DNA of 45,480 bases from the IMG/VR virus record IMGVR_UViG_3300025117_000115, positions 1 to 45,480 of that record. The stretch is one strand, 5' to 3'. The DNA comes from a virus. The position numbers and the translations under genes were made by a program. Positions 1 through 45,480 of this stretch are shown in pieces (positions within the stretch are counted from its first letter, which is position 1; every line of letters starts with the position of its first letter). The notes under the pieces are model-generated. The model was not told the origin of the DNA. It did not search any database and worked only from the letters and a program-made list of their open reading frames with translations.

Positions 1-96
1 TTTAGAATGATTATAATAAGGTTTTCTACATAGTCCTCTCATTGCATAATCAACTATAGGATTAACTTGAACAATAAATTTATCTATATTAATAAT
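1..96 (-). CDS. 5' end of an unknown Cys-containing protein, cut by the window edge
   Basis: An open frame runs off the left edge. It reads DKFIVQVNPIVDYAMRGLCR then KPYYNHSK, a composition that looks coding (RGLCRKPYYNH). There is no ATG, GTG or TTG at its beginning. It follows the stop of the radical-SAM gene directly, and an AAAGGA ribosome site lies 8 nt before an ATT codon at 94-96, so initiation at ATT is proposed; ATA at 85-87 is the other candidate. The family is not recognised from this fragment. Position suggests it works with the upstream radical-SAM protein. Confidence 0.45.
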   Translation of the reverse strand, partial: MINIDKFIVQVNPIVDYAMRGLCRKPYYNHSK

Positions 97-99
97 TAA

Positions 100-621
100 T
101 CATTTCCTTTCAATTGTAATTTTTTTGCAAGGTGCATCTACAATCTTATCATTTGCTTGTAATACTTTATGATTGCAATTTGCACAATCTTCACCTGATA
201 ATTTTATATTTATTGATTTAATATCTTTGCCTCTTCCTGTAGGAACAAATTGAAGTAAATGAACTTTATGTGCATTTTTTGGTATATATACATCTTCCCC
301 AGGCATTAAACAAACATTTGCTTCTACTTGTATTTCTTTTATTACAGAAGTATTATATTTAATTTGGTTTATTGCATTAGTATATACCCAAACATCAGGA
401 GTTAATTGTTTACATAATTGCAATATCTCATAAAATTTAGGATGTGATAATGGTTCTCCACCTGATATATTAATTCTATCTGTTGCTAATATTTTATTAG
501 ATTTTAAGAATTGTTTGATTATTTCCATATGAAGATGTAATCCATTTTCTGTTGTATTAGTAGAACAATAATTACAATTATGTGGACAATATTGAGTTAT
601 TTCAATTGTGTATTCTGCCAT
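100..621 (-). CDS. Small radical-SAM protein
   Basis: The protein has 173 residues. A radical-SAM CX3CX2C cluster motif, CPHNCNYC, sits at residues 12-19 and would bind the 4Fe-4S cluster that cleaves S-adenosylmethionine. An SGGEP motif at about residues 54-58 is the usual SAM-amino-group contact. Three further cysteines near the C-terminus (CANC and APCKK) could hold an auxiliary cluster or a zinc ion. It is much shorter than MoaA-type or sulfatase-maturase enzymes, so it is a minimal or trimmed radical-SAM fold. The substrate cannot be told. It starts at ATG, 4 nt after the preceding gene, and its stop abuts the frame leaving the window. It is not the RNR activase; that is a separate gene near 9.5 kb. 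Confidence 0.85.
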   Translation of the reverse strand: MAEYTIEITQYCPHNCNYCSTNTTENGLHLHMEIIKQFLKSNKILATDRINISGGEPLSHPKFYEILQLCKQLTPDVWVYTNAINQIKYNTSVIKEIQVEANVCLMPGEDVYIPKNAHKVHLLQFVPTGRGKDIKSINIKLSGEDCANCNHKVLQANDKIVDAPCKKITIERK

Positions 622-625
622 ATTA

Positions 626-895
626 TTACTCCTTATTATCTAATACTAATATTTCTCTATTCCAACACTCTTTACATTTATCTAAACTATTTCCATCATT
701 ATATTTACAATCATTCTTATCATTTTTAAGTTTAACATATGGTTTTTCATACTGAGTATTTTTTAAACATTCAAAAAATGATGGACAATAATTAGTATAT
801 ATAAAAACTTCTAATACAATATTATATCGTTCTGCAAAATATTTTATATTTTTAATTTCTTTCGCGTTTTGTATGATGTAATTAATTAGTTTCAT
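626..895 (-). CDS. Unknown 89-aa protein with Cys motif
   Basis: Not recognised. The N-terminal half is Ile/Lys-rich. The C-terminal half has clustered cysteines (CPSFFEC, then CKYNDGNSLDKCKECW), suggesting a small zinc site. It starts at ATG with an AGGAG ribosome site 13 nt upstream and is co-directional with the radical-SAM gene 4 nt downstream. Confidence 0.7.
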   Translation of the reverse strand: MKLINYIIQNAKEIKNIKYFAERYNIVLEVFIYTNYCPSFFECLKNTQYEKPYVKLKNDKNDCKYNDGNSLDKCKECWNREILVLDNKE

Positions 896-913
896 ATTTG
901 ATATTATTCTCCT

Positions 914-1090
914 TTAATTCTCATAAAAATAACTTTTTCTACCAAAATAATCACAATCATAACAATTCATTAACTCAACATCATTCCAAGATTTAATTAC
1001 GTCTTTATGCAATGGGAATACTCTGATTAATTCTAATTGATAGTATTCACGTTCCCATTCTTGTAGGTAATATGATTCATTGTTGTTCAT
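914..1090 (-). CDS. Unknown 58-aa protein
   Basis: A small frame starting MNNNESYYLQEWEREYYQ and ending YDCDYFGRKSYFYEN, preceded by GGAG about 15 nt from the ATG. It contains one CYDC pair. It fills the space between two clear genes with 3 nt spacing upstream, as is common here. Function unknown. Confidence 0.6.
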   Translation of the reverse strand: MNNNESYYLQEWEREYYQLELIRVFPLHKDVIKSWNDVELMNCYDCDYFGRKSYFYEN

Positions 1091-1093
1091 ATA

Positions 1094-1711
1094 TTATAAT
1101 TTATTCTCCTTATTATTCAATTTCCTATTTCTTCTCTCACATTCTAACTTTGCATCTTCCTTAGTAAAATGTAAATACAATTCTGATTCTGCATATGCAG
1201 AATCTATTCTATCATAATATCTCAAATTTCCATATGTTTTACATCTATCAATTTTAATAATTTTTACTAAATTATCTGATACAATCCATTTTTCTTCAAA
1301 GTATGTACCATCACCATTGCATTTGTCACAATCATCGTTAACTTTTCCATTTGAATGACAATCTTCACATACAACTTTAAAATCACCTAATTGAATTTCG
1401 TACATTAGAATAGGTAATGTGATTGGTCGTATTTGTTGTTGTTCGTTTTGTGTTGTTTCTTGTTTAGATTCTACTTGATTGATTGTATCATATTTGGGTA
1501 ATGATAATATTTCATTCAATATATTAAACATATAAGAATCATAAACATTCCTGCCTAAATTTAAATCTCTTAGTACAAATCCATGATTAGGATTAAATTT
1601 CCCATCTATGATAACAACTTTAACTTTCTCGTTTCCTTTCTTAGTTTTATAAATAGTTCCTGATAGATTTCCTGACTCATCATATATAAAATGTGTTGCT
1701 TTTGGTGTCAT
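1094..1711 (-). CDS. Unknown protein with a DnaJ-type zinc-finger motif
   Basis: The protein has 205 residues. Near residues 114-133 it carries CEDCHSNG followed, after a few residues, by CDKCNGDG. These are two halves of a CXXCXGXG zinc site of the kind found in the DnaJ cysteine-rich domain. There is no J domain, so it is not a chaperone homologue over its length. The N-terminal ~80 residues look like a small beta-rich domain, and a Gln/Glu/Thr-rich linker (about 80-95) separates the halves. The C-terminus is highly charged. It starts at ATG after an AAAGGAG site. Confidence 0.75.
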   Translation of the reverse strand: MTPKATHFIYDESGNLSGTIYKTKKGNEKVKVVIIDGKFNPNHGFVLRDLNLGRNVYDSYMFNILNEILSLPKYDTINQVESKQETTQNEQQQIRPITLPILMYEIQLGDFKVVCEDCHSNGKVNDDCDKCNGDGTYFEEKWIVSDNLVKIIKIDRCKTYGNLRYYDRIDSAYAESELYLHFTKEDAKLECERRNRKLNNKENKL

Positions 1712-1729
1712 GATTTTATTTCTCCTTTA

Positions 1730-1891
1730 TTATTTATTATATTTTTCTTCTAAATACTTATATGTTTCTTCAAAATATAAAGTATCAATAATTCTATTTA
1801 CTTTATGAATCCAATTATTTTCTGGATGTTCGCAGTTTAAATTATATTTGATATAATTCTTTAAATAATTTTTAATATTATCTTTTTCCAT
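1730..1891 (-). CDS. Unknown 53-aa protein
   Basis: A frame beginning MEKDNIKNYLKNYIKYNLNC with a strong AAAGGAG 5 nt before the ATG. It is charged and probably helical (ends KYLEEKYNK). It is the first gene downstream of the palindromic intergenic element at about 1980-2064. Function unknown. Confidence 0.6.
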   Translation of the reverse strand: MEKDNIKNYLKNYIKYNLNCEHPENNWIHKVNRIIDTLYFEETYKYLEEKYNK

Positions 1892-1978
1892 AATTTCTCC
1901 TTTCTAAAAAAATTCAATAAAACCGATAATTGGTAACAATATTTTATGGTAATTATTATATTTCTTATTTATATAGTC

Positions 1979-2007
1979 TATAAACCCTTAATTTATAAGT
2001 GTTTATA
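1979..2007. repeat. Dispersed intergenic palindrome, copy 1
   Basis: An imperfect inverted repeat, TATAAACCCTTAATTTATAA followed by GTGTTTATA. It is one of five copies of the consensus AAACCCTTRATTTATARGGG flanked by variable complementary arms; the others are near 2966, 19409, 21988 and 40351. It lies about 100 nt downstream of the methyltransferase gene and upstream of the next gene. Role unknown; boundary position suggests a transcription or replication signal. Confidence 0.7.
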
Positions 2008-2012
2008 AGCAT

Positions 2013-2064
2013 CAATATAGGTAAAATCAGAAATATTGGAAATTTGGTAATTTTACCTATATTG
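2013..2064. repeat. 15-bp perfect inverted repeat beside palindrome copy 1
   Basis: CAATATAGGTAAAAT at 2013-2027 is repeated in inverted form at 2050-2064, with a 22-nt loop. No T-run follows the stem on the minus strand, so it is not a standard intrinsic terminator. It follows palindrome copy 1 directly. Confidence 0.65.
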
Positions 2065-2107
2065 TGACCAAATGTTCGTTTGGTGTTGTTTTTATTTTTA
2101 TGTATTT

Positions 2108-2854
2108 TTATGTATTTTTATTGATTAACTGATTTATTCTTTCATTTGCTATATTAAAATATTTTTCTTCTTTTTCTATACCTATATAATTACGATTTGT
2201 GTTTAAACAAGCAATTGCTGTTGTACCTGAACCTATGCAATTATCTAAAACTATATCATTTTCGTTAGTGTATGTTTTGATTAAATATTCAAATAATTTT
2301 AATGGTTTTTGTGTAGGATGGACTTTATCTTTTTGCATAGCATTACTAATTTGTATTACGGATGCAGGATAATACTCATTATTAAAAGAAGTAATATTTT
2401 CAAATTTACCATAACACATATCTCCATTCCCTTGTTTTTTATTATAACTTCCTTTATTGCGAGGTTTGCCTCTGACTTCCATTATGGGATTGTATATTGT
2501 TTGTTTTTTATAAAAACATAATATTTGTTCATGTCTTCTTAATGGTTGTCTTTTTGCATTTAAGAAACCTGTAGTGGAAATTTTATCCCATACTAAATCA
2601 TAATATTTAAATTGTTTTAATTTTGAATTTATTAATATATTAGTAAATGGTTCTGTGCAAGTAAGACAAATCATTCCATTATCATTTATAACTCTATTAT
2701 ATTGTTCCCATAATTTATCTAACGCAATTATACTATCCCATTTATTTTTTGTAGTGCCATATGGTAAATCACATAAAATCATATTAATATTTTTATCACC
2801 AATATCCTTCATTATTTCTAAACAATCACCTAAATATATTTTATTTAATTCTAT
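2108..2854 (-). CDS. DNA methyltransferase (N4/N6 type), AUA start proposed
   Basis: A SAM-dependent amino-methyltransferase for DNA with the motif order catalytic first, SAM-binding second. The catalytic motif is DLPYG (a DPPY variant). The SAM motif is near the C-terminus in VLDNCIGSGTTAIAC. HPTQKP also matches this family. The first ATG (2812) would delete the conserved N-terminus. Reading 14 codons further gives (M)ELNKIYLGDCLEIM, the usual start of this family, with ATA exactly at the Met position and AGGAGG 8 nt upstream. No ATG, GTG or TTG is available, so AUA initiation is inferred. The 19508-20269 gene is a close paralogue with a nearly identical 3' part. Target sequence unknown. Confidence 0.88.
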   Translation of the reverse strand: MELNKIYLGDCLEIMKDIGDKNINMILCDLPYGTTKNKWDSIIALDKLWEQYNRVINDNGMICLTCTEPFTNILINSKLKQFKYYDLVWDKISTTGFLNAKRQPLRRHEQILCFYKKQTIYNPIMEVRGKPRNKGSYNKKQGNGDMCYGKFENITSFNNEYYPASVIQISNAMQKDKVHPTQKPLKLFEYLIKTYTNENDIVLDNCIGSGTTAIACLNTNRNYIGIEKEEKYFNIANERINQLINKNT

Positions 2855-2951
2855 ATTAATATCCTCCTAACATTTATATTTTACTTTTGTTAAAGATTTA
2901 AAAATCTGAATAAAACGTGGAATTGGTTATGATTTTTGGAAAATTAACACC

Positions 2952-2980
2952 CTATAAACCCTTATAAATCAAGGGTTTAG
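2952..2980. repeat. Dispersed intergenic palindrome, copy 2
   Basis: AAACCCTT at 2956-2963 is mirrored by AAGGGTTT at 2971-2978 around ATAAATC, an 8-bp perfect stem. The core is in the inverted orientation relative to the other copies. It sits between the P-loop kinase gene and the start of the methyltransferase. Confidence 0.7.
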
Positions 2981-3026
2981 AAATTTGGGATATTTTGTAA
3001 ATTTTGAAATATTGTTAGTTATAAAA

Positions 3027-3075
3027 TAATTTAATTAGATATAATTGGATATAGTTTGTTATTGTTAGATATTTA
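3027..3075. repeat. GATATAATT-type intergenic repeat shared with 22064-22105
   Basis: The stretch contains TTAGATATAATTGGATAT and TTGTTAGATAT. It resembles TTAGATATAATTAGATAT and ATTAGATAA at 22064-22105. Both lie just downstream of a P-loop kinase-like gene and beside a palindrome copy, so the two intergenic regions appear related as whole units. Confidence 0.55.
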
Positions 3076-3078
3076 TTT

Positions 3079-3633
3079 TTAACTTCTCCATGCAATGCCT
3101 TGTTTTTGATAATTAATCATATTTTTAATTTGATTTGCAATTATTTCTATGCTTGCTTTCTCACCTTTAATATCTGTATACTTAATTTCATAATCATCTA
3201 ACATTTTTCTTAGTTTAATATCATCTTGTTTTGCTTCTTCTGCCGTTTGGAATCTACCTACCTCATTAAAAGGTTTAACTCTTTCAAGTAAATAGTTAAA
3301 ATTATTAAATTTATTGAATTCATCTATTACATGTTGATTAAATGTTTCGTCAAATGGTTTATTGTAAAATGCAGATAATATAATTGGTGAATCAGTAACT
3401 ATTACATCTAATTTATTACAATCTACTAGACGTTTTATATTATATTTTTGTTTTCCGAATATGTAATCTTGATCTTTAAATATTGCTGTTCTTTCTTCAA
3501 AAAGTTGGTGTTTGACGTACTCCATAACGTATTCCACGTTTACACCTAACCATTTTAATTCTGAAAATACACCACTTGCAAGCGAACTTTTCCCACATCC
3601 ACTTCCTGCGAAGAAATTTATTACAATTGTCAA
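3079..3633 (-). CDS. P-loop nucleotide kinase/ATPase
   Basis: The protein has 184 residues. A Walker A motif, GSGCGKSS, is at residues 10-17 after a hydrophobic strand, and VIVTDSPI at about residue 76 fits a Walker B strand. The layout resembles AAA_28/dNMP-kinase-like phage proteins, but no specific nucleotide-recognition motif could be identified. It starts at TTG with AAGGAG 10 nt upstream. It lies between the Dam methylase (22 nt upstream) and palindrome copy 2. Confidence 0.75.
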   Translation of the reverse strand: MTIVINFFAGSGCGKSSLASGVFSELKWLGVNVEYVMEYVKHQLFEERTAIFKDQDYIFGKQKYNIKRLVDCNKLDVIVTDSPIILSAFYNKPFDETFNQHVIDEFNKFNNFNYLLERVKPFNEVGRFQTAEEAKQDDIKLRKMLDDYEIKYTDIKGEKASIEIIANQIKNMINYQKQGIAWRS

Positions 3634-3655
3634 ATTAATTTATCTCCTTTTTATA

Positions 3656-4423
3656 TTAATAATTTGTAATAATTACATGTGAATTTTTCTTTTCACTTTT
3701 TGCATTACATTTATAATCTTTGCTATATATTTCTTTAATAAATTCACTAAAAGTATCTATTATGTATTTATTTTCTTTAACAATTAACATACACTTGCAT
3801 TTAGATTCTTTCATAAATTCATATATGTATTGATAAATATTTTCAAACTTTTGCGAAGGAGTATAAAGTGTATCACAATCTAAATATGGTGGATCAAAGA
3901 ATATAAATGTGTCACTATTATTTTTATATTCATTTATTACTTCTTTGTAATCATTATTTAAAATAAGTGTATCTTTTAATACAGAAGTAAATTGATTACC
4001 TAAATTTTTATAATTGTCATTTTCGTAATAACCATATCCAACATTAAAATTACCTTTTGAATTTACTCTCCATGTTCCACTAAATGCAGTTTTATTTAAA
4101 TAATAGAATATTGTTGCTTGTACGATATTATTTTTATATTCTTTATTGTTTAGTCTAATTATTATTTTCTTATATTCTTCTAAAGTATTAATATAAGACT
4201 GTAATTCAATTTTCAACTCATCATAATTATTTTTCAATACTAAATAGAAATTAATTAGATGTTCATTTATATCATTGATAATTGCTTCTTTAGGTTGAAG
4301 ATGCCAAAACAAAGCACCTCCACCTACAAATGGTTCAATATATGTTTTAAATTCTGGTATATATTTTTCAAAATATTTAATCTCTCTACGTTTACCACCT
4401 ATCCATTTAATAGGACTATTCAA
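3656..4423 (-). CDS. dam: Dam-type adenine-specific DNA methylase (D12 class)
   Basis: A class D12 N6-adenine methyltransferase of 255 residues, usual for the family. The N-terminal SAM motif is PIKWIGGKRREI followed by YIEPFVGGGALFWHL. The catalytic motif is FFDPPYLDC at about residue 175. KTAFSGTWRVNSKGNFNVGYG matches the region after the target-recognition domain in Dam homologues. The site is probably GATC-like or another short palindrome, but specificity is not readable. It starts at TTG with GGAGG 9 nt upstream. No cognate restriction enzyme is nearby, so it looks like an orphan methylase, plausible for evading host restriction. Confidence 0.92.
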   Translation of the reverse strand: MNSPIKWIGGKRREIKYFEKYIPEFKTYIEPFVGGGALFWHLQPKEAIINDINEHLINFYLVLKNNYDELKIELQSYINTLEEYKKIIIRLNNKEYKNNIVQATIFYYLNKTAFSGTWRVNSKGNFNVGYGYYENDNYKNLGNQFTSVLKDTLILNNDYKEVINEYKNNSDTFIFFDPPYLDCDTLYTPSQKFENIYQYIYEFMKESKCKCMLIVKENKYIIDTFSEFIKEIYSKDYKCNAKSEKKNSHVIITNY

Positions 4424-4465
4424 ATAAATATTTCCTCCTTTTAATATTATGACAAATCTTAAATT

Positions 4466-4822
4466 TTAAAACGATATTACCTTCATAACTTCATTATACA
4501 TATCTGTATTGTTCCAAATGTTATCACCAAAAAAACTACCACATTTCTTTTGATTAAATAATCTTTTATAATCATACATAGTTTCTTTTACATTTGCCAA
4601 TCCTTCCATTAATATAATTATGGGTAATAGTATAGTGCTTAATATAATTGCTTTTGAATTATAAAATCTATGTAACAATATACAATGATTATTATAATAA
4701 TATTCATATTTGTCATGCCATTTAATTTTACGGTGTTCAAATAATTTATTATGTTGTTTCTTTGTTAAATAAAATTGTTTGTATCCTCGGTCTAATGGAT
4801 TATTATAAATGTAGTTACTCAA
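4466..4822 (-). CDS. Unknown protein with one membrane segment, TTG start
   Basis: The reading begins at TTG (4820-4822), with AAAGGAG 8 nt upstream, giving (M)SNYIYNNPLDRGYKQFYL. A longer version from an upstream ATG would be a hydrophobic artefact of the overlapping gene. A transmembrane segment, AIILSTILLPIIILM, lies near residue 55-70, flanked by basic residues. The C-terminus (DYKRLFNQKKCGSFFGDNIW) is likely cytosolic. The start overlaps the preceding coiled-coil gene by 8 nt, suggesting translational coupling. Function unknown. Confidence 0.75.
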   Translation of the reverse strand: MSNYIYNNPLDRGYKQFYLTKKQHNKLFEHRKIKWHDKYEYYYNNHCILLHRFYNSKAIILSTILLPIIILMEGLANVKETMYDYKRLFNQKKCGSFFGDNIWNNTDMYNEVMKVISF

Positions 4823-5039
4823 TATAATTACTCCTTTCTTCACTATCATCAATATTATCAACATTAATATTATTATATAATTTAACATTATTTTGTTGGA
4901 TATTAATTGATAATGATGTCTTTAAATTTCTAAGTTTTCTTTTATAACTATTTACTATTTCATTAGATTTATTACCTATCTCTTCCTCTAAAATTTTAAT
5001 TTGTGTTTCTAACTTATTGATTGTATTAGTTAAATCCAT
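4815..5039 (-). CDS. Short coiled-coil protein
   Basis: The protein has 74 residues. Residues 1-45 have a heptad-like pattern (MDLTNTINKLETQIKILEEE) typical of a coiled coil; the tail is Asn/Asp-rich. It overlaps the membrane protein downstream. Function unknown. Confidence 0.65.
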   Translation of the reverse strand: MDLTNTINKLETQIKILEEEIGNKSNEIVNSYKRKLRNLKTSLSINIQQNNVKLYNNINVDNIDDSEERSNYIE

Positions 5040-5056
5040 ATAATTATTATTCCTTT

Positions 5057-5830
5057 CTATTCCTTCTCAAATTTTTCTTTATATTTATCACCATTGATTT
5101 TATTTTTGTAATAAACAACATAATCATTCCAATCATCTTCTAAAATATCTCTAATAGGTATTTCTCTTTCTTTAAAATATATGCATTCATAACAATCATC
5201 ACAAATACTATCACCACATATTTGATTATATTTACCATGTGATCCAAATGGACACCAACAACTTTTAGATTCATCATTATATATTTTATTTACTGGGTGT
5301 TGACATATAGGGAATCTTTCTTTGTATGCAATTTTCTCTTGTGGTGAATAATATCCATACTTTTCACATTCTTCATGTGGTAATATACCTAATTCAAAAT
5401 CAATCCAATCTTGCCCTTCCATATAACTTTTATCACCATGAGCAAATCTAGTAAAAAATAATTCTTGCCCTTGAATTGGTAAACTTTTAATAAATTCTAA
5501 AATTTCTTTTTCATATTTATAATATATTTCATACCAATCTTCTTTACTTTCAATTGTTTCTAATTTCCACCATTCTAAATTTGTGTATTGTCTCAAACAT
5601 GAATCACACAAATATACTCTACTTGAAAAGTTATCAAAATAACTAGTATATCCTAATGATGGGATACATATTTTGTGTACTTGTTTATCTTGTAAACACT
5701 TAAAACAAGTATTTTCTGGATTTTGAATTGCTAGAGGTTTATTTTCATTTGTGATAGGAATGATTGATGTGTCGGTTTTTGTTTCTGTATTGGTAGTATT
5801 GTTAGCAATATTGGTATCCATATTAGACAT
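5057..5830 (-). CDS. Cys-rich putative zinc protein
   Basis: The protein has 257 residues with several CXXC knuckles: CFKCLQ near residue 42, CDSC near 76, and a C-terminal cluster CWCPFG, then CGDSICDDCYEC. Two zinc sites are likely. The first ~40 residues are Thr/Asn-rich and low complexity. A phage regulator or DNA/RNA-binding protein is possible, but no known family was recognised. It starts at ATG with AAGGAG upstream. Confidence 0.75.
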   Translation of the reverse strand: MSNMDTNIANNTTNTETKTDTSIIPITNENKPLAIQNPENTCFKCLQDKQVHKICIPSLGYTSYFDNFSSRVYLCDSCLRQYTNLEWWKLETIESKEDWYEIYYKYEKEILEFIKSLPIQGQELFFTRFAHGDKSYMEGQDWIDFELGILPHEECEKYGYYSPQEKIAYKERFPICQHPVNKIYNDESKSCWCPFGSHGKYNQICGDSICDDCYECIYFKEREIPIRDILEDDWNDYVVYYKNKINGDKYKEKFEKE

Positions 5831-5882
5831 AATTATATTCTCCTTTATTTTTATAATTTTATTTTATTGATTAATTAATTTA

Positions 5883-5990
5883 TTATAAAATAGATTTAAC
5901 ACTTTCCCAAAAAGCATCACATAATTCATTCACAGTTTTTAATTTTAAATCTACATATGGTGCATTAAAATCATCTAACAATTCAATCAT
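5883..5990 (-). CDS. Possible 35-aa protein, doubtful start
   Basis: The frame reads MIELLDDFNAPYVDLKLKTV to its stop. Coding-like sequence (KYKNYPLLNIGQ) continues 12 codons upstream of the ATG to a stop, and no ribosome site precedes the ATG. It may be a broken gene whose 5' end now overlaps the end of the gene at 6002. Confidence 0.35.
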   Translation of the reverse strand: MIELLDDFNAPYVDLKLKTVNELCDAFWESVKSIL

Positions 5991-6001
5991 TTGACCAATG
6001 T

Positions 6002-6202
6002 TTAATAATGGGTAATTTTTGTACTTTCATAGGATAATTTCTTACATGGTTTGGTGAAACAATTTATAAATTCTGTTCCATTGACATTTAGATAATAAAT
6101 ATCTCCCATTTTGATGCCTTTATTAATCCACCAATTAAATAGTTTTACTTTTTGAGTAGTTGATAATTCTTTAAGTTGTTCTTTCGTAATAATTTGTTTC
6201 AT
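6002..6202 (-). CDS. Unknown 66-aa protein
   Basis: The second in-frame ATG (6200-6202) is preferred because AAAGGG lies 11 nt upstream; the first ATG (6223) has no ribosome site. It reads MKQIITKEQLKELSTTQKVK. The N-terminal helix pattern and WWINKG are reminiscent of small phage proteins; function is unknown. Confidence 0.65.
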   Translation of the reverse strand: MKQIITKEQLKELSTTQKVKLFNWWINKGIKMGDIYYLNVNGTEFINCFTKPCKKLSYESTKITHY

Positions 6203-6256
6203 TGAATTTATTATCCCTTTCATATTAGTTTTATTTTAGTTTTTTATTTTTATATT

Positions 6257-6538
6257 CTATGTTAAAATATCATTTTGGTGACACCTTATTAATGTGTTAG
6301 TTTCTTCCAAGCATTCTAATTCACTTATTAGTTTAGCAATTTTACAAGCAATAGTTTCTTTTTTATTAGGTATTTCTAATACACCATAACACTTATCTAA
6401 GAGTTTATATTTGCTGGTTAGATGACATACTTCTTGATATTTGTTTGATTTATAGTAAAACGGACATTTTTCTTTGATACATTTTATATTTATATTTGTT
6501 AAATTTTTTGATTCAATATTTGTTTCACTTTCTTTCAT
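6257..6538 (-). CDS. Small Cys-rich protein
   Basis: The start is the ATG at 6536-6538 (MKESETNIESKN), with GAAGGGA about 10 nt upstream. An ATG at 6595 is rejected because it falls inside the -35 box of the promoter at 6567-6595. Cysteines (CIKEKCPFYY, CHLTSKY, CYGV, ACKIA) suggest a metal site. It is the first gene of a transcription unit. Function unknown. Confidence 0.7.
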   Translation of the reverse strand: MKESETNIESKNLTNINIKCIKEKCPFYYKSNKYQEVCHLTSKYKLLDKCYGVLEIPNKKETIACKIAKLISELECLEETNTLIRCHQNDILT

Positions 6539-6566
6539 ATTTAACTTGTCCCTTCTTGTATTGTTA

Positions 6567-6595
6567 ATTATACTATTATATTTATTATTTGTCAA
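6567..6595 (-). promoter_or_regulatory. Sigma-A-type promoter
   Basis: Read on the minus strand, TTGACA (6595-6590), a 17-nt spacer and TATAAT (6572-6567). Both hexamers are perfect. It precedes the gene starting at 6538. Confidence 0.88.
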
Positions 6596-6694
6596 TGATT
6601 CATTACCATTTTAATTAGTTAAGTTTGGCAGTTTGTTTTTATTTGTTGATTAATGTTAACTAATGTTGGTGTTTAATTTTGTTTTAATTTAGGG

Positions 6695-6723
6695 AAAAGT
6701 AGAGATTGTTAGTCTCTACTTTT
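6695..6723 (-). terminator. Intrinsic terminator after dut
   Basis: A perfect 11-bp stem (AAAAGTAGAGA paired with TCTCTACTTTT) with a 7-nt loop, about 20 nt past the dut stop. The minus strand ends the stem with a short T-run (CTACTTTTCCC). The plus strand has a longer T-run, so it may work in both directions. Confidence 0.7.
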
Positions 6724-6742
6724 TGTTTTTGAATATGTTTAT

Positions 6743-7243
6743 TTATTTATTAGTGCTGTCTAAACATCCTATTCCTCTTTCGGATTCAAATGTTTTTAAT
6801 GTTTCATAATCAATTTCTTCTATATTAATTTTAGGAACAGGTAATAATACTACTTGGCAAATTGCTTTAGAGTATGGATAAACTATTGCTAAATTTTGTA
6901 GTAATTTTAATACATCTTCATTTTTTTCTTTAGTTATTATAATAGGTTTATTATTGTGATTTGTAATAGATACGAACCATGTTCCTCTATATGAAGAATC
7001 TATAACTCCGCATCTTTGACCAATTCCTTTTGTTCCCGTTGAACTTCTTTCAAATAATTGAAAATAATAATCATCAGAACAAACACTAGCAATTCCAGTA
7101 GGGATCATTTTTGTCTCATTGGATTGAATTATTATATAATCTTCATCGAAACATGAATATACGTCCATCCCTGCATTTTCTTCTATTTTTGATGGAATAA
7201 TTGCATTTTGATTTATTTTTGCAAAATGAATAGTAGTTTTCAT
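6743..7243 (-). CDS. dut: dUTP diphosphatase (dUTPase)
   Basis: Hydrolyses dUTP to dUMP and pyrophosphate, keeping uracil out of DNA and feeding dTMP synthesis. All five trimeric-dUTPase motifs are visible: AGMDVYS (24-30), ERSSTGTKG (64-72), GVIDSSYRG (79-87) with the catalytic Asp, KAICQVVLLPV (about 125-135), and a C-terminal SERGIGCLDSTNK. The last replaces the usual RGxGGFGST arm by RGIGCLDST. Length, 166 residues, is normal. It is the last gene of the glutaredoxin-nrdG-nrdD-dut operon and is followed by a terminator. Confidence 0.93.
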   Translation of the reverse strand: MKTTIHFAKINQNAIIPSKIEENAGMDVYSCFDEDYIIIQSNETKMIPTGIASVCSDDYYFQLFERSSTGTKGIGQRCGVIDSSYRGTWFVSITNHNNKPIIITKEKNEDVLKLLQNLAIVYPYSKAICQVVLLPVPKINIEEIDYETLKTFESERGIGCLDSTNK

Positions 7244-7270
7244 ATGTATATTTAATCTCCTTTTTAATTA

Positions 7271-9241
7271 TTAATTTAAATTATAAAATACTCTTTCTTT
7301 CATCTCTTTTGCTCTTTCTTTTTTATATGAAGATGCTTTTACTAAATATCCTACTATTTTTATATAACTGTCTGTTACTCCCCCTTGACATATAGGACAT
7401 ATATTCCCATAAAATGAATGGTCGTTCTTACATACATTAATTTTTGAAATAAAACTAAAATATATAATACCTTCACTTGCAAGTTTATTCATTAATTTCC
7501 ACGCTTGTTCTTCATCTTTAAATGGTTCTGTAAGATTTATATGTAACATAACTCCACCACCACAAGCCTTATCTAATAAAGAAGAAACTCTTACTCTTTC
7601 CATTTCATCACATTTTTGATTAAGTGGAATCCATTGATTGCCATAAATATAAGTATTAATACTATTTTGACCAAATATTAATTTATCTTTTTTACAAATT
7701 TTAATAGCACATGATTCTGAAGGAATTTGTTCAGTGTTAGCATTGTATCCATATAATTTTTTTGTAGTTTTATTTGCTTCATTTATAATTTCTAATATTT
7801 CTTTTGCAAATTGTAATCCTTTTTCGTTATAATAAACACCACTAGCATTTTCATTAATACCATCAAGTAATACAATTGTTTCAAATACTCCTGTAATACC
7901 TATTGTACTAAATTGACGATTTAAATTTAATAATTCAAATGTATATAAAGGTAATAATCCTTTGATAATATTTTTCTTTAATACTTCTCTTTGTACATAT
8001 AAATATTTATGTGATATGTCAATTCTATCTTTTAAAATTTTCTTATATTTATTAAAATTACCTTTTGATTCAAGAGCGATCCTGACTAAATTAAGTGTAT
8101 TAACTTTTGCACTACCAATAGATATTGATGAACCACCTATTGAATTAAAATGCCCTTTTAATTCTTCATCATCTTTATTTTCTATATCTTTTAATGAACT
8201 GGTTAACCTACAACAACTTGACAACGCATCAACTTCAGTAGCATTATAAATATTTACATCTTGCCAAGTCATATTATGTTTATTAATAAATTTAGCCATA
8301 TCTTCATCTACATATTTATCATTTTGAAATAATAAACTTGCAGATATTACAGGGAAAGTAAAGAATTTTTCATATCTTATTTCTCTTTCATAATCTAAAA
8401 AATCTTTTTGATATTGAATAATTTCTTCTAAATGATCAATAATTAAACTACTATCAGGGAATGTATCAGTACTTAATAATCCTAAAATATGGTCTCTATC
8501 AAGAATACTAAAATTTGTGTAAGCAGATTGTTCTCCACCTTTTAAATAAGGTTGATTTAAATTAAATAATATCTCTTGCCATTTTTGTTTTTTATACACT
8601 TCTGCATCTAAAACATAATTTGTTTTTACATCATTTTGCCAATAATAATAAGCATATATTAAATAATCAGGAATACCTACTGCTCCAGATTGCATATTTG
8701 TTGCATAAGATACAAATTCTAATACATGATGATTAAATGTATCTAAATGTTGTGCTGGTTTTGCTTTCATTGTATCAATAAAAAATAATCCTTTTTCAAC
8801 AATAGGTTTTAATGAAAATGCAAAACAATATGGTTTTAATGTTGATTCATGGCTATCATGAGAATATAAAGCACCATTTATTTGCAATTCTAACCATTTA
8901 TCTGCAGTTTCTTTTCCGAAATTTTCTTTTAATTCTATGTAAATTTTATTATGTGAAAGTAGTTTATTATAAGGTTTTCTACTTTCACTTAACATTATAG
9001 ATATATTTTTATCAGTAACATTACTATTATCATCAATAGAAGCATTAGCTACATTATCACTATTCATGAATCTCTTAAAGAAATTAGTAATATTAAGTGA
9101 TTCTTTATCTAATCCTTCTATTTCAAACATTTCTTCTCCATACTTCTTTTTAAGTCTTTGAAATTGAGTTTTATAATCTTCGTCTAAGGTGATTTCAATT
9201 CTAAATTTGCTATCTTGTTGGCTATTATCATTTAATTTCAT
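7271..9241 (-). CDS. nrdD: Anaerobic (class III) ribonucleoside-triphosphate reductase
   Basis: Reduces ribonucleoside triphosphates to deoxynucleotides with a glycyl radical. The active-site thiyl region is SSCCRL at residues 341-346. The glycyl-radical loop near the C-terminus is KIVGYLV, with Gly631 as the likely radical site; the RVCGY of the E. coli/T4 enzymes is not present. A zinc-type cluster (CKNDH then CPICQGG) precedes it. There is no obvious N-terminal ATP-cone, so allosteric activity control may be missing. Length is 656 residues. It stands 6 nt after nrdG with glutaredoxin just upstream, suggesting a thiol-redoxin-dependent rather than formate-dependent subclass (inference). Confidence 0.95.
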   Translation of the reverse strand: MKLNDNSQQDSKFRIEITLDEDYKTQFQRLKKKYGEEMFEIEGLDKESLNITNFFKRFMNSDNVANASIDDNSNVTDKNISIMLSESRKPYNKLLSHNKIYIELKENFGKETADKWLELQINGALYSHDSHESTLKPYCFAFSLKPIVEKGLFFIDTMKAKPAQHLDTFNHHVLEFVSYATNMQSGAVGIPDYLIYAYYYWQNDVKTNYVLDAEVYKKQKWQEILFNLNQPYLKGGEQSAYTNFSILDRDHILGLLSTDTFPDSSLIIDHLEEIIQYQKDFLDYEREIRYEKFFTFPVISASLLFQNDKYVDEDMAKFINKHNMTWQDVNIYNATEVDALSSCCRLTSSLKDIENKDDEELKGHFNSIGGSSISIGSAKVNTLNLVRIALESKGNFNKYKKILKDRIDISHKYLYVQREVLKKNIIKGLLPLYTFELLNLNRQFSTIGITGVFETIVLLDGINENASGVYYNEKGLQFAKEILEIINEANKTTKKLYGYNANTEQIPSESCAIKICKKDKLIFGQNSINTYIYGNQWIPLNQKCDEMERVRVSSLLDKACGGGVMLHINLTEPFKDEEQAWKLMNKLASEGIIYFSFISKINVCKNDHSFYGNICPICQGGVTDSYIKIVGYLVKASSYKKERAKEMKERVFYNLN

Positions 9242-9247
9242 ATATTG

Positions 9248-9784
9248 TTATCCTTTCTTTATCGACTGAATTTTTTTGTTGTTTACAAAGTCATATATAT
9301 ATTGGTTAGTTGACGATGGAATATAATTTGTATTTTTATTTTCTTCATGAAAACTTCCTAAAACACCATAATCAATATAAGTTATGTATTTTTTCATATG
9401 TTTAATATTTTCTAAATAACGCCAAGTATAAATAATATTGCATATTTTGTCTTTATATTTTAATTTAAAATATTTAGCAATTAAGTATACAGATTCTCTA
9501 TTCCAATCAGATAATGGTTCTCCCCCTAAATAACATAAAGACATTTTTGGATAAATATCTAACCATCTATTTAAAATTATTTCAATATCATCAATCAAAT
9601 TTTTATTTGTTGTCTTATATCCTATTCCTTTTTGTTGCAATTCTGGATTATGACAATTAGGACATTTTATACTCTTATCACACCCACTAAAATAAATAGA
9701 TATTGAAGGATACCATAAACCATCATTGTTTATACTATTTTGCAATGTAACATAAACTTCATTTGTCATTAAGATATTACCCAT
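9248..9784 (-). CDS. nrdG: Anaerobic RNR activating protein
   Basis: A radical-SAM activase that installs the glycyl radical on NrdD. The cluster motif is GCDKSIKCPNCHNPE with Cys35, Cys41 and Cys44, a CX5CX2C spacing where the textbook NrdG spacing is CX3CX2C. LGGEPL at about residue 96 binds the SAM amino group. Length 178 is normal. The ATG at 9784 overlaps the glutaredoxin gene by 16 nt. An in-frame ATG at 9769 forms a TAATG stop-start overlap with that gene and is an equally good start, implying translational coupling. Confidence 0.93.
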   Translation of the reverse strand: MGNILMTNEVYVTLQNSINNDGLWYPSISIYFSGCDKSIKCPNCHNPELQQKGIGYKTTNKNLIDDIEIILNRWLDIYPKMSLCYLGGEPLSDWNRESVYLIAKYFKLKYKDKICNIIYTWRYLENIKHMKKYITYIDYGVLGSFHEENKNTNYIPSSTNQYIYDFVNNKKIQSIKKG

Positions 9785-9969
9785 TTAATTGCTTCATTAA
9801 AATTCATAGTTTCTCCATTCACTTGCAACATAGGCATACTTAAAAAACCATTCTCGATCATAATATCAACATCATTACATTCTTCATATGTAATTTGTTT
9901 TTGGTCTAGTTTTGTTTTTAAAATTTTACATTTTGGACAATTGTTACTGAATAAAATTATTTTACTGAT
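9769..9969 (-). CDS. Glutaredoxin-like thiol oxidoreductase, AUC start proposed
   Basis: A 66-residue thioredoxin-fold protein beginning (M)SKIILFSNNCPKCKIL, with the redox pair CPKC at residues 11-14. SMPML holds the expected cis-proline. It would reduce disulfides, most likely in the ribonucleotide reductase encoded next door. No ATG, GTG or TTG exists at the 5' end. AGGAGG lies 8 nt upstream of ATC (9967-9969), which falls at the initiator position; ATT one codon earlier is the alternative. It overlaps nrdG. The nearest known relatives are short glutaredoxins and NrdH-redoxins. Confidence 0.82.
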   Translation of the reverse strand: MSKIILFSNNCPKCKILKTKLDQKQITYEECNDVDIMIENGFLSMPMLQVNGETMNFNEAIKWVIS

Positions 9970-9989
9970 AATTAATTCCTCCTTTATAT

Positions 9990-10157
9990 TTAACCTACCT
10001 TCAACCTTTTAACTTCCACAAAACATTCATACCCATTTACTTCTCCACATTCATCCACATTGCAATATGTTTGACTAACATCTTCTTTACTCAAAAACCT
10101 TAAACAATTCTGAGATTTTTTACATTCATCATTTCTACAAAGATTAAATTCAGACAA
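9990..10157 (-). CDS. Small Cys-rich protein, TTG start
   Basis: The protein has 55 residues and begins (M)SEFNLCRNDECKKSQNC. Six cysteines (three CX4-5C-like pairs) suggest a zinc or iron-sulfur mini-domain. AAGGAGG is 8 nt before the TTG. It is the first gene of the nucleotide operon, right after the promoter at 10187-10215. Function unknown. Confidence 0.7.
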   Translation of the reverse strand: MSEFNLCRNDECKKSQNCLRFLSKEDVSQTYCNVDECGEVNGYECFVEVKRLKVG

Positions 10158-10186
10158 AAATTCACCTCCTTTTTTAACCTACAATT

Positions 10187-10215
10187 ATATTAACATTCTG
10201 TTAGGATATTGTCAA
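10187..10215 (-). promoter_or_regulatory. Sigma-A-type promoter of the nucleotide operon
   Basis: Minus strand: TTGACA (10215-10210), 17-nt spacer, TAATAT (10192-10187) with an upstream TG (extended -10). It drives 10157, glutaredoxin, nrdG, nrdD and dut. Confidence 0.83.
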
Positions 10216-10218
10216 GTA

Positions 10219-10377
10219 TTATTCTATTATTCTTTTCTCCTTTTCTTCTTTTTCATAAATTTTATCTTGTTCAATAGCACAGTTATTTTTACAATCATCT
10301 ATATCACAATGAATTTTATAATAACACATTCTCCAAGAATCTAATTTATATTTTGGAAATTTGTGTTCAATATTCAT
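10219..10377 (-). CDS. Small Cys-containing protein
   Basis: The protein has 52 residues: MNIEHKFPKYKLDSWRMCYY, then CDIDDCKNNCAIEQ and a Lys/Glu-rich tail. AAAGGAG lies about 10 nt before the ATG. The CX4CX3C spacing suggests a metal site. Function unknown. Confidence 0.62.
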   Translation of the reverse strand: MNIEHKFPKYKLDSWRMCYYKIHCDIDDCKNNCAIEQDKIYEKEEKEKRIIE

Positions 10378-10401
10378 AATTAATTTTCTCCTTTCTTATA
10401 T

Positions 10402-10566
10402 TTATCTACACCTTTCACAATATACTTCTACTCTTTCACTCTCGAAATAATCCATACAAAAACCACATTTAGTACCACATAATACCTTATGTCTATCACC
10501 ATCATGTGTGATATAAATACCAAATTCACTAGATTCTATTGCTAATTCTATTGACATATTGTTCAT
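10402..10566 (-). CDS. Small zinc-ribbon-like protein
   Basis: The protein has 54 residues. Cysteines CGTKCGFC near residues 30-37 and CERC at the C-terminus form a plausible four-Cys zinc ribbon. AAGGAG precedes the ATG by about 9 nt. Function unknown. Confidence 0.65.
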   Translation of the reverse strand: MNNMSIELAIESSEFGIYITHDGDRHKVLCGTKCGFCMDYFESERVEVYCERCR

Positions 10567-10597
10567 ATATGTATTCTCCTTAATATTTATTTCTCCT

Positions 10598-11206
10598 TTA
10601 CTTCAAACCTTCAATTTTAATCTCATTTTTCTTGAATAAATCATTCACTGTGTTCCGATATGCTATTTTCCTAAGAACATTAAATGTGTCCACTAAATAA
10701 ATATCATTTCTTTTATATATTTCCTTCCTTCTACTTGCACATTGTTTTACTGTAGTAATACCTTTTATCATCTCAAATTTACTACCTAACCTAATTTTAT
10801 AATCCGTAAGATTTACCTCAATCAAACCAATTTTTGGTGGTAACTTGTCAATAGGTATAACACCAACAGGAGCAATCACATATGTATATTCACATTGAGT
10901 ACAAAAACCATTTAGAAAATCTGAATATGATGCCTTTGCTTCCATTCCCATGACTTTATATTTATCTAATGTGTTTTCTCTTAGATTTAACATATTACCT
11001 TTAATTCCTACTACATCAATTGTATTTTTAGTTATTGCTTTTTTATTAAACCATTCATAATCTCTAAGATAATAAGATTGTTTAGAAAATTGTACTTCTG
11101 TTGTTATGCAGTTAAAACCTTTAGAGTAAAGGATGTATTTTGCTATTTGTTTTAATTCATAGTGTTCTTTGCTTTCGTTTTTATTATAATTTTCGTTTAG
11201 GAGTAT
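10598..11206 (-). CDS. MmcB-like PD-(D/E)XK protein, AUA start proposed
   Basis: The nuclease-like core reads NTIDVVGIKG near residue 60, then GMEAKASYSDF, which supplies Asp and Glu-X-Lys of a PD-(D/E)XK fold. YVIAPVGVIPIDKLPPKIGL matches the downstream part of MmcB-type repair proteins. The first ATG (10993) would remove the Asp strand. The frame is open a further 71 codons to an ATA at 11204-11206, with GAGGTG 7 nt upstream and an in-frame TGA just before it. No ATG, GTG or TTG lies in between at the 5' end, so AUA initiation is inferred (ATA at 11207-11209 is the alternative). Likely a DNA-repair or DNA-processing nuclease; activity unproven. Confidence 0.75.
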   Translation of the reverse strand: MLLNENYNKNESKEHYELKQIAKYILYSKGFNCITTEVQFSKQSYYLRDYEWFNKKAITKNTIDVVGIKGNMLNLRENTLDKYKVMGMEAKASYSDFLNGFCTQCEYTYVIAPVGVIPIDKLPPKIGLIEVNLTDYKIRLGSKFEMIKGITTVKQCASRRKEIYKRNDIYLVDTFNVLRKIAYRNTVNDLFKKNEIKIEGLK

Positions 11207-11230
11207 TATGTATCACCTCACTTTTTTATT

Positions 11231-11491
11231 TTATTCCATTACTTTATTAATTACTATTTTACAATCAGGACATCTCCAAATTTCTTTAAATACTCCATCT
11301 TCTCTAATCCCATACATTGTGTTAATTAAATTTTTATGTTCACAATCTAATTCAATTGCTTTGTTAAAATCTTTATTTATTTTACATATTTGATTATGTA
11401 TTTTTTCTTGTTCCTTGGTTAATTGTTTAATCTCTTTATCGCCATGAATCTTAACACAAATACCACATAAGAAACCTAATTGTCTTACAAA
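11231..11491 (-). pseudogene. 5'-truncated gene abutting the TnpB element
   Basis: A coding-like frame, FVRQLGFLCGICVKIHGDKE through a C-terminal CPDCKIVINKVME, has Cys pairs typical of small zinc proteins here. It has no start codon or ribosome site of its own. It begins exactly where the conserved right end of the TnpB element stops (11491/11492), so the 5' part was probably replaced by insertion. The open frame continues by chance into the element as far as a TAG at 11534. Confidence 0.6.
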
Positions 11492-11699
11492 CTGAATCTC
11501 TGCACAAATTAAATCTCGGTAGGTTCTTATGTACTAATGAATATCTTTTATACTCTCATTATTTAATTATAATATTATGATTTAAATAATTACACATATA
11601 AACACTAATCATTTTCCATAAGACTTTCACTATCAATTAGTCTATTGACTAAATTAACAATAGTATCAAGTCCGATTCTAGACTTGTTTTAAATGTTGT
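11492..11699 (-). ncRNA. Probable TnpB guide-RNA scaffold, copy 1
   Basis: This noncoding stretch between the tnpB stop and the element end aligns with 44000-44168. Shared islands include GAATCGG, TAGTGAAAGT, GGAAAAT, ATTAGTGT and the terminal CCGAG...GTGCAGAG.TTCAG. Helices are kept while bases change: TTAGTC-AATA-GACTAA here versus GAATAG-AATA-CTATTC in copy 2. TnpB guide RNAs are encoded at this place; the guide would be the sequence just past 11492 on the minus strand. Confidence 0.6.
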
Positions 11700-13136
11700 T
11701 TAAATCACATTTTTCAATCCATTACTTAAATCTATGCTTTTTAATCTTTCTATTTCAATATCATGCAACAGTTTAAACCTATCAAATTTCTCAAAACACA
11801 ATTTTCTATTTATACTATTCAAATCATCATTTACATTCATAATCAGAAATGCACTATATAAATCTCTTTGCATCTTAAATTCTCCAAAATCATTCCATCT
11901 TTCATTTAAATCTTTTTTAATATATCTATCGTCAATATGATTATATTGACTTGCCTTTACTTTCCATGTATCTATTTTCTTTAATTCTTTACCAATCCAT
12001 TTTAACTTATTATCTAAAATAGTTAAAAACATAGAAGGTGCTTTATTTGCTAAACTTTTACCAAATCTCTTTTTCTTATTAAACTTTCCATCTTTATTCT
12101 TAGTAGTTTCTTTACTTCTTTTCTGTAATCCTTTATAATTCATTGTTTCAACTTTGATATTATTACCTAATGTTAAAATATAATTTGCTAACTTATTATG
12201 TGATTGTTTTCTAATTTCCCTTTGTTTTCTCTGTAATTCTTTTAATTTCATTTGTGTTTTAATATATTTTTTAGATTTAATCCATTTATCTTTATTTCCT
12301 TTCTTATTAGTACCATTTTTATTATATTTATTAGGATTCATACTACGTTTTGATCTATCCATTTTTCTTTGTAATACTCTTTTTTCTTTTTCAATATTAT
12401 TAACTTCTGGTGCTAATTCTAATAATTTAACTTTATTATCAGAACATATTGCTAATGTTTGTGTTCCAATGTCTAAACCAACTTCACCATTATTAATATA
12501 GTGTTTAATTTCTCCTGTATCCTTGTTAATCTTCTGAGGTGGTATTCCATCTAAAATTAACTGTACATAATAATGATATTTGCCTTTAATTATCTCACGT
12601 TTAATACGACAATATTTAATTGTATTTTGTAATGCCATATAAGCATAAATATCATTTTTCTTAATAATTACTGGTAATTTCATCCCATCATATAAAATAT
12701 TTTCATCTCTAAATATAATATCTTGTTTATTAGTTTTACCTTCAATAGAATTTAATTCACCATATTTTTTATATTTAATTTTCTTTCCTTTGTGAAACAT
12801 TAATTTTTGAAAAGCATTAAAAGCTCTTTTATGAATTACTTATGTCATCATAGCATTAATTTTAAAATATTTCGCCATTGGTTTAGTAAAATAATGCAGT
12901 GAATACTCTGTTAATCCATATTTTTTGTTTATATTATTAAATATTTTATTTCTATCTTTCCCTTTATATTTACAATTATTTTTATATTCTTTGGATTCTC
13001 TAATATGATTATATCTTTTATGTAATTCACTAATACAAGCATTATAAATTTTTCTGAATTTCTCAAAGTTTTTATCTAAAATATCTTCTTGAAATTTTTC
13101 AGTTTTTAATGGTAATGTTAAAACAAAAATTGATAT
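11700..13136 (-). pseudogene. tnpB: TnpB-family RuvC-like nuclease with an in-frame stop, AUA start
   Basis: The N-terminus (M)SIFVLTLPLKTEKFQED is typical of TnpB. An in-frame TAA (12840-12842) follows KYFKINAMMT; the same frame continues as VIHKRAFNAFQKL through to 11700, so one nonsense codon splits it. The RuvC triad is visible: GLDIGTQTLAI (Asp), VETMNYKG (Glu) and MQRDLYSAF (Asp). The usual four-Cys zinc finger is replaced by KASQYNH. GGAGG lies 8 nt before ATA at 13134-13136; a GTG at 13145 overlaps the ribosome site and is less likely. Without readthrough it is inactive. Confidence 0.8.
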
Positions 13137-13164
13137 AAATATCACCTCCTTTTATTCTTAATTA

Positions 13165-13344
13165 TCAATCTTCCCACACATCTAAATACTCTTCAACCAT
13201 ATCTCTAGATTGCGATGTACAATAATGTCTTATATTACATTCAGTGCATATATAATATTGATAATATAATCCTTCATATTCGTCAGATTCTTGTTCTATT
13301 AATTTAACTTTTGGAATTTTTGGATTACAATTTAGACAATACAT
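13165..13344 (-). CDS. Small zinc-knuckle protein
   Basis: The protein has 59 residues, MYCLNCNPKIPKVKLIEQ with CTECNIRHYC later: two Cys pairs forming a likely zinc site. GGAG lies about 9 nt before the ATG. It ends 28 nt before the tnpB start. Function unknown. Confidence 0.68.
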   Translation of the reverse strand: MYCLNCNPKIPKVKLIEQESDEYEGLYYQYYICTECNIRHYCTSQSRDMVEEYLDVWED

Positions 13345-13347
13345 AAA

Positions 13348-13920
13348 TTATTTCTCCTTTAACTTTGATTTTAAATAATACTTAATTTTCATAAGTTTAG
13401 TTAATAAAACTTTATAACCATCAATATCAGTCCATAATAAATCTAAATCCTCGTATCCATTAGTTTTATATTTATTCATAATATTTGCTATAGTTTTATC
13501 GTTCCATGTATGTAAACTTTTACGATCATTTATACTTAGAGGTACTTTTTTACCTAGTACGTTTAATTTATAGCAATATAAGAATATTTCTGATAATAAA
13601 TCTATTAATCTTATTTGATATGATTGAATTTCTGATTTTTCATAAGTATAATATAATTCTGTGACTTGCCAATAAATAGTATCCCAACTAATTATAATAT
13701 GAATATTAGGACAAATGTCATTATTATAAAATACTATTTCTTTTTGCTTATAATAATCAGATAAATCATTGATAATATAATTATATTTATTATCTTTATT
13801 AAATTCATTAATACAAGTTAATACCGCAGAATCAATATCATTTTTATCTTTTTCGTAACTTAATTTATTATTAAGTTTTTCTTCTGTCCATTTATATTTA
13901 TAAGCAATTTTCTTATTCAT
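13348..13920 (-). CDS. Unknown 190-aa protein
   Basis: Not recognised. Lys/Tyr/Asn-rich, predicted mostly helical, without Cys motifs or membrane segments. Its ATG is separated by 3 nt from the stop of the preceding gene, so the two are probably co-translated. Confidence 0.7.
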   Translation of the reverse strand: MNKKIAYKYKWTEEKLNNKLSYEKDKNDIDSAVLTCINEFNKDNKYNYIINDLSDYYKQKEIVFYNNDICPNIHIIISWDTIYWQVTELYYTYEKSEIQSYQIRLIDLLSEIFLYCYKLNVLGKKVPLSINDRKSLHTWNDKTIANIMNKYKTNGYEDLDLLWTDIDGYKVLLTKLMKIKYYLKSKLKEK

Positions 13921-13923
13921 ATA

Positions 13924-14631
13924 TTATACCTCATATTCTTTCCATTCAATTGATTTACTCTTCCAACTTAATTCATCGTAATTTATTTTATTGTTTTTGA
14001 TAAAACATTTAAGATTATTAATCATTCTTGGTAATTCCTTTTTTATTAATTGAAATTTATCATTATAATCACTAGGTATAATTTCTAATTCTTGCTTAAT
14101 AACATCTTCATACCTATATGATGTATGTATATATTTTTTATATAATGCAAAACTTAAATATTCATCTAATGTTGCAATTATTTTTGTATTATAATTTAGT
14201 AGTATTATTTGTTTATATAATTCTAATATTTTATTGTGTAAATTAAAATCATCATATTTTTGCAATTCATACTTGTATTGAATTATTAATTCATTATATT
14301 TAGAAATTAATATTTTTTCTTTAGTATCTTTATCTGTTTTATACCAACATTCTTTACATATACCTACTTTTACTATTGTATTGTGTTTTCCTATGCCTTC
14401 AAATATTAATAATTGCTTATCATAATTTTTAACACATTCATTATAAATAAAAATTGTATCTTCGATATTAGAATTATTTAGTCTTTCGATAATACGATTT
14501 TTTAATTCTTCATAATTTTCTATTTTATCATAACTACTTTCAGGATTAATTCTAATATTATTATTAATAAAATCATCTAAATTATTACGGAATTTTTGCT
14601 TTTCTTTTTTATCTATTAGTAATCTTTGCAT
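13924..14631 (-). CDS. Unknown 235-aa protein
   Basis: The start MQRLLIDKKEKQKF (14629-14631) is chosen because GAAGGAG lies 8 nt upstream; the upstream in-frame ATG at 14682 overlaps the preceding gene and lacks a ribosome site. Long helical, Lys/Ile/Tyr-rich protein with one CKECW pair (CVKN and CKEC) in the middle. Function unknown. Confidence 0.7.
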   Translation of the reverse strand: MQRLLIDKKEKQKFRNNLDDFINNNIRINPESSYDKIENYEELKNRIIERLNNSNIEDTIFIYNECVKNYDKQLLIFEGIGKHNTIVKVGICKECWYKTDKDTKEKILISKYNELIIQYKYELQKYDDFNLHNKILELYKQIILLNYNTKIIATLDEYLSFALYKKYIHTSYRYEDVIKQELEIIPSDYNDKFQLIKKELPRMINNLKCFIKNNKINYDELSWKSKSIEWKEYEV

Positions 14632-14662
14632 ATATTTAACTCCTTCAATTATTATTCTACTC

Positions 14663-14866
14663 CTACAAAAATCTAATAACATCTCTCAATGCAAAGTTTC
14701 TTTCTGCACATTTATCTACATCATATCCATGAATAAACCATTGATCATCAGTATGAAATTCTGTATTTCCAAACCATAATTTGTAAGGTGAAATTTTTCT
14801 TATAGAAGTAACACCTTTGTAATTTGTGTATTTAAATTGTAATAATGGGATGAATTCTGTTGACAT
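14663..14866 (-). CDS. Stand-alone WYL-like domain protein
   Basis: The protein has 67 residues: LLQFKYTNYKGVTSIRKISP, then KLWFGNTEFHTDDQWFIHGYD and a final ALRDVIRFL. The pattern of a basic strand, RKISPYKLWFG, QWFIHGYD and a terminal hydrophobic strand matches small WYL/SH3-fold domains seen alone or at the end of phage and bacterial proteins. Such domains bind nucleic acids or nucleotides. The ATG is 15 nt from GGAG; an ATC two codons earlier is better spaced, so the start is open. Confidence 0.6.
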   Translation of the reverse strand: MSTEFIPLLQFKYTNYKGVTSIRKISPYKLWFGNTEFHTDDQWFIHGYDVDKCAERNFALRDVIRFL

Positions 14867-14932
14867 ATTGATATTAATTTACTCCTTTCTTTCTTCTTTA
14901 AATATTATTTATTATACTTTTCAATCAAATCT

Positions 14933-15283
14933 CTAACAATCATAATATCTTCTGATTTTTTCCTTTAATTTATCAATCATATTAATAAACTTTTTTAAAT
15001 CTTTCCACACCTTTATTTTAGTTAATTTTAACATTTTAAATTCTTCTTGCGTTAATAATTCAGATGGTTTATCTTTTTGTGGGAAAAAATAAAAATCATA
15101 ACCATCAAATTCTCCACCTTTAATTACAACCTCAATATCTGTAAAATCCATAAATCTTGGTTGTATATATGCTTTTTGATATGGTTTTGTTTTACCTAAT
15201 AATTCATCATTATCATCAAATACTTCTATTTCATTAACAATATAAACCATTCTTCCTTCTTTTGCTTCATTCCAATTTTTCAT
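14933..15283 (-). CDS. Unknown 116-aa protein
   Basis: Reads MKNWNEAKEGRMVYIVNEIE; beta-rich N-terminal two thirds followed by a Lys-rich helix. Its ATG overlaps the previous stop as ATGA. No family recognised. Confidence 0.68.
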   Translation of the reverse strand: MKNWNEAKEGRMVYIVNEIEVFDDNDELLGKTKPYQKAYIQPRFMDFTDIEVVIKGGEFDGYDFYFFPQKDKPSELLTQEEFKMLKLTKIKVWKDLKKFINMIDKLKEKIRRYYDC

Positions 15284-15552
15284 ATTAATTCATTTTCCTT
15301 TACATACTCCAATTCTAAAATATATCCTTTCTTTTTCAATTCACCTACAATTCCTACTAAATCTATTTGTTTACCATTAGGTTTAATCCCATCTTTATTA
15401 CAATTAGGGGATACAAAATGTTTTTTATCAAAAGTGATATTCTCAATAGGTGATTTATATAGATAATAACATTTATTACCACGTATCCATTGTACTATGT
15501 CATTAGATTTTAGATTAATTGTAGGATATGTGTTTTGTTTTACTATTAACAT
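15280..15552 (-). CDS. Unknown 90-aa protein
   Basis: Reads MLIVKQNTYPTINLKSNDIV. Probably a small beta-barrel. It overlaps the next gene by 4 nt (ATGA), a sign of coupled translation. AAAGGAG lies upstream. Function unknown. Confidence 0.65.
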   Translation of the reverse strand: MLIVKQNTYPTINLKSNDIVQWIRGNKCYYLYKSPIENITFDKKHFVSPNCNKDGIKPNGKQIDLVGIVGELKKKGYILELEYVKENELI

Positions 15553-15573
15553 ATTATTTATATTTACTCCTTT

Positions 15574-15786
15574 CTAATCATCTAATCCTACATATTTTAT
15601 ATAAGTTACAATCTTACCCTGTTGAACATTCTTTTTATTAACTACTTTATATCCTTTACGTTTCATTTCTTCAAAATGTAAATATTCATGAGCTGGTTCA
15701 GATGGAGAATATAAATACTTCTCAGATATAACTTTTGCTTCTTTTGTGATAGTAGTTTTATATTTTATCATCTCCTTCATTTTCAA
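15574..15786 (-). CDS. Unknown 70-aa protein
   Basis: Reads MKMKEMIKYKTTITKEAKVI. The start is uncertain: AAGGAG overlaps the beginning, so Met6 (15771) is a possible later start. It overlaps the preceding gene by 29 nt. Basic, with no motif recognised. Confidence 0.6.
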   Translation of the reverse strand: MKMKEMIKYKTTITKEAKVISEKYLYSPSEPAHEYLHFEEMKRKGYKVVNKKNVQQGKIVTYIKYVGLDD

Positions 15787-15910
15787 TATCTACAATATTC
15801 ACACTATTAGTAATACCACATTTACCTAATATTTCATGAATATCACTTACTATTTCTTCTGCATCTTCCATTGATTCTACTTCTATCCATACATTTAATA
15901 ATATTTCCAT
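15758..15910 (-). CDS. Unknown 50-aa acidic protein
   Basis: Reads MEILLNVWIEVESMEDAEEI. GGAG lies 7 nt before the ATG. The beta-alpha-beta pattern is reminiscent of small ferredoxin-like or ACT-like folds, but too short to assign. It overlaps the next gene in another frame. Confidence 0.6.
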   Translation of the reverse strand: MEILLNVWIEVESMEDAEEIVSDIHEILGKCGITNSVNIVDIENEGDDKI

Positions 15911-15912
15911 AT

Positions 15913-16104
15913 TTATTCTCCTTCCTCAACTCCATCAATTTTTATATCTAATATTTCTAACATTTCACGAATAGTTTTTATTTTATTAAAATAAACATCA
16001 TACATATGAATATTTCCATCTTTTTCATGTTCATTCTTTACAAACTCATACTCTTTATATCTAGTTAGTATTAGTTTCTTTTTATCTTTGGATAATCTAG
16101 TCAT
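15913..16104 (-). CDS. Unknown 63-aa protein
   Basis: Reads MTRLSKDKKKLILTRYKEYE. Probably two helices. Its ATG overlaps the preceding stop by 4 nt (ATGA), and it ends 2 nt before the next start. Function unknown. Confidence 0.65.
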   Translation of the reverse strand: MTRLSKDKKKLILTRYKEYEFVKNEHEKDGNIHMYDVYFNKIKTIREMLEILDIKIDGVEEGE

Positions 16105-16412
16105 TTTATTTCTCCTTTTAAAATACTATCTACTTCAAATGAAACACACATTAATTCTTCTGCCATTTGTTCATCAAATTCTACATTTTCACAATAGGAT
16201 TCTTCTAATGACTTACAATAATTTTCATTTTCATCATATAAACAATCTAAAAGCCATTCTAATCTTTTATTTATAATACCATTTACTTCACACAATTCTT
16301 CACCATTATTATATTGAGCAATTATTTCTCTATTTTTAATAAGTATTATTGTTTCATTATCTTGTAAAAATTGTTCTTTTTCTTTTAAAATTTCATATAA
16401 TCTTTCCTTCAT
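16101..16412 (-). CDS. Unknown 103-aa acidic protein
   Basis: The start MKERLYEILKEKEQ (16410-16412) has AAAGGAG 9 nt upstream. The longer in-frame start at 16481 would overlap the preceding gene and is rejected. Glu-rich with several cysteines (CEVNG, CLYDENENYC, CENVE). Function unknown. Confidence 0.65.
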   Translation of the reverse strand: MKERLYEILKEKEQFLQDNETIILIKNREIIAQYNNGEELCEVNGIINKRLEWLLDCLYDENENYCKSLEESYCENVEFDEQMAEELMCVSFEVDSILKGEIK

Positions 16413-16446
16413 ATTAACATACTCCTTTCTTTCATAAATATTTTGA

Positions 16447-16743
16447 TTAATATTCATCTTCCTCAATTCCATCATTCCCACAAGTAATATTTACATCAAA
16501 ACTTTCCTTTAAGAATACTCTACCAACAGGACTATTTAACCACCCTATGATTGTATCAGCAACAATTTCAGCACATTCAGGATTATTGTTAACTATATTA
16601 ACTAATTCTTCATTTGATGAATCATATTGATAATGCCTAAATATTACATGTTCTAATGTTTGTTGTTTATATTTATTTAACCATGTTTGAACAATTTTGC
16701 TTGATGTTCTATTTGCTCTGTATTGAGACATATCTTTGTTCAT
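16447..16743 (-). CDS. Unknown 98-aa protein
   Basis: Reads MNKDMSQYRANRTSSKIVQT. Helical N-terminal part, acidic C-terminus (GIEEDEY). ATGA overlap with the gene before it. No family recognised. Confidence 0.65.
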   Translation of the reverse strand: MNKDMSQYRANRTSSKIVQTWLNKYKQQTLEHVIFRHYQYDSSNEELVNIVNNNPECAEIVADTIIGWLNSPVGRVFLKESFDVNITCGNDGIEEDEY

Positions 16744-17117
16744 GGTTTATTCTCCTCTCCAAACACTCTACTATACTCTTCTCTCAATCCTTTAAACGTA
16801 AATAATTGCATTAATTCTCTTCTTGAAGATTCCCAATCTTCTTTTAATATGATTGTTTCATTTTTAGTTTCCCATTTTCTTTTTGCTAAATGAATATAGT
16901 TATATAATTCTCTTGCATTTTGATTAACTAACCTATTCTCTTCATAACTACTAGGAATAGCAATGCCATGTTCGTCTATTCTTGAGCAAATATTTTGATC
17001 ATATAATTCAGCATGATAATAGTAATATATCCATAATTCATATGATTTTGTTTGTTCTTTTGTAGGTGTAATAAATGTGCAATGATAATGTTTTTTAAAT
17101 AATTCTGGATTGTTCAT
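16740..17117 (-). CDS. Unknown 125-aa protein
   Basis: Reads MNNPELFKKHYHCTFITPTK; aromatic and helical, with a KRKWETKNE segment. AAGGAG lies upstream. The 134 nt before it hold no clear promoter; a weak inverted CCG-CGG motif at about 17207 is the only structure seen. Function unknown. Confidence 0.65.
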   Translation of the reverse strand: MNNPELFKKHYHCTFITPTKEQTKSYELWIYYYYHAELYDQNICSRIDEHGIAIPSSYEENRLVNQNARELYNYIHLAKRKWETKNETIILKEDWESSRRELMQLFTFKGLREEYSRVFGEENKP

Positions 17118-17251
17118 ATTAGTTTCTCCTTAAAGCATATGTATATTTTACACTATCTTTGGTTATTTTACTAGATAGAGGAGTTGGTAGAATAAAGATA
17201 ATAATCCGTCGGAAGATAATTATGTAATTAATATCAACTTCTCTTTTTTAT

Positions 17252-17452
17252 TTAATCAAATATATTTCCCAATACTTCTTCTACTTCATAATCAACATCT
17301 ATAAGGTAATAACAAACAGGGTTTATAGTCATTGCAGAACATTTATTACCATTATATCTTGAATCAGGACTATTGCCATAAGCAATCATTCTTTTTGTTT
17401 CTTTCCCTTCTTGATATATGTCAAAATAATCACCAATTTTTAATTTAATCAT
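17252..17452 (-). CDS. Unknown 66-aa protein
   Basis: Reads MIKLKIGDYFDIYQEGKETK. A small, probably beta-rich protein with SRYNGNKCSAM in the middle. AAGGAG lies about 10 nt before the ATG. Similar in size and opening to the neighbour at 17492. Confidence 0.63.
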   Translation of the reverse strand: MIKLKIGDYFDIYQEGKETKRMIAYGNSPDSRYNGNKCSAMTINPVCYYLIDVDYEVEEVLGNIFD

Positions 17453-17491
17453 ATATTTATTCTCCTTTTTTAATCAAATGTCGTTTCGATC

Positions 17492-17722
17492 TTATCTTCT
17501 TGATAGAAATAATTTTGGTCTTTCTTCTTTCTCTAAAACGATTATATTACCTAATTTTTCATATATGGTATTCCCTCTATGCCCATCATAATAATCATCA
17601 CATTGAATATCTATTTCTAATCCTTCTTCTGTTTCTCTGATTTTATCTACCCAACCTTTAATTCTTTGAGTAGTATGACCATAATATTCTGTGCCTTCAA
17701 TATAATCATTAATTTTAATCAT
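17492..17722 (-). CDS. Unknown 76-aa protein
   Basis: Reads MIKINDYIEGTEYYGHTTQR; alternating strand-like pattern with IKGWVDKI and NIIVLEKEERP, consistent with a small SH3/KOW-like barrel. AAGGAG precedes the ATG. Function unknown. Confidence 0.63.
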   Translation of the reverse strand: MIKINDYIEGTEYYGHTTQRIKGWVDKIRETEEGLEIDIQCDDYYDGHRGNTIYEKLGNIIVLEKEERPKLFLSRR

Positions 17723-17726
17723 ATTA

Positions 17727-18200
17727 TTATTCTCCTTTATTATTCCATTGATTAGATTCTATTAAAGATTCAATTTCCCAATCTATATAATTTTTAATTT
17801 TGCCAATAATACCTCTAACTTCTAATTGATTCTTTTTATTTTCAAAATCTTTAAATTGTTCATATAATTTTGTTTCTGCAATTGCCTCCCAAATATCATG
17901 TGTGTTACTTAGATTTTTATGTTCAATTTGTGAATAAATAATATTTTTAATTTTGTCAATTTCATTGAATATTATTAATAAACTATTTTCTATTTTTTGT
18001 TTTGTAGTAGGGATTAGAAAAGTAGGATTCGTATTTTGATTATTCAAATTATTGATTGTGTTATATTTATTATCAATATTATTCATACTATTAATATAAT
18101 CAATAATTTCCTCTATTTTCTTACACATAACTATTTGATCAGGAATTCTTACTCCACCTCTATTTAATTTCTCATAATGAAATTTCTTAATCTTTTCCAT
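17727..18200 (-). CDS. Unknown 157-aa helical protein
   Basis: The start MEKIKKFHYEKLNRGGVR (18198-18200) is chosen because GAGG lies 9 nt upstream; an in-frame ATG 9 nt earlier touches that site. Helical, Asn/Ile/Lys-rich. It overlaps the previous gene by 14 nt in another frame. Function unknown. Confidence 0.68.
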   Translation of the reverse strand: MEKIKKFHYEKLNRGGVRIPDQIVMCKKIEEIIDYINSMNNIDNKYNTINNLNNQNTNPTFLIPTTKQKIENSLLIIFNEIDKIKNIIYSQIEHKNLSNTHDIWEAIAETKLYEQFKDFENKKNQLEVRGIIGKIKNYIDWEIESLIESNQWNNKGE

Positions 18201-18609
18201 ATCCTTCATCCTCTTTCTTCTGTTTTTGATTCTTCTTAACTTTTTCTATTTCTAATGCAAGTTTACTTTCATTTTTATTTTCCTTATCTTTCTTTTTCTT
18301 CTCTATTTCTTTTTTGTCACATTCTTTTACGTAACCACGACAACCAACAATTACATATGGTTTATCCTTTGGAGGTTTAATATCTTTGCATGTAGATGCA
18401 GGAAATTCACCATATATTTTTTCACCATAACTTGCTATCCATTCTTTTTTAATGATATTTTTAACAAAATTAGGGCAAATTTCTTTGCTTGAGTTTTTAT
18501 TATCTATATTATCATCATCACTATTATCTTCTATGTATTGTTTTTCTAATTCTATTGTTTCATCATCTTTATGCTTATCTTCTAATTGAGTATTTTTAGG
18601 TTTACGTAT
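18187..18609 (-). CDS. Unknown 140-aa charged protein, AUA start proposed
   Basis: The frame is open from a TAG upstream of the promoter-proximal region to its stop but contains no ATG, GTG or TTG anywhere. It reads (M)RKPKNTQLEDKHKDDE, with a central conserved-looking block CPNFVKNIIKKEWIASYGE and a Lys/Glu coiled tail. AAGGA lies 7 nt before ATA at 18607-18609; ATC one codon earlier is the alternative. The consensus promoter at 18648-18676 places transcription start only about 30 nt upstream, so the start must lie here. Function unknown. Confidence 0.72.
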   Translation of the reverse strand: MRKPKNTQLEDKHKDDETIELEKQYIEDNSDDDNIDNKNSSKEICPNFVKNIIKKEWIASYGEKIYGEFPASTCKDIKPPKDKPYVIVGCRGYVKECDKKEIEKKKKDKENKNESKLALEIEKVKKNQKQKKEDEGYGKD

Positions 18610-18647
18610 GATTAATTCCTTCTTTCTATATATGTATCTCTATGTGT

Positions 18648-18676
18648 AGTATACAATTATTTTTATATTCTGTCAA
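18648..18676 (-). promoter_or_regulatory. Sigma-A-type promoter
   Basis: Minus strand: TTGACA (18676-18671), 17-nt spacer, TATACT (18653-18648). It drives the AUA-start gene at 18609 and followers. Confidence 0.87.
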
Positions 18677-18685
18677 GGTTTATTT

Positions 18686-18910
18686 TTACCTTTTTCTAAG
18701 ATATATTGGACTTAGATTTCTTGCTTTCCATAATATATTAAGATATAATTTTTGATATAATGATAATCCATTCCAAATACTATCTCCGATTAATGATTTG
18801 GGATTTAGATTATTAATATATTCTACATATTTTATAATTTTGTCTTTCTCTTCTTGTGTCATAGCATCATCATAAGGTTTATTTAAAATACGTTTTCCTT
18901 TGGTAATTAT
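18686..18910 (-). CDS. Unknown 74-aa protein, AUA start proposed
   Basis: Reads (M)ITKGKRILNKPYDDAM, then SLIGDSIWNGLSLYQKLY and a basic C-terminus. AGGAG lies 8 nt before ATA at 18908-18910, with no usable ATG, GTG or TTG there; an internal ATG 16 codons in has no ribosome site. Helical; ends just before the promoter of the next unit. Function unknown. Confidence 0.65.
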   Translation of the reverse strand: MITKGKRILNKPYDDAMTQEEKDKIIKYVEYINNLNPKSLIGDSIWNGLSLYQKLYLNILWKARNLSPIYLRKR

Positions 18911-18923
18911 ATTTATCTCTCCT

Positions 18924-19295
18924 TTAACTAAAATTAACCCAAATACAATCTCTATGATTATTCTCTAAACAATCTAAATCACACTCTCTATCTAATTTAC
19001 AATTATTAAGTTTTAAACAAAAACCATTTATAATATTAATATTCTTTGATAGTATTTCTTTGTTAATAGTTAATAATTTATCGTATGTTACTTTAATATA
19101 ATCATCATCGGAACAATCACACCATGAACAATCTTTATATTTCTCTTTACTTTTACATTCATCTTTATATTTATTTACAATTTCACACCCATCTAATTCA
19201 CTCATAATTCCCCATTCAAATGCTCCACAATCTAATATTTCTTCTCCAAAATTTTCATATGGAGATTTTTCATATATACTTAATCTTACTCCCAT
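18924..19295 (-). CDS. Cys-rich unknown protein
   Basis: The protein has 123 residues with about a dozen cysteines, for example CKSKEKYKDCSWCDCSDDD and CKLDRECDLDC. Spacing suggests more than one metal site or disulfide-type cluster. Starts at ATG after AAGGAG, downstream of palindrome copy 3. Function unknown. Confidence 0.7.
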   Translation of the reverse strand: MGVRLSIYEKSPYENFGEEILDCGAFEWGIMSELDGCEIVNKYKDECKSKEKYKDCSWCDCSDDDYIKVTYDKLLTINKEILSKNINIINGFCLKLNNCKLDRECDLDCLENNHRDCIWVNFS

Positions 19296-19384
19296 AATTT
19301 ATTTTTATTCTCCTTTTTATATTAATATCATGACCAAATTCCAAATTGATCACAATATTATTTTTGATAATTTGATTTTGGGTA

Positions 19385-19433
19385 AATTAGTGCTTGTAAA
19401 GTATTGATTTATAAGGGTTTACAAGCACTAATT
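19385..19433. repeat. Dispersed intergenic palindrome, copy 3 (16-bp stem)
   Basis: AATTAGTGCTTGTAAA (19385-19400) is perfectly mirrored at 19418-19433 around a 17-nt loop GTATTGATTTATAAGGG, which carries the family core. It has the longest arms of the five copies. It lies between the methyltransferase stop and the next gene. Confidence 0.78.
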
Positions 19434-19507
19434 ATGGAAATATTGAAAAATCTATATTTTTAGGTATTTTTGCCATGTTTGAATGAAACGGATATTTGAT
19501 CATGATT

Positions 19508-20269
19508 TTATTTTATGTATTTTTGATATTTATATTGATTAATTCTTTCATTTGCTAAATTAAAATATTTTTCTTCTTTTTCTATACCTATATAATTACG
19601 ATTTGTGTTTAAACAAGCAATTGCTGTTGTACCTGAACCTATGCAATTATCTAAAACTATATCATTTTTATTTGTGTATGTTTTAATTAAATATTCAAAT
19701 AATTCTAATGGTTTTTGAGTAGGGTGAATAGTTAAACTAGGATGTATTTTTCCAAATATAATTATAGAAGTAGGAAATTTCATATTTCCATGTTCATTAG
19801 ATTTATCAATCATATTTGCTTTACTATAATTACTTCCACTAATATCATCTCTTGCTTTATCACCTTTTGAATGACTTTTCTTTTCTCCTTTGAATTTTTG
19901 TGGATTGTATGTAGGTTGCTTCTTATAAAAGACACATATATCTTCATGTTTTCTTAACGGCATTCTATTAGCATTTAAAAATACAGTAGTCATAATTTTA
20001 TCCCAAATTAAATTATATTTCCACATTTTTCTATTGCTCATCATTAAATCTGCTGTAAACATTCCATTAGCAAATAGACAAATTGCACCATTTTCTTTTA
20101 TTATTCTTTCATAGTGCATCCATAATTCATCAAAGGGTATAATAATATCCCATTTGTTTCTTGCAGTTTGACCATATGGCAAATCACATAAAATTAAATC
20201 TATACTCTTATTATCAATATCCTTCATTACTTCTAGACAGTTACCAAAATATATTTTATTTAATTCTAT
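19508..20269 (-). CDS. DNA methyltransferase (N4/N6 type), second copy, AUA start proposed
   Basis: Same architecture as the 2108-2854 enzyme: catalytic DLPYG, then HPTQKP and the SAM motif VLDNCIGSGTTAIAC. Its first in-frame ATG (20287) lies upstream of the Shine-Dalgarno, inside which the codons GGA GGA would have to be translated. By alignment with copy 1, the natural start is ATA at 20267-20269, giving (M)ELNKIYFGNCLEVM. The last ~60 codons are nearly identical to copy 1 at DNA level, while the middle (target recognition) differs, so the two probably recognise different sequences. Confidence 0.88.
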   Translation of the reverse strand: MELNKIYFGNCLEVMKDIDNKSIDLILCDLPYGQTARNKWDIIIPFDELWMHYERIIKENGAICLFANGMFTADLMMSNRKMWKYNLIWDKIMTTVFLNANRMPLRKHEDICVFYKKQPTYNPQKFKGEKKSHSKGDKARDDISGSNYSKANMIDKSNEHGNMKFPTSIIIFGKIHPSLTIHPTQKPLELFEYLIKTYTNKNDIVLDNCIGSGTTAIACLNTNRNYIGIEKEEKYFNLANERINQYKYQKYIK

Positions 20270-20307
20270 ATTAATTCCTCCTAACAATTATATTTTAAAA
20301 TAATAAT

Positions 20308-20568
20308 TCACCATCTTATATCAAATATCACAGAAATAATAATAAATAAAATACCTCCAATTAAACAAGATACATAAAGTTTTTCTATACATCCTACATT
20401 CTCATTAGAATTATAACTTTTATTATTACTTATTCCATTGCGGTAATTATTTACATAGTCAATCCATTCTTTATCATTATTATTATATTTATAATGATTT
20501 CTACCATCATATTCTCCGTGTATACGTTTTTGAACATTTATAAGAAATTCCCAGTCTTTTAAATCCAT
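20308..20568 (-). CDS. Unknown protein with C-terminal membrane anchor
   Basis: The protein has 86 residues: a hydrophilic N-terminal part (MDLKDWEFLINVQKRIHGEY) and a C-terminal transmembrane helix, LIGGILFIIISVIF. It would be anchored with the N-terminus likely in the cytosol. GAAGGAG lies before the ATG. Function unknown. Confidence 0.68.
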   Translation of the reverse strand: MDLKDWEFLINVQKRIHGEYDGRNHYKYNNNDKEWIDYVNNYRNGISNNKSYNSNENVGCIEKLYVSCLIGGILFIIISVIFDIRW

Positions 20569-20629
20569 TATTATTTATCTCCTTCTAATAAAATGTTTTC
20601 TAATAATTTATTTATAATTGGCATCCTTT

Positions 20630-21261
20630 CTATTTATTATTATCATATAATTGTTTATTTAATTTTAAAACATCTACATTGCCTATTTTCCTTTCGATAG
20701 AACCATTTGGTAAAAATATATTTAATTTATCTACTGTCCAATACCAATCAAGTACAATTCCTTGACTTGCTATTACTTGCCTATATATCATATTTTCATA
20801 CTTATTATATTCTCTATTATCATAATTTCTACCATGATCCCAACTATTTGTAGGACTAACTCTATAATCATCATGTGAAGCTATTGCGTAAGGTGATTCT
20901 AAATTATCTTTTTCATATAATACAACATTTGCCGTTGGTATTTTGCAAAAATATATTCCACCATCATATGCTTTTAAATAAAAATAATAATATTTTTCAA
21001 TAAATTTACTATTAGTATCTTTAAAAAATGTCATACTGCCAGCCAATAAAAAAAATGATTGCTCTGACCTTTTAGTATTAGTTGCGATTTTTGCTTCACC
21101 GTTTAAATCTATTTCTATAACATCAAATTTATTTTATCAGTAATTTTATCTGCAATTTTTTCTGTAGATTTTTCATTATTTTCTTGTTCACAGCCTGTTA
21201 AAATAAATATAGATATTAATAACGATACACATAATATTAATGTTAATAATTTATATTTCAT
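20630..21261 (-). pseudogene. Lipoprotein gene split by a frameshift
   Basis: The 5' frame encodes a signal peptide MKYKLLTLILCVSLLISIFI and lipobox LTGC, then EQENNEKSTEKIADKITDK, and stops at 21115 after KINLML. The adjacent -1 frame continues coherently: NKFDVIEIDLNGEAKIATNT, then TKRSEQSFFLLAGSMTFFK through to 20630. The break falls in GATAAAATAAATTTG; one more A would fuse them. The exported half (YYYFYLKAYDGGIYFCKIP) looks like an intact domain. It is either a mutation, a sequencing error or a slippage event. The complete product would be a membrane-anchored surface lipoprotein, for example in lysogenic conversion or superinfection exclusion (inference). Confidence 0.72.
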
Positions 21262-21273
21262 ATATTTTCTCCT

Positions 21274-21459
21274 TTAATAATTCTTAGTAAAATAATAAAT
21301 CATAATTACATAAAAAGAAACACTGATAATTCCTGCAATTAAATATGATTCTGAAAACAATAAAACGAAAATACCTATAATAAATGCTATAAATAATGTA
21401 ATAATTACATTATCACTATATTCTTTTTCTTTTTCATAATCATGATAACTTCCACCCAT
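21274..21459 (-). CDS. Small two-helix membrane protein
   Basis: The protein has 61 residues: hydrophilic MGGSYHDYEKEKEYSDN, then VIITLFIAFIIGIFVLLF and LIAGIISVSFYVIMIYYF, two transmembrane helices with a short turn. Beside the lipoprotein and the 20308 anchor protein it forms an envelope-related trio. It could act as a holin-like protein, but nothing proves it. Confidence 0.68.
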   Translation of the reverse strand: MGGSYHDYEKEKEYSDNVIITLFIAFIIGIFVLLFSESYLIAGIISVSFYVIMIYYFTKNY

Positions 21460-21463
21460 AATA

Positions 21464-21895
21464 TTATCTCCTTTTTAATAATTTATAAATATCTTCTGGA
21501 AAATACTCACCTTTATTTGTACCTTTATTATTAGACAAACCAATAACTCTTGCAACAAATTCATCACAACATGTACCAGAAAATACATTATTATATATTT
21601 TCCAAGTATCTATATTTTTTATTGGTATATATATTGGATTTAATTCTGAAAATCTTTCTATCCTTTTATTAGCATTTTGTATGATTGTATTTTCATAATT
21701 AAAACATTCATAAAAAGTATCTTCAATATATATTCCAACATGTTGGAATATTCCTTTTAAATATGGTGCTCTATCTTCTTCTTTTTGTAAAGGAATAAAA
21801 AATATATATCCATTTTTATATCTTTGTTTGGTATATTTTTTAATATTAAATTCTAATAATTTTATTTGTTTATTTATATTTAAACATTCTAACAT
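21464..21895 (-). CDS. Permuted NlpC/P60 (YiiX-like) peptidase or amidase
   Basis: The protein has 143 residues. GIFQHVGIYIEDTFYECF near residues 49-66 gives a His followed by a strand, and GTCCDEFVARVIG near residues 106-118 gives a Cys at a helix start. This His-then-Cys order matches permuted papain-like NlpC/P60 proteins. It lacks a signal peptide. Possible roles are acyl or peptide hydrolysis at the envelope. It lies next to membrane and lipoprotein genes. Confidence 0.6.
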   Translation of the reverse strand: MLECLNINKQIKLLEFNIKKYTKQRYKNGYIFFIPLQKEEDRAPYLKGIFQHVGIYIEDTFYECFNYENTIIQNANKRIERFSELNPIYIPIKNIDTWKIYNNVFSGTCCDEFVARVIGLSNNKGTNKGEYFPEDIYKLLKRR

Positions 21896-21974
21896 TTAAT
21901 AAAATTATACTCCTTTCTTTCAATTAATAATATAATTTAAAACTAAACAACGGTTTTATCATGATTTATGATTT

Positions 21975-22002
21975 TACAAACCCTTATTTTATAGGTGTTT
22001 TA
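21975..22002. repeat. Dispersed intergenic palindrome, copy 4
   Basis: TACAAACCCTTATTTTATAG then GTGTTTTA; arms AAACCC and GGTGTTT pair with one G-T. It lies between the kinase-like gene and the NlpC/P60-like gene, preceded by TTATCATGATTTATGATTTT, a flank shared with copy 5. Confidence 0.65.
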
Positions 22003-22063
22003 AAACACGAAAATCTTAAAAATCAAGAAAATTGGGTATATTTGGTTAAATTTGTGGATTATA

Positions 22064-22105
22064 AATAAATTTAGTTAGATATAATTAGATATTATTAGAT
22101 AATTA
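22064..22105. repeat. GATATAATT-type intergenic repeat shared with 3027-3075
   Basis: TTAGTTAGATATAATTAGAT then ATTATTAGATAA; the counterpart lies after the P-loop gene at 3079. Both follow kinase-like genes immediately. Confidence 0.55.
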
Positions 22106-22110
22106 ATTTT

Positions 22111-22551
22111 TTACACATATTTAATTTCATCGAATCCTTCTTCCATACTTGGAGATTCTAATTTTTCTTTCATTATATTTATAATTGGAATTAAATCTAA
22201 TTGATTAGTCTTTTCTGCTCTCTTGATACAATCTTCTATACGTACCATTTGAAAATATTTTCCAATAATATGATAACCGTATTGTTTAGCAAGTTTAATT
22301 ATAGATTTTCTTCTATCTATTGTAGTATTAGTTTCATCAATTATAATATCTACTCCTTGTTGCATAAGATATTTCAACATTATACCTCTAACACTCCACA
22401 TTAAAGGTTCGCCATCAGACCAGAATCTTTGATTGTAAACAATATATCTTAAATCGTCTGCTGAAATAACAACTTCGTTTGTTTTATTATTTATAACCCA
22501 TGTTGACTTTCCACTTCTAGGCAATCCTATTAATATTTTAATTGTCTTCAT
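22111..22551 (-). CDS. Polynucleotide-kinase-like P-loop protein
   Basis: The protein has 146 residues. Walker A is GLPRSGKST at residues 9-17. VISADDLRYIVY near residue 29 and DETNTTIDRRKSII near residue 72 match the kinase domain of T4 polynucleotide kinase and related zeta-toxin/AAA_33 proteins; a lid-type Arg lies in DRRKS. No phosphatase domain is attached. It may phosphorylate 5'-OH ends of DNA or RNA for the phage DNA ligase. Starts at ATG after AAAGGTG. Confidence 0.78.
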   Translation of the reverse strand: MKTIKILIGLPRSGKSTWVINNKTNEVVISADDLRYIVYNQRFWSDGEPLMWSVRGIMLKYLMQQGVDIIIDETNTTIDRRKSIIKLAKQYGYHIIGKYFQMVRIEDCIKRAEKTNQLDLIPIINIMKEKLESPSMEEGFDEIKYV

Positions 22552-22577
22552 CTTTTATACACCTTTCTGAATAATCA

Positions 22578-22817
22578 TTAAAATCTTTTAAAACCTAATT
22601 GCCTTACTGCTTTTTCAGTTAATATAGATGGTTTGAATGTAGAAATCCATAATGTACATTTGGGACATTCATAATGAAAAAATAAAGGTGGTTCTTCAGG
22701 ATGACAAATCCAATCTTTAATCAATTTTGGTTTTATGAATTCTTTACAAAATGGACAATCAATATACCCTGATTTTATTTTATATTTTTTAATTAGGGAA
22801 TTAATATAATTTTTCAT
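22578..22817 (-). CDS. Zinc-ribbon protein
   Basis: The protein has 79 residues: CPFCKEFIKP near residue 21, a His-containing middle (CHPEEPPLFFHYE) and CPKCTLW near residue 52, a classic CXXC...CXXC ribbon. Small nucleic-acid- or protein-binding factor; specific role unknown. Confidence 0.72.
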   Translation of the reverse strand: MKNYINSLIKKYKIKSGYIDCPFCKEFIKPKLIKDWICHPEEPPLFFHYECPKCTLWISTFKPSILTEKAVRQLGFKRF

Positions 22818-22820
22818 AAT

Positions 22821-22973
22821 TTACTCCTTATTAATATATTTATTAATTTTAATTTGTGCCAAATCACAACCCATACATTTAGAACAAAGTAAATATTCTT
22901 CTTTTAATTTATCATCTTCACTTAAACCATCATAATATTTAGAATTTATTAATTTACTTAATAGTTGACACAT
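22821..22973 (-). CDS. Small Cys-containing protein
   Basis: The protein has 50 residues: MCQLLSKLINSKYYDGLSED, with CSKCMGCDLAQ near the C-terminus. GGAGAG lies 5 nt before the ATG. The three-cysteine knuckle plus Cys2 may bind zinc. Function unknown. Confidence 0.6.
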   Translation of the reverse strand: MCQLLSKLINSKYYDGLSEDDKLKEEYLLCSKCMGCDLAQIKINKYINKE

Positions 22974-22998
22974 ATTACTCTCCACTATCATTTATATT

Positions 22999-23301
22999 TT
23001 ACTTTTTAATCATCATATCAATATCTCTCAACAAATCTTCATATATACTTTCCATACCTTTAATTTCCCATGTTTTTAATACTTCAATAATAGGTTTAAT
23101 ATAAGACATAGCACCTTGAAAATTAACTATTTCAATTACTACTTCATCGCCATAAAATTCACCTTTGCTAGTTAAAGATAAATTACTACTAAAACATATA
23201 CCACTAGATTTAGTATCTTTACCAACATGAATTAGACTAATATGTGTTGTACCTTCACCTAATGTAACTTTTCTTACTCCGTCAATATATTCTTCTATCA
23301 T
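22999..23301 (-). CDS. Unknown 100-aa protein
   Basis: Reads MIEEYIDGVRKVTLGEGTTH; beta-rich centre followed by a helical C-terminus. AAGGAG lies upstream. No family recognised. Confidence 0.68.
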   Translation of the reverse strand: MIEEYIDGVRKVTLGEGTTHISLIHVGKDTKSSGICFSSNLSLTSKGEFYGDEVVIEIVNFQGAMSYIKPIIEVLKTWEIKGMESIYEDLLRDIDMMIKK

Positions 23302-23315
23302 ATTTATTCACTCCT

Positions 23316-23834
23316 TCAATCCACAATATAACTTTTACTATAATGATAAATACTTTTATGTGTTCTCAATACTTCAGATTTACATTTCATTATTGCAACA
23401 TTTCCCATCATATGATCATTATATGCAAATCTAAAAGTAATAATATTTTCATAATCTTTATAAACACTTCTCTCTGTATCACAGTAAAACCAATTAGATA
23501 ATTCTACTTGATCAAATACACTACATTTTACAAAATCTTTGTCCCAATCTTTTATTAATAATACATTATCCATAAAATCAGATAGATTATTAATTTTTGA
23601 TGCATTTAATGCAAATTCTTCATCTATTTGAAATACTTTATCATAGATTTCAAATTTCCCGATACTTTCTCCTCCACCAATTGTATTAATTGCTATGTGA
23701 ATAACGTAGATTTGTTCGTCTTGTTTGATGAATTTTTTGTTTAGAGAGTCATAAGTGAATCCATCAATTTCTGCTTGTTGGTGAAGTTGTTGCTTCTTTA
23801 ATCTTAGTTTTATTAATTCGTTGTTGTAATCCAT
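23316..23834 (-). CDS. Unknown 172-aa protein
   Basis: Reads MDYNNELIKLRLKKQQLHQQ: a helical start followed by a mixed alpha/beta domain (YVIHIAINTIGGGES). GGAG lies 14 nt upstream. Three consecutive genes (23316, 23855, 24440) share spacing of 20-50 nt and no known motif. Confidence 0.7.
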   Translation of the reverse strand: MDYNNELIKLRLKKQQLHQQAEIDGFTYDSLNKKFIKQDEQIYVIHIAINTIGGGESIGKFEIYDKVFQIDEEFALNASKINNLSDFMDNVLLIKDWDKDFVKCSVFDQVELSNWFYCDTERSVYKDYENIITFRFAYNDHMMGNVAIMKCKSEVLRTHKSIYHYSKSYIVD

Positions 23835-23854
23835 TTGTTTTTAGTTTACTCCTT

Positions 23855-24391
23855 TCACTCACCCATATATCCTGAAAATGTTCCATACTCCCATAGTTTT
23901 AATGGTGAATATCTATTCCTTAAATCATCAATCCATTTCTTATATTTACTACTATAACCATCAATTTTCAATACTTCACTCCAATTATTTAACCATATGG
24001 AGAATAATTTTTGTGGAATATTAACATATCTCAATGTCTGGATTATGTTGTTGTTGCTTTCTATACTAATAATATAAACCATATTACCTTTGATATTATT
24101 TACTCGATTATCTTTATATAAATTAGGGTCAAACTCAATTTCAAATAATAAATTATCACCAAATTTTAATAATGCATAAATATAATTATTCTCTTGAATT
24201 GCTCTTGTTTCAATTTTATCAAATCTTAGTGATTGTTTTTCTTTTTCTGTCATATCATCAATGTAGATATTAAAGAATAATTCTCCTTGTTCATGACATT
24301 CTAGAATACAACCACATTGATTTAACATATTTCTACCTTGAAACAAAGTGTATGGTGTACCTACTTCTAGTTTTGATATTTGATGTGACAT
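23855..24391 (-). CDS. Unknown 178-aa protein
   Basis: Reads MSHQISKLEVGTPYTLFQGR; beta-rich through about residue 110 then helical. GAAGG lies before the ATG. No recognised domain. Aromatic C-terminus (LKLWEYGTFSGYMGE). Confidence 0.7.
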   Translation of the reverse strand: MSHQISKLEVGTPYTLFQGRNMLNQCGCILECHEQGELFFNIYIDDMTEKEKQSLRFDKIETRAIQENNYIYALLKFGDNLLFEIEFDPNLYKDNRVNNIKGNMVYIISIESNNNIIQTLRYVNIPQKLFSIWLNNWSEVLKIDGYSSKYKKWIDDLRNRYSPLKLWEYGTFSGYMGE

Positions 24392-24439
24392 TGATAATTA
24401 CCTTCTTTCTAAATAGTTTATGTAGATATAATTTTACTA

Positions 24440-24700
24440 TTATTCAGGTAATAAATCAATAAATTCTCTTACTGATAAAATACATGCCTCAAACTTTTCT
24501 TTATCCCAATATGAAAATAATGCACTATCTCTAGATTTTGCATATTCTTTTAATTCATCTGATTTAATTAAATCTAAATATTCCATACAAATAGCAATAG
24601 TTGATGATTGGGCAACTAATAAATCAGAAATTTCTTTTATATTATTTCTTCTGAGATAATGCTTAATTTTCATTTCGCAAAATTGCTTTTTAGTTATCAT
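24440..24700 (-). CDS. Unknown 86-aa helical protein
   Basis: Reads MITKKQFCEMKIKHYLRRNN. All-helical prediction, slightly acidic C-terminus. AAAGGAG lies upstream. Function unknown. Confidence 0.65.
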   Translation of the reverse strand: MITKKQFCEMKIKHYLRRNNIKEISDLLVAQSSTIAICMEYLDLIKSDELKEYAKSRDSALFSYWDKEKFEACILSVREFIDLLPE

Positions 24701-24721
24701 GATTTAATATCTCCTTTATTA

Positions 24722-25039
24722 TTATCTATTTGCAATAATTTCATATACTTTTTCTGTATTTGATTTATTGCTTAATATATTATTGTAAGTATTTTCATCA
24801 ATAATATAAAATCTTTCAGGACAACCATACCAAAAATCAAGATATTCATATATAATAAAAATAGTTCCAGTTTCATAAGTATCTGTACAAATTCTAAATC
24901 TTCCTATATCAATATAATTTGTTTTACCTGCTATATATTTTCCTAGTTTGTTTATATGATGTTCACGTTGCAATCTGTCTAACCATTCTCTATTAGCAGG
25001 AATTTTTCTAGGATATTTTTCTTGCATTTCATTTAACAT
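24722..25039 (-). CDS. Unknown 105-aa protein
   Basis: Reads MLNEMQEKYPRKIPANREWL; strand-rich middle with CTDTYETGTIFIIYEYLDFW. GGAG lies 7 nt before the ATG. It ends 18 nt before the next start. Function unknown. Confidence 0.68.
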   Translation of the reverse strand: MLNEMQEKYPRKIPANREWLDRLQREHHINKLGKYIAGKTNYIDIGRFRICTDTYETGTIFIIYEYLDFWYGCPERFYIIDENTYNNILSNKSNTEKVYEIIANR

Positions 25040-25041
25040 AC

Positions 25042-25251
25042 TTATTCTCCTTTTACTAATTCATAATTTGCATTTAAATTGCTAAATGTTAAAGGGACGA
25101 TTCCATCAATTATTCCATCTTCACTACAGTACCATATAAATCCAGAATCTTTAGTTATATACCAATATTCATGTATTGCAAAATTTGCCTTATATATTTG
25201 TCTTTCTTGAATTATTTTAATAACTTCACTTAAACTAATAGGATAATACAT
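25042..25251 (-). CDS. Unknown 69-aa protein
   Basis: Reads MYYPISLSEVIKIIQERQIY; N-terminal helix and beta-rich remainder. It is the first gene after the promoter at 25500-25528, behind a leader of about 240 nt. Function unknown. Confidence 0.66.
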   Translation of the reverse strand: MYYPISLSEVIKIIQERQIYKANFAIHEYWYITKDSGFIWYCSEDGIIDGIVPLTFSNLNANYELVKGE

Positions 25252-25370
25252 ATTAATTTCTCCTTTTCTGATTAATTTTCCATTTCATGACAAATCCTTG
25301 ATTTGGTGTTAATATTTTAGATTTTTATGTTCGATTATCTTCCATTTACGAGTGTATGCTTCAAATTTCA

Positions 25371-25408
25371 TGTTAAAGATTGTTAAGTTTATGTTAAGAT
25401 AGTGTTAA
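25371..25408 (-). repeat. Four TGTTAA direct repeats at helical spacing
   Basis: TGTTAA occurs at 25371, 25381, 25392 and 25403 (plus strand), spaced 10-11 nt. They lie within the leader downstream of the promoter at 25500-25528. Spacing of one DNA turn fits a row of bound proteins, such as a repressor or an initiator. Confidence 0.6.
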
Positions 25409-25416
25409 GGTGATTA

Positions 25417-25490
25417 GGAAGAGATAATTTTTGTTGTGTGAAGTGTGAGTGTTAATGTGTAAATTTTATTATGAATAAATTATCTCTTCC
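25417..25490 (-). promoter_or_regulatory. Long stem at the 5' end of a transcript leader
   Basis: GGAAGAGATAATTT (25417-25430) is perfectly mirrored at 25477-25490, a 14-bp stem with a 46-nt loop. The stem begins within a few nt of the start predicted from the promoter at 25500-25528, so the transcript's 5' end would be folded. No T-run follows, so a stabilising or regulatory structure is more likely than a terminator. Confidence 0.55.
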
Positions 25491-25499
25491 ATTAAATAT

Positions 25500-25528
25500 A
25501 GTATAATTGTTTAATGGGTGATTGTCAA
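25500..25528 (-). promoter_or_regulatory. Sigma-A-type promoter with long leader
   Basis: Minus strand: TTGACA (25528-25523), 17-nt spacer, TATACT (25505-25500). The first gene starts at 25251, leaving about 240 nt of leader. Confidence 0.86.
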
Positions 25529-25537
25529 CAATTATTT

Positions 25538-26263
25538 TTATGTTTTGTTATCAGATTTTAAATTATTTATATCTTCTTCACCATAAAGTTCTATATATCT
25601 ATTTTCATTAAACAAACTTCTGAATTCTCCATAATATTTTATTTCAGCTTTTATTCTTTCAATAACAGCATCTTTGATATCATCAAAATATCCTAAATGT
25701 TTTTGTTTATATCCAACTTGAATATAACTTCTCCATATACTCTTTAATTTATTCCAAGAAACACCTGTAAAACCAGAAGAATTTGTACTTGGTTTTAATC
25801 TATTTTTAGCATTTTCTAATTTATTTGCTGGTCTAAGATTATATTTACAGCAATTTTTTCTATCGCCATCCATATGATCATAATCAATATTATCATCTAA
25901 TCCCATAATTAATCTATGTAATAATATTGATGTTTTCATATCGCCTCTATAATATGTTGCCGTAGCATACCCACTTCCCATTTCAGACCATTTATATTTT
26001 TTAACTTTATCAACATCTTCAATATCAATTAATGCTCTAGATTTTTCTTCATTATTTTTGTCATATAAAATAATCTCAGCATATGTATCATATATTATTA
26101 TTTCATTCAAATCATTTCTAGTTCTTTGTTTTATTTCTCCATATAATTTTATTTGTTGATAATGTTTACTACATAAATACATATTTATTATTTTACTATA
26201 ATATATCTTATAACCAGAATTAGTATCACATCCACAAACTTCACATACTTTATTTATTTTCAC
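25538..26263 (-). CDS. HNH-type homing endonuclease with AP2-like domain
   Basis: The protein has 241 residues. It has an N-terminal zinc motif (CEVCGCDTNSG), a central HNH-type core (LLHRLIMGLDDNIDYDHMDG, RKNCCKYNLRPAN) with the catalytic His, and a C-terminal AP2-like DNA-binding region (SGFTGVSWNKLKSIWRSYI, GYFDDIKDAVIERIKAEI). Free-standing homing enzyme of phages. GTG start with AAGGAG 6 nt upstream; overlaps the end of the RecD gene by 14 nt. It is the last gene of the replication operon. Relatives: 37357 and 39206. Confidence 0.88.
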   Translation of the reverse strand: MKINKVCEVCGCDTNSGYKIYYSKIINMYLCSKHYQQIKLYGEIKQRTRNDLNEIIIYDTYAEIILYDKNNEEKSRALIDIEDVDKVKKYKWSEMGSGYATATYYRGDMKTSILLHRLIMGLDDNIDYDHMDGDRKNCCKYNLRPANKLENAKNRLKPSTNSSGFTGVSWNKLKSIWRSYIQVGYKQKHLGYFDDIKDAVIERIKAEIKYYGEFRSLFNENRYIELYGEEDINNLKSDNKT

Positions 26264-28559
26264 TATTTACTCCTTTATTTATTAATATATCTTTTAAATA
26301 TGTTTTTCTATTAAAATCTGCTTTCTTTTTTATTGCCCTATTTACAGTTTCTATTTCTCCTAAATGAAAAACTTTTTGCTTTGCTCTTGTTTGTGCGACA
26401 TATATTAAATTACTATTTAACATATATGTATGTGCTTTAGGGGTAATCATAATAACAATTTTTGCTTGACCACCCTGTGATTTTATAGTTCCAATACTAT
26501 AAGCTAATTTTATATTAATTAAATCATTTTTATCATATATTACAATTTCATCAAACTGAATAATAATTTTATTATATTCTATTTTTATTATTGTTCCTAT
26601 TTCTCCGTTTGCAACAAAAATTTCATCATCTTCATTTATATATTCTTCATTATATTTTATTGCTTTGTAATTATTTACTGTTTGTATTATCATATCATTT
26701 TCATAAAATTTTATATCTCCTATTTGAATATATTTTTCTTGTTTATCTACATTATCATTAGAAATTGGTTGTAAGTGTTTATTTAATATTAATGTACCAT
26801 AATCTCCTATATTATATGTTGACAAAACCATCACATCTTCTTTTAAATAACCTTTATGTAATAATTTATTATAAATTTTTATAACACTATTAATAACTTT
26901 TTCTTGTGGAGTATGGACAAATACATAACTTTTATCTTCTCCAAATATTTGTGGTTTTAGGGAATTGGTTAAAAATATTTCACTATTTCTAGTTTTTGTT
27001 GCTACAGTTAAAATACCACCTTCGCCATATCTAAATATTTGTGTTAAAGAAACAATAGGAATGATATTTGAATTTATTAAATCATAAAAAACATTTCCAG
27101 CATTAATAGATGGAATTTGAGCACTATCACCAATCATTAATAATTTTGTTTTAGAAAAATCAATTGCTTCAAGTATATGTTTAGTTAGAAATACATCACA
27201 CATTCCAAACTCATCAATTATAATTACATCATAAGGAAGTTTACATTTTTCGTTATAACCCCATTCTGGAGGCATATATGCCAAACCTCTATGTATTGTA
27301 GATGCTGGTTCTTTTGCATATTCTGCTAAAACTTTAGCTGCCCTGCCTGTAGGAGCAAATAAACAAAATGATTTATTATTATCTTTCAACATCTCTATTA
27401 TTGCATTAGTAGTTTGTGATTTTCCACTTCCTGAAAATCCATTAAGTATACATATATTTGATTGACATAACATATTTAATGTTTGATGTTGTTGTTCTGT
27501 TAAATTAATATCATTGGATACTTTTCTATGTTCTTCTGTATCTATATTCCATTTATTTTTTATTTTTAATCCTTCAATAATTTCATTTGCTATATATAAT
27601 TCTGTCTCATATGTTTCTAAAAATGAAATAGTTTTATCTTCTCTGTTAATGTGAAATATATTTGAATTTTTAATTGCATCAAGTAATTTATCACTACATT
27701 CTGGTACTAATTTATCAAGTGACTTTCTTATTAACGAAATCCCTATCTTTGTATGACCATTATTCTCATTTTCTTCTAATAAATATTCTATTGCTGAAAT
27801 AACACGTTGAACAGAAGTTTTTACATCAAAATCAAAATATATTAAAGGTTTTTCTCCTTTTTGTTTTTTTAATTTTGATTCTTTGTCTAATTCAAGAATA
27901 ATACTATCTGCATTTTTAAATCCTATTTTAGATAATGAACATAAAGATTTATATGGTTCTCTTTGTATTTCTTCTTTAATTTTTTGTGAAGAAGGATATT
28001 TATCATACATTTTTTTAATTGTTTTCATATCTATCAAACCTTGAAACATTTCAATTAATTCTGCAAATACAAAATTCTCTTCAATTTTTTGTCTAATGAT
28101 ATTAAATCTAAATTGTCCTATATTATATAGTTTTTTTAAATCAATATCATCAAGTCTATTATTAATAACTCTATCAACTATATCTGGATAATTTTCCATA
28201 ATAGTTTTTACTTGATCGTATGTAAGTATCTCAGATAAAAACATTCTTGTAGTATGTTCATTAGTTGGTCTTTCTCTTTGGATATGAATAATATGGTATC
28301 CATATCCACGACCTTTTTTATCTAATTTTTCTTCTGCTTTTACTTTGTAAAATATTCCTAACCCTAATTCATGAATATTTCCAAGAAGAGATATATTATT
28401 ATACATGTTTAGTTTTAAATCAGGGTATTTAATTGTATCAATTTCAGCACCATATATTTTACTATTTGTTGTATTATATACTAGTATTCTAGGTATACAA
28501 GTAAATTCTTTAATTACTTTTTCTGATTTTTCCATGTATTCTATTAATACACCATCCAT
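26250..28559 (-). CDS. RecD-like superfamily 1 DNA helicase
   Basis: A 769-residue helicase related to RecD2/TraA. The first ~340 residues hold helix-hairpin-helix and other N-terminal regions (FKNADSIILELDKESKLKKQ). Walker A is GFSGSGKSQ at 374-382, Walker B IIIDEFGMCD at 446-455, and GDSAQIPS at about 477. The C-terminal motif VI is YVAQTRAKQKV, with the SH3-type insertion before it. It unwinds DNA with 5'-3' polarity in this family. It overlaps the polymerase gene start by 16 nt and is likely co-translated. Alternative: a Dda-like replication helicase. Confidence 0.9.
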   Translation of the reverse strand: MDGVLIEYMEKSEKVIKEFTCIPRILVYNTTNSKIYGAEIDTIKYPDLKLNMYNNISLLGNIHELGLGIFYKVKAEEKLDKKGRGYGYHIIHIQRERPTNEHTTRMFLSEILTYDQVKTIMENYPDIVDRVINNRLDDIDLKKLYNIGQFRFNIIRQKIEENFVFAELIEMFQGLIDMKTIKKMYDKYPSSQKIKEEIQREPYKSLCSLSKIGFKNADSIILELDKESKLKKQKGEKPLIYFDFDVKTSVQRVISAIEYLLEENENNGHTKIGISLIRKSLDKLVPECSDKLLDAIKNSNIFHINREDKTISFLETYETELYIANEIIEGLKIKNKWNIDTEEHRKVSNDINLTEQQHQTLNMLCQSNICILNGFSGSGKSQTTNAIIEMLKDNNKSFCLFAPTGRAAKVLAEYAKEPASTIHRGLAYMPPEWGYNEKCKLPYDVIIIDEFGMCDVFLTKHILEAIDFSKTKLLMIGDSAQIPSINAGNVFYDLINSNIIPIVSLTQIFRYGEGGILTVATKTRNSEIFLTNSLKPQIFGEDKSYVFVHTPQEKVINSVIKIYNKLLHKGYLKEDVMVLSTYNIGDYGTLILNKHLQPISNDNVDKQEKYIQIGDIKFYENDMIIQTVNNYKAIKYNEEYINEDDEIFVANGEIGTIIKIEYNKIIIQFDEIVIYDKNDLINIKLAYSIGTIKSQGGQAKIVIMITPKAHTYMLNSNLIYVAQTRAKQKVFHLGEIETVNRAIKKKADFNRKTYLKDILINKGVNSENK

Positions 28560-31500
28560 TCATCTAAAATTTGTTCGTCTTCGTCTGTTTTAATCCATTG
28601 GCCTCCGACAATCTTTGTTTTCTTTTGAGTTTTAAAATTAATAACTTGTAAAACATCGAATAATTTAAAATTATTTTCAACAAAATATTTAGTATTTTTT
28701 ACTTTGGTTTTTAAATCTTCTCCACTTTTTAAATTTCTTAATGTGATATAGGGTTTAGTTTTATCTTTATATGTTTTGTACTCAGTGACAATATATAAAC
28801 TACTATCTGCTTTTTCATATTTAACTGTTGTATATTCAAGATATTCAAATTCAAATTTTACCTGTTCTTTTATTGATAATGTTTTGTCTTCTATTAACTC
28901 TGAATACTCTTTAATATAAGAAATAATATCAATATTTTTATAAATACCTGTTTTAGTTATTTTTTCAGTGTGCTTTAATAGTATATCTGTATTTAAATTT
29001 AACTTTTCAGCAACAAGTTTTTTAATTTGTTTTGATTCTCCTATTTTTTCATATAAATCTAGTATCTCTAATAATTTTTTATTTTTACCATATTTGGTAA
29101 ATAGATTTAAACCAGTCAATATTCTTAATTGTCTAGAATTAGTAGAAGTTTTTTCTTTTATATCTTTAATTAAATCAATATAATTTGTATATGTATTTCC
29201 TTGAGCAAGTTGATAAAGTTCTTCTGCTATTTGTGTACTGAGATATTTAATTGATAAAATACCTTTATAAATAGTATTTTCATTTCTATCAAAAGAATAT
29301 AATGCTTGAGATTTACCAAATTCAATAGGTTTAATTTTAATTCCTAATTGTTTTGCCAAAGTAATACCATTAATAGTATCCTTGGTATCTTCTGCTCTAT
29401 TTAGATATGCCGTTGTAAATTCTAAAGGGTAATATGTTCTTAATCTAGTTTCTGCATATCCATTCATCGAATATCCTGTACTATGATTATATCCAAATTG
29501 ATATTCGCTGGAATCTGAGATAATTTGTAAAAACTGTTTTGCTTCTTCTTCTGCAATTTCTCTTGATTTAGGAGAGACTTTACAATAACCGTCTAATATT
29601 TTAGGTAGTTGTTCTTTTAATTCTTCCTGCAATTTTTTACCAATTGCTCTTCTAGTAGAATCTGCAGTAGAACCATCTAAACCGCATATATCAGTAAGAA
29701 ATTTAATAGTATCTTCTTGATATACTAAATAACCATAATTTTCTTTTAATAATGTATCTATTTCTTTTGATGGATTATTATTAAATTCTTTCAATATCAA
29801 TCTATCTCTATACGATTTTCCAGATGGTCTAAGTGCAGCATTAACTAATGACATATCATTTATATACTGCGGTTGGAATTGTTTAAGTAACGAAAATGCA
29901 AAATCACCTTCAAATTGAAATACTCCTACATTTGAAGTTATCATATTATCCCATACCTTTTTATCATTCCAATCAATTTCATGTGCTTTAAGATAATGAG
30001 AACCAATATATTTATATACATCTTTCATTATTCCTACAGTTTTTAATCCTAAAATATCAAATTTAACAAAGTTTATTGAATCAACAGCTTTCATTGAACA
30101 AACAGAAACAGGTTGTGATTCATCTCCGTCTTTATAAAACACACCTAAATTATCTGCCAAAGTTATTGGAGAACCTATAATACCTGCTGGATGACTACCT
30201 TTTGCAATTATTGTTCCTTTTAATCCATCAAAATAATAAAACAAATCTTCATTATTTTTCTTTAAATTTTCAAATTCTTTCTTCAAATTATTTATTCTTG
30301 TTAATGCTTTATTATTTCTTATTTTATTGTAATAAATATCATAATAATCAAAATCTACTGACTTTGCTTCTATTTCATCCCCTTCTAATTCTTCAAGGTT
30401 AACTTCTTCTTGAATAATTTTAGAATATTCATCAAATAATTTATCAAATTGATTCTTAATTTCCATTACCAAACTTAAATCATGATATTTTAATCCTTTT
30501 GCTAAAACATCAATTGTTCCTCTATCTCTTAAAGTTGAAAATGCAGCAATGTAAGCAGTTTTTTCAGGAGTAAATCTATTTATAATAAATTTATAAACCT
30601 TTTCTCTATCTTCAGAAGCGAAATCCATGTCAATATCTGCAAGACTTATTCTATCTGCATTGCAGAATCTAGAAAACACAGTCTTCCATCTAACAGGGTC
30701 AACATCTATAATATCTGTAATATACGCTATCTCACTTCCACCTACAGATCCCCTGCAAAAACCATATGGTATGTCATTTTCGTTACAATAATCAACTAAT
30801 TCAGACATAAACATCATCAAACTTTCCATACCTTGTTTTTTCATTGCTTCAAACTCTTCTTTTATTTTCTGTTTATATTCATTTATTTTTAAAACATCAA
30901 TAATATTGTTTTTAACTTTTTCCTTAAATTTTTCTAATATTGTTTTTTTCCATAAACATAATGCATTATCACCATATAAATGAGGATATTTAAATGATTT
31001 ATCTAGTTTAAAATCTTCTATCATATCAGCAAATTTATTAGTATTTTGTATTGCTTGCATATAAACTTCTTCTGGTAAAACATTTTGATTTTTAAAACAT
31101 TCAATTAATTCATCATATGTCTTCCATGTAAGATCAAATTCATCTTCTTCTCCATAAAAACTTTCTTTGGATATTTGAAGAATTTTTCTACATTCTGCTT
31201 TATATTTTGAAGATGAATGAGTATCTGTACCTGCTATTAATGGAATATCATATAATTTACTCCATTCCCATAATAATTTATTATATTCTTTTTGATTTTC
31301 TGCTTTATGATATTGTACTTCTAAAAAACATCTATGTTTATTATTTGACATCCAGTTTATAAATGTATTGAAATAGTATAAATAATAGTTAGATAAAGAT
31401 ATTCTTTCTGACATTTCTATTTCTTCATCTAATAATACCATTTTACTTTTTTGAACCATATTCCATAATATAGATGCCAAACATGCAGTTGTAACAATAA

Positions 31501-31927
31501 TATTTTCACTTGTATTCATTAATTCTTCTATAGAAATTCTAGGATTATAATAATAATGTCTATCACTCTTATCTTCTTTTTTACCTTTTGAAGTAGCAAT
31601 TGAAACTAATTTGTTTAATTCTTTTACTCCCTCAAAATTTTTAGCATATAATCCTATATGATATCCTCTTTCATCTGCTTCTAATTTTGTACATAAATAT
31701 AATTCAATTCCATGTATATATTTTATTCCTGCTTTATCGCAATCTTGTTTTTTCTTAATCCAGTCGTAGATTCCTCCGTGATTGGAAAAAGCAATTGCTT
31801 TCATACTATTTTTTTTAGCAAGTTTAATATACTCTTTATAATTTGTACATGAATCAGCATAACCATTGCAATTACTAGTATCATCATGTAAATGAAACAC
31901 TACATAATTATTAATTATATTTTCCAT
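28544..31927 (-). CDS. dnaE: DNA polymerase III alpha subunit (DnaE type)
   Basis: A family C replicative polymerase, 1127 residues, near the normal DnaE length. It has an N-terminal PHP domain (FHLHDDTSN at 11-19, GTDTHSSSKY at 233). The polymerase-core motif is GFCRGSVGGSEIAYI at 389-403. The catalytic aspartates lie in DIDMDF at 431-436 within ADRISLADIDMDF. A third motif, NHSTGYSMNGYAETRLRTYY, lies around residue 820. No proofreading exonuclease domain was seen. Unlike most phages, which use family A or B enzymes, this one brings a bacterial-type polymerase. It sits between the nuclease and the RecD-like helicase. Confidence 0.95.
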   Translation of the reverse strand: MENIINNYVVFHLHDDTSNCNGYADSCTNYKEYIKLAKKNSMKAIAFSNHGGIYDWIKKKQDCDKAGIKYIHGIELYLCTKLEADERGYHIGLYAKNFEGVKELNKLVSIATSKGKKEDKSDRHYYYNPRISIEELMNTSENIIVTTACLASILWNMVQKSKMVLLDEEIEMSERISLSNYYLYYFNTFINWMSNNKHRCFLEVQYHKAENQKEYNKLLWEWSKLYDIPLIAGTDTHSSSKYKAECRKILQISKESFYGEEDEFDLTWKTYDELIECFKNQNVLPEEVYMQAIQNTNKFADMIEDFKLDKSFKYPHLYGDNALCLWKKTILEKFKEKVKNNIIDVLKINEYKQKIKEEFEAMKKQGMESLMMFMSELVDYCNENDIPYGFCRGSVGGSEIAYITDIIDVDPVRWKTVFSRFCNADRISLADIDMDFASEDREKVYKFIINRFTPEKTAYIAAFSTLRDRGTIDVLAKGLKYHDLSLVMEIKNQFDKLFDEYSKIIQEEVNLEELEGDEIEAKSVDFDYYDIYYNKIRNNKALTRINNLKKEFENLKKNNEDLFYYFDGLKGTIIAKGSHPAGIIGSPITLADNLGVFYKDGDESQPVSVCSMKAVDSINFVKFDILGLKTVGIMKDVYKYIGSHYLKAHEIDWNDKKVWDNMITSNVGVFQFEGDFAFSLLKQFQPQYINDMSLVNAALRPSGKSYRDRLILKEFNNNPSKEIDTLLKENYGYLVYQEDTIKFLTDICGLDGSTADSTRRAIGKKLQEELKEQLPKILDGYCKVSPKSREIAEEEAKQFLQIISDSSEYQFGYNHSTGYSMNGYAETRLRTYYPLEFTTAYLNRAEDTKDTINGITLAKQLGIKIKPIEFGKSQALYSFDRNENTIYKGILSIKYLSTQIAEELYQLAQGNTYTNYIDLIKDIKEKTSTNSRQLRILTGLNLFTKYGKNKKLLEILDLYEKIGESKQIKKLVAEKLNLNTDILLKHTEKITKTGIYKNIDIISYIKEYSELIEDKTLSIKEQVKFEFEYLEYTTVKYEKADSSLYIVTEYKTYKDKTKPYITLRNLKSGEDLKTKVKNTKYFVENNFKLFDVLQVINFKTQKKTKIVGGQWIKTDEDEQILDEWMVY

Positions 31928-31942
31928 CTATATCCTCCAATT

Positions 31943-33097
31943 TTACAAGATTCCATCAAGCCAACTCAAATCATCTATAATACTCTTATCTTTTTCTACT
32001 CTTTTACTATCCTTGTCATCTAATTCTTCTAAATATTTCCTATAAGGCTCATGAATTTTACTACTATAACCACTTAATACAGCATGATAATAGCTACTTT
32101 CCCTAGTTATGTCTTTCCAAAAAATATTTTTATCTTTTGTCTTTTCAAATTCTTTTTCTTTTTTAATAATATCTACAATTATATTTGTAATATATTGTTT
32201 GTGATTATCAATTATTTCTTCATTCAATTCTACTTCTACAAAACAATCATTAATTTTAAATTTTTCCTGTACTTCTTTAGGTAAACATTCTATAGTATTT
32301 GTTTCTATCATTTGAAATAATAAATTTTCTATATCATCTTCAGAATATTTAAAATGTTTTAACCATGTTTTTGTGTTAGATTTTAATTTTTCACCAATAC
32401 TATTTCTTTCTATTTGCCTTACTTTTATTTCTCCATTCTTTTGAGTATATGTTACATTTACATATTTCATAAAATTAAATCTAATAATAATATCTTCGTA
32501 TGGCATATTTGTTTTTTGATGAATACCTTCTGCATATAATAATAATTGACCTGAATTTTCTATTAGTTTTTTACCAGAATATAAAGAACTAGTTTTCCAA
32601 TCTGAGATGAATATTTTTTTTCTTCCATTTCTTTCTTCAACATTAAGTATATCAATATATCCCTGGAAGTATTGATTCCCTATTTTAATTAATAAAAATG
32701 GTTCGATAATTGGTTTATTAGTTACTTTTTTATGATTTAAGAAAAAATGCCTCATACATGCTTCATATTTTTTTGCTATTTTCTCATTTTTATCTTTGTC
32801 TGTCCTATCATACATTAACCCCATAGTATTAAATTCAAATAATTTTTCTTCATATTCATTTAACATACCTTGATTATCTAATTCATTACGATACAGTTTT
32901 TCAACAATTGAATGTGCATAATTACCACTTACTGCATAAATTGAATCTTTTTTATCTTCTGGTATTTTTAATATATATTTTAACATGTATTCATAAGGAC
33001 AATTGATATATGTATTAATTCTTGACCAACTCCAGAGTTTGTCAATTTTCAGATCTTTCTTAATTTTTTCTAATTCTTCACCTTTTTTTCTTGTCAT
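31943..33097 (-). CDS. RecB/Cas4-like PD-(D/E)XK nuclease
   Basis: The family signature is WSWSRINTYINCPYEYMLKY near the N-terminus. The nuclease core is GYIDILNVEERNG followed by KKIFISDWKTSS, giving the Asp and Asp-X-Lys of PD-(D/E)XK enzymes. The start MTRKKGEELEKIKKD (33095-33097) has AAGGAG 7 nt upstream and overlaps the primase gene. Likely a single-strand or end-processing nuclease for recombination and replication. It lacks a complete iron-sulfur Cys set. Confidence 0.82.
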   Translation of the reverse strand: MTRKKGEELEKIKKDLKIDKLWSWSRINTYINCPYEYMLKYILKIPEDKKDSIYAVSGNYAHSIVEKLYRNELDNQGMLNEYEEKLFEFNTMGLMYDRTDKDKNEKIAKKYEACMRHFFLNHKKVTNKPIIEPFLLIKIGNQYFQGYIDILNVEERNGRKKIFISDWKTSSLYSGKKLIENSGQLLLYAEGIHQKTNMPYEDIIIRFNFMKYVNVTYTQKNGEIKVRQIERNSIGEKLKSNTKTWLKHFKYSEDDIENLLFQMIETNTIECLPKEVQEKFKINDCFVEVELNEEIIDNHKQYITNIIVDIIKKEKEFEKTKDKNIFWKDITRESSYYHAVLSGYSSKIHEPYRKYLEELDDKDSKRVEKDKSIIDDLSWLDGIL

Positions 33098-34160
33098 TAG
33101 CAATCTCCTTTAAATATTCTTTATGTTCTTTTTCATCATATTTAATTTTATATTTTAAAAGATAATTAAATATTTTATTATTTGCATCTGTTGGTGATTC
33201 TTTTTCTTTTAATAAATCATGTTTATCATATATGTAAAATATATTACGTATTCCATAAAATCTACTACATTCTGAACGTATATGTTTTAATGGTATATCT
33301 TTATCATAAGCAATTACAATATCGCAATTAATGCCAATAAGAATTTTAACTTGTTCATCACTCAAATTATGTGATCCTACTGCTACTCCCGTTCCATCTA
33401 ATCTACTATGTCTTTTGAGGACTCCCTTCTCACTTTCGTAAACACAAACATAACCTGCTTCTTGTATTGTTTTATAATTCTCTTGTAATCCATATAAATT
33501 AATCCCCTTTGGATATTGTTTGAGAGGATAATATTTAGGAATATCAAATAAATCATAATTCTTTACAGTAGTTCTACCAATAATTCCTATATAATCATCT
33601 TCTTCACCAGACCAATATCTAATAGGAATTATAATTCTTTTATGCTTATAACTATAACCTATATTAAATTTTTTACGTGTAAATTCTACTATTCCTTCTT
33701 TAAACCAATCAATATATAATACAGGTTCGTATTCTTCAATAATTGTACTATCAAAAATTTCAATATCATTTATATTTATTTTGTTTCTTTTACGTTTTAC
33801 TTTTTTAAATATTTCTAATGGATCTATTTTACTTTCTTCTTTTGATTGTTTTTTATTTTTATAATTATAAACTAATCCAAATAATTTATGTAAATATTTA
33901 TTAGCATCTACAAATGAAATATCTTTTATGGTCATTATAAGAGTAAATATATTTCCTCTTATAATTTTACTATCTGATTGAAATATTTTAGTTTTTAATG
34001 TATCTTTTTTAATTGCAATATTAGTTTTATTTGTACTTTCTGGCATACCACATCTATATTCAGTAGAATATTCTTTAAAATCATGACAACCTAAATTATC
34101 AATGATTTTATTTGTTAATTCATTATCTATAATATGTTGAATGATTTCTATTGCTGTCAT
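33078..34160 (-). CDS. DNA primase (DnaG/TOPRIM type)
   Basis: A 360-residue primase-like protein. The N-terminal region has GCHDF and YRCGMP, a degenerate zinc-binding module, followed by FTLIMTIKDISFVDANKYLH typical of the fold after it. The TOPRIM core has Glu in CVYESEKGVL (242) and the DxD in AYDKDIP (286-288), with GSHNLSDEQV between. No helicase domain is fused; the DnaB-like protein is separate, 20 nt upstream. It synthesises RNA primers. The zinc site is incomplete compared with DnaG. Confidence 0.8.
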   Translation of the reverse strand: MTAIEIIQHIIDNELTNKIIDNLGCHDFKEYSTEYRCGMPESTNKTNIAIKKDTLKTKIFQSDSKIIRGNIFTLIMTIKDISFVDANKYLHKLFGLVYNYKNKKQSKEESKIDPLEIFKKVKRKRNKININDIEIFDSTIIEEYEPVLYIDWFKEGIVEFTRKKFNIGYSYKHKRIIIPIRYWSGEEDDYIGIIGRTTVKNYDLFDIPKYYPLKQYPKGINLYGLQENYKTIQEAGYVCVYESEKGVLKRHSRLDGTGVAVGSHNLSDEQVKILIGINCDIVIAYDKDIPLKHIRSECSRFYGIRNIFYIYDKHDLLKEKESPTDANNKIFNYLLKYKIKYDEKEHKEYLKEIANDKKKR

Positions 34161-34180
34161 GCTTTTTAATAATCACCTAC

Positions 34181-35680
34181 CTAAAAATCCATAGGAACTT
34201 TTGCTATACCTATTTCTTTATAAATATTTCTAGAAAGATCGTGTTCCGCTATAACCTGATATTCATTTGTTGATCCAAATCTATTTTTAGGAATAAAAAC
34301 AATTGTATAATGTTTATCTTTTTCTAATTTGAAAGGAATTTTTGTGAGCTTTTTCTTACCTTCCAGTCTATAACATTTTAATTCTGCTTTTTCTCCTTCA
34401 TATTCATCATCGAAGGGTTTTCTAATCATTATATTAGTTGATGCGACATCAACAATATTCTTTGCTAAACCGATACATTCATTAGTGTAATATCTTTTCT
34501 TAGTAGCATCTTTACCTAATTGATATGTAATCCAAATATGCACATTCTTACCTACAGGTTTAATTGTATCATAAATATCAACACTATCTTTAGTCATTGA
34601 TTGCCATTGTTGTTCATTTTTATTATCAGCAGATACCTTCATAGTATCTAATATGAAATATTTACATCCTAATGAACAATATTTTTTAATTGTTTTTATT
34701 GCTAATGATGCCGTATATTTTGGGAAAGGTATGATAACAATATTTTTATTTTCTTTTTTTAATTCAATCCAATCAGCACATTTTTTTAGTAATTCCCATT
34801 GTTCTTCTGTAAATCCACCATCACGTAAAATATATTTTTGTAAATCTTTTTTAAATACATTATTAGCTACCCAAGTAATTAATTCTTTTCTCCATTTTGA
34901 TTCATCTTCTTCATTTATCATAATACATATTTGTTCATTATAATGTAATATTTGTGGCAAAATTAATTCTATTGTTGTTGTGGTTTTTCCTACACCACTT
35001 AAAGCACCTAGCATAGTTACATGTCCTTGTAAATTTCCACCAATTTCTTTATTAAGAATAGGAGAATTATACAAAGGCATACCTACATTTTCACCTTTAT
35101 CTAATTTATCTAATAACTCATGTATACCATCACATAAATTATGACTTTTAATTTCTCCTTCAACATTGATGAATATATGATTTAATTGAGTTTCATACAT
35201 ATCATATATATCACTCACATTCATATCCACAAATTCTTTTATTTTATCATAAACAGGGAATCTTCTTGCTAACAATTGCAATACTGCATTCCATTTATTT
35301 AACTCATCAATATAACCATTGATATTTTCTACATTAACATATTCCTTAGATTTATCAATGGTATCATAACCACCATATTCATCATACTTTTGTTTTAGTT
35401 TAGGATGTTTTTCAAGATATAAACCAATAGTAATATCATCTAATGTTTTCTTTCCTTCTTTAATAATAATGTCATAACCTATTTGCCAATAAACCTTCCA
35501 TACATTACTACTAAAACTTTTAAGATTTAATTTATCATATGTAAAGTATAAATCAGGATTCTTGTATAAAGAGGAAACAATATTAGCCTCGCAAGCAAGT
35601 TTATATTCTTGCACTTTTTTACTTGATTTTATTAATTCAATCTCAAGAGGTGTTAATTCTTTTTTATTTTTTTCTGCCAT
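34181..35680 (-). CDS. Replicative DNA helicase (DnaB-like)
   Basis: The protein has 499 residues. The N-terminal ~180 residues fit the DnaB N-domain (SSKKVQEYKLACEANIVSSL, YFTYDKLNLKSF). The RecA-like core has Walker A GALSGVGKTT at 225-234, Walker B YFILDTMKVS around 332, and ITYQLGKDATKKRYYT around 382. It unwinds the fork with 5'-3' polarity as a hexamer. Stands directly upstream of the primase and downstream of a small gene and Sak4-like ATPase. Confidence 0.93.
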   Translation of the reverse strand: MAEKNKKELTPLEIELIKSSKKVQEYKLACEANIVSSLYKNPDLYFTYDKLNLKSFSSNVWKVYWQIGYDIIIKEGKKTLDDITIGLYLEKHPKLKQKYDEYGGYDTIDKSKEYVNVENINGYIDELNKWNAVLQLLARRFPVYDKIKEFVDMNVSDIYDMYETQLNHIFINVEGEIKSHNLCDGIHELLDKLDKGENVGMPLYNSPILNKEIGGNLQGHVTMLGALSGVGKTTTTIELILPQILHYNEQICIMINEEDESKWRKELITWVANNVFKKDLQKYILRDGGFTEEQWELLKKCADWIELKKENKNIVIIPFPKYTASLAIKTIKKYCSLGCKYFILDTMKVSADNKNEQQWQSMTKDSVDIYDTIKPVGKNVHIWITYQLGKDATKKRYYTNECIGLAKNIVDVASTNIMIRKPFDDEYEGEKAELKCYRLEGKKKLTKIPFKLEKDKHYTIVFIPKNRFGSTNEYQVIAEHDLSRNIYKEIGIAKVPMDF

Positions 35681-35692
35681 TACCCACCATCC

Positions 35693-36160
35693 TTACCATA
35701 ATTCTTCTAATTCTTTATTAATTTTCTTATCATTATTCTTATTTATATATTCCGCACCTTCATGTATTATATTTTCAAATTTCATTTTCTCAACTTTTTC
35801 TTCTGATTTAACTACTTGTTTCAATCTATTTACCACATCATTAATTTCTTTTTCAATTATAATCATTATAGTATTAAATTTATGTTGTTCATTTTTAAAA
35901 TCTTGTGACCTAACTATTTGTTTTATTTTCATTTTATTAATTTTAAAAGTATATAAAATATGTTGATACTCATAATTAGCCATAGATGTAGTTTTTTTAT
36001 TTGCCATAAATTTACCTTCTTTTAAACCTTTTAATCTTAATGCCATATATGAAGGTAATTTTTGTGATTTATCATATTCAAATATTTCTAATTTTATATA
36101 TTGATATAATTCATTCCAATCCTTTTTTTCTTGCTCTGTCATTTTTGCCATATTCATCAC
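35693..36160 (-). CDS. Unknown 155-aa replication-operon protein
   Basis: Helical and highly charged (MMNMAKMTEQEKKDWNELYQ; KVEKMKFENIIHEGAEY). Lies between the Sak4-like ATPase and the helicase. It may be a helicase loader or accessory factor by position only; no domain recognised. Confidence 0.7.
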   Translation of the reverse strand: MMNMAKMTEQEKKDWNELYQYIKLEIFEYDKSQKLPSYMALRLKGLKEGKFMANKKTTSMANYEYQHILYTFKINKMKIKQIVRSQDFKNEQHKFNTIMIIIEKEINDVVNRLKQVVKSEEKVEKMKFENIIHEGAEYINKNNDKKINKELEELW

Positions 36161-36175
36161 CTATAATTATAATTT

Positions 36176-36205
36176 AAAGAGGTGGTTTTAATATACCACC
36201 TCTTT
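36176..36205. terminator. Hairpin after the Sak4-like gene
   Basis: A perfect 10-bp stem (AAAGAGGTGG with CCACCTCTTT) and a 10-nt loop, 11 nt past the Sak4-like stop. The longer T-run is on the plus strand; on the minus strand only CTCTTTAAATT follows. Partial terminator or mRNA processing structure inside the operon. Confidence 0.5.
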
Positions 36206-36215
36206 TTTTCAACCT

Positions 36216-37370
36216 TTAATAAGCAATAACTTCCATGAATTCTACTAATTCTTTAAGTTTTTCTATATTGGAAGATTCTAATTCTTTAGGTAATAATTCT
36301 AATTCTTTTAATTTAGCAGAAACTTTTTTAACCTTATCTCCATCAGTTTTTAAAATATTCATTGTTGTTTTAAATTTTTCTAATAATATTTTTTTTGTTT
36401 CTAATTCTTTCTTTTCATCAATCTCTTCTTTTTTCTTTGTTGCATTTTCTTCTACAACTTCTTTTTTTGCTTCTTCTTGAATTGTCCTTGTTTCTTCTAT
36501 TGATTTTGCATCAGATTGTTTATTATGTTCTGCTTTAATAGCATCTTGCAATGCATTAATTAAAGAATCTGCATCAAGTGGAATTTCTTCTACTATATCT
36601 GCAAATCTACTACCACTATCTAAAGCCATATTATCATCTCTGAATTTAATTTTTCTACTTTCTTCTGTTAATTTATTTCTAGTTTCATCTTTTTTAGTAA
36701 CAATATTTTTCTTTCCTGTTTTTTCTGTTATAATCGTTCTATCATAATATGCAAGTCCAATAAAATGCATCTTTTTCTTTAAAAGATTGAAATATATTTT
36801 TTCAACATCAGATGTTAGTGTTTGATATGTAGTACCTGTTGCAATATCAGTAAGTTCTCTATTCTTAACATGACCAATAATAATCATTGAAACTCCAATT
36901 TTTCTTAATCTTACTACAATATCAAACATTAATTCAAACGCTTTTGCTTGACCTTTTTGAAAACCATTCCATGCAGAATCTATTGAATCTGCTTTTTTAT
37001 CTGAATGATCTTTATTCCATAAACGAATTGCTTCTTTTTCTGCTAATTTAATCCAACCATCATATGTATCAGCAACAATAGCTTTTAAATTTGCATATTC
37101 TGTATTTTTATTATATTCAATATCTTCAATAATATCTTCTAATTCTTCCCAATCGTCAACATCTTCATAAACAATACCACTAATTGCATCTGCTCCAGCT
37201 TCTCCAGCCATTTCTAAAAATATATACCCATCTTCACCAATAAGTCTTTCAAGCATTTCTTTAATAACAGTAGATTTTCCAATTTTAGGTTCTCCTAACA
37301 AGCAAATATTATACGCCAAAGGATCTACTTTTATTATATTCTTTTTTCCAAACTTTCTATTGTTTATCAT
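36216..37370 (-). CDS. Sak4-like recombination ATPase
   Basis: The protein has 384 residues. Walker A is GEPKIGKST at 26-34, then a Walker-B-like strand LKAIVADTYDGW around residue 90-101. These match AAA_24/Sak4-type phage proteins that help single-strand annealing and recombination. The C-terminal third is an acidic, Lys/Glu-rich coiled region (KKEVVEENATKKKEEIDEKK). It sits next to the ssDNA-binding-like protein. The start overlaps the 3' end of the HNH gene by 14 nt. Confidence 0.78.
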   Translation of the reverse strand: MINNRKFGKKNIIKVDPLAYNICLLGEPKIGKSTVIKEMLERLIGEDGYIFLEMAGEAGADAISGIVYEDVDDWEELEDIIEDIEYNKNTEYANLKAIVADTYDGWIKLAEKEAIRLWNKDHSDKKADSIDSAWNGFQKGQAKAFELMFDIVVRLRKIGVSMIIIGHVKNRELTDIATGTTYQTLTSDVEKIYFNLLKKKMHFIGLAYYDRTIITEKTGKKNIVTKKDETRNKLTEESRKIKFRDDNMALDSGSRFADIVEEIPLDADSLINALQDAIKAEHNKQSDAKSIEETRTIQEEAKKEVVEENATKKKEEIDEKKELETKKILLEKFKTTMNILKTDGDKVKKVSAKLKELELLPKELESSNIEKLKELVEFMEVIAY

Positions 37371-37881
37371 ATTTTTTATTTCTCCTTGTATTATTCATAT
37401 TTTCAATTCTTGTTACCCATTTACAATTATTTTTATTATAACCTTGATTACAATCTATTCTATCAATTTCTGTATCTTCTTTATATTCTTCTTTATGTAA
37501 TTGATAACTTTCATACATATCATTCATAAAATTTTTAAATTCCAGCCATTCATCACAAACTTTAATTCCATGACCACCATAATAATTATAAAATTGATGA
37601 TTTGGATTATTACATCTTTGTGTCATACTTTTCCATATATAATAAAATGGTGTTTGACTCATATTATGTTTAGAATTTGCTTTTGAAATCATTTCATTTC
37701 TATAGCATCCACATGATAGTGTTTGACCACTTCTAAGTAAATAACCTCTAGTCGTAATTTTATTACCACATTCACATTCGCATATCCAAGCAGGTTTATT
37801 ACATATATTTTCTTTTGCTCTTTTAATTACGGTTAATCTACCAAATTTCTGATTAGTTAAATCAATTGCTTTAATGCCAAT
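37357..37881 (-). CDS. HNH-type homing endonuclease, AUU start proposed
   Basis: Full length, 174 residues. The N-terminus, (M)GIKAIDLTNQKFGRLTVIK, is homologous to the 39206 gene (GKVIDLTNQTFGRLTVIKR). It continues with a zinc module (ICECECGNKI, LSCGC) and a nuclease region GHGIKVCDEWLEFKNF, EIDRIDCNQGYNKNNCKWVT. The first ATG is at 37692; 63 further codons upstream are open and homologous but have no ATG, GTG or TTG. AAGGAGG lies 8 nt before ATT (37879-37881), the position of the paralogue's ATG. It overlaps the Sak4-like start. Likely a mobile nuclease without an intron. Confidence 0.8.
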   Translation of the reverse strand: MGIKAIDLTNQKFGRLTVIKRAKENICNKPAWICECECGNKITTRGYLLRSGQTLSCGCYRNEMISKANSKHNMSQTPFYYIWKSMTQRCNNPNHQFYNYYGGHGIKVCDEWLEFKNFMNDMYESYQLHKEEYKEDTEIDRIDCNQGYNKNNCKWVTRIENMNNTRRNKKYDKQ

Positions 37882-37903
37882 AATTATTTCCTCCTTTTAT
37901 TTT

Positions 37904-37934
37904 TATAGAAGGAGAAATTAAATCTCCTTCTATA
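37904..37934. terminator. 12-bp hairpin between SSB-like and HNH genes
   Basis: TATAGAAGGAGA (37904-37915) is perfectly mirrored at 37923-37934 with a 7-nt loop, 28 nt past the SSB-like stop. It lacks a T-run. The arm contains a GGAG sequence. It may terminate, or limit expression of the homing gene. Confidence 0.5.
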
Positions 37935-37961
37935 AACCAATAATTTTAATCAATAAATATT

Positions 37962-39179
37962 CTAATCATCTTCTGCAAGCAATTTATCTAAATCATCTAA
38001 ACTGTAATCACTAGAATTTTCTTCTTCTGTGTCACTATCATTTTTATCAGCATTCTTATCATCTTTGCCTTTATCTTCTTTTTCACTAAGCAATTGATTT
38101 AAGAATACTAAATCATCAAATTTATATTTTTCATCTGTTCTTTGAATTACAGGTTTTTTATCGTCACCTTCGCCTACAAGTTTAATAACAGGTTTTTTGA
38201 TTAACATTTTCTTTTCTCTAGTATTTCCGACAGCACATTTTGCTAATGCTTCTTCTTCTGTATAAGCACCTAATTCAATTAACTCTCTAATATCTTCGGG
38301 TACATCATCAAGAGTAATATTAACTTTTGCTTGACCTTCAACGATAATACCTTCTACTGTGATTTCATTAACATTATCTTTTTTTGCTTTAAACATTTTT
38401 ACAAGTAATTTTGCACCTTTTTCTAAATCTTTTTCTGCGACTTCAAACTGGAATACTTTAGTGAATACTACATTTTGTTTAATTTCAATCTTATCTTGAC
38501 CGTATTTACCAACATAATCAACAACATATGTAGTGATTGGGAATGAACCAGATTCTTTATCGTATTTACCAATACTATCTTTATCAACAAGAATTGTTTG
38601 TTGGAATGTTGCAGAATATTTAGATACATCATCTGCTTTTGATAGATATACAGAAGTAATTTCCTTTTTAACTTGAATACTATCTTGATATAGAGAATAT
38701 TTCAGATTACCTTTTACATTAACAACCATTCCATCAGTAAGATGTTCTTTTATGTATTCAATAGCATCATATGAAGATAAGAATTTTTTAGAAAAAGTTT
38801 TTTCTTTTGCATCTTTTTCTAATCCTACAGTGATAAAACATTGATTTCCAACTTGTTCAGTAATATTTTCGTCAAGTCTATCTTCCCAATCAATAGTGAA
38901 TTTATTTTCATAATCATCTTTATCTTTACCATCTTCTGTTTTCTTACCATGAACATAAACAACAGAATCACCTTTGTTACTATATCCACCCATCATGTCA
39001 GCATAAACTACATTTCCATTACCACAGTCTACACCAAGATTCATAACATTATAAACCCAACCAGAACTTGATTCTTCATCAATTTTGAAAGTATAATCGT
39101 TAACTTTCGCAATTCCGATCAGTTGAAATTGAGAAGTCCCTTTTTTTAGAGGTGTTTTTTCTTTAGTTTCTTTAGCCAT
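37962..39179 (-). CDS. Putative single-stranded DNA-binding protein
   Basis: The protein has 405 residues. Beta-rich regions resembling two OB-folds lie at about residues 20-180 and 185-300 (FQLIGIAKVNDYTFKIDEES; MVVNVKGNLKYSLYQDSIQV). The C-terminal ~50 residues are strongly acidic and end DDLDKLLAEDD, the hallmark of proteins that recruit replisome partners. Position in the replication operon supports the role. It is much larger than bacterial SSB and not sequence-recognised, so a large phage-specific SSB is inferred. Confidence 0.65.
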   Translation of the reverse strand: MAKETKEKTPLKKGTSQFQLIGIAKVNDYTFKIDEESSSGWVYNVMNLGVDCGNGNVVYADMMGGYSNKGDSVVYVHGKKTEDGKDKDDYENKFTIDWEDRLDENITEQVGNQCFITVGLEKDAKEKTFSKKFLSSYDAIEYIKEHLTDGMVVNVKGNLKYSLYQDSIQVKKEITSVYLSKADDVSKYSATFQQTILVDKDSIGKYDKESGSFPITTYVVDYVGKYGQDKIEIKQNVVFTKVFQFEVAEKDLEKGAKLLVKMFKAKKDNVNEITVEGIIVEGQAKVNITLDDVPEDIRELIELGAYTEEEALAKCAVGNTREKKMLIKKPVIKLVGEGDDKKPVIQRTDEKYKFDDLVFLNQLLSEKEDKGKDDKNADKNDSDTEEENSSDYSLDDLDKLLAEDD

Positions 39180-39205
39180 ATTTAATCTTTTCTCCTTTTA
39201 TATTA

Positions 39206-39922
39206 TTATTTTTTATTTCCTTTATATTTATATTCTCCGAAATATTCATCTTCTGCTTTCAATCTTGTATTTACAGCATCTTCAAAATTATCAAAATAAC
39301 CTAAATGAATATATTTTCCGTTTTTACCTATATTTGCATTCCATTTTCCTTTATCTTTTCTCCAAACAACCCCAGTTACACCAGATGTATTATTTGATTG
39401 CAAATCTCTATTCATACTGTTTTGACTTCTAGTAACTAGTCTTAAAAATTCTTTTCTATTATCATTTTTATTATGAAATATATGATCTACTTCCATATCA
39501 TCAGGGCAATTCATAACTAAACGATGCATAAGTATAACCATATATCCAGTTATTACATAATTATCTGCATTAATATGCCAACTATAGTCTTTTATTTTAT
39601 CATAATCTTCTAAATCAAAGTAAAATTCTTCATTGTTTAAAGTATAACCAATACCATATTTACCTGTTAAGTCATATGTATTATGATTTTTACTTATTTG
39701 GCTAATTTCCCTAACTATTTCTTTTTGTAAACAACCACATGATTTAGTATGACCATTTCTTAAACTCGACCCTCTGATTATTTTTAAACTATCTTTTCCT
39801 AAACAATCACATTGACATAACCAGTATATTTCTCTTGATTTATTATTTTCAATTCTTTCTACTCTTTTAATTACAGTTAATCTTCCAAATGTTTGATTTG
39901 TTAAATCTATAACTTTCCCCAA
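39206..39922 (-). CDS. HNH homing endonuclease with AP2-like domain
   Basis: The protein has 238 residues. The N-terminal module (VIDLTNQTFGRLTVIKR, CQCDCLG, SCGCLQKE) is shared with 37357. It has a central HNH-type core (ILMHRLVMNCPDDMEVDHIF, HNKNDNRKEFLRLVTRSQNS) and a C-terminal AP2-like part (SGVTGVVWRKDKGKWNANIG, GYFDNFEDAVNTRLKAEDEY). Free-standing, placed between the acidic protein and the SSB-like gene. Probably a homing enzyme that targets phages lacking it. Confidence 0.88.
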   Translation of the reverse strand: MGKVIDLTNQTFGRLTVIKRVERIENNKSREIYWLCQCDCLGKDSLKIIRGSSLRNGHTKSCGCLQKEIVREISQISKNHNTYDLTGKYGIGYTLNNEEFYFDLEDYDKIKDYSWHINADNYVITGYMVILMHRLVMNCPDDMEVDHIFHNKNDNRKEFLRLVTRSQNSMNRDLQSNNTSGVTGVVWRKDKGKWNANIGKNGKYIHLGYFDNFEDAVNTRLKAEDEYFGEYKYKGNKK

Positions 39923-39948
39923 TAATATTTGTCACCTCTTTCTATATT

Positions 39949-40197
39949 TTATTTTTCTTCATCACCCTCACTACCATCGTCTTCTTCCTCTTCCTCTTCA
40001 ACCTTAATATCCTGTTTAGTTGATTCTGCCACAGTAATATTAATTTCACTTCCAACAAAGATATTAAAATCGTCAAAACTAAGAACTTCTACTTCTTCAG
40101 TTTTCTTGTCATAGATATGTAATCCTTCCTCGTCAATCTTAACTAATTGACCTTTTGCATTAAGTGTGTGTTTAATTTCCTGTACTTTTTTAATCAT
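39949..40197 (-). CDS. Small protein with acidic tail
   Basis: The protein has 82 residues. The first ~60 form a probable beta-rich domain (MIKKVQEIKHTLNAKGQLVK); the last ~15 are almost all Glu/Asp (VEEEEEEDDGSEGDEEK). First gene of the replication operon, behind a leader containing palindrome copy 5. The tail resembles DNA-mimicking or SSB-type tails; function unknown. Confidence 0.68.
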   Translation of the reverse strand: MIKKVQEIKHTLNAKGQLVKIDEEGLHIYDKKTEEVEVLSFDDFNIFVGSEINITVAESTKQDIKVEEEEEEDDGSEGDEEK

Positions 40198-40336
40198 AAA
40201 ATAACATTTCTCCTTTTTTAAATTTTATTTTTATATTATCTTAACTTATAACTTAATTCATAATCTTAAATACATAACTTTTTACAAATCATAACCAAAT
40301 ATTCCATTTATCATGATTTTACGATTTTTGACACCC

Positions 40337-40365
40337 TCTAAACCCTTAATTTATAGGGGTTTGTA
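40337..40365. repeat. Dispersed intergenic palindrome, copy 5
   Basis: TCTAAACCCTTAATTTATAG then GGGTTTGTA; arms AAACCC and GGGTTT match. It is preceded by TTTATCATGATTTTA and followed by AAATTGGTATATTTTGTAAA, which resembles the flanks of copies 2 and 4. It lies in the leader between the promoter at 40488-40516 and the gene starting at 40197. Otherwise the stretch 40198-40588 holds only the promoter, a hairpin and AT-rich spacer. Confidence 0.72.
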
Positions 40366-40487
40366 AATTGGTATATTTTGTAAATCACCCTTTCTACTTA
40401 ATATTTTCTTACTTTTTTGATTTTTGGTGCAATTTGATACTTTTTCTTAATTTCTGTTTATTTTCTTAACTCTTCCCTACTTTCACT

Positions 40488-40516
40488 ATTATATTCTCAA
40501 TCTGTTAATTTGTCAA
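40488..40516 (-). promoter_or_regulatory. Sigma-A-type promoter of the replication operon
   Basis: Minus strand: TTGACA (40516-40511), 17-nt spacer, TATAAT (40493-40488). Both hexamers are perfect. The -35 box overlaps the hairpin at 40513-40562. Confidence 0.88.
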
Positions 40517-40562
40517 GAGAGAATTTAATTTATTTTTTTATTTTAGTTAAATTCTCTCTTGA
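40513..40562. terminator. 16-bp hairpin between PARP gene and promoter
   Basis: TCAAGAGAGAATTTAA (40513-40528) is perfectly mirrored at 40547-40562 around an 18-nt loop. It begins 27 nt after the PARP stop and shares bases with the -35 box of the next promoter. No T-run follows. Probably ends the ligase-macrodomain-PARP transcript or regulates the promoter. Confidence 0.55.
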
Positions 40563-40588
40563 ATAGCAAACTAAATAATTAAAATATA

Positions 40589-41809
40589 CTATCTCAATTC
40601 TATCAAATACTTAATAGTCATTTGCTCTTCTTTATAAACAATAATCTCATCATTATATAACATACTACCTGCATATGCATGAAGTGAATTAACACCAGGA
40701 CACATTTTTTGTAAATTCTCATAATTAAGATTATAAAACTTACTATCAAATGAATATACATCATATGGTTTACCATAGGCAACATTAAATAATGCCATGA
40801 ATCCTGAATTAGAATTACCATTAGACCATCTAGAACCAGATAAAGATGTATAACCAAGTGATTTCTTTGCCTTTGGAGCGAAGTAGCAACCAAAACCGAA
40901 CATTTTACCATTTATTACCACTTTTGAAGGTCTTAAAACTAATCCTGAATTAATAATACCCCAAATATTCTCTGAACGAGATCCATGAAATAATAATCTT
41001 TGGTCTTTAATTTTCTCATTAGCAACAAACTTTTCATATCTTTCTTGTGTCTTTAAATTAATAACTTTCCATGCAGAGTAAAACTTATTACTAATTTCAC
41101 CTAATTCTTTCTTAATCATTTTTAATTCTTCTTGTGTAACTTCTTCAAATTGCAATCCCATTGCATCTAATATTGTTTTATTATTTTCTACTTCTGTTTC
41201 AATATCGTTATCCTCATTTTTTTCTTCAATAGAATGCTGAGTAACCTGACCTTTCATTACATCAAGTAAATCTTGTTCTCTTTGAAGTATTTCAGAATAA
41301 TCTTTATCAGTTTTTGCTAAATAATCTTTAACTTTTCCCATTTTTCTAGGAATAGTTTTAAATAAATCAACTAATACCTTATTAAATAATTCAATATCAT
41401 CAATATTAATTAGATTATTTAAAATTAATTGTGCTTCATCAACCATAACCTGAGTAACATTATTTGAAGAAATAGTATAATTGTCTTTAATCGCTTGTCG
41501 TGCCATTGATTGTAATCTTGCTACAATTTGTGCAATGGAAGGATTATTAATATCAAGATATTCTTTCTTCTTATTTGGTGTGATAGTAGTTTCTGCAACA
41601 AGTCTAGATTGGTCAACATATCCTTTTTTAATTTTACTTTTATATGTAGATTCCCATTTAGATATTGGATAAGTTTTTGTTTGATAGCCAGAAGTTCCTA
41701 TTCTTCCATATTTACTAACAAAATTTCCATCTCCACTATCCAACATCTGGTAATACTTGTTGTTATTTTCTCCTGGTTCTACTTTAACTAGATATAATGG
41801 ATTTTGCAT
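40589..41809 (-). CDS. WGR-PARP-type ADP-ribosyltransferase
   Basis: The protein has 406 residues and matches the WGR, helical and catalytic parts of poly(ADP-ribose) polymerases. The WGR region is at residues ~1-80 (SKYGRIGTSGYQTKTYP). A helical regulatory domain spans about 90-235 (SIAQIVARLQSMARQAI). The catalytic domain spans 240-406. The H-Y-E triad is present: His275 in LLFHGSRSENI, Tyr309 in FGFGCYFAPKAKKSLGY, Glu388 in YNDEIIVY. It transfers ADP-ribose from NAD+ to protein or DNA ends; Glu predicts chain elongation. The WGR domain suggests activation by DNA breaks. It shares an operon with a macrodomain and a DNA ligase. Rare in phages; a bacterial relative exists in Clostridioides. 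Confidence 0.92.
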   Translation of the reverse strand: MQNPLYLVKVEPGENNNKYYQMLDSGDGNFVSKYGRIGTSGYQTKTYPISKWESTYKSKIKKGYVDQSRLVAETTITPNKKKEYLDINNPSIAQIVARLQSMARQAIKDNYTISSNNVTQVMVDEAQLILNNLINIDDIELFNKVLVDLFKTIPRKMGKVKDYLAKTDKDYSEILQREQDLLDVMKGQVTQHSIEEKNEDNDIETEVENNKTILDAMGLQFEEVTQEELKMIKKELGEISNKFYSAWKVINLKTQERYEKFVANEKIKDQRLLFHGSRSENIWGIINSGLVLRPSKVVINGKMFGFGCYFAPKAKKSLGYTSLSGSRWSNGNSNSGFMALFNVAYGKPYDVYSFDSKFYNLNYENLQKMCPGVNSLHAYAGSMLYNDEIIVYKEEQMTIKYLIELR

Positions 41810-41822
41810 ATATCCACCTCTC

Positions 41823-42242
41823 TTATAAATAACAAACTAAAATTTCAATGTCAATATCTTCAAATACATCTTCAATAATTTCCTTAACAACATCCCAATC
41901 CAACTTGTCTAGTCCACATCCTATCATCGGCATTGCAATCTTTTCAATTTCTAATGTTTCAATTGTTTCAATCATATCTTCTAATGATTCTCTTAAACTT
42001 GCATATGTAGGTTTATGATAACATTTTCTTTTAGTTACTAGATTAAATACATTATCAATTAGAATTGCACAATTATCAGGAATATAATCAACAGTATTCT
42101 TTAACTTTTTACGCATATTATACAATTCATTAAATTTTACTGCAATTCCTGCACCTAAAGCGAAATCACCTGAAATGCAATGTGCAAAATAATAACCATG
42201 TGGTACTGAAAATAAATCTCTTTGTTCTTCTCTTAAAATCAT
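41823..42242 (-). CDS. TARG1-like macrodomain ADP-ribose hydrolase
   Basis: A 139-residue single macrodomain close to human TARG1/OARD1. YFAHCISGDFALGAGIAVKF (18-37) is the ADP-ribose loop. TKRKCYHKPTYASL (70-83) supplies Lys71, equivalent to the catalytic Lys84 of TARG1. MPMIGCGLDKLDW (104-116) supplies Asp112, equivalent to Asp125. It removes ADP-ribose from proteins or from DNA. The same subclass includes DarG, antidote to the DNA-ADP-ribosylating toxin DarT. Downstream of the ligase gene and 13 nt upstream of the PARP-like gene, so writer and eraser are co-expressed. Confidence 0.93.
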   Translation of the reverse strand: MILREEQRDLFSVPHGYYFAHCISGDFALGAGIAVKFNELYNMRKKLKNTVDYIPDNCAILIDNVFNLVTKRKCYHKPTYASLRESLEDMIETIETLEIEKIAMPMIGCGLDKLDWDVVKEIIEDVFEDIDIEILVCYL

Positions 42243-42275
42243 AATAACATTCTCCTTTTTATTTTATATTTTTAA

Positions 42276-43601
42276 TTAATTATAACTAGGCTCACTCTTA
42301 TCGTCTCTATAACTGATCAATCTGCACAATCTTAAATCAATATTACCATTTTCATTAATACTCTCATCCATATATTTAACACGCACAATCTTACCAACTA
42401 TTTCATCTTGATTATTCCAAATATAATCTCTGACTAATCTATCATCATATTTTTCAGAATTATACTTTGTTTTATATCCACCCATAATATTAACTGAGTT
42501 TCCTTTATAATCAACAATCATTTTACCTAAAGTATTTTCAAATGCTTTACCTTTTTCACCTTTTTCAAAACCAATTACACGTAAATCTGCCTCTTTTTCG
42601 GTTTTAATTTTTAACATTTGTTGGTATGACTTCTTACCATTATATTTTACATCTAATGGTAACACCATAATACCTTCGTCATCTTGCTCCATCATTTTTT
42701 CAAACCAATAATCAATTTGAGCAATATCTTTTCCTACATAGAATGGATCAACATTACTAATTAAATTAGAATTAATTTTATCAACTAATTCTTTTGCTAA
42801 ATTCTTTCTATCCCTGCAAATCATAGGGTGATAACCTTTATAAAATCCATCATCAGGAATAAAATTAAATACATTTACTTCTATCCCATGTTTAATTCCA
42901 TCTTTTCTAAGAATAGAACCAGTTTTATTAAATTTTTCTGTTCTAGACATAGTATTTTCATTATCAATTGCTAATAATTCACAAGAAAATACTCCATGTG
43001 GTAAATCTGCATCTAATAAAACTTTTTCAATATCGGTTAATCCTTTATACAATTCTCCACCAGAAGACATAATTTTTACTATATTGTTACCTACTTCAAT
43101 TTCTGCCCTATATCCATCTAATTTTTTATAAATACCAAACTCTTTACCTTTTAATAATTGAATATGTTTTGGTTCTGCAACTTCACCTTTCTCTAATTTA
43201 TGAATATAAATAAATTCATATCCAAAAGCACTATTGATAGTTTTTTCTTTTAATCCACAACGTAAATCTTGAAGTATAATTTGAATATATAATTCTTTCA
43301 TATCATCTTCTTGCTGTGATAAAAATTCTTGAATATTTGCAATTACATCATCTGAACCAGTATTATGAATAGATAAATATTCTCTTAAATCATAGAAATT
43401 ATTAATAGTAATTGTTGATTTAGATTTAACTTTTTTCTCAAGTTTCTTACGTTTAATACCAGTTTTTACTTCTGTGGTATAAACAAATGTAAGAATGTCT
43501 TTCAATAATTCATTAGATTGATTATTTTTCAAGATTGATTCTTTTTCATTACGACTAGATGTACTTGCTAATTGATTCATGATATTTAATATTTGTTGCA
43601 T
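42276..43601 (-). CDS. ATP-dependent DNA ligase
   Basis: The protein has 441 residues. The N-terminal helical domain is followed by the nucleotidyltransferase motif I, YKKLDGYRAE (KxDG, Lys160), then an RxDG-type region and the motif FNFIPDDGFYKGYHPM. The C-terminal OB-fold ends IVRVKYMDESINENG then RLCRLIS. It seals 5'-phosphate nicks using ATP. The start MQQILNIMNQLAS (43599-43601) has GGAGG 9 nt upstream; a TTG 21 nt earlier overlaps that site. First gene of a three-gene operon with macrodomain and PARP. Confidence 0.92.
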   Translation of the reverse strand: MQQILNIMNQLASTSSRNEKESILKNNQSNELLKDILTFVYTTEVKTGIKRKKLEKKVKSKSTITINNFYDLREYLSIHNTGSDDVIANIQEFLSQQEDDMKELYIQIILQDLRCGLKEKTINSAFGYEFIYIHKLEKGEVAEPKHIQLLKGKEFGIYKKLDGYRAEIEVGNNIVKIMSSGGELYKGLTDIEKVLLDADLPHGVFSCELLAIDNENTMSRTEKFNKTGSILRKDGIKHGIEVNVFNFIPDDGFYKGYHPMICRDRKNLAKELVDKINSNLISNVDPFYVGKDIAQIDYWFEKMMEQDDEGIMVLPLDVKYNGKKSYQQMLKIKTEKEADLRVIGFEKGEKGKAFENTLGKMIVDYKGNSVNIMGGYKTKYNSEKYDDRLVRDYIWNNQDEIVGKIVRVKYMDESINENGNIDLRLCRLISYRDDKSEPSYN

Positions 43602-43638
43602 AATATGTATCCTCCTTTTCAATTCTTAATCTTTCCTT

Positions 43639-43667
43639 ATTATACTATTATTTTTCTTATCTGTCAA
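43639..43667 (-). promoter_or_regulatory. Sigma-A-type promoter of the ligase-macrodomain-PARP operon
   Basis: Minus strand: TTGACA (43667-43662), 17-nt spacer, TATAAT (43644-43639). Both hexamers are perfect; start site about 30 nt before the ligase ATG. Confidence 0.88.
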
Positions 43668-43692
43668 GAAAATATTTAACACTAAAATATCA

Positions 43693-43929
43693 TCACTCAA
43701 AAAGATACGCAATCCAATATTCTCCATAATTATTTTCATTCCACATCCAAGGTAAATCTAGTTTTTTAGGTGATATTTTATTACCAGAATTAATCACTCG
43801 ATATTCTTCAACATATTCACATTGTTTATTTACATTCAACCATTCTGGTAAAGATTTAATTAAAACACTTACTCCCTTTAAATTTTTTAATTCACTTAAA
43901 GACTCAATAAATTTAAATTCTGTGTTCAA
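43693..43929 (-). CDS. Unknown 78-aa protein, TTG start
   Basis: Reads (M)NTEFKFIESLSELKNLKG and ends YGEYWIAYLFE. AAAGGAG lies about 8 nt before the TTG. Small alpha/beta protein with Trp-rich C-terminal half; no family recognised. It lies between the TnpB element and the ligase operon. Confidence 0.65.
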   Translation of the reverse strand: MNTEFKFIESLSELKNLKGVSVLIKSLPEWLNVNKQCEYVEEYRVINSGNKISPKKLDLPWMWNENNYGEYWIAYLFE

Positions 43930-43999
43930 TTAAATCTCTCCTTTTTCAATTAAATTCCTTAGCCTTACCTTATTATATATAACATTATATTTACTATCT

Positions 44000-44168
44000 C
44001 TGAACCTCTGCACGAGATAAAACTCGGCAGGTTTTTAGGTATCATATAATTTCTCATATATCACGAATGATATATACACTAATTATTTTCCCTAAAACTT
44101 TCACTAACAAGAATAGTATTCTATTCATTGACATTAGCATAACGCCCGATTCAAGACGTTTTTGTTTA
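44000..44168 (-). ncRNA. Probable TnpB guide-RNA scaffold, copy 2
   Basis: Follows the tnpB stop at 44169 and aligns with 11492-11699. Helices on the minus strand: AACGTC with GGCGTT; GAATAG-AATA-CTATTC; ATATATCA-TTCG-TGATATAT; and CGAG-TTTTAT-CTCG just before the end GTGCAGAGGTTCAG. Stems differ in sequence from copy 1 but keep their pairing. The guide would begin at about 43999 on the minus strand. Confidence 0.62.
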
Positions 44169-45480
44169 TTAAACTCCTATACTACTTAAATTATTTAGAC
44201 TTTGTAATCTTACTATTTCTGTATCATGTAATTTTATAAAGTTATCAAAATCTATTACACATAAATCATTATTTATAGTTTTTAAATCATCATTAACATT
44301 TTTAATTAAATAAGCAGAATAAAGATCTCTTTGTATTTTAATATCTTTGTCTTGATAATTAATATAATTCCATCTTTGTGATAATTTCTTTTTATTATAC
44401 TGTTGATTTAGATGATTATATTGACTTGCTTTAACTTTTCTAGTATTAATCTCATAATATAATCCACCTCTTATTTTTAATTTATTTTGTAATATAGTTA
44501 AAAATTTACTAGGTGCTTTATTGGCAAGTGATTTACCAAATCGTTTCTTTTTATTATACTTACCATTTTTATTTATTGTTGTTTTTTTACTTCTTTTTTG
44601 AATCCCTTTATAATTCATTTCTTCAACATGAACTATATTACAATTATTAAGTATTTCATTTACCATAATATTATGATCTTGTTCTCTTATATCTGCTTGT
44701 TTTCTATATAATTCTTTTAACTTATTTTTGGCTTTCATATACTTTTTAGAATAATTCCATTTTAATTTAATACCTTTTTTAATAGTGCCATTATCATTAA
44801 AATTATTAGGATTGGTAGCACGTTTACTTCTATCCATATATCTTTGTATCTTCCGTTTTTTGTTTTCAATATTTTGTACATTAGGTGCTAATTCTAATAA
44901 TTTAACATTATTATCAGAGCATATTGCTAATGTTTGTGTTCCTATGTCTATACCGCATATTCCATTGCCAATATGATATTTAATCTCACCAGTTTGTTTA
45001 TTTATTTTAAGAGGTGGAATACCTTCTAATACTAATTGTAGTATATATTTATACTTACCACGTACAAATTTACGTTTAATTCTACAAAAACATATTTTAT
45101 TACTTAAACAATTTATTTCATATTGATTATTAATATCTAACATTATTGGTATTTTTAATTTATTCCATATTAATTGATTAGTTTTAATATTATATTTAAT
45201 ACCTGATTTATTCCATTTCCCTTCTAAAGAATTTAAAGGATTATTTTTATTTTTAAAATGAACAGTTTTACCTTTTCCAAATAAATTATCGCTTAAAGCA
45301 GTCCATACTCTACTTGCAATTTTTTGTGCTGTAAAACTATCTATATTTGTTTTATAATGTTTATAAATTGGTATAACATCTTCATGAAGTGAATACTCAT
45401 TAAGTTTAAATTCTTGTAACATATTATTTTTAATATCATAATATGGTTTACAAAGTTTCTTTAATTGTTTAGAGTTATCT
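44169..45480 (-). CDS. tnpB: TnpB-family RNA-guided nuclease, 5' end outside the window
   Basis: The frame is open to the right edge; ATG at 45422 is internal, so the N-terminus lies beyond. RuvC-like catalytic residues are seen: ICGIDIGTQTLAI (Asp), VHVEEMNYKG (Glu) and IQRDLYSAY (Asp). The usual four-Cys zinc finger is missing; KASQYNH stands at that place. TnpB enzymes use an RNA from the 3' end of their gene to cut DNA beside a short motif. It is an uninterrupted relative of the broken copy at 11700-13136. No tnpA was seen, so it may act as a selfish or domesticated nuclease. Confidence 0.85.
   Translation of the reverse strand, partial: DNSKQLKKLCKPYYDIKNNMLQEFKLNEYSLHEDVIPIYKHYKTNIDSFTAQKIASRVWTALSDNLFGKGKTVHFKNKNNPLNSLEGKWNKSGIKYNIKTNQLIWNKLKIPIMLDINNQYEINCLSNKICFCRIKRKFVRGKYKYILQLVLEGIPPLKINKQTGEIKYHIGNGICGIDIGTQTLAICSDNNVKLLELAPNVQNIENKKRKIQRYMDRSKRATNPNNFNDNGTIKKGIKLKWNYSKKYMKAKNKLKELYRKQADIREQDHNIMVNEILNNCNIVHVEEMNYKGIQKRSKKTTINKNGKYNKKKRFGKSLANKAPSKFLTILQNKLKIRGGLYYEINTRKVKASQYNHLNQQYNKKKLSQRWNYINYQDKDIKIQRDLYSAYLIKNVNDDLKTINNDLCVIDFDNFIKLHDTEIVRLQSLNNLSSIGV

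What the first reader, a model, noticed from the sequence alone, without database searches (positions are those of the whole stretch)
40589..41809. Complete WGR-helical-catalytic PARP in a virus-like genome
The protein keeps the DNA-sensing WGR, the auto-inhibitory helical domain and the polymerising Glu388, unlike short mono-ADP-ribosyltransferases of T4 (Alt, ModA). It could modify host RNA polymerase or deplete NAD+, or mark phage DNA breaks. Inserts lie in the WGR motif (KYGRIG instead of WGRIG).
Basis: partly seen in the sequence, partly recalled or inferred. Interest (0 to 1): 0.82.

Follow-up and report, generated by a model that had tools for sequence, protein, structure and literature searches.

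The report
Phage PARP–macrodomain–ligase operon
A clostridial-type phage carries a PARP1/2/3-like enzyme predicted to sense DNA breaks, in one operon with the enzyme that would erase its ADP-ribose mark and a DNA ligase; this trio recurs across many phages and looks like a compact break-marking and sealing module.

Summary
The 406-aa ORF at 40589-41809(-) is a WGR–helical domain–PARP catalytic protein with an intact H275-Y309-E388 triad. Phage PARPs of this layout were already known (Aeh1, Cellulophaga phi4:1, XacN1, Klebsiella phages). 'YGR' is the usual bacterial form, not an insert. Glu388 does not prove polymer synthesis. The PARP is the third gene of ligase > macro > PARP, with two perfect sigma-70-type promoters bracketing the unit. 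The macro is a close TARG1 relative (E 2e-24, TM 0.9, both catalytic residues kept). Of 50 relatives clustered at 90% identity, 44 have a macro gene just upstream, 34 within 30 nt. The ligase slot holds an ATP-dependent ligase or NAD-dependent LigA; the macro slot a TARG1-like or Poa1/MacroD-like domain. The cassette has moved between phages with unrelated flanks. Bacteroidota chromosomal relatives lack both neighbours. Best reading: a phage-encoded, reversible, break-activated ADP-ribosylation cycle coupled to DNA end protection and ligation (PARP3–TARG1–ligase-like), probably mono- or short-chain because PARG is absent in 26 of 27 genomes. Rivals: host-protein modification, a DarTG-like pair, anti-defence. 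Activity is untested.

The parts
40589..41809 (-). WGR-helical-ART PARP, 406 aa
   Evidence: Pfam PARP 7e-24 and WGR 2.3e-6; AF2 plus Foldseek to PARP1/PARP2
41597..41797 (-). WGR domain (aa 5-71), YGR variant, invariant G35 R36 K59 K62 G63 Y64
41246..41542 (-). helical (auto-inhibitory type) domain, aa 90-188
   Evidence: AF2 helices; Foldseek; HD-only profile match to PARP_reg-bearing PARPs; not seen by Pfam or by phmmer alone
40595..41167 (-). ART catalytic domain (aa 215-405) with H275, Y309, E388 (E388 codon 40646-40648)
41823..42242 (-). TARG1/OARD1-like macro domain, 139 aa, K71 (human K84) and D112 (human D125) kept; ends 13 nt before the PARP ATG
   Evidence: Pfam Macro 2e-6; PDB 4j5r 1.9e-24; AF2 pLDDT 94.4, Foldseek TARG1 TM 0.86-0.93; K71 and D112 invariant in 26
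42276..43622 (-). ATP-dependent DNA ligase, 448 aa from TTG (a start at ATG 43601 is more likely, just downstream of the promoter)
   Evidence: Pfam DNA_ligase_A_M 6e-10; PHROG 114 5e-79; PDB ligases
43639..43667 (-). perfect TTGACA-N17-TATAAT promoter-like site directly upstream of the ligase
   Evidence: same place in L003, L013, L014, L020, L012
40488..40516 (-). perfect TTGACA-N17-TATAAT promoter-like site directly downstream of PARP, before the next unit (orf82-HNH-SSB), bounding the cassette

Best explanation
This is a phage-encoded reversible ADP-ribosylation cycle for DNA breaks, coupled to DNA joining. Shown by sequence and model: a WGR-HD-ART PARP with a complete H-Y-E site, a TARG1-type macro hydrolase with both catalytic residues, and a DNA ligase, in one promoter-bracketed gene set. 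The unit is conserved and transferred as a unit, with non-homologous replacement in two of its three slots. Inferred: (1) the WGR binds a nick or end in phage DNA and the bound DNA releases HD auto-inhibition, as in PARP1-3; (2) the ART uses NAD+ to put mono- or short-chain ADP-ribose on itself, on neighbouring proteins or on the DNA 5'-phosphate end, which holds or shields the end from nucleases and further processing; (3) the macro removes the mark, regenerating the 5'-phosphate or releasing the protein; (4) the adjacent ligase seals. In function it would resemble human PARP3 plus TARG1 plus a ligase, packed into one operon of the replication and repair region.
For: Domain layout and active site. 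TARG1-type macro. 44 of 50 phage clusters have a macro within 2.5 kb upstream and 34 of those under 30 nt away. Over 27 whole records, macro-PARP gap is <=2 kb in 19 of the 23 that have a macro, against 0.94 expected under random placement; ligase-PARP gap is <=2 kb in 11 of 26, against 0.95 expected (not phylogenetically independent). The ligase slot is refilled by an unrelated NAD-dependent LigA (L006, L007, L063, L086 as LigA > macro > PARP; L079 as LigA > PARP). The macro slot is refilled by a different macro family (L043-L046, L050, L056, L076). PARP-ligase adjacency recurs in other orders in phi4:1 (L022), a 595-kb phage (L027), L051, L047 and L160. Transfer of the block: L009 and L010 are 97.6% identical over 6 kb with diverged flanks; L016/L009 and L006/L004 share mainly macro+PARP. 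The window region encodes SSB, DnaB-like helicase, DnaE and RecD2. Precedent: PARP3 mono-ADP-ribosylates 5'-phosphate DNA ends and TARG1 reverses it, needing D125 (PMC5725667). PARG absent in 26 of 27.
Against: No activity, DNA-binding or expression data. Ligase genes often lie near replication genes, so part of the ligase signal may be general gene clustering; in several phages the ligase is more than 30 kb away while macro-PARP stays paired (L057, L062, L064, L083, L085). Some macro copies have lost the GAGIA loop (L063, L085, L086, L093). Five of 50 clusters lack a nearby macro. Chromosomal Bacteroidota relatives exist without either neighbour. The helical-domain model is only moderately confident (pTM 0.56).
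Confidence: 0.5

Rival explanations
1. Host take-over enzyme: the PARP modifies host proteins (RNA polymerase, nucleoid or repair proteins), as T4 Alt/ModA do, and the macro trims or limits the modification.
For: Phage ARTs are widely thought to act this way (PMC9503650, PMC7824862). Nothing in sequence fixes the acceptor.
Against: The WGR and HD are DNA-break sensing parts with no obvious use for a soluble host target. The gene sits with the ligase and replication genes rather than with head or packaging genes. A dedicated eraser beside it and refilled ligase and macro slots are not expected for a one-way modifier.
Confidence: 0.2
2. DarTG-like toxin-antitoxin or superinfection-exclusion pair: DNA breaks in an incoming competitor activate the PARP, which depletes NAD+ or blocks DNA, and the macro is the antitoxin.
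For: Macro-before-ART order with gaps of about 0-15 nt or overlaps resembles toxin-antitoxin operons; the macro is related to the DarG macro (NCBIfam DarG 1.1e-13, far under cut-off; PADLOC DarG 5.7e-16). ART-hydrolase pairs exist in phages (PMC9503650).
Against: The ART is PARP-type, not DarT. The macro is nearer TARG1 than DarG (about 37% v 21% identity in Foldseek) and lacks the C-terminal part of DarG. Ligase is repeatedly the third member. The PARP matches no PADLOC defence model.
Confidence: 0.13
3. Anti-defence: ADP-ribose caps or PARP occupancy protect phage DNA ends from host nucleases (restriction, RecBCD/AddAB, Gabija-like systems), or the macro undoes host DarT-type DNA ADP-ribosylation.
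For: TARG1 rescues DarT toxicity, needing K84 (PMC8501950). End-capping follows from the same chemistry. The cassette moves between phages like an accessory module.
Against: It overlaps the best explanation and is not distinguishable by sequence. Anti-DarT alone would not explain the tight pairing with a PARP.
Confidence: 0.12
4. The PARP is a degenerate or incidental host acquisition and the gene order is inherited clustering without functional meaning.
For: PARP ORF interrupted in a few relatives (L018/L019, L046). Homing endonucleases litter the locus.
Against: Triad, WGR and macro catalytic residues invariant at about 60% mean column identity; replacement in situ in two slots; block transfer.
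Confidence: 0.05

Closest known systems
Human PARP1/PARP2/PARP3 (clade 1, DNA-break PARPs)
   Same: WGR-HD-ART order, H-Y-E triad, Foldseek match over the three domains. Like PARP3 there are no zinc fingers or BRCT.
   Different: About 18-20% identity; YGR for WGR; helical domain not recognised by Pfam; phage gene in an operon with its eraser and a ligase.
Known phage PARPs: Cellulophaga phi4:1/phi17:2, Aeh1, XacN1, Klebsiella FBKp34/KP13-16, Stenotrophomonas RAS14 (PMC4245714, PMC7824862; PHROG 23333 'polymerase')
   Same: Same WGR-ART family; phi4:1 also has a ligase one gene away.
   Different: 33% identity to phi4:1, 24-26% to the gammaproteobacterial phages; of those whose surroundings were examined none has a macro gene directly next to the PARP (a macro lies 2.4-2.6 kb upstream in the two Klebsiella phages). 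Aeh1's surroundings were not examined.
Bacterial PARPs clade 1 (Cytophagales/Clostridiales) of the CdPARP study (PMC5966428)
   Same: WGR-PARP with a helical domain only visible in models; YGR motif. The phage clade branches beside Bacteroidota chromosomal PARPs.
   Different: Bacteroidota genes lack macro and ligase neighbours. Several 'clostridial' or Bacillota copies sit in phage-type loci or match virus records (L130 = L081, L132 ~ L051). CdPARP itself is in their clade 2.
TARG1/OARD1 and DarG macro domains
   Same: Macro fold, TM 0.86-0.93 to TARG1; K84 and D125 equivalents kept.
   Different: Stand-alone phage protein paired with a PARP, not with DarT.
DarTG toxin-antitoxin
   Same: An ART gene beside a macro-domain gene.
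   Different: PARP-type DNA-sensing ART, no DarT, no DarG C-terminal domain, ligase as third gene.

Membership tests
Clade-1 (DNA-damage) PARP | ART fold with H-Y-E triad | tested here: met
   H275, Y309, E388 invariant; Pfam 7e-24
Clade-1 (DNA-damage) PARP | WGR domain | tested here: met
   Pfam WGR over cut-off; 45 of 48 family members match
Clade-1 (DNA-damage) PARP | helical PARP_reg domain between WGR and ART | tested here: met
   structure and profile evidence; Pfam PARP_reg itself not reached
Clade-1 (DNA-damage) PARP | DNA-break-dependent activity | not testable with these tools
   needs an assay
Poly-ADP-ribosylating enzyme | chain elongation | not testable with these tools
   Glu388 necessary but not sufficient; PARP3 is mono on DNA (PMC5725667); PARG missing in 26 of 27 genomes
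TARG1-type ADP-ribosyl hydrolase | macro fold with catalytic Lys84 and Asp125 equivalents | tested here: met
   K71 and D112 invariant in 26; TM 0.86-0.93
DarTG toxin-antitoxin | DarT toxin | tested here: not met
   the ART matches PARP and no PADLOC model
DarTG toxin-antitoxin | full-length DarG antitoxin | tested here: not met
   51 bits v cut-off 250; macro part only, 139 aa
T4 Alt/ModA-type ART | R-S-E clade active site | tested here: not met
   H-Y-E present

The most novel reading that the evidence does not exclude
A self-contained phage 'mark, erase and seal' machine for DNA breaks: a nick-activated PARP caps or tags phage DNA ends with ADP-ribose, a TARG1-like enzyme uncaps them, and a co-encoded ligase (ATP- or NAD-type, interchangeable) joins them. 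It would be a prokaryotic counterpart of the eukaryotic PARP3-TARG1-ligase axis.
Probability: 0.4. Interest if true: 0.88.

Novelty: new variant of a known kind. Interest (0 to 1): 0.63.

Why it matters
In the papers read here no natural role is established for any prokaryotic or phage DNA-break PARP; activity has been shown only in vitro (HaPARP, CdPARP). A conserved, mobile operon that pairs the writer with a dedicated eraser and a ligase gives a direct prediction (break-end ADP-ribosylation coupled to ligation) in genetically simple phages. It would also bear on where the eukaryotic PARP/TARG1 repair axis came from, and it suggests that several 'clostridial' PARPs are phage-borne.

Tried and rejected
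WGR 'insert': rejected, plain substitution. PARP as new to phages: rejected. Poly-specific reading from Glu388: not supported. HD-only phmmer to PDB: no hit, replaced by profile and fold evidence. PARG partner: absent in 26 of 27. phi4:1 gp030 as a hidden macro: no sequence support; it is instead weakly homologous to genes next to Bacteroidota PARPs. ATP-ligase chosen because the PARP depletes NAD+: rejected, NAD-dependent LigA fills the same slot. PADLOC defence system: no match for the PARP or ligase, only a partial DarG match for the macro. First genome-contig query with A1 failed for lack of a conserved stretch, repeated with A3. Two literature searches with narrow terms found nothing. One alignment call failed on wrong frames and was redone.

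Full report
Observation. The ORF 40589-41809(-) codes for 406 aa starting at ATG behind an AGGTGG ribosome site. Pfam sees WGR (residues 5-67) and the PARP catalytic domain (227-405), both over cut-off, and no PARP_reg. Across 15 phage and bacterial sequences only about 20 columns are invariant, among them Y20, G35-R36, K59, H275-G276, Y309, K316-S317 and E388; the same triad is invariant in 48 phage sequences whose identity to the window is 47-86%. The helical domain is real but divergent. The AF2 model has a helical bundle at 90-188. Foldseek aligns the model with human PARP1 and PARP2 WGR-HD-CAT on DNA breaks. phmmer to PARP2 runs through it (73-355), and the PARP1 alignment pairs IPRKMG with IPHDFG and LLD with NLLD. 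An HD-only profile falls onto the Pfam-recognised PARP_reg of a plasmid PARP. The HD alone has no phmmer hit. The 'insert' is not there: KYGRIG is a substitution, and Y is the most frequent residue at this place in bacterial PARPs (PMC5966428).

Known or new. Phage PARPs are known: Perina et al. listed Aeromonas phage Aeh1 and Cellulophaga phage phi4:1 (PMC4245714), and Iyer et al. noted the PARP whose accession, BBA65562.1, is that of XacN1 (PMC7824862) and phage PARTs in general (PMC9503650). tblastn finds 15 phage records, several annotated as PARP. The gene itself is therefore a new member of a known kind.

Surroundings. On the same strand, upstream in transcription order, lie an ATP-dependent ligase (42276-43622) and a 139-aa macro domain (41823-42242) that ends 13 nt before the PARP. 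The macro matches human TARG1 at 1.9e-24. Its model (pLDDT 94.4) superposes on TARG1 at TM 0.86-0.93 and about 37% identity, ahead of DarG at 0.85-0.89 and 20-22%. K71 and D112, the equivalents of human K84 and D125, are invariant in 26 TARG1-like copies; mutants in K84 and D125 lose TARG1 activity (PMC8501950, PMC5725667). Only three perfect TTGACA-N16-18-TATAAT sites occur in the window (0.24 expected; 0 of 100 shuffles gave three). Two of them stand directly before the ligase and directly after the PARP, and the bracketing recurs in L003, L013, L014, L020 and L012 (where the first hexamer was allowed to be TTGACA or TTGACT).

Relatives. IMG/VR holds 193 contigs with a relative; 80 were kept. 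Of 50 clusters (90% identity) of the phage clade, 44 have a macro gene within 2.5 kb upstream, 34 of them within 30 nt; one has it downstream and five have none. In 27 whole records a macro lies within 2 kb of PARP in 19 of the 23 that have one, and a ligase in 11 of 26, against about one expected each under random placement. These counts are not corrected for kinship. The strongest evidence is therefore replacement in place. In L006, L007, L063 and L086 the order is NAD-dependent LigA > macro > PARP, and in L079 LigA > PARP, although L006 and L007 PARPs are 86-88% identical to the window's. In L043-L046, L050, L056 and L076 the macro is of a different family, nearer Bacteroides and Poa1-type macro proteins than TARG1. 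PARP-ligase adjacency in the reverse order is found in phi4:1, a 595-kb phage, L051, L047 and L160. The block is mobile: L009 and L010 share 6 kb at 97.6% with diverged or unrelated flanks; L016/L009 and L006/L004 share mainly macro+PARP.

Origin. In the tree the phage clade lies beside Bacteroidota chromosomal PARPs (quick tree, several long branches). Those have neither macro nor ligase within the fetched flanks, apart from one macro 3.3 kb away in L170. Some database 'bacterial' copies in this clade look phage-borne: the R. bromii PARP of L130 is identical to that of virus record L081, and Paenibacillaceae L132 is nearly identical to L051. The window's own phage is clostridial-type (DnaE 56% to LIBA6276; that phage shows no PARP hit), so the cassette is accessory.

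Mechanism. Shown: parts, conserved active sites, gene order, conservation, replacement and transfer. Inferred: co-transcription, break sensing, ADP-ribosylation of ends or end-bound proteins, removal by the macro, and sealing. The closest biochemical precedent is human PARP3, also WGR-HD-ART without zinc fingers, which mono-ADP-ribosylates terminal 5'-phosphates of DNA, a mark TARG1 removes (PMC5725667). Lack of PARG and the presence of a terminal-ADP-ribose hydrolase make mono- or short-chain marking more likely than long polymer. Since LigA, itself NAD-dependent, fills the ligase slot, wholesale NAD+ depletion is an unlikely purpose.

Rivals and limits. A host-directed modifier, a DarTG-like pair and anti-defence remain possible. 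DarTG membership fails on two defining features. Nothing was assayed; the HD model is of moderate confidence; the literature library is open-access only, so a published description of this operon could have been missed. Verdict: PARP confirmed and of known kind; the PARP-TARG1-ligase operon is a new variant, interest 0.63.

Noticed in passing
L043-L051, L056, L076, L079, L128, L129 (directly or closely downstream of PARP): A ~100-aa DUF7291-like protein (YFRIPERKQRIIHTKDETIVILDDGSKGVAKC...) follows the PARP in another phage sub-branch; a possible fourth partner.
   Followed up: partly
L022:7157-7621 (phi4:1 gp030) and the gene downstream of PARP in L139-L152, L168: phi4:1 gp030, between PARP and ligase, is weakly homologous (best 3e-6) to the small gene directly after the chromosomal PARP in Saprospiraceae/Cytophagales; a second conserved PARP neighbour shared by phage and hosts.
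   Followed up: partly
L063, L085, L086, L093 macro genes: PARP-linked macro copies that lost the GAGIA loop; possibly ADP-ribose readers rather than erasers.
   Followed up: no
window 39206-39922, 25538-26263, 37357-37692; L012, L043, L099: HNH or other homing-endonuclease-like genes scattered in and around the cassette, sometimes splitting ligase, macro and PARP apart.
   Followed up: no
window 44169-45422 and 11700-12800/12840-13145: Two related OrfB_IS605 (TnpB-type) transposase-like genes; the second looks split into two ORFs.
   Followed up: no
L130 (R. bromii), L132 (Paenibacillaceae), L131, L134, L169: PARPs filed under clostridial or Bacillota genomes match virus records or share the phage macro-PARP order; 'bacterial' PARP counts in these groups partly count phages.
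   Followed up: partly
L018, L019, L046: PARP ORF broken into two frames near the WGR end; L020 holds an intact related copy.
   Followed up: no
window 2108-2812 and 19508-20287: Two similar DNA-methyltransferase-like genes sharing a near-identical C-terminal stretch, suggesting recent duplication or recombination (by eye).
   Followed up: no
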